From: Thermococcus henrietii
Lineage (GTDB): Archaea; Methanobacteriota_B; Thermococci; Thermococcales; Thermococcaceae
Direction of reading: 5' to 3'
NCBI RefSeq assembly: GCF_900198835.1
Contig: NZ_LT900021.1
Span: 1,860,001-1,924,000, forward strand
Length of the DNA stretch: 64,000 bases
Shown one piece after another: positions 1 through 64,000 of this stretch (position 1 is its first letter; every line of letters starts with the position of its first letter). Both the position numbers and the translations under genes were made by a program. Under the pieces are notes generated by a model. That model saw nothing but the letters and a program-made list of their open reading frames with translations. It was not told the origin of the DNA and ran no database searches.

Positions 1-105
1 CGCCTAAGGCCCCTCGAATCTTCCCGTATTTCTTCTCCACGAGTTCCCTGAACTTTTTTCAACATCATCAACGGAGACTGTAAATCCGTTGCGGAAATGT
101 GAAGA
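1..105 (-). pseudogene. Ribbon-helix-helix antitoxin-like remnant, frameshifted and cut by window edge
   Basis: The minus strand from about 102 downward reads FTVSVDDVEK and then, after a one-base shift in a six-A run (53-58), KKFRELVEKKYGKIRGALG up to the edge. Joined, this is the typical start of an archaeal ribbon-helix-helix (CopG/VapB-like) DNA-binding protein: a beta strand of the TVSVDD type followed by a helix. I see no start codon upstream in either frame before the stop of guaAA. The gene is therefore broken, or the sequence has lost one A. The remainder lies outside the window. The family call is inferred from the motif pattern only. Confidence 0.45.
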
Positions 106-123
106 GAGGACCGACTAGCTGAG

Positions 124-690
124 CTAAAGCTCCCCGCAGAGCCTCGCGAAGTTCCTGTAGACCTCGGCCCCGCGTTCGGTGTGCGCCACCTCCGGATGGA
201 ACTGGACGCCGTAGATTGGAAGGCTCTCGTGTTTCATAGCTTCAACCGGGCAGGTCTCACTCCTCGCGAGCAGTTTAAAGCCCGGCGGGAGCTCCTTCAC
301 CTCGTCCATGTGGCTCTCCCACACCTTCAGCCTCTTCGGGAAGCCTTCAAAGAGGTCGTTCTCCTCGATTATTTCAATCTCGACAAGGCTGTACTCGGCC
401 TTCTCGCCCCTGCCGACCTTCCCGCCGAAGTGCCTCGCTATGAGCTGGTGGCCGAGGCAGATTCCGAGGATTGGGACGTTGAACTCGTCGTAGTGCTCCA
501 GAATGGCCTCACAGTTGCCGGTTCTGTTTATGTCGGGGCCACCTGAGAAGATTATTCCTTTCGGCTCCATCGCCTTGATTTCCTCGAGCGGGGTGGTGTT
601 GGGGATTATCTTCGCCTCAACACCCAGATAGCGGAGCGTTCTCCAAATCCTGTGGACGTACTGCCCTCCGTTGTCCATTATAACTATCAT
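124..690 (-). CDS. guaAA: GMP synthase, glutamine amidotransferase subunit
   Basis: This 188-residue class I glutamine amidotransferase supplies ammonia from glutamine for the amination of XMP to GMP. The nucleophile Cys78 lies in GICLGHQ, and the His165/Glu167 pair lies in FHPE. In archaea GMP synthase is split, and the ATP pyrophosphatase half is encoded at 1381-2304. The ATG at 690 overlaps the stop of the preceding vapC gene by four bases (ATGA), so translation is probably coupled. The odd point is the toxin-antitoxin pair lodged between the two subunit genes. Family assignment is secure. Confidence 0.97.
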
Positions 691-1133
691 GAGCCCACCT
701 CCAGGAGTTTGAAGAATGCATCTGATTCCTCAACGAGATAAAACGCCCTCAAACCGAGGGACTTGGCCAGCCCGGCCATCTTCCTGTCGTTAGTAACAAG
801 AACCGCGTCAAGGTAACGGGCGGTCGCGATGAAATAGATATCAGAAGCCTTGTGATGCGTCTGAAAAGCCACTTCTCGAAGCTCCTCGATGAGCAGTTCC
901 TTAGGAACCCACGCAACTATTTCGCTGTAATACCTTAGCGCCTTCTCAACCTGCTCCCGCTCAAAATACCTTGAGAGAACAGCAACGAACTCAACTTCCC
1001 CCAAGCGGGGAGCGTAAAGCTCGAGCGAGCCCAACTGTGCATGCTCTATGATTCTTTCGGCGACTTCTGCCCTCTCAGGGTAGAAGCTGGAAAACAGATG
1101 GAAAACAACGGAGGTGTCAACCACGACCCTCAT
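687..1133 (-). CDS. vapC: VapC-type PIN-domain ribonuclease toxin
   Basis: This 148-residue protein is a PIN domain. It begins with [12 protein letters not shown] (Asp6) and has acidic residues Glu46/Glu48, Asp98 in [10 protein letters not shown] and Asp116 in VTNDRKM, the usual metal-binding set. PIN toxins of this class cleave RNA and are neutralised by an adjacent antitoxin. It overlaps the upstream antitoxin gene by four bases and the downstream guaAA start by four bases, so all three are probably on one transcript with guaAB. The RNA target cannot be inferred from sequence. Confidence 0.9.
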
Positions 1134-1339
1134 GTTTCCTCCTCCCTTAAGCGAAGGAGATAGTCCGTCGGGTCTTCCCTGAACTTTTCGGGCGTTACCT
1201 GCTTCCTCATCTCCCTCGCCAGCTCAAGGAAGTCCTCGTGGTAAATCCTCACCCTGAGCCTCTGCCCCTCCTTCAGCTTGAGGGGCCTGAGGGGCTTCAG
1301 CACGCCGTTCTCGTAAATCACCTCGATAATCTCGCCCAT
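1130..1339 (-). CDS. vapB: DUF104 (AF2212-like) antitoxin
   Basis: This 69-residue protein starts MGEIIEVIYENGVLKPLRPL, the hallmark of the DUF104 family of small antitoxins paired with PIN toxins. The ATG at 1339 follows GGTGGGAGC. A longer reading from 1384 lacks a ribosome site and overlaps guaAB, so I reject it. The C-terminal half is charged and helical, as expected for the toxin-binding part. The stop overlaps the vapC start by four bases. A second, decayed member of the family is at 32216-32417. Confidence 0.88.
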   Translation of the reverse strand: MGEIIEVIYENGVLKPLRPLKLKEGQRLRVRIYHEDFLELAREMRKQVTPEKFREDPTDYLLRLREEET

Positions 1340-1380
1340 GCTCCCACCGCTTAAAGTTGGAAACGAAGGTAAATAAGCCT

Positions 1381-2304
1381 TCACTCGAACTCAATCGTTG
1401 CCGGAGGCTTGTTGGTGATGTCGTAGAGAACCCTTCCGACCTCGGGAATCTCGCTGGTTATGCGGAATGCTATCCTCTGAAGGACGTCGAAGGGGACGTT
1501 CATGGCATTAGCGGTCATTCCGTCGAGGCTCTCAACCACCCTAACCGCTATCGTTTCCTTGTAGGCCCTTATGTCGCCCTGAACGCCAACTGTCTTGACG
1601 CCCAAAAGCACGGCAAAGGCCTGCCAGGGTTTTAAGCCGGCTTTCTCGATTTCCTCCTCGACTATCGCGTTGGCTTCTCTGACTATCGCTATCTTCTCCG
1701 GCGTGACCTCCCCAAGGACGCGAACGGCCAGCCCCGGTCCCGGGAAGGGCATTCTGTTGTAAATCTTCTCCGGAAGGCCGAGCTCCTTCGCCAGCTCCCG
1801 AACCTCGTCCTTGTAGAGGTCGCGGAGCGGTTCTATGAGCTTGAGGTTGAGCCTCTCCGGCAGGCCTCCAACGTTGTGGTGGCTCTTGATTTTCCCCTTG
1901 CTCTCAATCCAGTCCGGGGCGATGGTTCCCTGAATCAGGAAGTCGGCGTTGATTTCCTTCGCGACCTCCTCAAAGACCTCGATGAAAACGCGGCCTATTA
2001 TCTTCCTCTTCTCCTCGGGGTCGGTAACGCCCTTCAAAGCCTTGAAAAAGCGCTCGCTCGCGTCAACGTAGTGCAGGTTGAGCCCGAACTCGTCGCGGAA
2101 GGTCTTGACAACGAACTCGGGCTCGCCTTTCCTCATGAAGCCGGTGTTGACAAAGACGGCGTGAAGCCTGTCGCCTATAGCCTTGTGCGCGAGTATCGCG
2201 GCGGTTGAGCTGTCAACGCCACCGCTGAGCGCTATTATCGCCTTCCCGTCGCCGACGGTCTTCCTAATCTCCTCAACCTTCTCCCTGATGAAGTCCTCCC
2301 ACAT
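1381..2304 (-). CDS. guaAB: GMP synthase, ATP pyrophosphatase subunit
   Basis: This 307-residue protein activates XMP with ATP and aminates it with ammonia from the glutaminase subunit. It has the N-type ATP pyrophosphatase loop [10 protein letters not shown] near residue 27, and the C-terminal dimerisation domain ends [14 protein letters not shown] chose the ATG at 2304 (MWEDFIREK) because it follows AGGTGGT at good spacing. The in-frame GTG nine bases earlier overlaps that ribosome site. It leads the guaAB-vapB-vapC-guaAA cluster. A TATA-like TTTATAAAC lies near 2339-2347. Confidence 0.96.
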
Positions 2305-2366
2305 GAGCACCACCTTTTACACCCGCTTTGGAATCCGCTTTATAAACCTAACCCGCTTAAACACTT

Positions 2367-5497
<3,131 letters not shown>

Positions 5498-5501
5498 TTC
5501 C

Positions 5502-6173
5502 TCACCTCCTCGCCCACTCAACCATGCTCCTGAACAGCCTCAGGCCGTCCTCACTCCCCAGAAAGCGGTCGCTCGCGCGCTCAGGATGAGGCATCGTCCC
5601 GAGAACGTTGCCACGCTCGTTGGCTATCGCCGCTATGTTCAGAACCGAGCCGTTGGGGTTGGCTTCTTCGCTCACGTTTCCCTTTTCGTCGCTGTACTGG
5701 AAGACTATTCTGACCTTTGAGGGGTCGTCGGTGTAGTAATTGCCCTCCGCGTGGGCAATCGGCATCCTTATGACCTCTCCCGGCTCGTAGAGGGAAGTGA
5801 AAGGAGTTTCCGTGTCGTTTACTCGGAGGTGAACCCACCTGCAGAGAAAGCGCGGAACCCTGTTGGGTCTCAAAGCCCCGGGCAGAAGGCCCGCCTCGGT
5901 GAGGATTTGAAAGCCGTTGCAGATTCCAAGGACCGGCCGTCCCTCCTCGGCGAACTCCTTCACTTCCTCCATTATCTCCTGACGGGCGGCTATCGCACCG
6001 GCGCGAAGGTAATCGGCGTAGCTGAAGCCACCCGGCAAAACCACGCCGTCGAAGTCCCTAAGGCTCGTTTTATACCAGACGCGCTCCGCCTCGGCTCCGG
6101 CCTTCCTTATGGCCCGCTCCGTCTCGAAGTCGCAGTTGGTTCCAGGGAACACCACCACAGCAAAGCGCACCAT
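5502..6173 (-). CDS. purQ: Phosphoribosylformylglycinamidine synthase I, glutaminase PurQ
   Basis: This 223-residue class I amidotransferase feeds ammonia to PurL. The nucleophile Cys85 is in [10 protein letters not shown], and His196/Glu198 are in MPHPERA. The N-terminus [12 protein letters not shown] is typical of PurQ. The ATG at 6173 is one base past the purS stop (6175-6177), so the genes are almost fused. A GGTG core that also encodes the last residues of PurS lies seven bases upstream and suggests translational coupling. Confidence 0.97.
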
Positions 6174-6174
6174 C

Positions 6175-6417
6175 TCAGCTCACCGGCTCTATCCTGTACT
6201 CCCAGCTGTGGATGAGCGGGTTGGCGAGGAGCTTCCGGCACATCTCCTCCACCTCTTCCTCCGGTCTCTCACTTTCAAGCTCAAACTCGAAGCACTTCGG
6301 AACGCGCAGGCCTTCAACGGCGTAACCGAGGTTTCTGAGGGCCTTCCCTATGACCCTCCCCTCAGGGTCGTTGAGTCCCTCCTTGAGGCGAACGGTAACG
6401 GTAACCCTCCACTTCAT
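6175..6417 (-). CDS. purS: Phosphoribosylformylglycinamidine synthase subunit PurS
   Basis: This 80-residue protein is the structural bridge between PurQ and PurL and has no catalytic role of its own. It shows the family pattern [20 protein letters not shown] followed by a hydrophobic strand and a C-terminal [14 protein letters not shown]. The ATG at 6417 (MKWRV) follows AAGGTGGTGGAG. The GTG three codons earlier lies inside that ribosome site. It is the first gene of purSQLP and sits just downstream of two copies of the putative purine operator. Confidence 0.96.
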
Positions 6418-6427
6418 CTCCACCACC

Positions 6428-6487
6428 TTGTCAGAAAAGTGTAAAAATTGGGAGTTTTTAAGGCTTATTTTGACAGAAAAATGTCAA
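6428..6487 (-). promoter_or_regulatory. purS promoter with paired palindromic operator
   Basis: Two related 18-base elements lie exactly 42 bases apart. The distal one, 6470-6487, is TTGACAGAAAAATGTCAA, with perfect TTGACA/TGTCAA arms. The proximal one, 6428-6445, is TTGTCAGAAAAGTGTAAA, identical at 14 of 18 positions. Between them on the minus strand lies a TATA-like CCTTAAAAAC (6454-6463). Transcription would start inside the proximal copy, just ahead of the ribosome site. The same arrangement is found at other pur genes. A repressor site is inferred; no regulator is identified. Confidence 0.65.
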
Positions 6488-6594
6488 TATAATCCCTTCA
6501 CTTTTTAATACCTTAGAGCACAAATTTTATAAAATCTTAGAATACCCAACATTGGTGATTTAAATAAAAAACTATAGTACGTATATTTATCGTT

Positions 6595-6804
6595 ATGTTA
6601 ATACTTGAATTGACTGTAAATCATGCACTTGTGTCAGGAGAAGCAACACAAGGTATAGAACAACAACTGGGAACATCAGAAGGGTATCATGTCGTAGTAA
6701 AGGGGGTCCCCTTGTCGTATTTGCACTCCCCGGAGAAGACGGAAAAGTGCCGACCAAAGAAGAAGTTATTGCAATAACATCTTGAGGACCTGATTGCATA
6801 TTGA
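6595..6804 (+). pseudogene. Decayed 5' duplicate of the 6911-7966 gene
   Basis: The region reads LILELTVNHALVSGEATQG at 6598 onward, closely matching the signal-peptide region ILIFGLTVNPALATGSAVQ of the next gene. It then continues in a second frame as VPTKEEVIAIT (compare KTPEEVKAFIES) and in a third frame as HLEDLIAY before a stop at 6802-6804. At least two frameshifts separate these pieces. Only the N-terminal part of the gene is represented. It is AT-rich like its intact neighbour, which suggests a local tandem duplication followed by decay. Confidence 0.6.
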
Positions 6805-6910
6805 GCCCATTTGAAGGATGATGCTGTCAATTTACTGTCGATTTCTAGTCTTTTCTTTTTTAGGAATAAAATTTATAAGTTATATTATCAGAACTAATCT
6901 GGTGATTTGC

Positions 6911-7966
6911 TTGAAAAGAGCTGTAGGAGCAATTATATTAATTTTAATATTCGGGCTAACAGTAAATCCGGCACTTGCCACAGGGAGTGCAGTTCAGCGG
7001 ACAGAAGAGGGGATAATCACATATGAAATTGAAATTTATGAAGTTCCGACAAAGGTAACTATAGCAGAAAACTCAATCCTGAAAACCCCCGAGGAAGTTA
7101 AAGCCTTCATCGAAAGTCATCTAAGTAAGGAAGAGTTCATAAACGGCGCTGTAGTTGATGTTTCAGAGGCCCCCTTGAAAAAACAGAGGCAAAATGAGAT
7201 TATCACTGCGAATTTTTATAAGCCTATCAGCACTGCCTCGATTGGTACAGTTATTTCGGGAATTGTGGAAGTTTTCTCTGTGGGATGGTTCATCTTAACA
7301 GGACCATACGCTCTGTTTGCGATGGCAATAATAGTAGCGGGCATCGCAGCCGCATATGCCGTCTATAAATACAGTGATGAAATTCGTGAAAAGCTCGACA
7401 GCGCTTATCAGTACTTCTATAACTACGTAGAAGAGAGAAAAATGGATGAGAAGACAATCCACATCTATGAAAGGAGCTTTTATGGTGGACTCCCTAAAAG
7501 AATTTATGTGAAAGACTTTGTTCATAAAAGAGACTTTAAGGTTACCATTGGAGAATTGGTTGAAGTCATTGTTGATGTTCCTTCTGGTAAGCTTGCCCTT
7601 AATGCAACCGTGAAAAATTTAAAGGAAGGCAACTGGAAATTAGCGGCTTTAAAGGGGATCAGGTTCATCATTGGGGCTACTGGAGAGGCCGTGGCATATC
7701 TTGCAATGATAAAACCCGAAGCATACGGGCCATCAGTTATAAACATAACGCCCCGCTCGAATGCAAAAGGTCCAGATTTTATTTATGTAAAAAGCACAAA
7801 GATTCCCTCCGATTTGACTAAATGGGAAGCAAAAGGAACCACAGTTTTCAGGGTCACCTCATTAATTCGAGACGGATACAACCGTAATTTGGAAGGTCAG
7901 CCAGGTATCGTTTCCGTTTACAGGATGAAAGGATCAAATCTTTATGTGGCATTCATACACGGGTAG
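6911..7966 (+). CDS. Secreted or membrane protein of unknown function
   Basis: I do not recognise this 351-residue protein. I place the start at the TTG at 6911, six bases after GGTG and about 35 bases after a TATA-like TTTATAAG (6869-6876). This gives a signal peptide with cleavage likely after ALATG near residue 25. Two hydrophobic segments lie around residues 105-150 (VISGIVEVFSVGWFILTG and ALFAMAIIVAGIAAAYAVY), followed by a charged helical stretch and a mixed C-terminal region of about 190 residues. The DNA is much richer in AT than the pur genes, a sign of different origin. It is 11 bases upstream of the 7978 gene and probably cotranscribed. Confidence 0.7.
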   Translation: MKRAVGAIILILIFGLTVNPALATGSAVQRTEEGIITYEIEIYEVPTKVTIAENSILKTPEEVKAFIESHLSKEEFINGAVVDVSEAPLKKQRQNEIITANFYKPISTASIGTVISGIVEVFSVGWFILTGPYALFAMAIIVAGIAAAYAVYKYSDEIREKLDSAYQYFYNYVEERKMDEKTIHIYERSFYGGLPKRIYVKDFVHKRDFKVTIGELVEVIVDVPSGKLALNATVKNLKEGNWKLAALKGIRFIIGATGEAVAYLAMIKPEAYGPSVINITPRSNAKGPDFIYVKSTKIPSDLTKWEAKGTTVFRVTSLIRDGYNRNLEGQPGIVSVYRMKGSNLYVAFIHG

Positions 7967-7977
7967 GAGGAATAAAA

Positions 7978-9813
7978 ATGCACATGCACACGATACGGAT
8001 GCAGGCTGTGCTGTTCAACTACACCTCCAGAAAGCGGTTGCTCGAGGAGATCCTAAGCAGGAAAGCGGATCATCCGCTACGTGGGATTATTGAGGAGCTT
8101 TTTCAAGCGGTCATAGGATTCTTTGGTGCTGGGGAGTGGGAACTCTGCTCAGAGGCATGCTCCTATCTCAGACGCCTTGAAGATCATTTAAAAAATAAAG
8201 GAGAGAACTTAGAAGACCACATGGATCAGTTCCTTGGACCATATCCTGAACTTGTCAGGCTCCTCTGCAGGATACTCCCCGTCATGAGATGCGAGGGCGT
8301 TCCCGAAAAAGAGGATCTGGAACGATTGAAGGAACTGTCTAGAAGCAGATATCTTATCTTCCCTGACCTCGTTAGAGATGCCTTTGTAGCCCTCCGAAAG
8401 CACCTGAAAGAAAAGGCACCAGATGAGGTTCTTGAGGAAATAGAAGTTCCTCCAGTTCCTCAGCCAACGGAAGCCCCCGAAATGACTCTCAACATGCAAA
8501 TTACAAGCCTTAGGCTGGAGTTTAGCACTGCAAAACTATGGATGGAAAAGCTTCTCTCAGGGGATGTAGATGAGGCAGAGATTGGTTACTACATCCTTAA
8601 ACTTACAAGAGACTTTTCCCGCGCCTTTGAACTGTTCTTTGCACTTGGAGAAGACGAAAGCACGAGGAAAACGTGGGAGGTCATCGAGAGGCTCAAAAAA
8701 TTGAGCAGGGAGCATTCTCTAAGCCTGACCATAGACCCAGCTGTCTATTGCCCCCTTCAAAAGGCCGAGGCACTCCACGAACTCTGGTCCTTCATGGAAA
8801 AGTCTATGCCGGTTCCAAGTGAGACGCTGTCCCGAGTTCTTGCCGTTCTTTATGGTAGGACACCGCTCCAAAGGGAGGCTCTCCTCCGAATCAAAGAGTA
8901 CCTTGAATCCCAAGGCTATGAAGTTCCAGAAGAACTCATGGAAGCTTTGGACAGGTTCCCCAAACCCAGAGAGGTTGATTACTGGGAGGAATACCAGAAA
9001 ACGCTGAAAGAATTCGAGGAAAAGGGTGAAAAGTTCCATAAGAAGGCAAAGAAGGGGTGGGAGCTCGTGGAGAGCGGAAGCGCTGAAGATCCAACAGGCT
9101 CCCTCCAGGAGATAATCTGGAACCTGAGCGAGGCCGTTGTTTACAACTTTGCCATGCGAAAGTTTAAGCTGGTGAAGGAAGCTTATGAAATCTTTCTTAA
9201 AGCATACGAATTTGCGAAAGAAAACAACCTGTTCATGTTCAAGGCAAGGCTCAGCGAAGATATCTGGCTCGGAAAGCTCAAACGCGTGAACCTCAAGTGG
9301 GGCAACGACGTAAAATGGTACGAAGATTACCGGGTCATCTCCAACAGGATAATCCGGCTGACAAGAATTGCGGAATTTATGATGTGGAAGCGCAGGATTC
9401 CGGAATTCCTATATGCCAATCCCTACACCAACCTCGGTGGGGATTACGAGGAGAACGACCCCCCGCTGTGGGCTCTAACCAGAGGGCTTATGATGATACT
9501 GAACTACAACCGCTCCAGAGGAGTTCTCCCAAGTGCAGGGCTCCAAGAGGAAGTCCTGAACTACGCCCTGAGGCTCAACCTTCTGTGGCCCGAAAAAACC
9601 GAGGTCTGGGAGTGCAGGGATGGAATCTGCGCCGTCTTTAGAGGAGAGCTCAACGGGGAAGCGATTAAAAAGTTAGAGAGGGACGTCTGGGATGACGACA
9701 TCGTGTTCTACCATGGAAAGGACATCGTGATAGGTTACTCAAGGAAAAGAAAGCTTGGGTACGTGTGCACAAAAGGTGAAGATGAAAAAGAACTGACGTA
9801 CTTCATACCCTAA
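7978..9813 (+). CDS. Large alpha-helical protein of unknown function
   Basis: This 611-residue protein has no signal peptide or membrane segment, so it is probably cytoplasmic. It is almost entirely amphipathic helix, with recurring leucine/alanine/glutamate stretches resembling solenoid repeats, although I cannot define a clean TPR register. The last 90 residues turn to mixed strand (VWECRDGICAVFRGEL and IVIGYSRKRKLGYVC) and may form a separate small domain. The ATG follows AGGAGGAATAAAA, a strong ribosome site. Close linkage to the membrane protein upstream suggests they act together. The function is unknown. Confidence 0.75.
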   Translation: MHMHTIRMQAVLFNYTSRKRLLEEILSRKADHPLRGIIEELFQAVIGFFGAGEWELCSEACSYLRRLEDHLKNKGENLEDHMDQFLGPYPELVRLLCRILPVMRCEGVPEKEDLERLKELSRSRYLIFPDLVRDAFVALRKHLKEKAPDEVLEEIEVPPVPQPTEAPEMTLNMQITSLRLEFSTAKLWMEKLLSGDVDEAEIGYYILKLTRDFSRAFELFFALGEDESTRKTWEVIERLKKLSREHSLSLTIDPAVYCPLQKAEALHELWSFMEKSMPVPSETLSRVLAVLYGRTPLQREALLRIKEYLESQGYEVPEELMEALDRFPKPREVDYWEEYQKTLKEFEEKGEKFHKKAKKGWELVESGSAEDPTGSLQEIIWNLSEAVVYNFAMRKFKLVKEAYEIFLKAYEFAKENNLFMFKARLSEDIWLGKLKRVNLKWGNDVKWYEDYRVISNRIIRLTRIAEFMMWKRRIPEFLYANPYTNLGGDYEENDPPLWALTRGLMMILNYNRSRGVLPSAGLQEEVLNYALRLNLLWPEKTEVWECRDGICAVFRGELNGEAIKKLERDVWDDDIVFYHGKDIVIGYSRKRKLGYVCTKGEDEKELTYFIP

Positions 9814-9857
9814 AAGAAAACGCAAGGGCGCTGGGAGCTTCCCCCTCATTTTGCCCG

Positions 9858-11000
9858 TCAGGTTACCACCTTCTCAAGCTCGTCGAGCTCGATAGCGCGC
9901 TTTATCTCCAAGGCAATCCTCCGTCCGGTGCTCATGGGCTTCCTCCAGAGGGCGTTGCCGTAGGGGTGTCCCATCGCCATGTGGATGTTAGTTCCACCGC
10001 CGGTTCTCGGGGCGACGTCGTAGATGTAGAAGTTCAGGTCTTTGTCAACCGCCGTCTGGAGCGTGAACGGCCCGATTATTCCCGGCTTGTAGTATTCCTG
10101 CGTCGCCTTAACGTACTTCTCGGCCATGTCGAAGACCTTCTCCAAAAGCGACTCGCGGAGGGTCGATGAAGCGTGGCCCGTTACGGTGTATTCCGGCTCG
10201 AACTGCCACTCGGGAAGGGTCAACTGCTGGGAAGCGGGAAGCCTTACGTGGCCGTCCAAGCTCGTTTCGAAGCGCCAGTCTATTCCCAGGAGCTCAATCT
10301 CCCCGTCAATAGGCGAGTAGAAGAAGTCGAAGTTGAACACAGGCCCGATGATGTAGCGCTCGATTCTGGCTTTAGCGAGGTCCTCCTCCGTGATTACGCC
10401 GAGTTTAATGAGCTTCTCAGCCTTCTCGCGGAACTCTTTATATGATGCCGCCGTGAAGAATCCGCGCTCAAGCCTCTTCTTGGCGTGCGGAAGCTTGACT
10501 ATGACGAGGCCGACCTCGTCAATCTCCTCCGGCTCAACCGGCTCGGGGTAGGGGAGTCCAGCCTTCTCAAGCAACCAGTAGTAGCTCTTCTCCTCGCTCC
10601 TCTCCTCGCTTCTGAGCAGGTTCCTGCTCCCGAAGAGCGGAACCCTGAACTCGTTCTCCACCCTGCCTATGCCGGTGTAAACCACGAAGGAGCGGTTGGG
10701 GACGAAGATAACGTTTCTCCTAATGAGCTCGTCTTGAACGTCTATTATCTGGGCAAACTTTTCAAGAACGATGACTTCATCGATGAAGCCCTTGGTCAGG
10801 CCGTCCTTCGTCTTCCTCAGCCTGAAGTACTCGGCGTAAGTCCTGTGCCTGCCTCTCTGGGCGACGACGAGGACGGGCAAACCTTCCTCCTTAGCCCCAT
10901 CGGCTATGTCAAGAGCTGAATGGCTTCCAAGGACGCCGACTGTTATCTTCTCGGGGTCGTACCTCTCGAGTATTCCCAAAATTTCATCGCGGCTTATCAT
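9858..11000 (-). CDS. PurP-like ATP-grasp ligase (paralogue)
   Basis: This 380-residue protein has the same DUF1246-DUF1297 layout as PurP, including GSHSALDIADGAKEEG near residue 25 and a C-terminal IYDVAPRTGGGTNIHM. It is longer and clearly diverged from the copy at 2367-3362. The start ATG at 11000 lies six bases after the GGTG of GAGGTGATGGGA, ten bases past the purD stop, so it forms a purD-purP-like operon under the purine operator. Thermococcales usually carry more than one PurP homologue. Whether this one acts on AICAR or another substrate cannot be told from sequence. Confidence 0.85.
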   Translation of the reverse strand: MISRDEILGILERYDPEKITVGVLGSHSALDIADGAKEEGLPVLVVAQRGRHRTYAEYFRLRKTKDGLTKGFIDEVIVLEKFAQIIDVQDELIRRNVIFVPNRSFVVYTGIGRVENEFRVPLFGSRNLLRSEERSEEKSYYWLLEKAGLPYPEPVEPEEIDEVGLVIVKLPHAKKRLERGFFTAASYKEFREKAEKLIKLGVITEEDLAKARIERYIIGPVFNFDFFYSPIDGEIELLGIDWRFETSLDGHVRLPASQQLTLPEWQFEPEYTVTGHASSTLRESLLEKVFDMAEKYVKATQEYYKPGIIGPFTLQTAVDKDLNFYIYDVAPRTGGGTNIHMAMGHPYGNALWRKPMSTGRRIALEIKRAIELDELEKVVT

Positions 11001-11010
11001 TCCCATCACC

Positions 11011-12327
11011 TCAGCACGGGTTCGGCTCGAACTCCTTTCCAAACTCCTTCATCAGCCCAATCCTCTTCTCGACGCTCTCCCTGGTTCCAACGTCGCGCCT
11101 GTAGAACAGCTCACCCTTTATGTGGGGAATCGCTCCCTGAGCTATCCTCTCGGCCTCTTCCAGAGTCTCCGCAATTCCGACGACGGCTATGGCCCTCGAG
11201 CCGAGTAGCGTGAAGTTCTCGTCAATTGAGGCGTAGTAGAGCCTCGCACCGACCTCTTCAACGGCCTTCTCGTCGACTTCTACCTTCACGCCCCTGACTG
11301 GGTTCGTTGGATAACCTTTCGGCGCGAGGTACTTGACGACCGTCGCTTTACTTTCGAACTCCGCCCTCTGGAGGTTGCCGTCAACTATTCCCTCGGCTAT
11401 TTCGAGGAGGCTCGTCCTGAGGAGCGGAAGGACGTTTATCGCCTCGGGGTCGCCGAAGCGGGCGTTGTACTCTATGAGAACCGGCCCGTCCTTGCTGAGC
11501 ATGAACTGGCCGTAGAGGATTCCCTTGTAGGGTGTCCCCTCCTTCCTCATGGCCTCGACGGTGGCTTTAAGCGTTTCAAGGGCCTTCTCGTAGTCTTCCC
11601 GCATCACGAAAGGAAGCAGGCCGTTGGAACAGGAGTAGCTCCCCATCCCACCGGTTATCGGGCCCTCATCGTTCTCGTAGGCGTGGGGATAGTCCTGAAC
11701 GAGGGGCATGGGAAGGATTCTCTTCCCGTCGCTGAAGACCTGTAACGTGAACTCGACGCCGTCTGTCCTCTCCTCGATGAGAACCCTTCCGTCGCGCCTG
11801 ATTAGCTCCTCGGCGTAGGCTTTGGCTTCCTCGTTGTCCCTCAGCTGATAGCCGACGACCTTAACGCCCTTCCCGCCGGTCAGGCCGATGGGCTTAACAA
11901 CGACGGGCCTTCCGAAGTCGTCAACCCACGAGCGCATCTCCGAAACGTCGGTAAAAACGCGGAAGACCTTTCTTCCGGGGATTTCGTTGCGCTCCATGAA
12001 GGCCCTCGCGAAGGCCTTGTCGGTTTCGAGCTTAGCGGCTTCCCTGCTCGGCCCGACCGTTGGAATGCCGTTTTCCTCGAGGGTGTCAACGATACCCTTC
12101 TCCAGGGGCGCCTCGGGGCCGATGAACGCCAGCTCGACGCCGAATTTTTCGGCGTACTCAAGAACCTTTTCGATGTCCGTCTCCTTCGCCAGGCCGTAGC
12201 CCTTCGCGAGCCTCGCGAGGCCGGGGTTTTTGTGCTTCGAGACGACGTAGAGCTCGGCACCTCCTCTCACGAGGGCCTCCCCAATCGCGTGCTCCCTTCC
12301 TCCTCCGCCGACGAGCAGAACCTTCAT
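11011..12327 (-). CDS. purD: Phosphoribosylamine-glycine ligase PurD
   Basis: This 438-residue ATP-grasp enzyme makes GAR from phosphoribosylamine, glycine and ATP. Recognisable elements are the N-terminal LLVGGGGREHAIGEAL, the ATP-grasp loop KPIGLTGGKGVKVV and EYNARFGDPEAINVLPLL. The ATG at 12327 (MKVLLVGGG) lies six bases after GGTG; the ATG four codons upstream overlaps that ribosome site. A TATA-like CCTTAAAAAGC and two operator half-sites lie upstream. The second gene of the transcript is the PurP-like ligase. Confidence 0.96.
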   Translation of the reverse strand: MKVLLVGGGGREHAIGEALVRGGAELYVVSKHKNPGLARLAKGYGLAKETDIEKVLEYAEKFGVELAFIGPEAPLEKGIVDTLEENGIPTVGPSREAAKLETDKAFARAFMERNEIPGRKVFRVFTDVSEMRSWVDDFGRPVVVKPIGLTGGKGVKVVGYQLRDNEEAKAYAEELIRRDGRVLIEERTDGVEFTLQVFSDGKRILPMPLVQDYPHAYENDEGPITGGMGSYSCSNGLLPFVMREDYEKALETLKATVEAMRKEGTPYKGILYGQFMLSKDGPVLIEYNARFGDPEAINVLPLLRTSLLEIAEGIVDGNLQRAEFESKATVVKYLAPKGYPTNPVRGVKVEVDEKAVEEVGARLYYASIDENFTLLGSRAIAVVGIAETLEEAERIAQGAIPHIKGELFYRRDVGTRESVEKRIGLMKEFGKEFEPNPC

Positions 12328-12344
12328 GAGCTTCACCATTTATC

Positions 12345-12392
12345 TGTCAAAAACTTAGCTTTTTAAGGTTTATTTTTAGTTTTTTATGTTAA
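12345..12392 (-). promoter_or_regulatory. purD promoter with two operator half-sites 42 bp apart
   Basis: Plus-strand TGTCAA (12345-12350) and TGTTAA (12387-12392) are spaced exactly 42 bases, as at purS. On the minus strand they read TTGACAGATAAA and TTAACATAAAAA, so the A-rich spacer is kept too. The second arms are weak here. The TATA-like CCTTAAAAAGC (around 12358-12368) lies between them. The proximal site is just upstream of the purD ribosome site. Confidence 0.55.
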
Positions 12393-12475
12393 TCAAATTA
12401 GTGGCCAGCAGTGGACATTAACGGTCTGGAAAGGCATTTATAATCCAAAGGTGTATACCCTACAGGGGATGAACC

Positions 12476-13138
12476 ATGGGCGGGGCCGAGCAAGTACTTA
12501 GGATGCTCCCAAGGGGAGGTGTGCTCTCACTGATTCAAGCTGACCTAGAGTCCAATGGAGAGCTCTTCTCACTCATGGCACTCCGCTGGCTACTTGAGCG
12601 GGGGGACTCCGTTTTTTTATTCCTCTATGAGCCATTCAGGGTCTTCGAGAACAACGCAAGGAACGTTGGACTTGACGTTAAGGAGTACTTGGGAAGAAAC
12701 CTCCACGTGTTTGATGCGTTCGGGAGCGTATACCACATTCCCCGTGAGGAGGAGGGAATTCATCAACTCTCAGGCTACCTTGACGACTCTGTTTTTATAA
12801 TAAAGCTGCGGGAGTGGGCATTGAGAACCCTCGAATCAAGGGAGTGGCGGAACCTCTGGATTTTCACGTACACATCAACTGGAGTATGCAAACTGTTCAG
12901 AAGGCCGTACCTCGTGTACAGGATGATTTGGGCAATGAGGGAGCTCTTACTCAACAGTGCCGACAACAGGGGGACCGTTTTAACACTGTCCGAGCCGGAG
13001 TGTCCAGAGATAAGTAGCCTAGCATACATAACCTCGGACGTTGTTATTGAAACACACGTGGTCGGCGGCAGAAGGGTCGGCATAGTGACCAAGGGGCCGA
13101 ACGAGGGGAGGGTGTTTGAACTGTTCGGGGGTGAGTGA
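12476..13138 (+). CDS. RecA/KaiC-fold-like protein, first of a paralogous pair
   Basis: This 220-residue protein is probably cytoplasmic and I cannot name it with certainty. It shares a pattern with its neighbour at 13139: a charged turn RGDSVFLFLYEP, then G-x-D-x-x-x-YL, then LHVFDAFGSVY, which resembles the beta-alpha units and acidic strand of KaiC/RecA-like folds such as those in Thermococcales DUF257 proteins. No intact Walker A motif is visible (GGVLSLIQAD is the nearest). The ATG at 12476 follows GGGGATGAACC, and a TATA-like TTTATAATC lies near 12438. It is joined to the next gene, which starts right after its stop. Confidence 0.65.
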   Translation: MGGAEQVLRMLPRGGVLSLIQADLESNGELFSLMALRWLLERGDSVFLFLYEPFRVFENNARNVGLDVKEYLGRNLHVFDAFGSVYHIPREEEGIHQLSGYLDDSVFIIKLREWALRTLESREWRNLWIFTYTSTGVCKLFRRPYLVYRMIWAMRELLLNSADNRGTVLTLSEPECPEISSLAYITSDVVIETHVVGGRRVGIVTKGPNEGRVFELFGGE

Positions 13139-13900
13139 ATGCCATCATGGGAAATCCCAGCACTCGACGAAACGCTTGGAGAACTCAAGAAGTACTCCTT
13201 CGTTTTAATACATGAAGTGGACCCGAGGGCAAGGGGAAAGGAAATCCTCCTACACATCCTCAGGGAAAAGCTCAAGCGAGGAGACCTCGTGGGGTACTTT
13301 AACATCTCCTATCCCATACACATCCTCATGAAGGCCTTTGAAGTCTCTGGAATAGACGCAAGAAAGTACCTGAATGAGGAAAACCTAGCGATAATAGACA
13401 CCTTCGGAAGTTTTTACGACGTCGTCAGCAACCTTGGCGGTGTCTGGTACCTAAGGGGGTCCCTCTCGGCGGACGTTCTTCCAGCCAAGTACGTAGAGGT
13501 TGTTGAGGCCCATAAGAAGCGATGGGCTAAGCTCAAAATGTTCCAGGGGCGGGAGCTCTACGGGTTCGCAATGGACGTATCGGACTACATAGACATGCTC
13601 GGTGGAGAGTCCGAGACCTTGCGCTACCTCGAAATCTCGGCCGAGCTGAGGGCCAACGCGAGGGCCTACAGAGAATACCCAAAGGGAACGAACTTCTGGC
13701 TTTGGGGAAGGAAGGGAGGTTTAAGGGTGCTCGCCTCGGTTTACAGGCGCGCAACCTACGTCCTGCGCGTGAGGAGCGAACTCAGCGGGGACAGAGTGGT
13801 AAGGTACCTGGAGGTCCTTAAGGCACCGGACATTGGAGGAGAAGTCATCAAGTTTGCATATCACTTTGAGAACGGTGTTCCTGTCCTAAGAAGGGTTTAA
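13139..13900 (+). CDS. RecA/KaiC-fold-like protein, second of a paralogous pair
   Basis: This 253-residue protein is paralogous to the preceding gene: RGDLVGYFNISYP, GIDARKYLNEENL and AIIDTFGSFYDV line up with the matching segments there. No nucleotide-binding loop is evident, so if the fold is RecA-like it has probably lost ATPase activity. The C-terminal part has basic strands (GGLRVLASVYRRATYVLRVR). The start abuts the stop of 12476-13138, and GGGGGTGAGTGA just upstream serves as ribosome site. The pair sits between purD and purE but shares no visible purine role. Confidence 0.65.
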   Translation: MPSWEIPALDETLGELKKYSFVLIHEVDPRARGKEILLHILREKLKRGDLVGYFNISYPIHILMKAFEVSGIDARKYLNEENLAIIDTFGSFYDVVSNLGGVWYLRGSLSADVLPAKYVEVVEAHKKRWAKLKMFQGRELYGFAMDVSDYIDMLGGESETLRYLEISAELRANARAYREYPKGTNFWLWGRKGGLRVLASVYRRATYVLRVRSELSGDRVVRYLEVLKAPDIGGEVIKFAYHFENGVPVLRRV

Positions 13901-13956
13901 CCCAAATCTGATAATTTTTTAGGAAATTTTTTAAAGTTTTAACTTTTTTATGTCAA
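13897..13956 (+). promoter_or_regulatory. purE promoter with paired operator elements
   Basis: The proximal element, 13939-13956, is TTAACTTTTTTATGTCAA, matching 10 of 12 arm positions of TTGACA-N6-TGTCAA. The distal one, 13897-13914, is TTAACCCAAATCTGATAA and matches 8 of 12. They are 42 bases apart, and a TATA-like TTTTTTAAAG (13928-13937) lies between. The proximal element and the following bases are nearly the same as those before purF. The distal copy is weak on its own and is supported mainly by its spacing. Confidence 0.5.
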
Positions 13957-13967
13957 CGGTGGTGACC

Positions 13968-14402
13968 GTGAAGGTTCTGGTTGTTATGGGAAGCAAGAGC
14001 GACGGCCACATAGCCGAAAAGGTTACGGCGGTCCTCGACGAGTTTGGTGTTGAGTACGACGTTGAAGTTGCCTCCGCTCACAGAAACCCGAAAAAAGTTG
14101 AGGAGCTGGCAAAGAAGGACGACTACGACGTCTTCATAGCCATAGCAGGTCTCAGTGCCGCCCTGCCCGGGGTTATAGCGGCACACACGATTAAGCCCGT
14201 TATTGGCGTCCCCGTCTCGGCAAAGCTGGGTGGACTCGACGCGCTCCTCAGCATAGCACAGCTCCCACCTGGAGTACCCGTTGCCACGGTGGGGATAGAC
14301 AACGGCAAGAACGCCGCCCTGCTAGCAATAGAAATTCTCGCACTGAAGGATGAGGGACTCAAGAAGAAACTTGAGGAATACCGGGAGAAAATGAGAGGCT
14401 GA
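13968..14402 (+). CDS. purE: N5-carboxyaminoimidazole ribonucleotide mutase / AIR carboxylase PurE
   Basis: This 144-residue protein is the carboxylation enzyme leading from AIR to CAIR. It shows VMGSKSDGH near the N-terminus, the SAHRNP loop and [14 protein letters not shown] with the conserved glycine-rich turn. I choose the GTG at 13968 because it follows GGTGGTGACC; the ATG at 13950 lies inside the operator and ahead of the ribosome site. No purK is seen in the window, so direct carboxylation of AIR is possible but not shown. It stands alone, followed by a non-coding stretch. Confidence 0.94.
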
Positions 14403-14709
14403 TTCTCAACAACATCAGCTTGATTCCCAGTGTTTTCTTAATTTTAAAATCAGAGAAGCCTGATTCAAAACGGGGGATGAAGGGAAACCCCCCGATTCTT
14501 AATTCCACCCCTTCTTTATTCGAGCCCTCTCCTCGATTACAACTTCCTTATTCTCAACCCTCAGGCCTGATTTCATCCCAAGGGTTCACGCCATATTGAT
14601 GGCCATAGGATTTTTTAAATTTTTCGGATATCCTCCAACGAATTAGAACGAATCCGCACATGTGCTCAATGTACGGAATTTAACATAATGAACAAATGAA
14701 AACAAAAGG
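14403..14709 (-). other. Non-coding stretch with a GC hairpin and possible insertion-sequence scar
   Basis: This 307-base gap between purE and purT holds a strong inverted repeat, CGGGGG (14471-14476) with CCCCCG (14489-14494). Next to it on the minus strand is a tiny reading frame at 14499-14576 (25 codons, ending KKGWN), preceded in another frame by NPWDEIRPEG. A short coding tail beside a GC hairpin is what the right end of an IS200/IS605-type element often looks like. I cannot match it to a known element and no transposase body remains. A second small repeat, GCCATATTGATGGC, lies at 14591-14604. Confidence 0.3.
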
Positions 14710-15999
14710 TCAGAGGAGGTGCTTCCTCTTCTCGTAATCCTGTCCGTGCCAGTCAGAGGAGCGCGTTCTGAGCTCTATCATGTGGGCAACCATCTCGGCC
14801 TTCCTCTTGGCTTCCTCCACATCCTTATCCCAGGCTATCGCAACGCCTAAACGCCTTCCCGGATAAGCCTCTGGCTTACCGAAGAGCCTCACCGTCGCGT
14901 TCGGGACGCTCAGGGTCTTGGTCAACCCGCGGAACCTCGGCGAGTAGCCGGAGACGTTGGCCTTGATGACGTGCGTTGCCGCGGGAGTCAGGAGCGGGAA
15001 CAGACGATAGCCGTCGACCCACTCGCCCGGAATCGGGAGGCCGAGAACGGCCCTTAGGTGAAGCCCGAACTCGGAGAAGCCGGTCGGGTGGGAAGCCAAA
15101 GTCACCATTCCGGTGTCGTGGGGCCTCGGTGAGACCTCGTTGGCCCAGACCCTATCGCCCTTCACGAACATCTCGACGCCAAACAGTCCGAGACCGCCGA
15201 GGACGTCGGTGATGCGCTTCGCTATCCTGTAAACCTCGCGCTCCGCCTTCTCCGATATTTCAGCAGGCTGCCAGCTGGAGTGGTAGTCGCCGTCGATCTG
15301 GTAGTGGCCGACCGGCTTCGGGAAGGTGGTAACTACCTCACCGTTCTCGTCGTAGTGCCTCACCGCGAGCTCCGTAACCTCGACGTCGAAGTCTATGTGC
15401 TCCTCGACGATTATCTTGTCGGCGCTGCCGCGGGCTTTCTTCTTGGCAACTTCCCAGGCCTTGGGTATGTCTTCGGGACCTTTAACGAAGTAGGAGCCCT
15501 TGCCCGAGGAGCTCATTATGGCCTTGGTGTGGCAGGGGTAGCCTACCTTCTCGCAGGCCTCGTAGAGTTCGTCGAGCGTGGTCGCGTAGGCGTAGCGGGA
15601 AGTTGGAACCTTCGCTTTCTTCGCCAGCGTTTCCCTCGTCCTCTCGCGGTGCATGGCTATCCACGTCGCCTTCGCGTTCGGAACCACGAAGTAGCCGTCC
15701 TTCTCGAGCTCGAAGAGGGCATCAAGGTTAATCGCCTCAATCTCAGGGATTATCGCGTTGGGCTTCTCCCTCTCGACGACCGAGAATAGAAAGTCCGCGT
15801 TCCTCATGTCTCCCACGTAGGAGCGGTGGGCGACCTGCATAGCTGGAGCGTTGGCGTAGCGGTCAACGGCTACAACCTCCACGCCGAGCCTCTGGGCCTC
15901 AATCGCTATCTCCTTTCCGAGTTCTCCACTCCCGAGGAGGAGTATCTTTTGAGCCGAATCAGTCATGGCTGTTCCGAGCTCATCACGGGGCTTAATCAT
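14710..15999 (-). CDS. purT: Formate-dependent GAR transformylase PurT
   Basis: This 429-residue ATP-grasp enzyme makes FGAR from GAR, formate and ATP, doing the job of folate-dependent PurN. Features are the N-terminal LLLGSGELGKEIAIEAQRLG, the ATP-grasp core KAIMSSSGKGSYFV and EVSPRPHDTGMVTLAS. The ATG at 15999 (MIKPRDELG) follows GAGGTGGTGCGG; the GTG seven codons upstream lies ahead of that site. With the two PurP proteins it makes purine synthesis here dependent on free formate. It has its own promoter and operator elements. Confidence 0.96.
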   Translation of the reverse strand: MIKPRDELGTAMTDSAQKILLLGSGELGKEIAIEAQRLGVEVVAVDRYANAPAMQVAHRSYVGDMRNADFLFSVVEREKPNAIIPEIEAINLDALFELEKDGYFVVPNAKATWIAMHRERTRETLAKKAKVPTSRYAYATTLDELYEACEKVGYPCHTKAIMSSSGKGSYFVKGPEDIPKAWEVAKKKARGSADKIIVEEHIDFDVEVTELAVRHYDENGEVVTTFPKPVGHYQIDGDYHSSWQPAEISEKAEREVYRIAKRITDVLGGLGLFGVEMFVKGDRVWANEVSPRPHDTGMVTLASHPTGFSEFGLHLRAVLGLPIPGEWVDGYRLFPLLTPAATHVIKANVSGYSPRFRGLTKTLSVPNATVRLFGKPEAYPGRRLGVAIAWDKDVEEAKRKAEMVAHMIELRTRSSDWHGQDYEKRKHLL

Positions 16000-16025
16000 C
16001 CGCACCACCTCAAACGTCACAGTGT

Positions 16026-16086
16026 TTGACGTTTTGATGTTAAAAACTTATGGTATTTAAGCCTTTTTTTAACAGAAAAATGGTGA
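16026..16086 (-). promoter_or_regulatory. purT promoter with paired operator elements
   Basis: The proximal element, 16026-16043, is TTGACGTTTTGATGTTAA, matching 10 of 12 arm positions. The distal one, 16069-16086, is TTAACAGAAAAATGGTGA, whose left arm and spacer match the purS copy. They are 43 bases apart rather than 42. The minus-strand TATA-like GGCTTAAATACC (around 16051-16062) lies between them. Confidence 0.55.
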
Positions 16087-16239
16087 CAATCACACACTTC
16101 TTCATGGATACCGAGGAGTAATCGGTTACCACCATTATAATTTCAACCAATTTTGGAACTTTTAGAACGTTTTTAGTGGTTTTATTTAACCAAAAGGTTT
16201 TTATATGGGTGCCTAACTACTTGAAATTGGTTGTTCCTT

Positions 16240-17493
16240 ATGTCAAAGTTTGGATTGTGGTGGATTAAGTGGAACGGTTCCGGGTACGAGTCGAGGATGA
16301 CCCGGGGAGGGAGGAGACTGTACGACAGCAATGAGGTTGTGGATGAGTTTGCGAAGAGGGGTTTTGACAGGATTGTGTTCCTTGGGTCATTGGGCTTCGG
16401 CGGCCCCCACGTCCCAGAAAGCGGTACTAACCAAGATAGGTACGACAAGCTCAATGAGTACGTTCGTGCTCTCTGCGAAGGGCGCTACGACTGGGGCATA
16501 GATAAGGACAATCCTAACTGGGGGGAGTCAAGATACAAAGTTGGTCGCTCCGATGGGCGTCACTTCGCGCGATGGGCTTCCACAAAAACAGGTTCCATGA
16601 AATACTACGTTCCGATACCTTTCTCCTATGACCTGCAAAACAAGATAATCTATAAGGACAAGAAGGACAAGGAGTACCCTGCCCCCCCAAGGGACTGCCC
16701 GATGAACGGTTTTGACGATTCCTACTGGCAGGGCTGGATTGACGGTGTTCTTGACATCTCTGACAACAACAGAATCGGCTTCTACTGGAGTTACGAGAGC
16801 TGCTTTCAGGGCACTAATTATGACTCAAACTTTTATGATTGCTTTGGACCAATGTGCAAGATCAACTCAGAGAAGTGCGTAAATAAATACATAAAATTCA
16901 TTAAAAACATGTCAGATTACATCCACGACCACAACCTAGAATTCATCTGGATTCCTGCAACAGGTGGCAGGGGTGTAACGTACTTGCATAAGGATGCTTT
17001 TGACGGAATTCTCAAAATTGGAGGTTGCTTTGATTACGTTTTTGTACAGCCGAACTATTATGAGTACCCTGAATGCGTAGAATACATTAACGGCACTAAA
17101 CAATCATTTCCTTACTCGTATGAAAAGTTAGTTGAGAAAATTCGGTTCATTCACGGAGAACTCACAGAAACAGTGAGAGAACAAAATCCCAACACAAAAG
17201 TCTCAATAGAAATGGAAGCCGACAATGCTGTCCTTCCGGGTCAAAATGGACATTGCGCCTCGTGCAAGCATGGAAACCAGTACAAATGCAACGAAGAAGA
17301 TAACGAAAAGTGCCTTGAGCGTGCTTGTCAATACGTTTGGGCGATACTGGAAGTGTACTCGGAGGTTTTTAATAGGCGGCCACCCATTCCCCCAGACCGT
17401 GCCATCAACACACTCTTCCCGGACAGGGCCTACTACTTTGGCACGGACTTCACGGTAATTGACAAGGTGAGGGAAACATGTCCAGAGTGGTAG
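16240..17493 (+). CDS. DUF4855-like putative TIM-barrel glycosidase-type protein
   Basis: This 417-residue protein has no signal peptide. It begins SKFGLWWIKWNG and carries DSYWQGWIDGVLDISD near residue 165, then RIGFYWSYESCF and FIWIPATGGRG, which resemble DUF4855 proteins with a predicted glycosidase-like barrel. It is rich in Trp, Tyr and Cys (about 14 Cys), and the latter third contains GHCASCKHGNQYKC, which could bind metal. The ATG at 16240 is about 37 bases after TTTTTATATG, with no clear ribosome site, so a short leader is likely. The stop overlaps the start of the CGP-CTERM gene by 16 bases. Substrate unknown. Confidence 0.7.
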   Translation: MSKFGLWWIKWNGSGYESRMTRGGRRLYDSNEVVDEFAKRGFDRIVFLGSLGFGGPHVPESGTNQDRYDKLNEYVRALCEGRYDWGIDKDNPNWGESRYKVGRSDGRHFARWASTKTGSMKYYVPIPFSYDLQNKIIYKDKKDKEYPAPPRDCPMNGFDDSYWQGWIDGVLDISDNNRIGFYWSYESCFQGTNYDSNFYDCFGPMCKINSEKCVNKYIKFIKNMSDYIHDHNLEFIWIPATGGRGVTYLHKDAFDGILKIGGCFDYVFVQPNYYEYPECVEYINGTKQSFPYSYEKLVEKIRFIHGELTETVREQNPNTKVSIEMEADNAVLPGQNGHCASCKHGNQYKCNEEDNEKCLERACQYVWAILEVYSEVFNRRPPIPPDRAINTLFPDRAYYFGTDFTVIDKVRETCPEW

Positions 17494-19427
17494 CGGTTCT
17501 TTTAACTTTCCTTCTCCTGGCTCCAATTTTTCTTCATGAGGTCAACGCCGCAAACATTCAGAGCTTCCAAGCTTATCAAATCACAATCAAAGGATTAACT
17601 TACCCCGACGTAGGAGTCTTCCTAATCCCATCAATAACTCCCTACTGGCGGGTGAATGGTTCGTTTCCGGGCGAGTACCGCCTCCTCTACTTCGCGTACC
17701 CCTCTTACCATAACATCACCAACTGGACCATCAAGTACATGAACCTCACGAACCTCCCCGGAATCACGCACAAACTCAAAAACACAACACTCCCCTGGCC
17801 AACAAACAGATTCGACGTGTTCACATACCGCATGGATTCAATTCTCCACTGGTGGGCAAGAAACGGCACAACCTACGACTACCTCTTTGAAATGGGGGGA
17901 ACAATTACGTCCAATGAAACAGTGCTACCCATAATCGCCAAGTACGGGCCAGTCAATCACCAACTGGTTGGACGTGTGGAAGGCGAGTACATCATTTTCA
18001 ATGGCTCACAAGGATTCAAAATTCCAGTCAGTGGGCTCTTGAGGTATTATCCGAAGCAACTCCTGAACGACCTCGTGGGAGTGCTTTACCAAGACGTGAT
18101 CACAACTTCCTCTGACATGACCATCCACAGGGAAGCCCTCCTCATCTACCCCCGCCACTTAAGCTACTGGAAAACCAACGGAAAAATTTACGTGGGCGTT
18201 AACTTTTCGACTGGCGTTGAACTGAACGCTAATCAATCAATCCCAATCCTCCTCTACTCGAAGGGAAAGTTGAAGCCAATAGTAGACGTTCTAAGGTTAA
18301 TTACTCCCCAAGGCGACCCCCTCAGAAACCTGAAAAACCCAATCATCACACTAACATCCCAAACATGGATAACCCCAGCAACCGAGAGCAAGCTCGTTGA
18401 CATCCTCTATGACAACATCTCTGAATTCTACGAGCTTCAATACTCCCTCGTCTCGAACGGGACTTCTGCAATCCTAATCGTTACAAGCGGTGATGCCTTC
18501 GTTCCTCCTTTAGGTGAAGAACCCCCCTCAGTGATTCCCTCCTACTACCCTTACCTTGTCGTGAACGGTGTTCCGCGGTTTTTGAACCTTTCACCCACTG
18601 TTAGGCAATTCAATCTCTCAGACTGGTCACTCTACCAATTCAAGTTCAGCGTTTGGAGGAGTCATTATGAGCTCCTCTGGGAGGAGTCTCCTCCAATGTT
18701 GAACTCTTCCATTGCTTACGTTCTCAACGGAACTTGCTGGAGGTTAATTAACAACTTTCACAACTCTCCCGGCTTCGTCGCCAACGGAACCGTTGAAGGA
18801 AACTATATGGTTTTCCGGTTTAACAGGACCACTCTAAGGATTCCACTCAGAGAATTAGCAAAGTATTACCCGCCAAAGGTTTGGGAGTGGCAGTTAGCCG
18901 CGGCGAAAGACGGGAACGGCTACCTAATAATCCCAACCGCAGGATTTGATTATGGTGTTGTTCCCCTGATATTCGGTCCAGGAAATTTTCTCCTGCCGGT
19001 GGATACTTCCTCCGAGGTTTATACATCGGGTGTTTATGCTCTTTATTATGTGGATGGGAGTTTGAAGCCGGTTTTTGATTTGCTTAGGCTTATGAGCCCC
19101 CAGGGAGACTTAGTCAGGAACCTGCCGAACCCGTTTAACTCCAGCGTGAGTTTTGGGTTGTGCAGTGCTGAAAGGAGGGGGAATGCCAATAGCTCAACGA
19201 TAAGGGTGAGCAGAAACACGACCACGACCATTCGGGAGAATACGACACTCCCCAGCACGAACACCACAGGGGGAGCAAATGAAACGCCCGTACACTCAAA
19301 CAAAACACGAACAAACACAACCACAACCCCAACATCAACAACCACAAAAGAAAAAAACATCTGCGGACCCGGACTCGTAGTCATAACTGCCATCTTGCCC
19401 CTCCTTCTGAGGCGTCCTCAGAATTAA
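17478..19427 (+). CDS. Large secreted CGP-CTERM surface protein with internal duplication
   Basis: This 649-residue protein has a signal peptide (VVAVLLTFLLLAPIFLHEVNA) and a long extracellular region with dozens of N-x-S/T sequons. Two related halves are visible: GRVEGEYIIF near residue 170 pairs with GTVEGNYMVF near 440, and SKGKLKPIVDVLRL with VDGSLKPVFDLLRL. A Thr/Asn-rich linker follows (about 565-625), then the terminal ICGPGLVV, a hydrophobic helix and RRPQN. That is the CGP-CTERM sorting signal of Thermococcaceae, taken to anchor surface proteins. It overlaps the DUF4855-like gene by 16 bases. Function unknown. Confidence 0.82.
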   Translation: MSRVVAVLLTFLLLAPIFLHEVNAANIQSFQAYQITIKGLTYPDVGVFLIPSITPYWRVNGSFPGEYRLLYFAYPSYHNITNWTIKYMNLTNLPGITHKLKNTTLPWPTNRFDVFTYRMDSILHWWARNGTTYDYLFEMGGTITSNETVLPIIAKYGPVNHQLVGRVEGEYIIFNGSQGFKIPVSGLLRYYPKQLLNDLVGVLYQDVITTSSDMTIHREALLIYPRHLSYWKTNGKIYVGVNFSTGVELNANQSIPILLYSKGKLKPIVDVLRLITPQGDPLRNLKNPIITLTSQTWITPATESKLVDILYDNISEFYELQYSLVSNGTSAILIVTSGDAFVPPLGEEPPSVIPSYYPYLVVNGVPRFLNLSPTVRQFNLSDWSLYQFKFSVWRSHYELLWEESPPMLNSSIAYVLNGTCWRLINNFHNSPGFVANGTVEGNYMVFRFNRTTLRIPLRELAKYYPPKVWEWQLAAAKDGNGYLIIPTAGFDYGVVPLIFGPGNFLLPVDTSSEVYTSGVYALYYVDGSLKPVFDLLRLMSPQGDLVRNLPNPFNSSVSFGLCSAERRGNANSSTIRVSRNTTTTIRENTTLPSTNTTGGANETPVHSNKTRTNTTTTPTSTTTKEKNICGPGLVVITAILPLLLRRPQN

Positions 19428-19496
19428 CATCAATCTGTCTAATTCTTGAGCTTTTATCTTCTCTTTTACCACAAACACGGCAAACCTTTTAAGCCC

Positions 19497-19515
19497 CCGG
19501 TGGAACTCCCACCGG
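19497..19515 (+). promoter_or_regulatory. Inverted repeat at the purM promoter
   Basis: CCGGTGG (19497-19503) and CCACCGG (19509-19515) form a perfect 7-base inverted repeat around AACTC. It sits about 10-25 bases after a TATA-like CCTTTTAAG (19485-19493) and just before the purM ribosome site, so it covers the expected transcription start. It differs from the TTGACA/TGTCAA operator of the other pur genes. It may be an operator or only chance GC complementarity. Confidence 0.35.
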
Positions 19516-19523
19516 TGATGCTC

Positions 19524-20528
19524 ATGCTGACCTACGCCCAGGCCGGAGTTGATGACGAGAAAACTGCTAAAGCTTTGGGAAGCATAATAGGCCTTGCGAG
19601 GGAGACGTTCAGGTTCAGGAGGGGAAAGCCCGGGAAGCCAGCGGAGAACCTCGGCCACTACTCGGCCCTGCTCGACTTCGGGAGCTTCTACCTCGCCATC
19701 ACGACAGACGGCGTCGGAACGAAGGTTCTCGTCGCGGAAGCGGTTGGAAAGTTCGACACGATAGGGATAGACATGATAGCGATGAACGTGAACGACCTCC
19801 TCTGCGTTGGCGCTGAACCGGTCGCGCTCGTTGACTACCTCGCAGTGAAGGAGCCGGACGAGAAAATCTTTGCCGAGATAGCGAAGGGCCTCTACGCTGG
19901 AGCGGAGCAGGCGGGGATAGCGATAGTGGGCGGGGAAACGGCTGTGATGCCTGACCTCATAAACGGCTTCGATTTGGCCGGAACGGCAATCGGAATCGTC
20001 GAGAATGGGAAGGTAATCACGGGGGAGATGATAAAGCCCGGCGACGCTGTAATAGGAATTTCGAGCTCGGGAATCCACTCAAACGGCCTGACCCTCGCGA
20101 GGAAGCTCCTCATTCCGAAGTACGGCCTCGACTACGAGTACGGGGGCAGGAAACTCTGGGAGTGGCTTTTGGAGCCGACAAGGATTTACGTGAAGGCGGT
20201 TCTTGAACTGCTCGAAAGGGTGGAAGTCCACGGTCTGGCCCACATAACCGGCGGCGGCCTTACAAACCTCAAGCGCCTCACGAACTACGGCTTCTCCCTT
20301 GAGATGCCCCCGATTGAGGGGATATTCAAGCTCATCCACGAGAACGGCGTTCCGCTGGAGGAGATGTTCAGGGTCTTCAACATGGGTGTGGGCTTCGTCG
20401 CGATTGTTCCCCAGGAGGAGAAGGAAGAGGCCCTGGAGATTCTCAACAAGCATTACGAGAGCTTTGAGCTCGGAAGGGTTACGGAGGGGCCCGGAATAAG
20501 GGTCGAGAACTTCGGCGTAAGACTTTAA
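19524..20528 (+). CDS. purM: Phosphoribosylformylglycinamidine cyclo-ligase PurM
   Basis: This 334-residue enzyme closes the imidazole ring, turning FGAM into AIR with ATP. It begins [19 protein letters not shown] and has [33 protein letters not shown] and [16 protein letters not shown]. The ATG at 19524 lies six bases after GGTG. An upstream in-frame start at 19446 would read through the promoter and is rejected. Unlike the other pur genes it lacks a clear TTGACA-N6-TGTCAA element. The DUF835 gene follows after 32 bases. Confidence 0.96.
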
Positions 20529-20560
20529 TTTAGGCAGACCAAAAGAGACCAGGTGGTGGA

Positions 20561-21625
20561 ATGAACCCCCTGCTCGCGGGCCAGCTCTTCAGTTTTTCCC
20601 TCAAGGTGACGGCGGGGTTAGTCCTGCTTGCAGGCTGGAGGCGATACCGGAGGAACTCACTCCTCCTCTGGTCGCTCTTCTTCCTGAGTTCATCTCTCTC
20701 AATAGTCTCAGAGCTCCTTGGCTTCAATCTGGGGGTTCCCCTTTTCCAGGCAATCGGCGTTTCGTTCCTGGCAGGAGGCGTTGTTTCCCTCCTCGATGAG
20801 GAGGCCGTTGGGTTCCCCATACACTCCCTCAGGCTCGCGGCGCTAACGTTGCCGTTTCTGGTTTCCGTCTATATCGTCCTATACGCCAAAGTGGTGGCGG
20901 ACCCAAAGCCAATATACCTGTCCTACGGTGTAGCCGGAATCTTCTACGCCTTTGCAGGAGTTGTCCTCTGGGGTGTTAGGAGGTTCTATCCCCGCTCTGG
21001 AACGCTCCTGAGTGCCATAATAACCCTTCACGGAATTCACAAGATGGACTACCCATTCCTCAGGCCCGTCGAGTGGTTCGCGCCCATCGGGTTCACCCTC
21101 GGGGCAACGCTGAACGCCCTTGAGGTTATAGCCTTCATCCACGTCGTCCTCTCCGAGAGGTTCAGGAACGTCGTCGAAGCCGAGAAACCGGAGGTCGTGA
21201 AAAAAGGCATCTTCATAGTGTCCCCGGATAGGTTCAGGACGTACGTCGAGGCGCTCTCCGACTTCCCGGTTCTGGCCTTCGCGAGAAGAAGGGACTTTCC
21301 GGAGAGGTGGGAGGTTCACCTGCTGACGACCGTCGAAGGGCCTGGCAACATCGGGCCGACCCAGCTTCACAGAATAATCGAGAGAACCCGCTCCTATCTG
21401 GCGGAGGCCCACCGCGAGAACGTGACGGGAGTGGTCGTCATCGAAGGGCTGGAGTATCTGATGATGTACAACGACTTCCGCTCGGTGCTGAAGTTCCTCG
21501 CGACGCTCGCTGACTACATAGCCCTCTACGGTGGAATGCTGGTCTTAGTTCTCGACGAGAAGAGCTTTGACGAGAGGCAGCTTAAAACCCTCAGGCAGGT
21601 TCTCAACGTGGGGGAGGTCGGATGA
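20561..21625 (+). CDS. Membrane protein with C-terminal DUF835 domain
   Basis: This 354-residue protein has about seven hydrophobic segments in residues 5-210, then a soluble domain containing VEGPGNIGPTQLHRI, VVVIEGLEYLMMYND and MLVLVLDEKSFDERQLK. That is the DUF835 pattern, a degenerate P-loop-like family found mainly in archaeal membrane and sensor-like proteins. The arrangement suggests a membrane receptor with a cytoplasmic regulatory domain. The ATG follows CAGGTGGTGGA. The stop overlaps the start of a 54-codon gene as ATGA, so the two are likely coupled. The ligand is unknown. Confidence 0.82.
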   Translation: MNPLLAGQLFSFSLKVTAGLVLLAGWRRYRRNSLLLWSLFFLSSSLSIVSELLGFNLGVPLFQAIGVSFLAGGVVSLLDEEAVGFPIHSLRLAALTLPFLVSVYIVLYAKVVADPKPIYLSYGVAGIFYAFAGVVLWGVRRFYPRSGTLLSAIITLHGIHKMDYPFLRPVEWFAPIGFTLGATLNALEVIAFIHVVLSERFRNVVEAEKPEVVKKGIFIVSPDRFRTYVEALSDFPVLAFARRRDFPERWEVHLLTTVEGPGNIGPTQLHRIIERTRSYLAEAHRENVTGVVVIEGLEYLMMYNDFRSVLKFLATLADYIALYGGMLVLVLDEKSFDERQLKTLRQVLNVGEVG

Positions 21626-21786
21626 TTCTGACCGCGAAGAAAAAGGCCTTCCTTGAGGAGCTTCCAAGGGTTGTAGGGGAGGCCGTTGAAACTTACGGAA
21701 TCCGGCTGAGGAAAATAGAGATAGAGGAGGACGAGAAGGGTTGCTACACGGTTTTAATCACTTACGATTCGGAGTTCCACCTGTGA
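21622..21786 (+). CDS. Small 54-residue protein coupled to the DUF835 gene
   Basis: A short frame beginning MILTAKKKAFLEELPR and ending CYTVLITYDSEFHL is coupled to the DUF835 gene by an ATGA overlap and has GGGGAGGTCGG as ribosome site. Composition is charged and looks coding: a helix, a beta strand and an acidic KIEIEEDEKG turn. It runs 29 bases into the 3' end of the convergent purC gene. I do not recognise the family. It is easily missed because of its length. Confidence 0.6.
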   Translation: MILTAKKKAFLEELPRVVGEAVETYGIRLRKIEIEEDEKGCYTVLITYDSEFHL

Positions 21787-22465
21787 GCCTCTCGTAGAGC
21801 TTCTCGTAGGCTGAAATCAGGTCCCCTTTGTCAAAGCGGAAGACGTCCTTATCAAGGCTCTCCTTCGTCTCTGCGTCCCAGAAGCGGCAGGTGTCCGGGC
21901 TAATCTCATCCCCGAGGACTATCTCTCCCCTCTCGTTCTTCCCGAACTCGAGCTTGAAGTCCACGAGAATTATCCCGCGCTCGGCGAAGTACTTCCTGAG
22001 AACCTCGTTAACCTTGAGGGCGATTCTCTCTATCTCCCTGACTTCCTCCTCGCTTATCCCCAAGACCTTGGCGTGGTAGTGATTAATCATCGGGTCGCCG
22101 AGGCTGTCGTCCTTGTAGTAGAGCTCAACTATCGGCTCCGGAAGTTCAGTTCCTTCCTCGAGCGGGAGGCGCTTCTTCAAACTTCCTGCGACGACGTTCC
22201 TGACGACGACCTCGAGGGGGTACATCTTGAGCCTCTCAACGATGAGCCTGTTGTCGCCGGCGACGCCTATGAAGTGGGTCTTGATTCCGTTCTCCTCAAG
22301 AACCTTGAAGAGAACCGCGCTAATCTGGGCGTTGAGCCAGCCCTTACCCTTGAACTGGGCCCTCTTCTTGCCGTCGAAGGCGGTGGCATCGTCTTTGAAC
22401 TCCATTATCGCCTTCCCATTGTCGAGCGGGATTACCTTCTTGGCCTTACCCTCGTAGACCTCCAC
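21758..22465 (-). CDS. purC: SAICAR synthase PurC
   Basis: This 235-residue enzyme joins CAIR and aspartate to form SAICAR. It begins VEVYEGKAKKVIPLDNGK and has the family stretches DDATAFDGKK, VVRNVVAGSL and LVDFKLEFGKNERGEIVLGDEISPD. I favour the GTG at 22465 because it lies six bases after GGTG; the GTG at 22474 overlaps that site. It is divergent from purF across a 154-base region with operator elements for both. Its 3' end overlaps the small gene at 21622-21786. Confidence 0.95.
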   Translation of the reverse strand: MEVYEGKAKKVIPLDNGKAIMEFKDDATAFDGKKRAQFKGKGWLNAQISAVLFKVLEENGIKTHFIGVAGDNRLIVERLKMYPLEVVVRNVVAGSLKKRLPLEEGTELPEPIVELYYKDDSLGDPMINHYHAKVLGISEEEVREIERIALKVNEVLRKYFAERGIILVDFKLEFGKNERGEIVLGDEISPDTCRFWDAETKESLDKDVFRFDKGDLISAYEKLYERLTGGTPNRK

Positions 22466-22470
22466 CCGAA

Positions 22471-22530
22471 TCACCAGTTTTATGTAAAACTAGCCCACTT
22501 TTAAGGATTTTTTTGCCATTTTAATGTCAA
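22471..22530 (-). promoter_or_regulatory. purC promoter with paired operator elements
   Basis: The distal element, 22513-22530, is TTGCCATTTTAATGTCAA, matching 11 of 12 arm positions. The proximal one, 22471-22488, ends in TGTAAA and has a weak left arm that overlaps the ribosome site. They are exactly 42 bases apart, with the TATA-like CCTTAAAAG (around 22497-22505 on the minus strand) between them. Confidence 0.58.
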
Positions 22531-22589
22531 AACATGGGCAAAGCTTTTAAACACGGATGACTAAATTCGACCGGCTTAACGGAATGCCA

Positions 22590-22607
22590 TTAACTTTCAC
22601 ATGTCAA
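22590..22607 (+). promoter_or_regulatory. purF operator element
   Basis: TTAACTTTCACATGTCAA lies directly before the purF ribosome site GGTGGTGGCG and matches 10 of 12 arm positions. Its arms are identical to those of the proximal purE element. A TATA-like CTTTTAAAC at 22544-22552 lies about 40 bases upstream. A second copy at the expected 42-base distance is not convincing here. Confidence 0.5.
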
Positions 22608-22619
22608 CCGGTGGTGGCG

Positions 22620-23954
22620 ATGCGAGAGAAGTGCGGAATCTTTGCAACGCTCTCAGAGAACTCCGCAAAGAAGGCCTACTACGCCCTGCTCGCCCTCCAG
22701 CACCGCGGACAGGAGAGCGCGGGAATAAGCGTCTGGCGGGGCAGGATAAGAACGGTTTCAGGCCTCGGTCTCGTCACCGACGTTTTCAAAGGAAAGGAGC
22801 TCGCAAAGCTCCGTTCAAACCTCGCCATAGCCCACGTCCGCTACTCCACCTCCGGCTCGCTCAACGAGACCCAGCCCCTTGAGACGGAGTGCTGTGGAAT
22901 GAGAATCGCGGTGGCGCACAACGGGACGCTCACCAACTTCAGGCCCCTCCGCGAGAGGTATGAAAAGCTCGGCGTCAGGTTCCGCCACTCGGTTGACTCC
23001 GAACTGCTCGGGATTTCCTTTCTCTGGCACCTCCGCGAGACGGGAGACGAGTTCGAGGCCATGAAGGAGGTTTTTAACGAGGTTAAAGGTGCATACTCCG
23101 TTGCACTCCTCTTCGACGGCAAAATCCTCGTGGCAAGGGACCCCGTTGGCTTCAGACCCTTGAGCTACGGAACTGGAGATGGCCACTACTTCGCGAGCGA
23201 AGATTCGGCATTGAAGCTCTTCGTGGAGGAAACGAGGGACGTGAGGCCTGGTGAGGTGTTCCTTCTCTCGGAGAATGGTGTTGAGAGCAGGGTCCTCGTC
23301 AGGGAAAGTCACCACCACTGCGTTTTTGAGTACATCTACTTCGCAAGGCCGGACAGCGTCCTTGATGGGACAAACGTTTACAGCGCGCGGGTCAGGATGG
23401 GACAGGAGCTGGCGAGGGAGAGCCCGGCTGAGGGCGACGTCGTCATAGCGGTTCCCGACTCCGGAAGGGCCGCCGCTCTGGGCTTCTCGCAGGAGAGCGG
23501 GATTCCCTACGCTGAGGGCCTGATAAAGAACCGCTACATCGGGAGGACCTTTATAATGCCGGGCCAGTTCAACCGCGAGCTGAAGGTTAAGCTCAAGCTC
23601 TCGCCGGTTAGGGAAGTCGTCGCCGGGAAGAGAGTCGTCTTAGTTGACGATTCCATAGTCAGGGGCACGACGATGAAGAGAATCGTCGCGATGCTGAGGA
23701 AGGCCGGCGCGAGGGAAGTCCACGTCAGAATCGCCTCACCGCCGATAAGGTACCCCTGCTACATGGGCATCGACATCCCCACGAGGCACGAGCTCATAGC
23801 GGCCTTCGGGGGAGTTGAAAAGGTGAAGGAAGCGATAGGGGCAGACAGCTTAGCTTACCTCAGCGTTGAGGGCCTGAAGAGGGCCGTCGGCAGGGAAGAC
23901 CTCTGCACGGCCTGTCTAACCGGCGAGTATCCCGAGTGGGCGTTCAAGTTCTGA
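22620..23954 (+). CDS. purF: Amidophosphoribosyltransferase PurF
   Basis: This 444-residue enzyme makes the first committed step, phosphoribosylamine from PRPP and glutamine. The N-terminus [11 protein letters not shown] places the nucleophile at Cys5, so a four-residue propeptide is probably removed. The glutaminase half has [12 protein letters not shown] and [10 protein letters not shown]. The PRPP-binding half has [18 protein letters not shown] near residue 340. The ATG at 22620 follows GGTGGTGGCG. A reading from 22557 would start ahead of the operator and is rejected. It overlaps the convergent fdh-like gene by 11 bases. Confidence 0.96.
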
Positions 23955-25929
23955 CTTTCCTAACCCGGCACGCCGAGAACTTGAACGCCGGGGTTCCAGC
24001 CTTGTTGAGCGCTGAACTCGTGAGCCTGTTCGCCTTGAAGTGGAAGGGAACCACGACGAGGCCCTCCTGAACCTTCCCGACCTTCGCGCGCATCCTTATC
24101 CTTCCGCGCCGTGTTTCAATCTCCACCCAGTCACCGTCGCGGATTCCGAGCCTTTCCGCGTCGCGCTTGCTTATCAGCGCCCTAGGCTCGCCCATGAGCT
24201 TCACGAGGGAGGGACTCCTCCGCGTCATCTCGCCGGTGTTGTAGTGGCTTATCAGCCTGACGGTCGTTAGAACCATCGGGAACTCCCCGTTCGGCTCCTC
24301 CCAGGGTGAGATTCTCTCGACGGCCATGAAGTGGGCCTTTCCATCGGGCGTTGCGAACTCCCAGGTGTGAAGTCTCTTCCTGGGCAGAAAGATTCCATCG
24401 CCGTTCTTGAGTTCCTCAACGTCCCTCTCCTCAAGCTCCGGGAAGAGACGGAAGTACTCTGCCGTTATCTCCTCAACCTTGGTGTAGTCGAAGCCCGGAA
24501 GTCCGAGCGCCCGACCGAGCATCGTCAAAATCTCCCAGTCGGGCCTTGAGTCGACGTAGGGCTCGCAGACTTTGTGGCTCCACTGGATTCTCCGCTCGCT
24601 GTTCATGTAACTGCCGGCCTTCTCGCAGAAAGCCGATGCCGGGAGGATGTAGTGGGCGTAGCGCGCCGTTCTCGTCATGAAGATGTCCTGAACCACGAGT
24701 AGGTCGAGCTTTCTGAGGGCTTTTCTTACGTGGTCAAAGTTCGCCTCGCTCACAGCCGGATTCTCGCCGACGATGTAGAGGGCCTTAACGTCACCCTCTT
24801 CTATTGCCTCCCACAGCTCGGTGAGGTAGAGGCCCCTGTCCGTTGGTATGTCCTCGACTCCCCACACGTCGGCAACGCGCTTCCGGAAGCGTTCGTCAGT
24901 CAGCGGGACGTAGCCCGGCAGAAACTCACTCAGCGCGCCCATGTATGCCGCTCCCTGGACGTTGTTCTGCCCGCGCATAGGATAGAGGCCACCGCGCTCG
25001 CCGATGTAGCCGAGGAGCAGAGCGAGGTTTATCACCGCTAGAACGTTCTCAACTCCAGAAACGTGCTGGGTTAGGCCCATCCCCCACATTATCGCCCCGC
25101 TCCCTGCCAGCGCGAAGGCCCTCGCAACTTCCCTTATCGTCTCCGCTGGAATTCCAGTTACGCTCTCGGCGTACTCGGGGGTATACTTCGTAACCCCCAT
25201 CCTGACCTCGGAGAACCCGCTCGTCCTCATCCTGATGAACTCCTCGTTGTGGAGACCCTCCTTGATTATAACGTGGGCAATCGCGTTGGCCAGGACTATG
25301 TCTGTCCCGGGCTTTATGACGAGTTTGTAATCCGCAAAGGCCATCGTCCGCGTTTCCCTGACGTCCACGACGATTACCCTGGCCCCTCTCCTCTTGGCCC
25401 TCAGAATGTAGTCCATGACGACGGGGTGCGTTTCAGCGGGATTGTAGCCCCATATCAGGACGGCGTTGAAGCGCTCGATGTCCTCGTAGGGGTTCGTCTG
25501 CGCCCCGGTTCCAACGGTCAGCTTGAGCGCGTGAACGCTCGCCTCGTGGCACAACCTCGCGCAGTTGTCTATGTTGTTCGTGCCGAAGAGGCGGGCAATC
25601 TTCTGGAGGAGGTAGTTCTCCTCGTTGCTCACCTTCGAGGACGAGAGGAACGCCACCGCGTCGGGGCCGTAAAGCTCCCTTATCTCGAGCAGTCTGTTGG
25701 CTATCTCCTCTATAGCAACCCCCCAGCTGATTGGGACCATCGCCGAACCAACCCTCTTGAGGGGTCTCTTCAGCCTTCCAGGGGAGCGGACGAACTCGAG
25801 CGAGTAGAGGCCCTTGGGGCAGAGCTTTCCCCTGTTCGGCTCGCCGGGATAGGGCTTGACCCTCATGCTCTTCTCGTCAACGAGGAGCCTGCACCCAAAA
25901 CCGCAGAAGGGGCACACAACAGTCTTCAC
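23944..25929 (-). CDS. fdhA: Formate dehydrogenase alpha-like molybdopterin oxidoreductase
   Basis: This 661-residue protein belongs to the molybdenum/tungsten bis-MGD family. A 4Fe-4S site is formed by Cys6, Cys9, Cys13 and Cys37. In [13 protein letters not shown], Cys127 followed by His128 matches the Cys/Sec-His pair of formate dehydrogenases. No Tat signal is present, so it is cytoplasmic. The GTG at 25929 follows GGTGGTAGC. No electron-transfer subunits or hydrogenase genes adjoin it. Its place beside purF, in a genome using formate for PurT and PurP, suggests that it makes formate for purines. That role is inference. Confidence 0.85.
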
Positions 25930-26127
25930 GCTACCACCGTATTGGCAAGAAAAAGTCAAAATTAAAAAGTTTTCTGGCCAAAATTGAGTAGAATTCGTTA
26001 ATTACGAGGATGCTAATTAAAGTCTACAATTAGTTATATAACTATATACTAAATCACTTAACAATAAACAAATGCAAAAATTAAAGACAAAAACTTTAAA
26101 TATAAATTTAATAAGTAAAACGTGGTG
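25930..26127. other. AT-rich intergenic region with a perfect palindrome
   Basis: This 198-base gap is far richer in AT than its surroundings. It holds the perfect 14-base palindrome TAGTTATATAACTA (26031-26044) and a TATA-like CTTTAAATATAAA (26094-26106) that would serve the decayed cassette downstream. I see no gene in it. Confidence 0.5.
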
Positions 26128-26314
26128 ATGCATGTGACTGCATTTGGACTATGGTGGATTGGTTGGGATGAAGGGAAAGAAGGGTATTTCTCCAGGATGA
26201 AAAACGGAAACGAAAACCTAACAACAAATGATTTTAAAAAGAGAGGCTTTGAATACGCAATAGTAGCAGATAGCGCCCGTGGACAAAGTTAGGGAGGCGT
26301 GCTTAGAATGGTAA
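26128..26314 (+). pseudogene. DUF4855-like gene reduced by internal deletion
   Basis: The first 52 codons (FGLWWIGWDEG, then RGFEYAIVAD) match the start of the DUF4855-like protein at 16240-17493. They then run directly into bases reading DKVREACLEW in another frame, which match its last residues DKVRETCPEW. About 350 codons have therefore been lost, leaving only both ends. The merged frame stops at 26292 and the original terminal stop is at 26312-26314. The start is GTG 26134 or ATG 26128, with GGTG upstream. As in the intact cassette, its end overlaps the next gene, a CGP-CTERM protein. Confidence 0.8.
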
Positions 26315-27294
26315 GAAAGACACTTTTGTTTTTTCTGATATCTATTTCTGTTCTCTCTGTAATTCCATACATCTCGGCCGACGTCGTTGTAATCCCGGGA
26401 AAGAGTGATGCCTTTATCGTGCACTGGTGGGCCGGCGAAAACGGGGAACTCGGGATGGACTTCTACCACTTCATCAACGGGACCCTTCAGCCCTTTTACC
26501 GCACCTGCCTCTTCTGCAACGGCAACGGAATTATAAACGACTGGGCTAGGCTCATTCCGAACGGGAGTTCGTGGATATTCCTGCGGAGCTTCTACGTTCC
26601 CAAAAACGATACGCGGGTTGTTGAGGCCTACCGCGTTCAGGGAAAGGACTGCGCCCTCATTGGAAGGGTTTCGTTCCTCCTGCCCCCAGAAACGGAGCCG
26701 AGGATTGTGGTTTACTACCAGAGGAAGGCCTTTGCAGTGTATTTTGAAAACGGGAGCGAAATTATTTCAAAGAAGTTCCTGATTCGAGATTCGCTCACAC
26801 CGGTTAACTTCTCCGGTTTTCCAGAGGAGACGCCCGTCTATTACGCGATGGAAGAGGGCGTCCCCTTGGGTGGATTCTACGTCAGAGGGGACGGCTATGC
26901 CTACAATGGGAGCAGGATTGTTCTCGTTCCGTTGAACGTCGTCGGGGAAGTCGTATCGCTCCTGAAAGTCAAGGGAGACATCAGAGGTTTTGCATCGGCC
27001 GTTCTGAAAGACGGGGTTATCCTGTACTATCCTTACAGCTATCATGTCAACGGTTCCCCTGTAACATACAAGGAGCTTCGCCTCTTCTACTATCCAACCA
27101 ACGGCGGGAAGCTCAAGGTTTTCAAGCTCGAAAAGTTTCAGAACGGCTCGGGCTTTGCCCCAGGAATCGTCTGCTCAGAGAAGCCAGAAGAGAAAAGGCC
27201 GGAAAAGGGAAACTCCGGGATATGTGGTCCTGCGAGCTTAGTGGTGCTGACCCTGATACCAGCTTACAGGGCTTTCCGCAGGAAGTACTCGTGA
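26308..27294 (+). CDS. Secreted CGP-CTERM protein
   Basis: This 328-residue protein has a signal peptide (LLFFLISISVLSVIPYISA), a beta-rich extracellular region with about ten N-x-S/T sequons, a charged linker EKPEEKRPEKGNSG and the terminal ICGPASLVV, hydrophobic helix and RRKYS of the CGP-CTERM sorting signal. It is the counterpart of the 17478-19427 gene in the second cassette, though about half the length and lacking its duplication. The ATG at 26308 lies nine bases after GGAGG. Its 3' end overlaps the convergent pdxT by 31 bases. Function unknown. Confidence 0.8.
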   Translation: MVRKTLLFFLISISVLSVIPYISADVVVIPGKSDAFIVHWWAGENGELGMDFYHFINGTLQPFYRTCLFCNGNGIINDWARLIPNGSSWIFLRSFYVPKNDTRVVEAYRVQGKDCALIGRVSFLLPPETEPRIVVYYQRKAFAVYFENGSEIISKKFLIRDSLTPVNFSGFPEETPVYYAMEEGVPLGGFYVRGDGYAYNGSRIVLVPLNVVGEVVSLLKVKGDIRGFASAVLKDGVILYYPYSYHVNGSPVTYKELRLFYYPTNGGKLKVFKLEKFQNGSGFAPGIVCSEKPEEKRPEKGNSGICGPASLVVLTLIPAYRAFRRKYS

Positions 27295-27857
27295 ACCCTC
27301 GTGTCGTCCGTCAGCTCGGGATGGAACTCGAGGCCGATTAAATTGCCCTGCTCGACGCCGACAACCCTGTCGCCGAGCCACGCGATGGGCTTCACATTAT
27401 CACTGAGGAGCTCCACTATCCTCGGGGCGCGTATGAAGACACCGGGAAACGGCTCGTCGCTGAAGGCAAGCTTTATCGGCGCCTCGAAGCTGTCCACCTG
27501 CCTTCCGTATGCGTTTCTGTTCACTTTAACGTCGAGGAGTTCAAGGAACCTCTGCTCCGGCGTTGCCCCGATGACGTCTTTGGAGAGCATTATGAGACCG
27601 GCGCACGTTCCCATTATGGGCAGTCCCTCTTCGCCGAGCTTCTTAACCGGCTCGAGGAGGCCGTTCTTAACCATGAGCCTCGAGATTGTTGTGCTCTCGC
27701 CACCGGGGATTATTATAGCAGAGATTCCCTCGAGCTGTTCCGGCTTTCTGAGCCAGATTACTTCACCAGTGACGCCAAGGTTCTCAAGGGCCCTTTTGCT
27801 CGCCTCGATGTGCTCACTGACGTCTCCTTGGAGGCCTATAACGCCTACCTTGACCAT
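27264..27857 (-). CDS. pdxT: Pyridoxal 5'-phosphate synthase glutaminase PdxT
   Basis: This 197-residue class I-type amidotransferase passes ammonia to PdxS for pyridoxal phosphate synthesis. It begins VKVGVIGLQGDVSEHIEA and has GGESTTISRLM, the nucleophile in MGTCAGLIML and GLEFHPEL. The ATG follows GGGGGGATTGAA. It lies 33 bases after pdxS, and the two subunits form the large PdxST complex. The 3' end overlaps the convergent CGP-CTERM gene. Confidence 0.96.
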   Translation of the reverse strand: MVKVGVIGLQGDVSEHIEASKRALENLGVTGEVIWLRKPEQLEGISAIIIPGGESTTISRLMVKNGLLEPVKKLGEEGLPIMGTCAGLIMLSKDVIGATPEQRFLELLDVKVNRNAYGRQVDSFEAPIKLAFSDEPFPGVFIRAPRIVELLSDNVKPIAWLGDRVVGVEQGNLIGLEFHPELTDDTRVHEYFLRKAL

Positions 27858-27890
27858 TTCAATCCCCCCAAGTGTGAAAAAGGAGAAGAG

Positions 27891-28898
27891 TCAGACGCCC
27901 CTCTCCTCAAGGCGAACCTCAAGCTCCTCGATGTCCTGACCCTTCATGGGCTCGCCGATTTCCTTGCTTATCTCGACGAGAACGTCGGGCTCGTCCCAGT
28001 GGTTGACGGCCTCGACTATAGCCCTGGCCATCTTCTCAGGGTTGGAGCTCTTGAAGATTCCAGAGCCGACGAAGACGCCGTCCATGCCCATCTGCATCAT
28101 CAGTGCGGCGTCAGCTGGAGTCGCGACTCCACCCGCCGCGAAGTTAACGACTGGCAACCTGCCGAGCTTCTTTATCTCAAGGAGAACCTTGTAGAGGCCG
28201 TCAACAATCTCGCGGTAGGTGTAGTGGCCGTAAACAGGCTCGTTCTCGAGAACCCTTACCGGAAGCCCGGCTATCTCCTTGACGTTGAGGGCAAGCCTGA
28301 GGTAGGGCTCCGCGAACTTTTCAGCCACTCCGTAGACCTGCTCGTCGGTCATGGCCTGAATCTGCCTTATTCCCTCCGCAACGAGGCGGACGTGCCTGAC
28401 GGCCTCGACGATGTTGCCGGTTCCGGCTTCGCCCTTGGTTCTAATCATGGCCGAGCCTTCCCATATCCTCCTCACGGCCTCACCAAGGTTCCTGGCACCG
28501 CAGACGAAGGGAACGGCAAATTCCCTCTTGTCGATGTGGAAGAACGGGTCCGATGGCGTTAGAACCTCGCTCTCATCAATCATGTCAACGCCAAGGGCTT
28601 CGAGTATTTTCGCCTCGGCGACGTGGCCGATTCTGACCTTAGCCATGACAGGAATCGTAACCGCGTCCATTATCTCCTGAATCTTCTCAATTGGCGCCAT
28701 CCTCGCGACTCCACCGGCTTTCCTGATGTCGGCCGGAACGCGGTGGAGGGCCATCACCGAAACGGCTCCCGCCTCTTCCGCAATCCTCGCCTGCTCGGCG
28801 TTGGTGACGTCCATAATGACTCCGCCCTTGACCATCTTGGCGAAGCCCCTCTTGAGCCTCTCCGTTCCCTTGGCTTCGATAACCTTCAGCTTGTCCAT
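27891..28898 (-). CDS. pdxS: Pyridoxal 5'-phosphate synthase lyase subunit PdxS
   Basis: This 335-residue (beta-alpha)8 barrel makes PLP from ribose 5-phosphate, glyceraldehyde 3-phosphate and ammonia. It contains [33 protein letters not shown] with the catalytic lysine, and [19 protein letters not shown]. The length includes the insert commonly seen in archaeal PdxS. The ATG at 28898 follows GAGGTGGTGAGG; the GTG three codons before lies in that site. The promoter is at 28931-28942. Confidence 0.97.
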
Positions 28899-28930
28899 CC
28901 TCACCACCTCATTCAGATGAACGTTTTAGT

Positions 28931-28942
28931 GGATTATAAGCC
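28931..28942 (-). promoter_or_regulatory. pdxS promoter TATA box
   Basis: Minus-strand GGCTTATAATCC lies 33-44 bases upstream of the pdxS ATG, which fits transcription starting near 28910 just ahead of the ribosome site. No palindrome is visible around it. Confidence 0.55.
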
Positions 28943-29008
28943 TTGCCACCAGCAATGACGGATTTTCGTAAAAAATGTTCAAAAAATGGCACGAAAAGCC
29001 GAAAAGGT

Positions 29009-29845
29009 TCACTCAAGTTTTGACAGAACCTCAAGGCTCACGTCGAAGTTCTTAACCGAGTGGGTGAGGTAGCCGAGGCTTATGACGTCGATGTCGAGCC
29101 CTGCATACTCCTCAATGTTCTCCGGCGTTATGCCCCCAGAGACCTCGATTTTCACCCTATCGCGCAGGCCTTCGCGCTTTAGAGCCTCAATCGTCTCCAC
29201 TATCTCGGCTGGACTCATGTTGTCGAGCATTATCACGTCCGCCCCGGCCCTTGCCGCTTTGAGAGCATCTTCAAGGCTCTCGACCTCGACCTCCACGACC
29301 TTGTAAACGCTGAAGGCTTTAGCGCGCCTTATTGCTTCTTCCAGCGGGACTAAAGCGAGGTGGTTGTCCTTGATGAGTATCGCGTCGCTCAGCGAGAAGC
29401 GGTGTGGCTCGCCGCCGCCGATGAGTATGGCCCTCTTGTCTATCGGCCTGAGAAGGCTCTTCCTCGTGCCAGCTACACGGACCTTCGGGTTCACGGCTCT
29501 AACTTTCTCGACGAGGTTTCTAACCTCGGTCGCGATACCGCTCATCCTGCCCATGACGTTTAACGCTGTTCTCTCGACGAGCAGAATGGCTCTCGCGTCC
29601 CCCTCAAGCTCGAGGATTACGTCTCCCCTATTCACAGCCTCGCCGTCGCGTTTTCTGACCGAAACCTTAACGCTAAAGTACTCGAAGAGGGCTTTAGCTT
29701 CTTCAACGCCCGCTATAATTCCGTCCTCCTTGGCTATGATTACGGCCCTGGCTTTAGTTCCCTCGGGAATCACCGCCTCGCTCGTCACGTCGCCAAAGGG
29801 TGCATCCTCCTCGATGAACCTGAGGAGGTATGAAACATGTATCAT
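29009..29845 (-). CDS. nadC: Quinolinate phosphoribosyltransferase NadC
   Basis: This 278-residue enzyme converts quinolinate and PRPP to nicotinate mononucleotide in de novo NAD synthesis. It has FIEEDAPFGDVTSEAVIPEG at the N-terminus, AGTRKSLLRPIDK, a helix carrying the KDNHL substrate loop, and DVIMLDNMSPAEI. The ATG at 29845 lies seven bases after the GGTG of GGGAGGTGAATGAGG. The ribosome site lies within the last codons of the upstream ATPase gene. NadA and NadB are encoded upstream on the same strand. Confidence 0.95.
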   Translation of the reverse strand: MIHVSYLLRFIEEDAPFGDVTSEAVIPEGTKARAVIIAKEDGIIAGVEEAKALFEYFSVKVSVRKRDGEAVNRGDVILELEGDARAILLVERTALNVMGRMSGIATEVRNLVEKVRAVNPKVRVAGTRKSLLRPIDKRAILIGGGEPHRFSLSDAILIKDNHLALVPLEEAIRRAKAFSVYKVVEVEVESLEDALKAARAGADVIMLDNMSPAEIVETIEALKREGLRDRVKIEVSGGITPENIEEYAGLDIDVISLGYLTHSVKNFDVSLEVLSKLE

Positions 29846-29847
29846 CC

Positions 29848-31143
29848 TCATTCACCTCCCAGCAGGAACTTCCAGAGGGGCACGAGCCGAACCTTCTTCC
29901 CCTCCACCTCGATTGTATCGTCGCGCTCCCAGTTTATTATCGTTAGGTTATCACAGTTGAGCTTCTCAGAGGCGCTCATGAGCGCCGAAACCTCCCGCTC
30001 AAACGTTTCGGGTTCATCAATGGAATAGCTCACCTGTATCAGCCCGGAAACAATGCCGTCCTCAACCACCACGAAATCAACCTCCCCTCCCCGCTCGTCC
30101 TTGAAGTAGTAAAGCTCCTTCTCCTGCCTCCTGAGTTCAAGGAAAACGGCATTCTCCATCAGCCTGCCGATACTCCCTCCCGAACGGGGGGAGTAGGCGT
30201 TTATCAAACCAGAATCAATTATGTAAACCTTTGGAAGGCTCTTCTCAATCTCCCTAAGGTTGTGGGAGAACTTCCTGAGCGGGAAAACGAGATAGGCCTC
30301 TTCAAAGTACTCGAAGTAGCTGTAGAGGGTGTTTCTGCTCACCTCGACCCCCATTCCCTTCATGTATCTGGCCGTTTTGTTTACCGAAAACTCCTTGGCA
30401 AAGGATGCCATGAGGAGCTTCAAAAACAGTCGAATTGCCTTCAGATTCTTCACGTTGTGCCTCTCGACCACGTCGCGGTAGAGCATCACATCAATGTACT
30501 CCGAGAGGGTCTTCCTCTTGAGGAATGGGTCATCGAGCAGAACGACCTCGGGGAAGCCACCGAACTCAAGGTACTCCCTCAGAAAGGCCTTTATCCTTGC
30601 CTCGTCTCTCGTGGAGATGTATCTGCTCGGGGTAAAGCCCTTCGCCCTCAGGAACTCACGGAAGGAGAATGGAAACATCTCGAAGGTGAGCGTTCTTCCA
30701 CGCAGTGCCGTTGCGATTTCCCTGCTCAGGAGCTTTGAAGAAGAACCCGTTAGATAGACCCTGAAGCCGTCCCTCTCAAGGGCTCTCTTGACGAAGAGCT
30801 CCCAGTTTTCAACCTCCTGGACCTCATCAAGGAAGAGGTACTTCTCCTCGGCATCGGGAAAGAGCTCGTAGAAGACCTTTACAAGGGTTGAGAGGTCGTC
30901 AAGGCTCGGGGGATATATCCTGTCGTCGTCGAGGGGGAAGAAAACGGCCGCCTTACCTTCATTTCTCAGCTTGGAGAACTTTTGTAGGATGTAGAATGTC
31001 TTTCCAGCTCTCCTCGGCCCGATTATAGCTACTGCCTTGTTCACCGCCAGCTCATCGGGAACGCTAAGCTCACGTTCGATACCATCAACGCTGAGATTGA
31101 GGTAGTCCATCACTACCTGTGCTATGACTCCCTCACGGCTCAT
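29848..31143 (-). CDS. AAA+ ATPase with DUF4143 nuclease-like domain (copy 1)
   Basis: This 431-residue protein has an AAA_14-type ATPase domain with Walker A GPRRAGKTF near residue 43, Walker B YLFLDEVQEV and sensor TGSSSKLL. A winged-helix-like segment follows (KTARYMKGMGVEVSRNTLYSYF), and then a C-terminal DUF4143 domain of the PD-(D/E)xK superfamily. There the motif reads EVDFVV then LIQV, with Gln where the catalytic E-x-K is expected. The ATG at 31143 has no ribosome site and is about 25 bases after a TATA box, so the transcript is probably leaderless. It interrupts nadA-nadC, and its 3' end holds the nadC ribosome site. It is paralogous to the gene at 60898. Confidence 0.85.
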   Translation of the reverse strand: MSREGVIAQVVMDYLNLSVDGIERELSVPDELAVNKAVAIIGPRRAGKTFYILQKFSKLRNEGKAAVFFPLDDDRIYPPSLDDLSTLVKVFYELFPDAEEKYLFLDEVQEVENWELFVKRALERDGFRVYLTGSSSKLLSREIATALRGRTLTFEMFPFSFREFLRAKGFTPSRYISTRDEARIKAFLREYLEFGGFPEVVLLDDPFLKRKTLSEYIDVMLYRDVVERHNVKNLKAIRLFLKLLMASFAKEFSVNKTARYMKGMGVEVSRNTLYSYFEYFEEAYLVFPLRKFSHNLREIEKSLPKVYIIDSGLINAYSPRSGGSIGRLMENAVFLELRRQEKELYYFKDERGGEVDFVVVEDGIVSGLIQVSYSIDEPETFEREVSALMSASEKLNCDNLTIINWERDDTIEVEGKKVRLVPLWKFLLGGE

Positions 31144-31225
31144 GTTAAGTGAAAAGGTAAAAATCCTTAAAAAGTTTCCCTCTTAACTTAACAAAAATCC
31201 AGGAATCTTGCACTCTCAACTTAAC
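31144..31225 (-). promoter_or_regulatory. Promoter of ATPase copy 1 with three ACTTAAC boxes
   Basis: GTTAAGT (31144-31150) adjoins the start codon. Its inverse ACTTAAC occurs at 31186-31192 inside TTAACTTAAC, and again at 31219-31225. The minus-strand TATA-like CTTTTTAAGG (31164-31173) lies between the first two, which are 42 bases apart. The last two are 33 bases apart. Regulation by a protein binding these boxes is inferred. Confidence 0.5.
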
Positions 31226-31228
31226 ACC

Positions 31229-32137
31229 TCAGCTCATCTCAAGCATTTTCTCGATGGCCTTCCTGGCCTTCTCGGCTATCTCAGCTGGAACCTCAACGCG
31301 GTATTTCACCTCCCTGAGAGACTCGTAGACACTCTGGAGCGTTATCGCCTTCATTCCAACGCAGACGGCGTCCTCCCTCGCGGGATAGAACTTTATGTTC
31401 GGGTAGAGCTTGCTCAGCCGGTAGACCATCTCCCTCTCGGTGAAGACGACCCACTCGTCGTGCTCGGGCGCGTGCCGTATCATTCCGCCGGTTGATACGA
31501 TTATGTTGGCCCTTTCCTGAACTTCTGGCTCGCACTCTGGGTGAACCATCAGCTTGGCGTTTGGGTGGAGCTTCCTCGCGCGCTCAACGTCTTCGACGGT
31601 GAACTTCCTGTGGACGTAGCAGTGGCCGTTGGGAGGGACTGGGATTACCTTCTTCCCGGTCATCCTCGCCACGTAGCTCGCCAGGTTCTTGTCCGGGCCG
31701 AAGATGACGACGTCGGAATCGAGCTTTTCGACGATTTTGACAGCGTTGGCGGAGGTAACGGTCACGTCGGCGTAGGCCTTCGCCTCGGCGGTTGTGTTTA
31801 CGTAGAGGACGACGGGAGCGTCTGGATACTGCCTCTTAGCTTCAAGTATGTGCTCGACCTTGAGCATGTTGGCCATCGCACAGGTGGCCCTTCTCTCGGG
31901 CAGGAGAACGGTCTTCTCCGGGTTGAGGATTTTAGCGGTCTCGGCCATGAAATCAACGCCCGCGAAGACTATGACGTCGGCATCAACGTTTATGGCCTTC
32001 CTCGCGAGCTCGAGGCTGTCCCCAAGGAAATCCGCCACGTCCTGAACCTCGGGGAGCTGGTAGTTGTGGGCCATGATTATCGCGTTGCGCTCCTCCTTAA
32101 GCCTCTCAATCTCGGCAATCAGCTTCTCCTTATCCAT
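31229..32137 (-). CDS. nadA: Quinolinate synthase NadA
   Basis: This 302-residue 4Fe-4S enzyme condenses iminoaspartate with dihydroxyacetone phosphate to quinolinate. Cluster ligands are visible as Cys86 in [11 protein letters not shown], a Cys in [10 protein letters not shown] and one in [10 protein letters not shown]. The N-terminal [19 protein letters not shown] is characteristic. The ATG follows GAGGGGTGTGAA. It acts with NadB upstream (32462) and NadC downstream (29009), although an ATPase gene and a broken antitoxin are wedged into the cluster. Confidence 0.96.
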
Positions 32138-32215
32138 TTCACACCCCTCAGCGGGGGTAGAAAAGGGGAATTAAAAGGGTTTTTGAACACCTTTGGTTAT
32201 GGGGGACTCAGAACA

Positions 32216-32417
32216 TCAGTGAGATGCTCTTCTTTGGTCTCCCCTCACAGAATCAAGGGTTTCATCAACGTTCTCCCTTGCCTCAAGCTCCAGCTCATCA
32301 ATGAGCTCAGAGAACTTTTTCTCTTCAATGTAAATCACTATTCGCTTTGATGGAAGCGAGAGGGGTTTGAGAGGCTTTATAACACCATTCATAAACGGCC
32401 TCAATCACCTTAGGCAG
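32216..32417 (-). pseudogene. Decayed DUF104 antitoxin
   Basis: The minus strand reads PKVIEAVYE and then, two bases out of register, NGVIKPLKPLSLPSKRIVIY. Joined, this is the standard DUF104 start seen intact at 1130-1339. The break fits loss of two bases in what would be GAAAATGG. The expected start codon position carries CTG (32415-32417), five bases after GGTG. The rest of the frame is open to a stop at 32216. No PIN toxin gene follows, only nadA, so this looks like an orphaned, dead antitoxin. Confidence 0.65.
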
Positions 32418-32461
32418 TTTCTCACCATCAAAACTTCGACTTGAATTTAAAAGGTAAATGG

Positions 32462-33859
32462 TCACAGCCTGCACTTCCCATCGAAGAAGCTCGGTCTCTC
32501 GAAGGTCTTTCTCATAGCTGGAAAGTCCTCGCGGTAGTGGCTTCCCCTGCTCTCTTCCCTCGCGAGTGCGCACTCGAGAACGCCTCTCGCGACCAGTTTC
32601 AGCCTCGGGTCGGCCTCGATGTCCTCGAGTTTCTTGAGACCTTCTCTCAGCGTTTTGGCGCTCCTGATGATTCCAGCGTGACTCCAGAGCAGTTCCCTCA
32701 GCGCGTCAACGTCCCCGGGCTCGTAGCCGTGGTAGGCCGGCTCCTTGACTTCTCTGCACCTCGGCCTTTCCCTCGCTATCGTCCTCGCAACTTCAAGGCC
32801 GGAAACAAGGCACTCGAGGAGGGAGTTGCTGGCCAGTCTGTTCGCCCCGTGGAAGCCGTTGCAGGAAGCTTCACCTATCGCGTAGAGGTTCCTCACGGGC
32901 GTTCTGTACCAGAGGTCAACCGCTATTCCTCCCATAGTGTAGTGGGCTATCGGCGAGACTGGGATTGAGTCCTTCGAGGGGTCTATCCCGTCCTTCCGCA
33001 GGAAGGCGTATATCTGCGGGAAGCGCCTCTTGAAGTTCTCTATCCCGGTCGCGTCGAGGAAGACTTTCTTCCCCTCTTGCATCTGGCGGTAGATTGCCCT
33101 CGCCACGATGTCCCTCGTCGCCAATTCGTTCACGAAGCGCTCTCCCTCGTCCGTTACGAGCTTGGCACCGGCTCCCCTAACGGCCTCGCTTATCAGGAAG
33201 ACGCCGTTCTTTCCGATGTACCCGGTTGGGTGGAACTGGACGAACTCCAAATCCCTCGCCGGAGCGCCTTTCATGAGCGCGTCGCCGATGAGAAGGCCGG
33301 TGTTCTCCGGGGAGCCCGCTGTAAACTTGAAGAGCCCCGAGAAACCGCCGGAAGCTATAACAGTCGCGTCGAAGCGGAGGAACTCACCCTCGACGAAGAC
33401 GCCGTAGGCCTTTCGGTGTTTAACGGCAAGCTCATCAACTTTCCCCCTGACGAAGTTAACGCCGAGCTCCCTAGCACGGAGCTGGAGGAGCTTCGTAACG
33501 TGCTTGCCGGTCTCGTTCCTAATCGTGAAGACCCTGCCGAACGAGTGGCCCCCTTCGGTCTCGCTCGCCTCGAACTTCAGGCCGAGGGAGAGCAGGAAGT
33601 CGTAGGCCTCGCTCCCCTTCGAGATTACGTTCCAAACAACCTCGCGGTCGTTGATGTACTTTCCGGCTTTGATTGTGTCGAGAACATGAGCTTCAAGCGA
33701 ATCCCCTTCGAGAACAGGAAAGGCTATCCCAGCTTGAGCAAGGTAGGAGTTGCTCCTCCTGATTCCGGGGCCTATGAGAGTGACCTCAAAGCCCCTCTTG
33801 GCGAGCGCTATGGCCGAGGTCAGACCGGCTATTCCATCGCCAACGATTCCAATTTTCAT
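32462..33859 (-). CDS. nadB: L-aspartate oxidase NadB
   Basis: This 465-residue flavoprotein oxidises aspartate to iminoaspartate for NadA. It begins MKIGIVGDGIAGLTSAIAL, a Rossmann FAD-binding loop, and has SEAVRGAGAKLV, SPIAHYTMGGIAVD and GEASCNGFHGANRLASNSLLE. The ATG follows GGTGGTGGG. It is the first gene of the nad cluster on this strand. It is shorter than the E. coli enzyme, as is usual for archaeal NadB with a reduced C-terminal helical domain. Confidence 0.96.
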   Translation of the reverse strand: MKIGIVGDGIAGLTSAIALAKRGFEVTLIGPGIRRSNSYLAQAGIAFPVLEGDSLEAHVLDTIKAGKYINDREVVWNVISKGSEAYDFLLSLGLKFEASETEGGHSFGRVFTIRNETGKHVTKLLQLRARELGVNFVRGKVDELAVKHRKAYGVFVEGEFLRFDATVIASGGFSGLFKFTAGSPENTGLLIGDALMKGAPARDLEFVQFHPTGYIGKNGVFLISEAVRGAGAKLVTDEGERFVNELATRDIVARAIYRQMQEGKKVFLDATGIENFKRRFPQIYAFLRKDGIDPSKDSIPVSPIAHYTMGGIAVDLWYRTPVRNLYAIGEASCNGFHGANRLASNSLLECLVSGLEVARTIARERPRCREVKEPAYHGYEPGDVDALRELLWSHAGIIRSAKTLREGLKKLEDIEADPRLKLVARGVLECALAREESRGSHYREDFPAMRKTFERPSFFDGKCRL

Positions 33860-33910
33860 CCCACCACCCAGGAAAAGAAGAGATTGAGAGCTTAAACGGT
33901 TTTTGCACCC

Positions 33911-35074
33911 TCAAATCTTCACCCTCACCAGCCACCTGAGCTTGCCCGCGTCTATGCTCTTCGTCATCAGAGCACCGCTCTCGAAGACCCACACCGCGAG
34001 CCTGAGCACCACCGCGTTCCACAGGAGGAGGTAGAAGAGCGCCCCGAGGGCCGTTATGTAGTTGCCACTCGTTGCGCTCAGGAACGCAAGTATCGGGGCG
34101 TAGCCGGGGTCGGCCTTCACGAGCAGACCGGCAACGCCGGAAACGTCGAGCCCGAAGAAGATGACGAAGATGGGGGCAAGATAGAGCACCTCGACGAGCC
34201 CGGCCACGCTGAGGGCGCTCCTGACGTCGAGGGTGAAGAGGGAAACTAAGAGGCTCGTCAGGAGCATCAGGACGAAGAGCAGAAAGGTCCCGGCGGAGAG
34301 GAAGATTAGGGGAACTGCCCCGACCGAAACGCCGGCGGAGTGCCCTGAAGAATGCTTTGAAAACAGTGAGGCCAGACAGAACGAAGCCGATAGGGAAGCG
34401 AGCACGAGCAGGCTAAAAACCACAGAGGCGAGGATTTTTCCAAGGATTATTGACCTGCGCGAGACCGGGAGCGTGAGGAGGGTTTCAAGGGTCTTGCCCT
34501 CCTTCTCCATCGCGACCGAGGCCGCTATCGCCTGGGCAGCGTAGATTCCAATGGCAAAGAGCACGAAGGGGACCGCGAGGGCGCCCCTAAGGAGGGCTGA
34601 GACGTAGCGGGATGGCTCTATGCTGAGGACATCGTTTCCGACGTAGAGCCTGAACTCGGGCCGTATCGAGGGCAGAACGCCCTCCCCAAAGCGCAGGACC
34701 AGCGCCTTCAGCGTGCCGGCGAGCTTGACAGTCTTGAAATCAAAAACGGACGAGAGCCTCGTTCTTATGAGCAGGTGCGGGGAGCGACCTTCTTCAATCG
34801 CCTCGGAGAAACCCGCGGGGATTACGAGCGTAACCGGCGAGTTCTCGTCGATAGCGATTCCGTTCCTCTCGAGGAACGCGACGAGGGCCTTTGAGTACTT
34901 CCCGGAGTCCTCGTTGATAACGCTGACGGCAAGCTGGGAGGAGTGCGAGGAAGACTGGAAAACCCCAAACATAGCTGGTAGGAGGATTAGGGGAAGGATT
35001 ACGGCCGTGACGAGACGCCTGTCCCGGAGGATGTCCATAAGCTCCTTCTGGAACATAATCCACAGCTCACTCAT
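33911..35074 (-). CDS. ABC-2 type exporter permease
   Basis: This 387-residue membrane protein starts with a cytoplasmic helix containing FQKELMDILRDRRLVTAVI, as in NatB-type permeases. A hydrophobic segment follows, then an extracellular domain of about 130 residues, then five more membrane segments from residue 170 on. MEKEGKTLETLLTLPVSRR is the coupling-helix motif of ABC-2 permeases. Its ATG overlaps the stop region of the ATPase gene (35067). The cargo is unknown. Confidence 0.88.
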   Translation of the reverse strand: MSELWIMFQKELMDILRDRRLVTAVILPLILLPAMFGVFQSSSHSSQLAVSVINEDSGKYSKALVAFLERNGIAIDENSPVTLVIPAGFSEAIEEGRSPHLLIRTRLSSVFDFKTVKLAGTLKALVLRFGEGVLPSIRPEFRLYVGNDVLSIEPSRYVSALLRGALAVPFVLFAIGIYAAQAIAASVAMEKEGKTLETLLTLPVSRRSIILGKILASVVFSLLVLASLSASFCLASLFSKHSSGHSAGVSVGAVPLIFLSAGTFLLFVLMLLTSLLVSLFTLDVRSALSVAGLVEVLYLAPIFVIFFGLDVSGVAGLLVKADPGYAPILAFLSATSGNYITALGALFYLLLWNAVVLRLAVWVFESGALMTKSIDAGKLRWLVRVKI

Positions 35075-35816
35075 AGGCGACCCTCCGAGAGGCCCTTACA
35101 AAGACCTCTTCGAGGTTTTCGGCGTTGTGCCTCTCCCTCAGCTCCTCCGGCGTCCCGGCTTCCACAATCAGCCCCCTGTGTATTATCGCCACCCTGTCGC
35201 ATAGGAACTCGACCTCGAGCATGTTGTGGCTCGAAACGAGGACTGAAACGCCTTCTTCATTGGAGAACTCCTTTATACGCTTCCTGATTTCATAGGCGTT
35301 TGCCACGTCGAGGCCGCTCGTCGGCTCGTCGAGGATGGCCAGCTCCGGTTTGACCATTAAAGCCCGCGCGAGGAGGAGCTTCCTCACCATTCCCTTCGAG
35401 TACGTCGCGACCCTGTCGTAGAGCCTCGCTCCGAGGCCCGCTATCTCGATTCCGAGCTCGAGCATCTCATCGGCGTCTTTTCCTGTCGCCCGGGAGTACA
35501 GCCCGGCCATGAAGCGGAGGTACTCGTAGCCCGTCATGCTCCTGTAGGCCCCCGCCTCCTCCGGCAGGTAGCTTATCAGCTTCCTGACCTTCTCGGGCTC
35601 CTTAACGACGTCGTGCCCCATCACTTCAGCTTTTCCCCTGTCCGGCGGGAGAAGCGTGGCGAGAATTTTCAGTGTGGTGCTCTTCCCTGCTCCGTTCGGC
35701 CCGATGAGGCCGAATATCTCGCCCTCCCGGATGGAGAAGCTCACACCCTTCAGAGCCCAAACGCGCCCGTAGGCCTTTTCGAGGTTTTTCACGAGGACCG
35801 CAGGCTCGCTGGACAC
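35067..35816 (-). CDS. ABC-2 type exporter ATPase
   Basis: This 249-residue ABC ATPase has Walker A GPNGAGKST, a signature region YSKGMVRKLLLARAL, Walker B LAILDEPTSGLD and a switch His in VSSHNM. The GTG at 35816 lies six bases after GGTG; a TTG 24 bases upstream lacks a ribosome site. It pairs with the permease at 33911. A TATA-like TTCTTATAAG (35872-35881) upstream gives this operon its own promoter separate from the peptidase-like gene before it. Confidence 0.92.
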   Translation of the reverse strand: MSSEPAVLVKNLEKAYGRVWALKGVSFSIREGEIFGLIGPNGAGKSTTLKILATLLPPDRGKAEVMGHDVVKEPEKVRKLISYLPEEAGAYRSMTGYEYLRFMAGLYSRATGKDADEMLELGIEIAGLGARLYDRVATYSKGMVRKLLLARALMVKPELAILDEPTSGLDVANAYEIRKRIKEFSNEEGVSVLVSSHNMLEVEFLCDRVAIIHRGLIVEAGTPEELRERHNAENLEEVFVRASRRVAYE

Positions 35817-35910
35817 TCCGCCCACCTCTGGGGGTTCCAAAGATGTCAGACTGAGAGTTGGATAGGATTACTTATAAGAATTGCGTTTCTTGTGTGTCCG
35901 CTTCCCTTTT

Positions 35911-37446
35911 TCACCCGAACGCGACGGTCCGCTTTAGGCTTGTTAGATAGACGAAGTAGTGGTAGTTCATCAGGTCCTCGCCGCTGTTTTCCGAGGGCTT
36001 TTTGTTGAAAACATCAGGCGTCCCGGTTATCAGCAGGATATAACCCCCTCCCTTCGGGTTCCTCAGGGCCTCAACGAGGAAAACTCCTTCAGAATATTCA
36101 ACCCCATCAAGAACGACGGAGCTGTTCCTCATCTCCACGTATCTGCTGAGCCCGCGGACAGCGGGGGAGTTCAGCGGTGCGATGACAATAACGTTGCCGC
36201 TTTCGAGCCCCTTCGTGAAGGTTACCTTAAAACCAGCCTTTTTGAGCATCTCAACGTAGCTTTTAACGTATTCGCTGTTCGAGAGATTTCCGGCAACGTA
36301 CAGCTTAACGCCCTCCGTTTTAAACGCCATAAAGGCCATTCTAATGGTCGGTTCCGGGGAAACGTTCTTCCAGAAGCCCTCCTTATACCAGTTGCCCATC
36401 AATCTCGCGAGCTCGGGCATGAAGCTCTCGAAGGTGGGGTATTTTTCTTTATTGGGTATGTATTCCGTTAGGTACGCCCGATAAACCCTCCCAACGAGGT
36501 AGAACCCAAGGGCTTCCTGGCCCTTTATGAACCTCTCAGCGCTCTGGTTTCCCTCCGTTTTGAGGATGTAGTAAGCTTCAAACGCCCGGACAAAGGTCTC
36601 ATCAAGGTAGGTCTTCCAGCTGGCGTATCCCATAGAAGTCATGACATCTTTCACCGGCGAGAACATTTCCTCATACTCCTTAAACTCCCGGTAGTGTCTC
36701 CCCACCGCGGGATTGACGAAGCTGTGGGCAAGCTCGTGGGTGGAAGCACTGCAGTAGGAATAAGTCCCGTTGGAGAACGAGCAGACGCCGAGGAACGCGT
36801 AAACGGTATCGTTCGTCCACCCGCCGTAGCTGTAGTACACTTCCAGAGGCTGAAGGACAAAAATCCAGCGGCTCTTTTTCTCCCCAAAGAAATTCTCCTC
36901 GAAGCGGGGGAGGCTGAAAACGTCCGGATTCTCCTTAAGGAACAGCCCTATCTGCTCCCTGTAAAACTCTTTGTGGCTCTCGTAGAAGGCTGAAAAGTTC
37001 GAGTCCTGGGCGAAATCTTTTATGGCTGTGGCGAGTTCGTTGAGGAGCTTTTTATCCCCGTGAACTCTTCTCACTAGGTATGCACTCCACTCCGTGGAGT
37101 TCAGCTCCATTGCAAACTTGGGAATGGCGTCGTACCCCAAACCCTCCCTCAGGGCGTTTTTAGCGAGGAGCACCGCCCTGTGGTTTCTGTAAGGAGAAAA
37201 GTAAGACCCAGCCTCCCGGGAGTAGGGAGTAGCGTTGTTGGAGTTCCAGCCAGCGAGGTGGAAAACAACGTTTGTCAGCTCGGTGTAGGGGTTCACCTCG
37301 ACACAGACGTTGCCGGAGCACTCGGAAACCGGGGAGAGGTTGAGCTGAAAGTCCGGCTTCGGTGGAACGTGCGATTGGGCAAGGTAAAAGGCGAAGAGGA
37401 GCGCAAGCAGAGACAGGGGGACGAGCACGTGTTTGGCCCGGGGCAT
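35911..37446 (-). CDS. Secreted DUF4932-like protein with HExxH zinc motif
   Basis: This 511-residue protein has a signal peptide or N-terminal anchor (VLVPLSLLALLFAFYLAQ) and an extracellular domain with THELAHSFVNP around residue 220. That is an HExxH zinc-metallopeptidase motif with the SFVNP extension seen in DUF4932 proteins. A further Glu is likely supplied by DETFVRAFEAYY. A Rossmann-like C-terminal part follows (YVAGNLSNSEYVKSY to VIVIAPLNSP). Of the two ATGs at 37452 and 37446 I prefer the latter, seven bases after GGAGG. Substrate unknown. Confidence 0.8.
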   Translation of the reverse strand: MPRAKHVLVPLSLLALLFAFYLAQSHVPPKPDFQLNLSPVSECSGNVCVEVNPYTELTNVVFHLAGWNSNNATPYSREAGSYFSPYRNHRAVLLAKNALREGLGYDAIPKFAMELNSTEWSAYLVRRVHGDKKLLNELATAIKDFAQDSNFSAFYESHKEFYREQIGLFLKENPDVFSLPRFEENFFGEKKSRWIFVLQPLEVYYSYGGWTNDTVYAFLGVCSFSNGTYSYCSASTHELAHSFVNPAVGRHYREFKEYEEMFSPVKDVMTSMGYASWKTYLDETFVRAFEAYYILKTEGNQSAERFIKGQEALGFYLVGRVYRAYLTEYIPNKEKYPTFESFMPELARLMGNWYKEGFWKNVSPEPTIRMAFMAFKTEGVKLYVAGNLSNSEYVKSYVEMLKKAGFKVTFTKGLESGNVIVIAPLNSPAVRGLSRYVEMRNSSVVLDGVEYSEGVFLVEALRNPKGGGYILLITGTPDVFNKKPSENSGEDLMNYHYFVYLTSLKRTVAFG

Positions 37447-37564
37447 TCTCATTCCTCCTCTCTGGCGTTTGAATTTCTTAGCATGCCCATGATTCTTGAA
37501 TTGTTTTTCTTTTAATCTTTTAAGACTTCCAGAGAAAAGAAGTGGAACAAAGCGGGATTGAGAA

Positions 37565-39046
<1,482 letters not shown>

Positions 39047-39237
39047 TTAACATGAACTTGGAGGGCATTTTTAAGGGTTTCGAGCGAGTGATGGCCTGTA
39101 AATTCGTCACGTCTGACCGCAGTAATGTGACATTATGACAAAGGAGTAGGGATTTCCGGTGAAGATTCCGTCTAGTGTACAAAAAAGCTCCCGAAAAGCC
39201 AATATAGAACATTGTAGTCCGCTCTACGGTGATTGCC

Positions 39238-39586
39238 ATGAGGAGGGGTTACGAAATTCAAAGGAGGGCTTCAGAAAAGCTCAGGGGGGAGGGCCAAACC
39301 ATTCGTTAGCGCAAGGTCCGAGGAGTTGCTTTTCGAGATTCTAAAGGAAGGTCTCTTCTGGGCCGCCCTCGGGAAACCGTCGGAGGTCATGCCGTTTCTG
39401 AGGGGGAAGTTGCTGGGCAACGGATTGAGCGAAAGCTCCAAGAGACAGCTTGAGTGGCTTCTCGACGAGCTTGAGAGGTTCTACGAGCGCGTCGCCTGCT
39501 GTGGCAGGGTCGAAGAAAAGCACGTCAGGGCAATCAGGTCCTTCCACAGGGACATCGTCTCGGTGATAGAAACGGACAGGGCTTAG
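39238..39586 (+). pseudogene. Small unknown gene interrupted by a frameshift in a G run
   Basis: A start ATG at 39238 lies six bases after GGTG and about 35 bases after a TATA-like AATATAG. The frame reads MRRGYEIQRRASEKLRG and stops after 23 codons. Removing one G from the six-G run at 39284-39289 joins it to a frame that continues RAKPFVSARSEELLFEILKEG to the stop at 39584-39586, giving about 115 residues. The C-terminal part is helical with a CC pair (ERVACCGRVEEKH). Either the gene is broken or the G run is miscalled. I do not recognise the family. Confidence 0.6.
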
Positions 39587-39717
39587 CTTTTTAACCCCTT
39601 CCTTCTACCCTCTCAGGGATGATGAGGGAAGTTTCGTCCGAGCGGTGAGGAAACTCGCATGGGCTGACCACCCTCAACCTTTTAAACGGCTCTTCTCTTC
39701 GCCCTTCGGGAAGAAAA

Positions 39718-41856
39718 ATGAGCGAAAACGAGAAGCTTTCAAAGTTCATCGCCAAGCTCAAGGTTCTCATCGAGATGGAGCGGAAGGCCGAGATAGAGGC
39801 CATGAGAGCAGAGATGAGACGGCTCAGCGGTCGCGAGAGGGAGAAGGTTGGAAGGGCCGTTCTCGGCCTCAACGGAAAGGTAATCGGCGAGGAGCTCGGC
39901 TACTTCCTCGTCAGATACGGGCGCGAGAGGGAAATCAAGACGGAGATAAGCGTCGGCGACTTGGTCGTGATAAGCAAACGAGACCCGCTGAAAAGCGATT
40001 TGGTTGGAACCGTCGTCGAGAAGGGGAAGCGGTTCATAACAGTGGCTTTAGAGACCGTCCCGGAGTGGGCGCTGAAAAGCGTTAGGATAGACCTCTACGC
40101 CAACGACATAACCTTCAAGCGCTGGCTTGAGAACCTTGAAAACCTCCGGGAGAGCGGGAGGAAGGCTTTAGAGCTCTACCTTGGCAGGGGGGAGCCTGAA
40201 GAGGGCGAGGAAGTAGAGTTCATGCCCTTTGATAAGAGTTTAAACGCGAGCCAGAGGAGGGCAATAGCGAATGCCCTCGGAAGCCCGGACTTCTTCCTGA
40301 TTCACGGGCCGTTCGGGACCGGAAAGACAAGGACACTCGTCGAGCTGATACGGCAGGAGGTGGCGAGGGGGAACAGGGTTTTAGCAACTGCCGAGAGCAA
40401 CGTGGCCGTTGACAACCTCGTCGAGAGGCTGGTTGATTCCGGTCTGAAGGTCGTCCGCGTCGGACACCCGAGCAGGGTCTCCAAAAAGCTCCACGAGACG
40501 ACCTTAGCTTACCTAATGACCCAGCACGAGCTCTACGGCGAGCTGAGGGAGCTTCGCGTAATCGGGGAGAACCTGAAGGAGAAGCGAGACACCTTTACCA
40601 AACCGGCTCCGAAGTACAGACGCGGGCTGACCGATAGGCAGATTCTCCGCCTGGCAGAGAAGGGTATAGGGGCAAGGGGCGTTCCAGCCCGGTTAATCCG
40701 CGAGATGGCCCAGTGGCTCAAAATCAACGAGCAGGTGCAGAAGACCTTCGACGATGCGAGAAAGCTGGAGGAAAGGATAGCGAGGGAGATAATAAGGGAA
40801 GCCGACGTCGTTCTGACTACGAACTCTTCGGCCGGGCTGGAAGTGGTTGACTACGGCTCCTATGACGTTGCGATAATAGACGAGGCCACGCAGGCGACGA
40901 TACCGAGCGTGCTCATCCCAATCAACCGCGCAGGGCGCTTCGTTTTGGCAGGCGACCACAGGCAGTTGCCCCCCACGATACTCAGCGAGAAGGCAAAGGA
41001 GCTGAGCAAGACTCTCTTCGAGGGCTTAATCGAGCGTTATCCCGGAAAGAGCGAGATGCTTACAGTTCAGTACAGAATGAACGAAAGGCTCATGGAGTTT
41101 CCCAGCAGGGAATTTTACGAGGGCAGAATCGAGGCGGACGAGAGCGTCAGGGGAATAACGCTGGCCGATTTGGGGGTAAACTCGCCGGAAGAGGGAACTG
41201 CGTGGACCGACGTGCTTAAACCGAAGAACGTGCTCGTCTTCATAGACACGGCCGGAAGAGAAGACCGCTTCGAGAGACAGAGGTATGGAAGCGAGAGCAG
41301 GGAGAACCCGCTCGAGGCGAGGCTCGTGAAGGAAGCCGTTGAAGGTCTCCTGAGACTCGGGGTTAAGCCCGAATGGATTGGCGTCATAACACCCTACGAT
41401 GACCAGCGCGATTTGATAAGCTCGCTTTTGCCTGAAGAAATAGAGGTCAAGACGGTGGACGGTTACCAGGGCAGAGAGAAGGAAGTCATAGTTCTCTCCT
41501 TCGTCCGCTCGAACAGGAAGGGTGAGCTGGGCTTTTTGAAGGATTTGAGGAGGTTGAACGTCTCGCTGACGAGGGCGAAGAGAAAGCTGATTCTGATAGG
41601 CGACTCCTCGACGCTGAGCTCGCACCCGACTTACAGGAGACTGGTGGAGTTCGTGAGGAAGATGGGAACTATTGTTAATGCAAAAGAACTAATCGAACCC
41701 CCAGCAGGTATGTCCGCAGACAATGTGAGGAAGATTCTCGGGATTTCGGAGACGAAAGACTCAATAGACGTTCCAGAAGATGCTGAAAAAGTCAGGGAAA
41801 AGGACAGGGGCAGAATGCGGTCAATATATGGGGGCACATCCTACAATCCTTTTTAA
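39718..41856 (+). CDS. UPF1/IGHMBP2-like superfamily 1 helicase
   Basis: This 712-residue protein has an N-terminal beta-barrel-type domain (about 60-130), then SF1B helicase motifs: Walker [11 protein letters not shown] near 210, motif [13 protein letters not shown], motif [13 protein letters not shown], motif [14 protein letters not shown] and motif [16 protein letters not shown]. Such helicases translocate 5'-3' on DNA or RNA. The last 60 residues form a charged tail. A TATA-like CCTTTTAAACGG at 39680-39691 precedes the ATG at 39718. The precise cellular role of the archaeal protein is not known to me. Confidence 0.92.
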
Positions 41857-41919
41857 TGGATACCCCCGGAACATGTTTCGAGGGTACACTCTGACAAAAT
41901 AGACGGGCAGGTGTGAAAA

Positions 41920-42519
41920 ATGTTCCTCTACACCAAGAACTTCGACGAGCAGAAGGCGAAGGCGATGGAGAGCCTCAGGCAGGCCTTGGCGGAGGGCAAG
42001 GTTGACGAGGACATAATCGCCCTGCTTGAGAAAATCAACGCGCTTGAGAACTACTTCACAACGAGCTCTTGCTCGGGCAGGATTTCGGTCATGGAGATGC
42101 CCCACTTCGGCGACAAGGTCAATTCCGCCTGGCTCGGCAAGTGGCACAGGGAAGTCACCGTCGAGGAGGTCCTTGAAGCGGTTGGAAGGCACTCGACCGG
42201 TCAGCTCTGGTTTCTTGTCCGGAGTCCTATCCTTCACGTCGGGGCGAGAACGCTTGATGATGCCGTTAAGTTGCTTAACCTCGCGATAGGGCTGGGCTTC
42301 AAGTACAGCAACATCAAGAGCGTGAGCCACAAGAAGCTCCTCGTCGAGATTCGCTCGACCGAGAGAATGGACGTCCCGCTCGGCGCGGACGGCGAGTTGT
42401 GGGTGAGCGAGGACTACATTGAGAGAATTGTAAACATAGCGAACGACCAGCTGAGAAGGTTTAAGAGAAAGCTCAAGAGGCTGGAGGAAAAGGTCGAAAA
42501 GCTTAGCCAGAGCCAGTAA
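41920..42519 (+). CDS. taw3: tRNA wybutosine-synthesis methyltransferase Taw3
   Basis: This 199-residue protein is a TYW3 homologue that methylates the wyosine precursor at position 37 of tRNA-Phe using SAM. The hallmark FTTSSCSGRISVME lies near residue 47, followed by FLVRSPILHVGARTLDDAVKLL. The ATG follows GGCAGGTGTGAAAA. The last 17 bases overlap the convergent membrane-protein gene. A C-terminal basic coiled stretch (RRFKRKLKRLEEKVEKL) may help bind tRNA. Confidence 0.92.
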   Translation: MFLYTKNFDEQKAKAMESLRQALAEGKVDEDIIALLEKINALENYFTTSSCSGRISVMEMPHFGDKVNSAWLGKWHREVTVEEVLEAVGRHSTGQLWFLVRSPILHVGARTLDDAVKLLNLAIGLGFKYSNIKSVSHKKLLVEIRSTERMDVPLGADGELWVSEDYIERIVNIANDQLRRFKRKLKRLEEKVEKLSQSQ

Positions 42520-43648
42520 GAAGGGCCATGATTACGCTTATCGCTATCGAAACGAGTTCCAGTAGCTCATCGGAGCGCAGGGGAATTGCCCTTATCGTTT
42601 CAAGAGCCCTCTCAATTTCATCGAGTAGCTCGTAGGCCTTCTCGTTCCCACCGGAGTTTATTAAGCCAATCCTGATTTTGTGAAGGTAAGTAATGGTCTC
42701 TTCTTTTATCGCGGAGACAAAACTCGACGCCATGTGCATTAGCACCCCAAAGAGTACTAAAGAACCCAACAGAAAGCCCCAACCGGAGATTAGTCCTGCA
42801 TCGTTTTGGGGTATGCTTGTATACTCTGTAACCACCACGTAAACAGCCGAGAGTACTGAAACGGCGAGCAGAGCGGAAGCCACCGAGAGCCCGGGTCCGA
42901 ACAGCTCTTTAACGTGCCTCCCAAGCTCAACAAAACTCCCGGCGATATTCGTCAAATGTCGGATACAGTTGGTGGGAGCCATCAGACAGGGGCTGTTCTT
43001 TGAGTCAGCAAGTTTACCGAGCTCCACAACGGGTGAAACCTTTGTCGAGTTCAGGGACAGTATGACAGAGAGGTAACCAACAAAATACGCCATAAATGAG
43101 GCCCAGTATGCGTATATCCACACCAAAAGGGCGTAGTAGGTTAGACTTAGGACAACACGAAGATAAAACGCCCAAGGAGCGTGGGCCCTAACGTACGGGG
43201 AAAGGTAACCAAGAAAGTCCACCCAGCCGCTGAGACCCAAACGAAGGATGTCAAGAAGGATAACCCCAATCATTACGAGTACAGAACCCAGGACAATTTT
43301 ATCATGGTACTCCCATGTTTTTAAACGTTCCTTGGGGATACCTAAGAGCTCAACGCCTCGATTGGCCTCTCTAGAACGTGAACCTTCATTTTTCCAGCGC
43401 TCCAGATTCTCAATGAGGTTAGTTGCGGGCTTGGAGAAGATTATAATTCCGATGATTGTGACGAGAATAGGACCGTAGGGAGTGTCTAGGTTCAATTTGA
43501 TAAACGGGAAGTGCGGCTTACCCGAGGAGAGCACCGAGAGAACGAGCGAAATAATAAGTTCAATCAGGACAATCCTCCAGTACCTTTTGGAAAGACCAAA
43601 CCATTTGGGGTCTCCTGTGGATATATCCTTGAAATTCGGCACGGACAT
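42503..43648 (-). CDS. Multi-pass membrane protein of unknown function
   Basis: This 381-residue protein has about seven hydrophobic segments (for instance IVLIELIISLVLSVL, ILVTIIGIIIFS and SALLAVSVLSAVYVVV), separated by short charged loops. I recognise no motif. The ATG at 43648 follows GGAGGTGTGTGG; a longer start lacks a ribosome site. It is downstream of an ABC-2 exporter on the same strand but separated from it by 47 bases, and convergent with taw3. Confidence 0.7.
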   Translation of the reverse strand: MSVPNFKDISTGDPKWFGLSKRYWRIVLIELIISLVLSVLSSGKPHFPFIKLNLDTPYGPILVTIIGIIIFSKPATNLIENLERWKNEGSRSREANRGVELLGIPKERLKTWEYHDKIVLGSVLVMIGVILLDILRLGLSGWVDFLGYLSPYVRAHAPWAFYLRVVLSLTYYALLVWIYAYWASFMAYFVGYLSVILSLNSTKVSPVVELGKLADSKNSPCLMAPTNCIRHLTNIAGSFVELGRHVKELFGPGLSVASALLAVSVLSAVYVVVTEYTSIPQNDAGLISGWGFLLGSLVLFGVLMHMASSFVSAIKEETITYLHKIRIGLINSGGNEKAYELLDEIERALETIRAIPLRSDELLELVSIAISVIMALLTGSG

Positions 43649-43695
43649 CCACACACCTCCAAACTTCAATTGGAAAAGCGGTTTTAAAGCCGTTT

Positions 43696-44379
43696 TCACT
43701 CCTCAAGCCCTGCAAACCTAAGGAGGAGTGACAGACCAAGAACTCCCCAGAGGAACGTTGTTATGAGGGATGCACTTCCTCCCGTCCCAGAAAGGACCTG
43801 GGAGGCACTCACGGTCGGGAGGAATACCAAGATTTTTGCAAGCCACCCCGGGAGAACGCTCGCGGGATAGTAAACCGGCGGAAAGACCGTCAGTCCAGTA
43901 ACGAGGAGGTTTGAGAGCCTCATCACCTGAACCGGCTCTTTCCCCTTAACCCCCAGGAGGAAGCCAATTCCAGCGCTCCAGAGCCACAGCGCCACTACCG
44001 CCGCGAGCATTCCTGGAAAAGCCCCAACTCCGAGCCTCCAGACAAGTATCGCCGTTAACAGGACGACGTAGGGGAAGGCCGGAACGCTCATTCCGACTGA
44101 GATTCCGAGGGCCTTCCTCCAGTTGCTCCCCGGCAGGCTCATGATGACGTCGTAGAACCGCGAGCGGGTCTTCATCCCGACCAGCTCTATCGCCAAATCC
44201 GCTACGCCAACTCCAACGACGAAGCCCACCAGCGCACCGGCCAAGGCGGTGTTCAGGAACCTTCCCCCGCTGACGACGTAGACTATGAAGATGAAGGAGA
44301 TGGGCTGGAGTGCGAAGCTGATGAGCGAGAACCTGCCCCTCGTCAGTGCCCTCGCGTAGTACTCAACGATGGCCACCAT
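43696..44379 (-). CDS. ABC-2 type exporter permease (second system)
   Basis: This 227-residue protein has six membrane segments and begins VAIVEYYARALTRGRFSLISF, a typical N-terminal coupling helix. It is shorter than the permease at 33911 and lacks a large extracellular domain, as in drug- or polymer-type ABC-2 permeases. The ATG at 44379 lies inside the end of the ATPase gene, giving a 17-base overlap; an in-frame TTG at 44394 is less likely. Cargo unknown. Confidence 0.85.
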   Translation of the reverse strand: MVAIVEYYARALTRGRFSLISFALQPISFIFIVYVVSGGRFLNTALAGALVGFVVGVGVADLAIELVGMKTRSRFYDVIMSLPGSNWRKALGISVGMSVPAFPYVVLLTAILVWRLGVGAFPGMLAAVVALWLWSAGIGFLLGVKGKEPVQVMRLSNLLVTGLTVFPPVYYPASVLPGWLAKILVFLPTVSASQVLSGTGGSASLITTFLWGVLGLSLLLRFAGLEE

Positions 44380-45244
44380 CAAGACCCCCCGCAATGAAGA
44401 CGTCCTCTATGCTGAGTTCCTCTACTTTGAAGGGCACGCCGGCCCTTTCAAGGGCCTCAATGGCTTCCCTCTCCTCAGCCCCCGAGCGGGTGTAGACGTA
44501 GGTGTTCCTCCCCGCTTTTCTCGTCAGGAAACCATCAAGGCGAACCTCGCCGAAGGCGACGACCTTTGAATGAAGCCCCCTCAGGTATTCGCCCGCAATC
44601 CTCTCCGGCCTTCCGAAGGCCTTTATCTTCCCGTCCTTCAGGAGGAGGACGCGGTCGCAGACGCTTGATACCTCGTTGAGGTAGTGGCTGGTGAGAACTA
44701 TCGTCGCCTCCTTGGCCCTCTCTCGGAGAGCCTCCCAGAGTCTGAGCCTGCTCTCCACGTCGAGGCCGACGGTCGGCTCGTCGAGGAAGTAAAGCCCGGC
44801 ATCGGCGGATAGCACCATCGCGAGGAGGACCTTCCGCATCATGCCCCCGGAGAGCGTTGAGACCTGCTCGTCAGCGTAGCCTATTTCGAACTCTTCAAGC
44901 GCCCTTCCGGCCCTTATTCGAGCCTCACTCCGCCCAAGGCCGCGCATCCTGAGGTAGTGGTAGACGTAGTCCCTTGGCGTGAGCGTGTAGAAGTGGGCCT
45001 TGACGTCCTGAGGAAGGAGGGCGAAGAGTTCTTTCGCCTCGCAGGGGTTCCTTCCAAAAACCCTGACCTCGCCGGAGTCGGGCTTCAAAAGGCACGTCAG
45101 AATTCTTATCAGCGTCGTCTTTCCGGCCCCGTTCGGCCCGATTACGCCGACTATCTCGCCCTCGTTAATCGAGAAGGAAACGCCCTCGAGGGCCACCTTT
45201 GGGCCGTAGGACTTCGAAAGGCCTTGAACCTCAACGGCGGACAT
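44363..45244 (-). CDS. ABC-2 type exporter ATPase (second system)
   Basis: This 293-residue ABC ATPase has GPNGAGKTT (Walker A), VSTLSGGMMRKVLLAMVL (signature), YFLDEPTVGLDVES (Walker B) and TSHYLNE (switch His). A C-terminal regulatory tail of about 80 residues is present, as in many DrrA-like exporters. It partners the permease at 43696 by overlap. A TATA-like CCCTTTTTTAG lies near 45265-45275 on the minus strand. Confidence 0.92.
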   Translation of the reverse strand: MSAVEVQGLSKSYGPKVALEGVSFSINEGEIVGVIGPNGAGKTTLIRILTCLLKPDSGEVRVFGRNPCEAKELFALLPQDVKAHFYTLTPRDYVYHYLRMRGLGRSEARIRAGRALEEFEIGYADEQVSTLSGGMMRKVLLAMVLSADAGLYFLDEPTVGLDVESRLRLWEALRERAKEATIVLTSHYLNEVSSVCDRVLLLKDGKIKAFGRPERIAGEYLRGLHSKVVAFGEVRLDGFLTRKAGRNTYVYTRSGAEEREAIEALERAGVPFKVEELSIEDVFIAGGLDGGHR

Positions 45245-45310
45245 ACGAGAAGAGTCCCCGCGGAACTAAAAAAGGGTTTCGGGAATTAAAGGGGAGAGGA
45301 ATCAAAGCCT

Positions 45311-46951
45311 TCAGTCGAGGTCGCTACCGAAGTCGCTGCTTCCGCCCTTCTCGCCCTCCTTGTCCTTCTCGAGCTTGCTGGCGGCTATGACGTCGTCGAT
45401 GCGGAGTATCATTATGGCAGCTTCGCTGGCGCTCTTGATGGCCTGCTTGGTAACCCTGAGCGGGGCGATGACTCCCTTCTCCATCATGTCGGCCGGCTCG
45501 CCCTCGAAGACGTCGACACCGACGCTGGCACCCCTGTCCTTGTGGGCGGCGATGACCTTGACGAGGGTCTCGACCGGGTCGAGTCCGGCGTTCTCGGCGA
45601 GGGTCCTCGGTATGACCTTAAGGGCCTCCGCGAAGGCCTCGATGGCGAGCTGCTCCTTGCCGCCGACCTCCTTGGCGTACTCGTCGAGCCTTATGCTCAG
45701 CTCAATCTCAGGAGCACCGCCGGCCGGGAGTATCTTGCCGTCCTCAACGATGTCCTTGACGACCTTGACGGCGTCCTCGAGGGCCCTCTCGACCTCGTCA
45801 ACCACGTGCTCGGTACCGCCCCTGATGAGTATTGTCACGGCCTTCGGGTTCTTGCAGCCCTCGACGAATATCATGTTCTCGCCGGCGACCTTCCTCTGCT
45901 CGACGAGCTCGGCCTCACCGAGGTCCTCCGGGGTGAGGTCGCGGACGTTGGTGACAATCTTTGCTCCGGTGGCCTTGGCGAGCTTCTCCATGTCGCTCTT
46001 CTTGACCCTTCTGACTGCAAGGATGCCGTACTTGGCGAGGTAGTGCTGGGCGAGGTCGTCGATGCCCTTCTGGACGAAGACGACGTTCGCTCCGACCTCC
46101 TTGATCTTGTCAACCATCTCCTTGAGCATGCGCTCCTCCTGCTCGAGGAAGGCCTGGAGCTGCTCCGGGCTGGTGATCCTTATCTCGGCGTCGGTCTCGG
46201 TCTCCTTGACCTCGAGGGCATCGTTGATGAGAGCAATCTTGGCGTTCTCAACCCTCTTCGGCATGCCGGGGTGAACGACCTCCTTGTCGATGACGACACC
46301 GCGGATGAGCTGGGTCTCCCTAACGCTCGCTCCCTCCTTCTTCTCGAACTTGATGTTGTCGAGGTCGACCTTGTACTTGTCGCCGACCTTCTCGGCGACC
46401 TGCCTGACGGCCTCAACGGCTATGCCCGCGAGGTACTCGCGCTCCTCCTCGGCGGCCTTTCCGGTGATTGAAGTCACAGCGGCCTTCTTGAGGGTCTCAA
46501 CGTCGTCCGGGCTGACCTCCTTGGCGATGCCCTCAAGAATCTCCTGGGCCTTCTCGGCGGCGAGGGCGTAACCCTTGATGATTATGCTCGGGTGAATGTT
46601 CTGGTCGAGAAGCTCCTCAGCCTTCTTGAGAAGCTCACCGGCGATGACGACGGCAGTGGTGGTTCCATCACCAGCCTCCTTGTCCTGGGTCTTCGCAACC
46701 TCAACCATCATCTTCGCGGCCGGGTGCTGGATGTCCATCTCGTCAAGGATGGTGGCACCGTCGTTGGTGATGACGATGTCCCCGAGGCTGTCAACCAGCA
46801 TCTTGTCCATACCCTTCGGGCCGAGGGTGGTCCTTATGGTCTCGGCAACGATTCTAGCGGCGAGGATGTTGAGCCTCTGGGCGTCCCTTCCGACGTACCT
46901 CTGGGTCCCCTCAGGCAGAATAACGACCGGCTGTCCAGCGAGCTGGGCCAT
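45311..46951 (-). CDS. Thermosome (group II chaperonin) subunit
   Basis: This 546-residue subunit of the two-ring archaeal chaperonin refolds proteins with ATP. It has [19 protein letters not shown] near residue 40, [15 protein letters not shown] and [16 protein letters not shown]. The C-terminus [13 protein letters not shown] is acidic rather than a Gly-Met repeat and resembles the heat-induced CpkB type of Thermococcus, but I would not insist on that. The ATG follows GAGGGGGTGAGGGGAG. TATA candidates on the minus strand lie near 46998-47008 and 47041-47051. The gene at 47102 is divergent. Confidence 0.96.
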
Positions 46952-47101
46952 CTCCCCTCACCCCCTCCCTTTTTCTTTTTTACGGGATGAGGTCTTTTAA
47001 TAACCTTAAGTGCTTCCGCGTTATCATTCCTTTGGCCTATTTATAAAGTTTTCGGTGAACTGTCAGACAAGACTTATAAATCCCTACTAGAAGGAGTAAT
47101 C

Positions 47102-47824
47102 ATGAGCATGAGGAAGCTAATCCCAATTGTGGTACTCACCCTCGCCGTGGCATTGGTAGCGTATAGCCAATTTCAAGCTGGCGGGCTGGAAAAATACCTT
47201 GAGGACATCAACCAAAACCTCGACTACGTAGCCGTCGTCAGAGTAGACAACTTCACGACCCTCGTCCTCAAAGAGGAAAATCACTATCTCGTGGTTGAAG
47301 AACCCGACGCATCGGGAATGTGGAGCCTGTTCAACGGGACCGGGAAGACAGTCAGGTGGACGATATGTGGCAGGGGCGGCCAGAACAACGGAACCCAAGA
47401 GATTCTGGGGCCGATTGTCTTTATGAACTACCTCCTTCCGATCCTCAACGGAAGTCCACTCTACGACAGGAACGTCACTTGGGGGAACCCGATTGAGGTC
47501 ACGCTCGTCAGAAAACCCGGAGTTCCACCTTACAAGAACGTCACAATAAATGACACCAAATACGGCCCTCAGACGTTGCAAATCCCAGTGAATGACTGGA
47601 TTAGGGCCAACTTAACAGTCTCGGACGGGAGGCTGAAGAAGGCAGTGATAACCTCAAAGTACCCCGACTACTTCAACTTCAGCACAAGCACCGTCAAGGT
47701 CGAGATAGAAATCGTGTATCGGGGAGAAAAAGACTACGAAAAGCTGAAAGCGCGCGTTGTGGAGCGCTACATGGAACTGCTAAGGGCCTGTCCGGGCGAA
47801 CCCTCCATAAACTGGTTAACATGA
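47102..47824 (+). CDS. Membrane-anchored or secreted protein of unknown function
   Basis: This 240-residue protein has an N-terminal hydrophobic segment (LIPIVVLTLAVALVAYS) after a short basic start, so it is exported or anchored. Several N-x-S/T sequons and a mainly beta composition fit an extracellular domain. I recognise no family. The ATG follows AAGGAGTAATC, and a TATA-like CTTATAAATCC lies at 47072-47082. Its last 58 bases overlap the convergent nrdG-like gene, an unusually long overlap. Confidence 0.7.
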   Translation: MSMRKLIPIVVLTLAVALVAYSQFQAGGLEKYLEDINQNLDYVAVVRVDNFTTLVLKEENHYLVVEEPDASGMWSLFNGTGKTVRWTICGRGGQNNGTQEILGPIVFMNYLLPILNGSPLYDRNVTWGNPIEVTLVRKPGVPPYKNVTINDTKYGPQTLQIPVNDWIRANLTVSDGRLKKAVITSKYPDYFNFSTSTVKVEIEIVYRGEKDYEKLKARVVERYMELLRACPGEPSINWLT

Positions 47825-48513
47825 ACGGCAATGCCAAGTTCCTCAAGCCTCTCCCGCAGTTCCTCAACCTCTCTCCCCGGCCAGCAGTGTTCCGAGCACC
47901 AGTCCTCGTCCCTGGGGTTCGTTAAAGGCCTTCCAACGAGTGGATTCAGGACAACGTAGAAGTCAGTCTTCACCCTCCTAAGACCCTCTTCAATGTAAGG
48001 CCACGCGTCAAAGCCCTTCGCCACAGGAATTCTGAGTTCGAGAGGGATTCCGTAGTCCGAAACGACCTCAAGACCCCTCAGGAAGAGCCTCCAGAGCTTT
48101 TCCGCGGGCTTTTCGGGGAGACCATATAGTACCGGAGGAGCCTTGAGGTCGGTAGCTATATGGTCCACCAGGTCAGCCTTCAGGAGCTTTTCAAGAGGTC
48201 CAACGAGGGTCAGGTTCGTGTTGAGGCTCACGGGAACATTGAGGAGCTTACCCTCCGCGAAGAGCGAGCTTAGCTCCCTCCACTGCATCAGCGGTTCACC
48301 GCCGGTGACGTGGAAGTAGTCGACGAGAAACGCGCTCGCCTCAAGCTCGTCGAGGAGGGCTTTTCTGTCGAGGGGAAAGCAGTCAAGGCCTTCAGCTATG
48401 CGCCAGTTGTGGCAGAAGGGACATTTAAGGTTGCATCCGCAGAGCCATAGCGTAAAGGTAACCTTTCCATGAACGTCGACCATGCTGACGCTCTTCCACC
48501 CGCTCGTGAGCAT
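47767..48513 (-). CDS. nrdG: Anaerobic ribonucleotide reductase-activating radical SAM protein
   Basis: This 248-residue radical SAM enzyme probably installs the glycyl radical on NrdD encoded just upstream. The SAM cluster motif is Cys27, Cys31 and Cys34 in CGCNLKCPFC, followed by the GGE motif in VTGGEPLMQ. It is longer than enterobacterial NrdG and of the archaeal type, with a C-terminal CSEHCWPG pair of cysteines. The ATG lies five bases after GGTG and 22 bases past the nrdD stop. Confidence 0.88.
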   Translation of the reverse strand: MLTSGWKSVSMVDVHGKVTFTLWLCGCNLKCPFCHNWRIAEGLDCFPLDRKALLDELEASAFLVDYFHVTGGEPLMQWRELSSLFAEGKLLNVPVSLNTNLTLVGPLEKLLKADLVDHIATDLKAPPVLYGLPEKPAEKLWRLFLRGLEVVSDYGIPLELRIPVAKGFDAWPYIEEGLRRVKTDFYVVLNPLVGRPLTNPRDEDWCSEHCWPGREVEELRERLEELGIAVHVNQFMEGSPGQALSSSM

Positions 48514-48535
48514 GGGAACACCCCCAGAAAAGGAA

Positions 48536-50380
48536 TCAGGAGGAGTAGTGCCTCCTCGTCCAGAACTCCTTCTTCCTGAAGGGGTTCCAGTTCTTGAGGG
48601 GCCTGTAGTAGCCGATTATCCTGCTCCACACCTCGACGTTCTCGCTCCCGCAGCGCGGGCAGTGGGTGTGCAGACCGGTAGTTGAGTACCCGCAGGCGTT
48701 GCAGACGGTTATTGCGGGAGTGTAGCTCCAGTAGACGAGCTCCGTCCTCATGAGCCTCTTAGTGAGCTTTGCAAGGGCTTCGGGGTCCGGCTCCTCCCCA
48801 AGGAAGATGTGCATCATCACTCCACCGGTAAAGCTTTTCTGGACCTTCTCCTCCACCCGTATCCTGTCTGCCAGCTCAAGTGCTCCGTAGTAGGGCGCCA
48901 CGCTGGTCGAGTAAATGGGGTTCTCGGGGTCGCTGAGGTACTCTTTAAGCTCCGGGAACTCGCGGAGGTCCTTTATAGCCAACTTCGCCGCGGCGCTTTC
49001 ACCGGGCACCTCTTCCACGTTCCAGGGTGTTCCGGTTTCCTTCATCCACTCCCTCGCTTTGGCCGTCGCGAACTCCACCATCTCCTTCATCAGCTCGGCC
49101 GCTTTCAGCCAGTCCTTTCTCGTTCCCTCCTCCCAGAGCTTCGGCTCGTTGAGGTAAATCGAGGCCGCCTCTGGAAGGCCGAGGATTCCGACGGTGTTGA
49201 AGTGACTGCTCGGAAACTCCTCAAGGTATAGGTGAATCATGCTGTACATATGCCGGTAAGCCGTGATAAGCCTCACGTAGCGCTCCCTGAACCAGTCCGT
49301 TGTTCTCCTCACGACCTCGAGAACCCTCTCGTACTCCTCCCAGAACCTGTCGTCGTCCCCCCTGGCCTTAAGGGCGAGCCTCGGGAGGTTCACGGTTGTA
49401 ACGTTCACCGAGCCGGTGACGTCGGGCATCGCCCAGAGCCCGCCGAAGCGTCCCCTCTCAAGCCTCTCCAGCGCTTCCTCCTCGGCGCTCTTCCCGGAGA
49501 CGCCGAAAGCAAAGGCCATCTCCGTCTTGTCGATGGCAATCCTGCAGCACATCGCGTAGCTCGCGTCCGGGTCAACGACGTTCGTGTTCAGCCAGTAGAA
49601 GCTCCCGCGCTTCGACGCCGTTCCAAAGACAGCCTCAAAGACCTCCGGGTAGTCCCAGAGCATCTTGGCAGTGACCATCAGTGTCGGAATCGGGAAGGTG
49701 AAGGGCTGGCCGAGCGCGTCTCCCTCGCGGAGAACCTCAGTTAGGGCTATGAAAAACTCCTTGGCTTCCCTCTCGTACTCGCCGAGCGGTTCGACCTTCT
49801 CTCCAGCGTAAACCGCGTGGTCGCCCTCGAGCATCTTTTTGGGGGCGTCGAGCGTTACGGTGAAGTTTGTAAATGGAGTTTGAAGGCCTATTCTCGTGGG
49901 GTAGTTGAGGTTATAAACCAGCCTTTGAATCTGCTGTCTGATTTTACGCCTGTCCAGGCTTTCTTTCCTTATGAACGGCCCAGCGTACCACTCGACCGAG
50001 CTTAAGGCCTGGGCACCGCTGAAGTAGTGCTGCATAGTAATGAGGTAGTTCGCTATGTGGTCCACGTAGGTGTCGAAGTGCCTCGCCGGCCGAGAAACAA
50101 TCGTCGGCGTCTTGAGGCCCTTTTCGAGTAGCCTCGCGGTGCTGTGACCGGTGCAGTAGGGGATGTAGAGGCTGTAGGGGAGCTTGTGGATGTATATATC
50201 GCCAGAGAAGTGCGCCTCCCTGCCCTCCTTTGGGACGAGCGAGATGCTCTCTTTCAATGCCTCCTCCATCACATAGGCGAAGAAGCCCGTCGGGCCAGGG
50301 TATCGGTTGGCGTTCTCCAGAACGTCCAGACTGCTCCAGCCCGCGTACTCATGAATGATATCACGCTTTACCGTTTCCAT
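48536..50380 (-). CDS. nrdD: Anaerobic ribonucleoside-triphosphate reductase NrdD
   Basis: This 614-residue glycyl radical enzyme reduces ribonucleoside triphosphates to deoxynucleotides. The radical glycine is Gly590 in SRIIGYYRPL close to the C-terminus, and a zinc site is formed by CNACGYS and CPRCGS just before it. The central PDVTGSVNVTTVNLPRLAL is typical. No N-terminal ATP-cone is present, so the usual dATP control site is missing. The ATG at 50380 lies six bases after GGTG. No intein is seen, although inteins are common in archaeal reductases. Confidence 0.95.
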   Translation of the reverse strand: METVKRDIIHEYAGWSSLDVLENANRYPGPTGFFAYVMEEALKESISLVPKEGREAHFSGDIYIHKLPYSLYIPYCTGHSTARLLEKGLKTPTIVSRPARHFDTYVDHIANYLITMQHYFSGAQALSSVEWYAGPFIRKESLDRRKIRQQIQRLVYNLNYPTRIGLQTPFTNFTVTLDAPKKMLEGDHAVYAGEKVEPLGEYEREAKEFFIALTEVLREGDALGQPFTFPIPTLMVTAKMLWDYPEVFEAVFGTASKRGSFYWLNTNVVDPDASYAMCCRIAIDKTEMAFAFGVSGKSAEEEALERLERGRFGGLWAMPDVTGSVNVTTVNLPRLALKARGDDDRFWEEYERVLEVVRRTTDWFRERYVRLITAYRHMYSMIHLYLEEFPSSHFNTVGILGLPEAASIYLNEPKLWEEGTRKDWLKAAELMKEMVEFATAKAREWMKETGTPWNVEEVPGESAAAKLAIKDLREFPELKEYLSDPENPIYSTSVAPYYGALELADRIRVEEKVQKSFTGGVMMHIFLGEEPDPEALAKLTKRLMRTELVYWSYTPAITVCNACGYSTTGLHTHCPRCGSENVEVWSRIIGYYRPLKNWNPFRKKEFWTRRHYSS

Positions 50381-50695
50381 CTTAATCACCTGGATAAATT
50401 GTCCATATCTGTGAAAGCCGTTAAGTCCCTATAACAGTTCCCGTTGGACAAGTGGTCGTATTGACTGGTAACTTGCGATACTTGTGGACAAACGACAACT
50501 GGATAAAAAATCCAGAGAAGAACGACGAACAAGATGACGGAGACAGTTACCCACCCAAACAAATTCGACGATGAATCGTCGCTTGTCCAAAAGATTATTG
50601 ACGATTTTAGCGAAATTTCCCCAGGTTCTGGATTCCGGGATTGAGATACCATACGTTTTTAACCCGTCCTGCCAACCGAAGGGCGGTGATGTGAA
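50381..50695. promoter_or_regulatory. nrdD/TPR intergenic region with TTGTCCA boxes and a palindrome
   Basis: This 315-base gap separates two divergent genes. TTGTCCA or its inverse occurs at 50399-50405, 50445-50451, 50485-50491 and 50583-50589. The first two are inverted relative to each other and flank a minus-strand TATA-like TGTTATAGGG near 50421-50430, the likely nrdD promoter. A perfect palindrome, CTGGATAAAAAATCCAG, lies at 50499-50515. On the plus strand CGTTTTTAACC (50654-50664) is the likely promoter of the TPR gene. A regulator of deoxynucleotide synthesis is possible but unproven. Confidence 0.45.
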
Positions 50696-51718
50696 ATGGA
50701 CATCAAGAAAGAGTGGGAAAAAGCTTTGAGCGAGAAGGACTGTGAGAAACTGCTCGAGCTCTTTGACGATTACATCGACTCGATAGAGACCGAGGAAGAG
50801 CTCAGGGAAGAGCTCAAGAGGCTCGGAGAGGTTGCCGTTCAGTGCGACGACCCCTACGACCTGCTCCACGAGATTGGACACGTTTACGCTCACCTCGACG
50901 ACGTCGAGAGCGCGATAGAGCTCCACAAGCGGGTCGTTGAGAGGAAGAAGGACGACCCCGAGGAGTACGCGACGGCGCTCTACTATCTCGCCGATGCCTA
51001 CGAGCACTTCGGAATGCCGGAGAAGGCGATAGAGACGTACCAGAAACTCCTTGAGCACGAGGAGAACGTCCTGAAGAACGACAGGGAGATAGCGCTGACT
51101 TTAGCGAACCTCGCGGTGAACTACGACGAGCTCGGCGAAACGGAGAAGGCCATAGAGCTGATGGAGCGTGCGAGAGAAATATTCGAGCGCATAAACGACG
51201 AAAAGAACAGGCTCATAAGCCTCCTCGACTTGGCACACTTCCACTACGAGCTCGGGGACTACGACACCGCCGAGGCGCTGATTAAGGAAGTCTTAAGGAA
51301 CCCGCACGACGACGAGATTGAGATAAACGCCAAGCTTGTCGAGGCCGAGATTCACGCTGGCAGGGAAGACTACGACAAAGCCTTCAAGGCCCTCCGCGAG
51401 GCCCTGCTCAAGGCAATCAACGTGAGCGACGATATATTTGGCGTCGTCTTCGACACGCTGGTTGACTTCATCGAGGGGCTGTTCAACGAGAACGCCTACG
51501 ACACGATAGCGAGGAACATGGAGGCCTTTGCCGAGCTCTTCGAGGACGACACAAGGCATTTCTTCAGGGCGATAGCAGAGCTGGCGCGCTGGCGCGCCGG
51601 AGACGAAGAAGCAAAGAAGCGCTTCGACGAGCTTTACGCGAAGGTGGAAAACGAGGAGCTCCGCTCGATACTCAACGAGTGGAAGAGGCCGAAGCTGAGC
51701 CTGAGTTTGGGGCTTTAA
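50696..51718 (+). CDS. Tetratricopeptide repeat protein
   Basis: This 340-residue acidic, wholly helical protein has at least four TPR units. Clear ones are YYLADAYEHFGMPEKAIETYQK (about 95-115), ANLAVNYDELGETEKAIELMERA and LDLAHFHYELGDYDTAEALIKE. Such repeats form a solenoid for protein-protein contacts, probably in the cytoplasm. The ATG follows GGGCGGTGATGTGAA. The binding partner is unknown. Its stop overlaps the stop of a broken convergent DUF2283 gene. Confidence 0.88.
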   Translation: MDIKKEWEKALSEKDCEKLLELFDDYIDSIETEEELREELKRLGEVAVQCDDPYDLLHEIGHVYAHLDDVESAIELHKRVVERKKDDPEEYATALYYLADAYEHFGMPEKAIETYQKLLEHEENVLKNDREIALTLANLAVNYDELGETEKAIELMERAREIFERINDEKNRLISLLDLAHFHYELGDYDTAEALIKEVLRNPHDDEIEINAKLVEAEIHAGREDYDKAFKALREALLKAINVSDDIFGVVFDTLVDFIEGLFNENAYDTIARNMEAFAELFEDDTRHFFRAIAELARWRAGDEEAKKRFDELYAKVENEELRSILNEWKRPKLSLSLGL

Positions 51719-51938
51719 GTTTTTGCCTCTTCTTTCAATCCCTTTGTATAACGCTCTATCTCAAGGAGACTCCTCCGAATTACGTTCTCGCCGGCGTTCA
51801 AAATCTCCATCCCGATTACGTTTCCCTGCTCATCGTACTCGAACCAGATGTCCTCATCTACCTCATCGGTATCCGCTACAGGACTCTCCTTGAGGAGAAT
51901 GTAGAGAATATCGGCCTTGGGTCATATCTAATCTTCAT
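51715..51938 (-). pseudogene. DUF2283-type small gene with a one-base frameshift
   Basis: On the minus strand an ATG at 51938 reads MKIRYDP and then, with one base missing, ADILYILLKESPVADTDEVD and onward through WFEYDEQGNVIGMEILNA to a stop at 51715. This is the full length and pattern of DUF2283, small proteins often found near toxin-antitoxin genes. The break fits loss of one A from CCAAAGG, so the Lys or Glu before ADI is gone. Apart from that single base the gene looks intact, so a sequencing error is a real alternative to decay. Confidence 0.7.
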
Positions 51939-51995
51939 AACGAGCAAATCACAAAAAGAGCTCAAAAATGTTACTCAATAAGAAATAGAGGGAAT

Positions 51996-52271
51996 TCAAA
52001 TCCTCGAAACGGTCTCGACCTCGGCGCTCTCGACGTTCTCGACGTTCCTAAAGGCCTCAAGGACCTGGTCGAGGTCGTAGCCCTCCTCGTCCTTAGCCAG
52101 GACGTAGAACTTGAGGGCGACGAGACCGAACGCTATGGGCTCACGCTCGACCTTGGCGAGGCCGAACCTTTCGGGAAGAGCCTCCTTGAGCTTGGCCTCG
52201 AGCTCGTCGAGGTTGACCTCGGGGTCGGTTGGCATGACCTTAACAACCGCAACCATGTTGTAGTCGCTCAT
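51996..52271 (-). CDS. Translation elongation factor aEF-1 beta
   Basis: This 91-residue nucleotide exchange factor recharges aEF-1 alpha with GTP. It shows VVKVMPTDPEVNLDELEAKLKE and AFGLVALKFYVLAKDEEG, the compact alpha-beta sandwich of the archaeal protein. The ATG at 52271 (MSDYN) follows AGGAGGTGAAGAAG; a GTG nine bases upstream overlaps that site. It is preceded 17 bases upstream by a small zinc-ribbon gene, a pairing that looks like a small operon. Confidence 0.95.
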   Translation of the reverse strand: MSDYNMVAVVKVMPTDPEVNLDELEAKLKEALPERFGLAKVEREPIAFGLVALKFYVLAKDEEGYDLDQVLEAFRNVENVESAEVETVSRI

Positions 52272-52288
52272 CTTCTTCACCTCCTAAT

Positions 52289-52474
52289 TCACGGCCCCTC
52301 CCATCCGCACTTGGGGCACTTGTAGGGAACGCTAAGGACCCTGCAGGATTCGCAGCGCCAGATGATAGCTTCGCCGCAGTTCGGGCAGACGAAGTGAGTG
52401 GCGTGCTCCCTTGGGGTTATCTCCTTTCCGCATGAGGTGCATACGGGTATCTCGAACTTCATTTCCTCAGCCAC
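52289..52474 (-). CDS. Small zinc-ribbon protein
   Basis: This 61-residue protein has four CxxC knuckles (CTSCGKE, CPNCGEA, CESC and CPKCGWEG), enough for two zinc ribbons. The GTG at 52474 lies six bases after the GGTG of GGAGGTGTTTGCA; a longer reading from 52603 has no ribosome site and poor composition. The family is widespread in euryarchaea next to aEF-1 beta and is presumed to act in translation or RNA handling. The exact role is unknown. Confidence 0.88.
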
Positions 52475-52614
52475 TGCAAACACCTCCAAGAAAGGTGGTT
52501 TTAACCTCTGGTGAGCGTTGCCAGACTGATTTATAAGCTTTTCCCATTGAAATGCCGTTTGAACCGTGGAACTTAGAAAATTATTTAAGTAACGACGTAG
52601 CACAAAAATGTTTG

Positions 52615-52977
52615 ATGAAGATTGTTAAAGTACCCTCCGATGACAAAGTCGGTGTCATAAACGTCGGCGCACCACCGGAGGTCGAGCTCGACATCGACGT
52701 CAAGCCCCGGAAGGGAGAACTCGTCGTCTGGGTAACGAACCCAAACACCTTCAAGGTCGAGACGGACAACGAGATTGAGCTCTACGAGTACGTCGGTTTC
52801 TGGCAGAGGCTTGACCCGGGGATAGTGTTTCTAAACCGCAAAATCGTCCTAATCCCCGGTGAAACGATAGAGCAGAAGTTACCAGTGGAGCTCCCGCCGG
52901 GGAGATACAAGGTCGTCAAAGTGGCCTACGTGAATGGTGCCAAGGTCAGGGTCGAAAAGGAGTTTACGGTCCGCTGA
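52615..52977 (+). CDS. Small beta-rich protein of unknown function
   Basis: This 120-residue protein has alternating hydrophobic strands ([38 protein letters not shown] and [22 protein letters not shown]), suggesting an immunoglobulin-like sandwich similar to BsuPI-type inhibitors. That resemblance is loose. There is no signal peptide. The ATG at 52615 is about 35 bases after TTATTTAAG, so the leader is very short, and an upstream in-frame start at 52552 lies before the TATA box. The end overlaps the convergent XPD gene by 14 bases. Confidence 0.65.
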
Positions 52978-54886
52978 GCCAGAAGCGTTTCAGGTACAGC
53001 CGCATCCTCGCCAGGTCAACGGGCCTCATGGTTTCCACCATCCAGTCCGGGAAGTCCTTCCTGACGTTCCTCCAGAGGACGCGGTAGTCGAGGATTATTA
53101 TCGAGCCCTTCTCCTCCGCAGAGCGGTGAACCCTGCCCGCTGCCTGAACCAGTTTCCTGTGGGCCGGCAGGTAGTAGCCGTAGTAGCGGCCCTTCCCCGG
53201 GAACTTCCGCTCGAAGTACCTTATCTGGGCCTGAACGCGCGGAGTTGGCCTCGCGTAGGGAATCCCGACCAGGATAACCCCGTTCATCTCATCACCGCTG
53301 TAATCCTGTCCCTCGCTGTTCCTCCCGCCCATGACGCCGAGCAGAACCGCCCCGTTGCCCCTCGCGTGGGCTTTAAACGAGGCAACCATCGCGTCGTTCT
53401 CGGCAGAGCTTACTCCCTGCCTCTCGATGAATATCGCCTTTCCCGTTCCCTCAAGCCGAACCTCAAGGTTGGCCGAGAGGAGGCCCTGGAGAACCTCATA
53501 GGAGGCCGTAAAAACGCCAACGTTCTTGGGAATTAGCTTAACGGCCTCGACGATATAATCGACCATCTTCCTGTAAACCTGGAGCGAGCGCTCCTCACCG
53601 CGCGTCGATACATCTTTGGCGACCAGAACCTGCGCGTTTTCGCGCTTTACCATCCTCGGAAACTTCTTCAGCCTGGCATTCTCGATGCCCATGACGTCGC
53701 GGAAGGCCTCGAGCGGGGTGAGCGTTCCTGAGATGAAGAAGGCGCTGTGAACTTCCCTGAGAAAGGTCAACGCCTTCGACGGGTCCAGGGCAACAAGCTC
53801 AAGGCTCAAACCCTTCTCCCTGCTGAGCAGGAAGAGGTAGTCCTCCCTTCCGATTAGCGAGAACCAGAGGAGCAGGAACTCGCCAACGCGACCGATGTAG
53901 CTCCTTGGAGGTTTGCCCTTCTCTATCCTGTCCTCCCTTATCGCCTCGCCGATTGAGACCATCTCGTTGAGGGTCTTTACCAGCCAGCGCTCGCTTATCC
54001 CGAGGGTTCTCATGAGGTGAACGAAGACCAGCTCCGGCTGAATCGGCGTTTCCTGAATTTCCCTGTCGGCGAGCTTCTCGCGGAAGAGCAACTCAAGGCC
54101 CCTGCCGAGTATGCTCAGAAAGTTGGCTATCTCGTTCTCTTTGTACTCGTCGGCCTCCTTAATGGCCCTGTTGATTGTATGAATGCTCAGCCTGTCGCTC
54201 AAAGCCGAGATGGCCTGGTCCGGCAGATTGTGGGCCTCGTCGAAGACGATTATCAGGTCCGAATAATCCACGCCGAGTGAGCTTATCAGGCTCTCCCTTA
54301 TGCTGGGGCTTATCGCGTAGAGGTAGCTGGCGACGATGACGTCTGCCTTCTCGGCTATCTTCCTCGTCAGGTCGTAGGGGCAGAGCTCGAGCGTCTCCGC
54401 GTAGCTCAGGATTTCAGAGGGGTGGGACGGACTCTCGAGGAAGAAGTTGACCAGCTCGTTGAACTCGGCCTTTTTCTTCTTCTCGTTCTCGTAGAAGGGG
54501 CACTTTCCAAGCTTCTTCAGGTTCTTGCAGACCACCATGGCTGTGTAGGCGTCGCTCGTGAACTGGGTGAGGTAGTTGTGGAGGCACAGCTCCTTCCTGC
54601 TCCTGAGCTCAACCCCGGAAACCCTCGCCTTCCGGTTTATCGCCTTGAGCTCCTCTATAACTCTGTCCATCTGCCTGTGCGTTCGGGCTAAGTAGAGAAC
54701 CTTGAGGCCGAGTTCCTCGGCAACTGGAAGAACGCCGGCCAGAACGCTCACGGTCTTACCGAAGCCTGTAGGTGCCTCGACTATGGCGTTCTCTCCCCTC
54801 TCGGCAGTTTCGCGCACGAGCTCGATGAACTCCGCCTGATTGGGCCTGAGGGTGTCGTAGGGAAAGTACTGGAGGTCTGGTTGCAT
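52964..54886 (-). CDS. XPD/Rad3-like FeS DNA helicase
   Basis: This 640-residue superfamily 2 helicase has Walker A APTGFGKTVS near residue 42, DEAH in VFDEAHNLPDQA and a C-terminal QAAGRVHRS motif VI. Four cysteines between motifs Ia and II (in KELCLHN, MVVCKNL, GKCPFY and LELCPYD) form the 4Fe-4S cluster typical of XPD. It unwinds DNA 5'-3'; roles in repair are assumed by homology. The ATG at 54886 lies about 25 bases after a minus-strand GGTTAAAAGC, so the transcript may be leaderless. An upstream start at 54970 would cross the promoter. Confidence 0.94.
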   Translation of the reverse strand: MQPDLQYFPYDTLRPNQAEFIELVRETAERGENAIVEAPTGFGKTVSVLAGVLPVAEELGLKVLYLARTHRQMDRVIEELKAINRKARVSGVELRSRKELCLHNYLTQFTSDAYTAMVVCKNLKKLGKCPFYENEKKKKAEFNELVNFFLESPSHPSEILSYAETLELCPYDLTRKIAEKADVIVASYLYAISPSIRESLISSLGVDYSDLIIVFDEAHNLPDQAISALSDRLSIHTINRAIKEADEYKENEIANFLSILGRGLELLFREKLADREIQETPIQPELVFVHLMRTLGISERWLVKTLNEMVSIGEAIREDRIEKGKPPRSYIGRVGEFLLLWFSLIGREDYLFLLSREKGLSLELVALDPSKALTFLREVHSAFFISGTLTPLEAFRDVMGIENARLKKFPRMVKRENAQVLVAKDVSTRGEERSLQVYRKMVDYIVEAVKLIPKNVGVFTASYEVLQGLLSANLEVRLEGTGKAIFIERQGVSSAENDAMVASFKAHARGNGAVLLGVMGGRNSEGQDYSGDEMNGVILVGIPYARPTPRVQAQIRYFERKFPGKGRYYGYYLPAHRKLVQAAGRVHRSAEEKGSIIILDYRVLWRNVRKDFPDWMVETMRPVDLARMRLYLKRFWLSGP

Positions 54887-54932
54887 GGGAAGAGTTTTTA
54901 ACGGGTCGCTTTTAACCTTTCCCGTGGTGAAG

Positions 54933-55190
54933 ATGGAAGAGCGAGAGAAGAAGCTGGTCGAATACAGCATCGAGGCGGTTATTATAGCGTGGCTCGGCTA
55001 CCTGTTCCTCTACCAGAACTACTTGCTCCACGAATGGCACCGCGGGCTCCCACTGCCGAGCAAATGGCCCTTCGCCTTAGGGGGGATAGCAATCGGATTG
55101 GCCTTTCTGGTCTACGAGCTGTGGAAGCTTGAGAAGAGGTCACCGACGGAGAACACTGAGGAAGTACTCTCCCCCGAGCTCGAGGCCTGA
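54933..55190 (+). CDS. Small two-helix membrane protein
   Basis: This 85-residue protein has two hydrophobic segments (VIIAWLGYLFLYQNYLL and FALGGIAIGLAFLVYEL) joined by a short loop, and charged ends. The ATG at 54933 follows GTGGTGAAG, and a TATA-like CTTTTAACC lies at 54909-54917. I do not recognise the family. The last 51 bases overlap the convergent gene at 55140. Confidence 0.7.
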   Translation: MEEREKKLVEYSIEAVIIAWLGYLFLYQNYLLHEWHRGLPLPSKWPFALGGIAIGLAFLVYELWKLEKRSPTENTEEVLSPELEA

Positions 55191-55841
55191 GAAGTCATCT
55201 TCACCGACGCCAAGCAGGGGCTTGTTAACTTCGACTATCGCGCTTCCACCCGAGCTCTCGTGCTCGATGCTTTTCACCACGTCGTTCTCGACGGTTATCC
55301 TGAACTCCTCGCCGTTGCCCTTTCCGCAGAGGGAGAACGTCCCGTTCCCGAGGCTGAAGCGGAGGTACCTGAGAAGGTGGGGAAGGTCATCAGATGCCAT
55401 GTCCTTTGTATAAAACGCCCCCTCCCCCGTCGGAAGGATTTTTCCGACGATTCTTCGGTAGCTTTCCGAGAAACGACAGACCGCCAGAGCGAAGCCGTTG
55501 ACGAGGGCTTCCAGCTTTCGGCCGAGAAAGCGCTCGACGAGGTCGGCGGAGGCCCTCGACAGGAGGACATCCCCGTCAACGCTTGCCGAGAGAATCAGTA
55601 GTCCCTTCGGGCCCTTCATCACGTAGGTGGCCGTTGAATCTGCAAATGCCACGTTCATTCGGCCGGAGAACTCAAATTTAAATAATCTTCTCCTGATTCG
55701 TATTTGAACGTCGAACGGCTCTTCTCCCGATACCTCGGCCTCGAAGGGCAGGGACTTGAAGAGTTCCCTCGGCTTCGATGTCACCCACCTAACGGCCTCC
55801 CAGTCCGCCGAGAAAGGCATCTCTGCCGTCCTTGATTCCAT
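55140..55841 (-). CDS. Cytoplasmic protein of unknown function
   Basis: This 233-residue protein has no membrane segment. The N-terminal pattern FSADWEAVRWVTSKPRELF followed by alternating strands recalls START/SRPBCC-type lipid-binding folds, but that is a weak resemblance. The ATG at 55841 lies seven bases after GGTG. It overlaps the convergent small membrane-protein gene by 51 bases. The function cannot be assigned. Confidence 0.65.
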   Translation of the reverse strand: MESRTAEMPFSADWEAVRWVTSKPRELFKSLPFEAEVSGEEPFDVQIRIRRRLFKFEFSGRMNVAFADSTATYVMKGPKGLLILSASVDGDVLLSRASADLVERFLGRKLEALVNGFALAVCRFSESYRRIVGKILPTGEGAFYTKDMASDDLPHLLRYLRFSLGNGTFSLCGKGNGEEFRITVENDVVKSIEHESSGGSAIVEVNKPLLGVGEDDFSGLELGGEYFLSVLRR

Positions 55842-55906
55842 CGCTGGACACCCTTGAGCAGTGCTGGAGAAAATTTGAAGGGAGGCTTATAAAATTTAAG
55901 GGAGAA

Positions 55907-56965
<1,059 letters not shown>

Positions 56966-56989
56966 TTAGATAGTCATCGTAATGAGCTT

Positions 56990-58345
56990 TTAAGGGTTTA
57001 GGTGGGTGAGCAGTTCCTCAACCGTTACGCAGTCCTCGCACCTGCGCCGGAAGCCCCTCGCGATCAGCAGGTAATTCCTCTCACCTTTCCACGGGGCCAA
57101 GCTGGCCTTGGCAATTAACCTGCCAAGCTCCCTCGGACCGTCGAGGGATGTTCCCCACTTGGTCTCTATGAAAGTTGCCCTCCTCTCGGCCCTGTTGATT
57201 GCCACGAGGTCAATCTCGTAGTTTCTTCCCCACTGGGGGCCGAGCTCGTCGAAGGTCAGAAACTCTCCGTTCAAATCCCACAGGACGTCGGCAACCGCCC
57301 TTTCGAAGGCCCTTCCAAGGAACGAGGTCAGGTTTTCATCGAGAAAGCGTTCGAAGGAACCGATGTCGCCGGCTTCAATGTTCTTGAGCTGGGGTTCAAT
57401 CATGCTGAACCAGAAGTTGAGGAAGTTGTCCCGTATTACGTATCTCGAGCGCCTGCCTCCCAGCACCGGAACCTCGCGGGCAACGATGCCGTAGTAGCCG
57501 ATGAGGGAGTCGAGGTACTTCGAGAGGCTACCCGGTTTTGTCCCGAGAACGTTTGCAATCTCCACGAGCCGGTTCTTTCCGCTCGCTATCGCCCGAAGTA
57601 TCGAGTAATAGGTCCTGTACGCCCGTCCGAACTCGTCCATTAGAAGGCCTTCGCCCTCCGAAACAAGGAACGTGGAGTACCGAACCGCCTCAAGGAGGAG
57701 CCCCCGAAGGGTCTTCTTTCCGAGGAGCTCAACGAGCTCGTAATATTTTGGGACCCCTCCGAAGACCGAGTAGAACGCCAGCTTCTCCCCAGAATCCTCA
57801 ACGCCGAGGTCGTCGAGCATCTGGAAAACGTGGCGCGGTCGAAGGGGCTTCAATTCCATGAAAACGGTGCTTCTCCCGTAGAGGGGCGCCTTCCTCGATG
57901 CAAAGAGGCGCTTCATCATGCCGATGTACGAACCGGAAATCACCATGAGTAACGGCTTGGACTCGTTACGGTCTACGAACCTCTGGAGGTCAAAGGCCAT
58001 CGCAGGGTTCACCCTGAGAACGTTCTGGAATTCGTCGAAGAAGACCGCCCTCACATCGAGGCGCTCTAAATATTTCAGGAACTCTCCAAAGTTCTCAAAC
58101 CTCGGCGAATAGCCAGTTAGTCGCTCGACTTCACTGGCAAAGTCTTCTATAAGGAGCTTTTCGCTTTTAACGCTGACGAACAGGTCCAGGAAGTCTATCC
58201 CCTCCCGCCTGAAGAACTCCCTCACGAGCCTCGTCTTTCCAACCCTTCTCCTGCCCGTGAGGACGACGAGGACGAGCCTTGAATCCGAAAGTGCGAGGGC
58301 TTTCCTCAACGTTTCCATCTCGCTGGCCCTGTCGTAGAACTTCAT
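56990..58345 (-). CDS. AAA+ ATPase with DUF234 nuclease-like domain (copy 2)
   Basis: This 451-residue protein has Walker A TGRRRVGKTRLV near residue 32, Walker B AVFFDEFQNV and a sensor SGSYIGMM. A winged-helix segment (VEIANVLGTKPGSLSKYL) precedes a C-terminal DUF234 domain of the PD-(D/E)xK superfamily. There EIDLVAI and FIETKW give an intact D and E-x-K triad, so it may be a real nuclease, unlike copies 1 and 3. The ATG lies seven bases after GGTG. Two overlapping palindromes cover the 5' leader. It is divergent from sfsA and shares a TATA region with it. Confidence 0.88.
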   Translation of the reverse strand: MKFYDRASEMETLRKALALSDSRLVLVVLTGRRRVGKTRLVREFFRREGIDFLDLFVSVKSEKLLIEDFASEVERLTGYSPRFENFGEFLKYLERLDVRAVFFDEFQNVLRVNPAMAFDLQRFVDRNESKPLLMVISGSYIGMMKRLFASRKAPLYGRSTVFMELKPLRPRHVFQMLDDLGVEDSGEKLAFYSVFGGVPKYYELVELLGKKTLRGLLLEAVRYSTFLVSEGEGLLMDEFGRAYRTYYSILRAIASGKNRLVEIANVLGTKPGSLSKYLDSLIGYYGIVAREVPVLGGRRSRYVIRDNFLNFWFSMIEPQLKNIEAGDIGSFERFLDENLTSFLGRAFERAVADVLWDLNGEFLTFDELGPQWGRNYEIDLVAINRAERRATFIETKWGTSLDGPRELGRLIAKASLAPWKGERNYLLIARGFRRRCEDCVTVEELLTHLNP

Positions 58346-58347
58346 TA

Positions 58348-58382
58348 TTATCCACCAACTGGATTATCCTGTTTCTGGATAA
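58348..58382 (-). promoter_or_regulatory. Two overlapping palindromes at the start of ATPase copy 2
   Basis: TTATCC-N7-GGATTA (58348-58366) and TTATCC-N7-GGATAA (58364-58382) overlap by three bases and are centred 16 bases apart. They fill the space between the ATG at 58345 and the minus-strand TATA-like GATATAAAC (58397-58405), so they lie over the transcription start and leader. This fits an autoregulatory operator. The sequence differs from the sites at the other two ATPases. Confidence 0.55.
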
Positions 58383-58428
58383 AAATGTAGCGGTCAAAGT
58401 TTATATCCCACCCCTCAAAGAGTGAAGC

Positions 58429-59139
58429 ATGAAGGAAGTCCTGCTGAAGCTCAACGTGGTTCCCTGCAAGTTCGTGGAGAGGCTCAACCGCTTCGTTGCT
58501 CTGGTCGAGGTGAACGGCGAAATCAGAAAGGCCCTTCTCACCAACACCGGTCGCCTGGAGGAGTTTATGATTCCGGGACGAAAGGTCTTCTGCACGCCTA
58601 AGAGCGGGGGAAAGACAGACTTCGTTCTAATAGCCTTCGAGGATTTAGGGGGGAAGGGAGCGATAGTGGACACGAGGACTCAGGCGAAGGCCTTTGAAAG
58701 GGCGGTTGAGCTCGGCCTCGTCCCCTGGCTGAAGGACTGCTCGATAAAGCGGAAGGAAGTTCGCGTTGGCAACTCCCGCCTCGACTACCTCTTCGAGTGT
58801 CCCGGTGGAGAACTCTACGGCGAGATGAAGAGCGCCGTCCTGAGGGGAGGCGAGAGGGGCGAATACGCGATGTATCCCGACTGTCCGACTTTACGCGGAC
58901 AGAGGCATGTTAGGGAGCTAATCGAGCTCGCCAAAGCCGGAAAGGACGCGATAATCTTCTTCATCGGTGCGATGCCCGGCGTCGAGAAGTTCAGGCCCTA
59001 CGAGAAGGGCGACCCGGAACTCGCGAGACTTTTGAGGGAGGCGAAAAAGGCTGGAGTGCGAATTGAAGGCCTCTCGATTTCGCTCCTGCCCGACGGAAGG
59101 GTAATCCTCGAGAGGCCCAAGCTGAAGGTCGAGCTATGA
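58429..59139 (+). CDS. sfsA: SfsA family protein
   Basis: This 236-residue protein is an SfsA homologue. It shows a beta-rich N-terminal part with RFVALVEVNGEIRKALLTNTGRL, then SRLDYLFECPGGELYGEMKSAVL with the D, E and K of a restriction-like nuclease fold, and GAMPGVEKFRPYEKGDPEL. E. coli SfsA was named for maltose metabolism and binds DNA; the archaeal role is not established. The ATG follows GAGTGAAGC. It is divergent from the ATPase at 56990. Confidence 0.9.
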   Translation: MKEVLLKLNVVPCKFVERLNRFVALVEVNGEIRKALLTNTGRLEEFMIPGRKVFCTPKSGGKTDFVLIAFEDLGGKGAIVDTRTQAKAFERAVELGLVPWLKDCSIKRKEVRVGNSRLDYLFECPGGELYGEMKSAVLRGGERGEYAMYPDCPTLRGQRHVRELIELAKAGKDAIIFFIGAMPGVEKFRPYEKGDPELARLLREAKKAGVRIEGLSISLLPDGRVILERPKLKVEL

Positions 59140-59182
59140 GAACGGTTTTAAACCGGGGCGAGAATTATTGACGGTGGTGAGC

Positions 59183-60073
59183 ATGGCGATAGTTGACGTT
59201 AGGATTCTCGTTGAAGGGGCGAGCGACGTTGAGGTCGTCAGCAAGGCCCTGCAGGGGCTCGCGTTGGGGAGCGAGTACAACATCACAATCTCCGCCATAA
59301 TCCCGACGACCAACGTGGACATAGCCAAGAGTGCCGCGGCAGGCGCCGACCTTCTCATCATAGCGACCGACGCCGACCGCGTGGGAAGGGAGCTCGCGGA
59401 GAGACTCTTCAACGAGCTCGGCGAGATGGTCGGGCACATCGAGAGGATGAAGCTTCCCCTCGGCCACGACCTTGAGCACGTCGATGTGGAGCTCGTGAGG
59501 AAGGAACTGAAGAACACCCTCGTCAGGGCAGGACTGAAGAGCCTGCAGGTCCTTCCGGAGTACATGGAGCTCAGGAAACAGCTCCTCGACGTGAAGGGCA
59601 AGTACGACCAGCTCGCGAACGAGTACGAGAGCCTTTACAAGGAGCACGAGGAGCTCCAGAAGAAGTACGAGGAACTGCACGCCGAGTACGTCAGGCTGAG
59701 GAACGAGAACGAAGGCCTGAGAGAGCTCCTCGACAAGAAGAGCAGGCCGGTTAAGATTGAAGAAGCGTGGACAAACCTCTTCCCGGCCGAACCCGTTCCG
59801 GACGAGAGGATTTTTGCCATAGCGGTTGAGAAGCTCGGCCTTGCCGGAAAGGTCGTGGTCGGCCAGGGCTACGTATTCGCCGAGGAGAAGGAGCTCGTGG
59901 AGGAACTCATGAAGACCGTTTACCTGAGCCTCGCCATAAAGGAGGGCCTTGAGGAGAAAGCCGAGAGCGAGGAAACCGTTGAGCGGAAGGAGGAAAAGCC
60001 CGAACCCGGGGAGAAAGCCGGGGAAGAAATCGAAATCATCGAGGCAGAGCTCAAACCGGACGAACTGCTCTAA
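59183..60073 (+). CDS. Toprim-domain protein with coiled coil
   Basis: This 296-residue protein begins with a Toprim domain: ILVEGASDVEVVSKAL (the conserved Glu) and LLIIATDADRVGRELAERL (the DxD). A long coiled coil follows (about 135-195), and the protein ends in an acidic low-complexity tail. Toprim domains occur in primases, topoisomerases and nucleases; this stand-alone form is found in Thermococcales and has no assigned role known to me. The ATG at 59183 follows GGTGGTGAGC. The xerA gene follows after ten bases, so a role in DNA or chromosome handling is possible. Confidence 0.8.
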   Translation: MAIVDVRILVEGASDVEVVSKALQGLALGSEYNITISAIIPTTNVDIAKSAAAGADLLIIATDADRVGRELAERLFNELGEMVGHIERMKLPLGHDLEHVDVELVRKELKNTLVRAGLKSLQVLPEYMELRKQLLDVKGKYDQLANEYESLYKEHEELQKKYEELHAEYVRLRNENEGLRELLDKKSRPVKIEEAWTNLFPAEPVPDERIFAIAVEKLGLAGKVVVGQGYVFAEEKELVEELMKTVYLSLAIKEGLEEKAESEETVERKEEKPEPGEKAGEEIEIIEAELKPDELL

Positions 60074-60083
60074 GGGCTGAGCG

Positions 60084-60920
60084 ATGGACGAGGTTATAGA
60101 GGAGTTCGAGACATACCTCGACCTCGAGGGCAAGAGCCCGAACACGATTAGGATGTACTCCTACTACGTCAGGCGATACCTCGAATGGGGTGGAGCTTTG
60201 AACGCGCGCTCCGCCCTCCGCTTCTTGGCGAGGTTAAGGAGGGAGGGCTACTCCAACAGGAGCTTAAACCTCGTCGTCCAGGCTTTGAGGGCCTACTTCC
60301 GCTTCGAGGGCTACGATGAGGAAGCGGAGAAGCTGAAGCCACCGAAGGTGCCGAGGAGCCTGCCGAAAGCTTTGACGCGCGAAGAGGTCAAGAAGCTTCT
60401 CTCCGTCATTCCACCTACGCGAAAGAGGGACAGGCTGATAGTTCTGTTACTCTACGGGGCGGGTCTTCGTGTCAGCGAGCTCTGCAACCTGAAGAAGAGT
60501 GAAGTCGACTTGGAGAGGGGCATAATAGTCGTCCGCGGTGGAAAAGGGGCCAAGGACAGGGTCGTGCCGATTCCGGAGTTCCTGGTGGAGAAAATCCGTT
60601 CCTACCTCGAAACGCGCTCCGATTCGAGCGAATATTTACTCGTAGAGGAGTGGAGGAAGAACAAGGACAAACTGTCAACGAAAACCGTCTGGTACCTTTT
60701 GAAGAAGTACGGGAAGAGGGCGGGCGTTGAAGTCACGCCCCACAGGCTTCGCCACAGCTTCGCAACGCACATGCTCGAGCGCGGGGTTGACATAAGGGCC
60801 ATTCAAGAACTTCTCGGCCACTCCAACCTCTCAACAACTCAGATTTACACGAAGGTCACCGTCGAGCACCTCAGGAAAGCCCAGGAAAAGGCGAGGCTCA
60901 TGGAGGGGCTGGTGGAGTGA
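60084..60920 (+). CDS. xerA: Site-specific tyrosine recombinase XerA
   Basis: This 278-residue recombinase resolves chromosome dimers at dif. The N-terminal SAM-like domain (about 1-90) is followed by the catalytic domain with Arg129 (AGLRVSELC), Lys154, His220 and Arg223 ([12 protein letters not shown]), His246 ([11 protein letters not shown]) and the nucleophile Tyr255. All catalytic residues are present. The start ATG follows GGGCTGAGCG. The last 23 bases overlap the convergent ATPase gene. I did not find a dif site in the window. The neighbours give no sign of an integrated element, so this is the housekeeping enzyme. Confidence 0.94.
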
Positions 60921-62187
60921 GCCCAAGCAGGAACTTCCAGAGGGGAACTACCCTTATCTTCCGCCCCTCAAACTCCAGCACGTCTTCTTCGTCGAGAGTA
61001 ACGACCGTGAGGTTCTTGCAATTGAGCGTTTTGGACGCGCGGATAAGGGCTGAAATCTCTCGTTCCCTGGCATCTTCAAGGCTTAGGGTGACCTGAATCA
61101 GTTCAACGACTCTCCCGGATTCAGAAACCACGAAATCAACCTCCTTCTCGCCGGAACCGCCATAGTAGTGAATCTCCAGGAGAGGATTGAAGTAGTGCTT
61201 CCTCCTGAGTAGCTCAAGGAAGACCGCGTTTTCCATGTCCCTTCCGGCCTCTTTACGCGAGAAGAGGGCAAGGCCAGTGTCCACGAGGTAGACCTTCTTC
61301 GGCGCCCTGAGGGATTCCTTCTCGGAGCGGGCGAACTTGGGGAGGAAGAAAACGAAGAACGAGTCTTCCAAAGCCCTGAGGTACTCAAGAACGGTCGTCT
61401 TCGACGTCCCGAACTCCGACTTGAGGAAGCGGTGTATCGCGCTGTACGACGTGTACTTGGCGTAGCTCGCCAGGAGAAGCTTGACTATGGCCTCAACGAG
61501 GGCCACGTTCCTTATCCCATGCCTCTCAACGACGTCCCTCGTTATCATCACCGAGAGATACTCTTCAAGGATTCTAACCCTGTCCTCGAACAGCGCCACT
61601 TCCGGAAAAGCGCCATAATAAAGGTACTCGTCGAGCAGTTTCCGCACTCGATTGGCGGTTCTGCCGTAGAGGTCCTTCCGCTCAAAGGATAAGCCCCTGA
61701 ACCTCAGGAACTCCCTGAAGGATAGGGGAAGCAGAGTGTACGCTACCCCCCGTCCCCTGAGCTGGGTGGCAACTTCCCTCGACAGCAACCGCGACGAAGA
61801 GCCGGTAACCGCCACGAGGAAACCCTCATCAAGGAGGTATCTAACGCCGATTTCCCAGTCAGGGACGTTTTGAACCTCGTCGAGCAAAAAGTGAACCTTC
61901 TTCCCGATGTTTTCGGGGTAGAGGTCGAAGTAAGCATCAACGAGTTTTGGAAAGTCACGTCCGGTTATTCCAAAGAGAAAGGGATTTTCAAAGTTCAGGT
62001 AAACATAGCGCTCCCGTTCTTCACCTATAAACGAGTAGAGGAGGTACGTCTTCCCCGAGCGCCTCGGGCCGACAATCGCGGTTGCTTTGCCTGGAATGAA
62101 CGTGAGCTTGAGTTCCCTCTCGATTACCTCAGGAAGTTCACGCTCGTGGAAGAGCCTTATGTATCGCTTGACGTCCTCGGGGTTCAT
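60898..62187 (-). CDS. AAA+ ATPase with DUF4143 nuclease-like domain (copy 3)
   Basis: This 429-residue protein is paralogous to the gene at 29848: Walker [12 protein letters not shown], Walker [10 protein letters not shown], sensor [12 protein letters not shown] and a closing [10 protein letters not shown] are shared. A winged-helix-like stretch ([16 protein letters not shown]) and a DUF4143 domain with EVDFVV then LIQV follow, again without E-x-K. The ATG at 62187 adjoins an operator-like palindrome and has no ribosome site. With a TATA box about 30 bases upstream, the message should be leaderless. An in-frame start at 62322 would cross the palindromes and promoter. Confidence 0.85.
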
Positions 62188-62274
62188 GGTACTATACACT
62201 GTACCAATACTTAAAAGGGTTTGGTACTCTTTACTGTACCAAAAACAGCTTTTCTTGGTACATCGCACAGTACC
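62188..62274 (-). promoter_or_regulatory. Three GGTAC-N8-GTACC palindromes at ATPase copy 3 promoter
   Basis: Three perfect inverted repeats of 18 bases lie at 62188-62205, 62223-62240 and 62257-62274, spaced 35 and 34 bases. All have GGTAC arms around eight unrelated bases, and TTGGTAC/GTACCAA flanks are partly shared. The minus-strand TATA-like CCCTTTTAAG (62211-62220) falls between the first and second. The first touches the start codon. Such regular spacing with variable centres is strong evidence for a protein binding site. Confidence 0.75.
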
Positions 62275-62340
62275 AATCAAAGGCATGTCTAAAGGTCCCC
62301 TAGAGAGCCCTAGAGAGAACAAGAAAACATTAAGAAGACG

Positions 62341-63723
62341 TCAAAGCGCGCCCTTCTCCCTCAGAAGCGCGAGGTAGCTCGTGAAGGCTCCCGTCGAGAT
62401 TGTATCGCCGAGGCCGACCGTCGAAACAGGGTTCTTAACGAGCCTCGTCGGGATTATCACGACCTTGTACTCCCTCGTGCGGAGCCTCCTCTTGGCCTCC
62501 TCAAAGCGGAGCTTGACGTACTCCCCGCGCTCGTTGTAGGGGACGCTCAGACCGACCTTGAAGTCCTCGGGCGAGCGGACGTCGCCGAGCGAGGCCCTCG
62601 CGGCCGCTAAAGTCGTCGCCAGCTCAAGACTCTTTCTGAGCTCGTCCTCGCTCAACGGGTTGTCGGCGTGGGTGATGTACATGAGGTAGTAAATCGTGTG
62701 GATTTGCAAAACTTCGAGGTTCATCTCGTCTATGAGGATTTTTCCGCCCAAGACAGTGTCCTCGATGCGGTTGTAGGTGAATATCCTGTCGGCGAGCTTG
62801 GAGTAACCGAGGGCACTCAGGACGTAGGCTATCTCAGACTCGTCCATACCGACACTGTCAACGAGCGGGAAGAGGTTGTAGATGACCTTCTTCCTGAGTT
62901 CCCTGCTCTGTATCGAGGCGAACTCGAGGTGGACCTTGACGTCCTTCTCGCGCTTGAGCAGGAGGATGTCCTTCTTCGCCTCCCTAAGGTAGTAGTTCGC
63001 GTCCTTCCCGTCGGAATAGCGAAGCCTTATCCCCTGATAGCCTGAAAGAATAGCGCCGTCAACCTGGAGGCCAATCTCTGGTAGGAACGGCTTAAGCTTC
63101 TCCTCCGTGTAAATCCTTATGCTCTCGAAGCGGGCCGAAACGATGAAGCGACCAGAGTAAGGAACTGTAATAGTCTCGTCGCCCAGCCTGAAGGTCGTTC
63201 CGGCGCGGAACTCGAAAATCCTGTTCACCTTGACCGGGTCGTTCTCGCGGTAGGCCTCGCGGGGGTGCTTCAGAACGAGCTTTCCGTTCTCAACGACGGG
63301 GTAGAAGAGGTTCTTCTTTGGAACGAACATCTCGGCCTGCCTCTTCGCGAGGTGTGGGGTGTAGACGATTACCTTCCTGAAGTCGAGGTTGGCCAAGAGG
63401 TTCGCTATTATTCCCGCCTGACCTCCGATTCTCTCAACGTCGTACTTGAAGTGGGTGTCAAACCAGCCCTGGAGCTCCTCGTTGACGAGTGGAACCGCCA
63501 TCGGCTTACCCGTCTTGAGCGCATGAACGAGCCTCGCAACGAAGTCAATCGGCTCCTCAATCTGCCTGGGGAACTCTTCCATCCTCCTCCTGACGGCATC
63601 GGCGCCGAACTCGTCTATGAGCCTCTGAACGGTTTCGCCCTTGAGGTAGACTATCGCGTCAACGTTAGCGTTGTAGGCCGTGAAAATCGACAGCTTCCTT
63701 GCCTCGTCGAGGAGCTCCATCAT
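62341..63723 (-). CDS. pfkC: ADP-dependent phosphofructokinase
   Basis: This 460-residue enzyme of the modified Embden-Meyerhof pathway phosphorylates fructose 6-phosphate with ADP instead of ATP. It has IFTAYNANVDAIVYL at the N-terminus, ERIGGQAGIIANLLA, AILSGYQGIRLRYSDGKD and the catalytic GLGDTIS near the C-terminus. These match ADP-PFK better than ADP-glucokinase. The ATG at 63723 lies six bases after GGTG. A TATA-like CCCTTTTAAG lies at 63772-63781, and a TGM-like site lies between it and the start. Confidence 0.95.
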   Translation of the reverse strand: MMELLDEARKLSIFTAYNANVDAIVYLKGETVQRLIDEFGADAVRRRMEEFPRQIEEPIDFVARLVHALKTGKPMAVPLVNEELQGWFDTHFKYDVERIGGQAGIIANLLANLDFRKVIVYTPHLAKRQAEMFVPKKNLFYPVVENGKLVLKHPREAYRENDPVKVNRIFEFRAGTTFRLGDETITVPYSGRFIVSARFESIRIYTEEKLKPFLPEIGLQVDGAILSGYQGIRLRYSDGKDANYYLREAKKDILLLKREKDVKVHLEFASIQSRELRKKVIYNLFPLVDSVGMDESEIAYVLSALGYSKLADRIFTYNRIEDTVLGGKILIDEMNLEVLQIHTIYYLMYITHADNPLSEDELRKSLELATTLAAARASLGDVRSPEDFKVGLSVPYNERGEYVKLRFEEAKRRLRTREYKVVIIPTRLVKNPVSTVGLGDTISTGAFTSYLALLREKGAL

Positions 63724-63726
63724 TTG

Positions 63727-63743
63727 TATCACCCTCAGTGACT
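63727..63743 (-). promoter_or_regulatory. Thermococcales glycolytic motif-like site before pfkC
   Basis: TATCACCCTCAGTGACT matches the known consensus TATCAC-N5-GTGATA at 10 of 12 arm positions. That motif is bound by the sugar-responsive regulator Tgr/TrmBL1. It lies downstream of the TATA box, the position associated with repression of glycolytic genes when sugar is absent. It overlaps the ribosome site. Confidence 0.65.
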
Positions 63744-63825
63744 AACTATGGAGGAGTTGAGGGAGGACTCTTAAAAGGGTTTCGTTTTAAATTAGGAAAG
63801 CAAAAAAGAGTTAGGGGAAGCCGGG

Positions 63826-64000
63826 TCAATACTCGGTGAAGAGCCTCCCGAGGCTCGGAATCCGCTCCATGACGTCCATCTCCCTTAAAGCCAGCCAGAG
63901 GGAGGCCTGGTTGCTGGTAACGACCGGAACGCCAAGGTCGTTCTCAAGGGTCTCGATGATTTCGAAGGTCCTCCAGTTGGTGCAACTTATGAAAATCGCC
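63826..64000 (-). CDS. Asp/Glu racemase-like (maleate isomerase type) protein, partial
   Basis: The last 57 codons of a minus-strand gene are present; the 5' part lies beyond the window. The visible part reads AIFISCTNWRTFEIIE, then LGVPVVTSNQASLWLALRE and GRLFTEY. The SCTN-type motif holds the second catalytic cysteine of the aspartate/glutamate racemase superfamily, in the branch with maleate isomerases and arylmalonate decarboxylases. The substrate is unknown. It is probably not cotranscribed with pfkC, which has its own promoter. Confidence 0.75.
   Translation of the reverse strand, partial: AIFISCTNWRTFEIIETLENDLGVPVVTSNQASLWLALREMDVMERIPSLGRLFTEY

Follow-up and report, generated by a model that had tools for sequence, protein, structure and literature searches.

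The window, by which we mean the whole stretch of DNA analysed (64,000 nucleotides, G000:C1:1860001-1924000), belongs to the complete 2.16-Mb genome of the Thermococcaceae member Thermococcus henrietii and holds most of the genes of the purine pathway: those encoding the guaA subunits, two PurP paralogues, purL, purQ, purS, purD, purE, purT, purM (identified by its match to TIGR00878), purC, purF and guaB. Promoters of this pathway carry pairs of similar elements; once promoters are aligned, each element is seen to be an 18-bp imperfect palindrome, TTgACA-N6-TGtcAA, longer than a short half-site, and the spacer between paired boxes measures 24-25 bp. The original prediction placed the two copies 42 bp apart at purS, purD, purE and purC and 43 bp apart at purT, distances that the exact starts of the boxes confirm; the span to which it was attached, 12345-12392, lies within the purD pair but clips it, the full pair occupying 12333-12392. 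The pairs of the window are as follows.

2316..2375, minus strand: guaA (synthetase subunit) pair; box1 2358-2375, TATA 2339-2349, weak box2 2316-2333; 42 bp
6428..6487, minus strand: purS(QL) pair; box1 6470-6487 TTGACATTTTTCTGTCAA, TATA 6455-6463 CCTTAAAAA, box2 6428-6445 TTTACACTTTTCTGACAA; 42 bp
12333..12392, minus strand: purD pair; box1 12375-12392 TTAACATAAAAAACTAAA, TATA 12360-12368, box2 12333-12350 TTGACAGATAAATGGTGA; 42 bp
13897..13956, plus strand: purE pair; box1 13897-13914, TATA 13926-13936, box2 13939-13956; 42 bp
16026..16086, minus strand: purT pair; box1 16069-16086, TATA 16054-16063, box2 16026-16043; 43 bp
19424..19493, plus strand: purM pair; boxes 19424-19441 and 19466-19483, 42 bp; TATA 19485-19493 outside, downstream of the pair
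22471..22530, minus strand: purC pair; box1 22513-22530, TATA 22498-22506, box2 22471-22488; 42 bp
22543..22607, plus strand: purF pair; TATA 22543-22551 overlapping weak box1 22548-22565, box2 22590-22607; 42 bp
25942..26001, minus strand: possible pair at a molybdopterin oxidoreductase/formate dehydrogenase-like gene; box2 25942-25959, weak box1 25984-26001; 42 bp
38994..39064, minus strand: guaB pair; start-site box 39047-39064 (weak in the window), coding-sequence box 38994-39011 TGAACACAAACTTGTTAA; 53 bp

The divergent purC and purF pairs form together a four-box array with distances 42-35-42. At purD, purC, purP and purB, box2 carries TGGTGA at the end of its 3' half, and operator and Shine-Dalgarno sequence thus overlap; at purD this TGGTGA doubles as a Shine-Dalgarno-like GGTGA. 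Two other features of the neighbourhood may be recorded here: the two genes for the GMP synthase subunits are separated by a PIN-domain-like toxin and a small antitoxin-like ORF, recognized by eye (687-1384), and between purD and purE (12476-13900) there are two adjacent ORFs that found no match in NCBIfam, the first having no Pfam match either.

Genome-wide lists of sites were obtained from pattern searches. The fixed-spacing pattern (two boxes, 42 bp, up to three mismatches) gave eight forward and seven reverse matches in the 2.16-Mb genome, and none when the pattern was reversed; with up to two mismatches, pairs are found in 79 of the 81 genomes of the family, the control remaining close to zero. 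Chance matches in AT-rich DNA were considered as an explanation and are ruled out by the reversed-pattern and shuffle controls. In a class-wide pattern search, matches outside Thermococcaceae were only chance-like; in two families of the class (f4 and f5), such pairs are absent and the protein discussed below as candidate repressor is present.

The distance between the boxes was examined across relatives in two ways. In a scan free of any distance rule, carried out with a single-box matrix on about 170 loci from six Thermococcaceae genera, pairs were found at 42 bp (163) and 43 bp (25), with only single matches falling at other distances; the values 35, 77-79 and 119-121 stem from the four-box purC-purF array and 53 from guaB. 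In a second test, in which the two top-scoring boxes of each promoter were taken using a matrix built only from the boxes of the window, the distance was 42 or 43 bp in 210 of 216 promoters, as compared to 15 of 555 shuffled sequences and 0 of 30 promoters of two control genes. Gene by gene, these distances were found for purT (32/33), purD (31/31), purS (25/25), purL (18/18), purE (30/32), purC (37/40), purP (4/4), the purine permease (30/30) and guaA (3/3), as well as in 33 of 33 purM promoters and in 28 of 30 promoters of purB, a held-out gene chosen afterwards. The promoters of related genomes are non-independent samples, and the purT and purM promoters, like some of those of purD and purE, have DNA in common; counted as separate promoter families, about eleven agree on 42-43 bp, and phased pairs are present at nearly all purine genes of Thermococcaceae. 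Inspection of orthologous promoters had been put forward as a check of the original prediction, which variable spacing in relatives would have contradicted; such variability is not seen, and the claim that the spacing is a whole number of helical turns holds for the conserved 42-43 bp and extends to the 52-53 bp found at guaB.

That the TATA box lies between the two copies, as had also been proposed, is true of purS, purD, purC, purT, purE and guaA; at purF the TATA box overlaps the edge of box1, and at purM and guaB it is outside the pair, the spacing staying at 42-43 bp or, for guaB, at 52-53 bp. In most genomes purM shares a pair with the divergent purT; in the window the two genes are apart and purM keeps a 42-bp pair of its own. 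Since the TATA box is not always enclosed, the blocking of TBP by a sandwiched TATA box cannot explain the spacing and has to be given up as its reason. The 42 bp might alternatively follow from the architecture of the promoter: were the boxes pinned independently, to the TATA/BRE and to the start site, the fixed distance from TATA to start would set the spacing and the dimers would not touch. The commonest arrangement (purS, purD, purL, purC, purT, purP and the permease), in which the TATA box starts 5-6 bp past box1 and box2 lies over the start region, is in favour of such a reading. At guaA and purE, however, the TATA box is displaced 3-8 bp further away (at the purE of the window, its distance from box1 exceeds the usual one by about 7 bp) and the boxes are still 42-43 bp apart; among 176 pairs the standard deviation of the TATA offset is 1.6 bp versus 0.33 for the box spacing, the flanking distances compensating each other with r = -0.98. 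Together with the displacements at purF, purM and guaB, these data largely refute the pinning of boxes to the promoter, which we regard as very unlikely. Given that the spacing is fixed while the TATA box moves, the conserved quantity is the box-to-box distance with its helical phase, as is predicted by a same-face contact of two bound dimers; this conservation suggests a putative contact between them.

The guaB promoter offers a five-turn variant of the same arrangement. Of 11 genomes, 10 show a distance of 53 bp between its boxes and one a distance of 52 bp; the second box falls inside the coding sequence, at codons 4-10, where the box codons are nearly frozen (TTT 11/11, AAA 11/11, CTT 10/11) and the neighbouring codons vary. 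The distances in use amount to four or five whole turns; half-turn distances are unused, with the exception of the 35 bp separating the purC and purF pairs, and this use of whole turns favours two dimers touching on the same face of the DNA. The original prediction had spoken of a dimer-of-dimers or of a looped repressor; phased pairing is strongly supported by the above results, and the sequence is compatible with a loop as well as with direct contact. A loop or wrap that a large oligomer or an architectural protein holds together, in place of direct contact of the dimers, would be in line with the use of two phased distances and with the report that B. subtilis PurR extends along the DNA and alters supercoiling (PMC8789054). 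We consider it doubtful, since in any one promoter family the distances differ by just 1 bp, and a spacer of 24 bp leaves little room for a free loop, rendering the latter unlikely.

Boxes are also found at the purine permease gene (L014, C1:856681), at purB and at purA, so that the regulon spans transport and the synthesis of IMP, AMP and GMP; at purA (L390, C1:1695140) one strong box is accompanied, by eye, by a weak partner 43 bp downstream. The formate dehydrogenase-like gene, which adjoins purF, has its 42-bp pair in three genomes, the pair being stronger in L195 (3410) and L211 than in the window, and may belong to the purine regulon; formate is used by PurT and, in the archaea, also by PurP, so that a pair at this gene would be understandable. 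There are two further sites. One is a pair of moderate boxes, 42 bp apart, that lies upstream of a gene resembling glutamine synthetase (L013:1501-1560, C1:429170-429229) and is either a regulon member or a chance match; the other is a single box, strong at 22 bits, close to the 3' end of a gene resembling PRPP synthetase (L373:1501-1518, C1:82709), with no clear promoter.

As for the protein that reads the boxes, a search of the T. henrietii genome gave seven PRTase-domain proteins, one of which (C1:812389-813102; L159:1180-1896) is composed of an N-terminal HTH_3 domain (Pfam, 14-62) and a C-terminal PRTase domain, and is hereafter called the HTH-PRTase protein. Its top NCBIfam match is PRK08558, 'adenine phosphoribosyltransferase' (full length, 360.1 bits against a cut-off of 184), followed by TIGR01743, the Bacillus pur operon repressor (residues 82-228, E 5.9e-22), for which it stays below the whole-protein cut-off (77.9 versus 258.7 bits); in a diverse alignment, each of the 18 members matches the TIGR01743 profile, and the best PDB sequence matches are to B. 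subtilis PurR (1p4a, E 3.1e-15). The PRPP loop DDVIRSGET is nearly invariant. The catalytic loop of APRT, SYxLEYG with its catalytic Glu, has as counterpart SYVPSASG, which contains no Glu and aligns ungapped with PurR (YVPSASG/YVSGSSN) and gapped with the APRT 4m0k. The AlphaFold model, of high confidence (pLDDT 92.7), matches APRTs and PurR alike, and fold comparison was therefore dropped as a means of discriminating between the two.

The gene of the HTH-PRTase protein has in its own promoter one box over the TATA in 51 of 51 genomes examined, belonging to six genera; in T. henrietii this box is one of four perfect motif matches in the genome. The protein is matched in 81 of 81 genomes of the family, the match in G042, an incomplete genome, being weak and partial. 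A co-occurrence test of regulator and pathway was uninformative, the regulator being found in every genome, including those without purS and purC. Both of these genes went unmatched in G010, G045, G053, G069 and G076, all five of which have the regulator, the permease and the permease pairs; in particular, G010 keeps the HTH-PRTase protein and a 43-bp permease pair, and G045 keeps the protein and 42/43 pairs at the permease and at purB. In loci L357-L361, which come from two further families of the class, a weak box-like palindrome lies at the start site of the regulator gene, at position -17 in five of five cases, which suggests that a form of self-control of this gene may be older.

A search of the available literature found no paper on the HTH-PRTase regulator. 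On the sequence evidence it is probably the purine repressor, of which it is the best candidate, misnamed as an enzyme; we infer that it binds DNA, responds to PRPP and forms tetramers. The boxes may instead be read by another regulator, for example of Lrp-, TrmB- or other HTH type, the HTH-PRTase protein being a mere target or an APRT enzyme: the NCBIfam name is that of APRT, Foldseek with the whole model ranks APRT enzymes above PurR, the seven PRTase genes of T. henrietii include no evident separate APRT, and the box in the promoter of the protein would be explained by its being a target alone. Weighed against this are the union of an HTH with a PurR-like PRTase, the constancy of the box on its own TATA, the presence of the protein wherever pairs exist, and the alignment of the loop after SY, so that another reader of the boxes appears unlikely to us; the HTH-PRTase protein could nevertheless be an enzyme, or bifunctional, and its presence in f4 and f5, where such pairs are absent, also counts against the role of repressor.

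We consider it likely that the paired boxes serve as operators for a repressor of purine synthesis, which acts as phased dimers in contact, with the HTH-PRTase protein as best candidate and PRPP as the releasing signal. Each palindrome would bind one dimer; two dimers on the same face of the DNA would touch, yielding cooperative binding, and the distance would be set by this protein-protein contact. The bound dimers would cover the BRE/TATA, the start site or both, and TBP/TFB or the polymerase would be blocked. The HTH_3-PRTase protein would also repress itself via the single box on its own TATA; both boxes of a pair would be occupied at a PRPP level that is low in relation to purines, and high PRPP would cause release as purines become scarce, as with Bacillus PurR. 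For the wider proposal, namely that a PRPP-sensing protein joining HTH_3 to a PurR-like PRTase runs the whole Thermococcaceae purine pathway through a dimer-of-dimers set at whole turns (four or five), wherever the TATA box lies, we see the chances as evenly balanced.

What is offered is a testable candidate regulator, together with an operator code, for purine synthesis in a major group of model hyperthermophilic archaea, and the suggestion that a protein publicly annotated as an enzyme is a switch of the purine pathway. The natural variants (TATA inside, overlapping or outside the pair; four versus five turns) uncouple operator spacing from promoter geometry, and allow the dependence of repression on helical phase to be tested simply at an archaeal TBP/TFB promoter. 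A regulon of purine metabolism and transport in Pyrococcus, a member of the same family, was reportedly predicted by Gelfand, Koonin and Mironov (NAR 2000), who are said to have neither named the regulator nor analysed phasing across genera; their sites are almost certainly the same as the Thermococcaceae boxes. As far as we have checked, the phasing analysis, the 53-bp guaB pair with its coding-sequence box and the candidate repressor are new.

Among known systems, E. coli PurR, of the LacI family, likewise has purine genes as targets of repression; it consists of a LacI HTH and a sugar-binding-like domain, whereas the domain search of the HTH-PRTase protein returned no LacI-type domains. The GfcR/PyrE-like archaeal regulators (NF045507, PRK02277) share the fusion of an HTH to a PRTase-fold domain, but the HTH-PRTase protein scores much lower than their cut-offs require (25 of 300 bits and 41.9 of 115, respectively). 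Bacillus PurR shares several features with the system described here: paired palindromic boxes whose spacing is nearly constant and allows one additional base (16/17 bp there, 24/25 bp here), targets among pur, gua and transport genes, and a PRTase effector domain, to which the PRTase half of the Thermococcaceae protein is most closely related. The N-terminal DNA-binding domain of Bacillus PurR is a winged helix, unlike the HTH_3 found here. In B. subtilis, where PRPP acts as inducer, one PurR dimer binds each 14-bp PurBox and 16-17 bp separate the two boxes (PMC8789054). The Thermococcaceae boxes differ as well, being 18-bp TTGACA-N6-TGTCAA elements rather than 14-bp PurBoxes with a CGAA core, and are placed four turns apart, instead of about three, on an archaeal BRE/TATA promoter; if our reading is true, Thermococcaceae would employ a repressor logic based on paired boxes, similar to that of Bacillus PurR, with a different DNA-binding domain.
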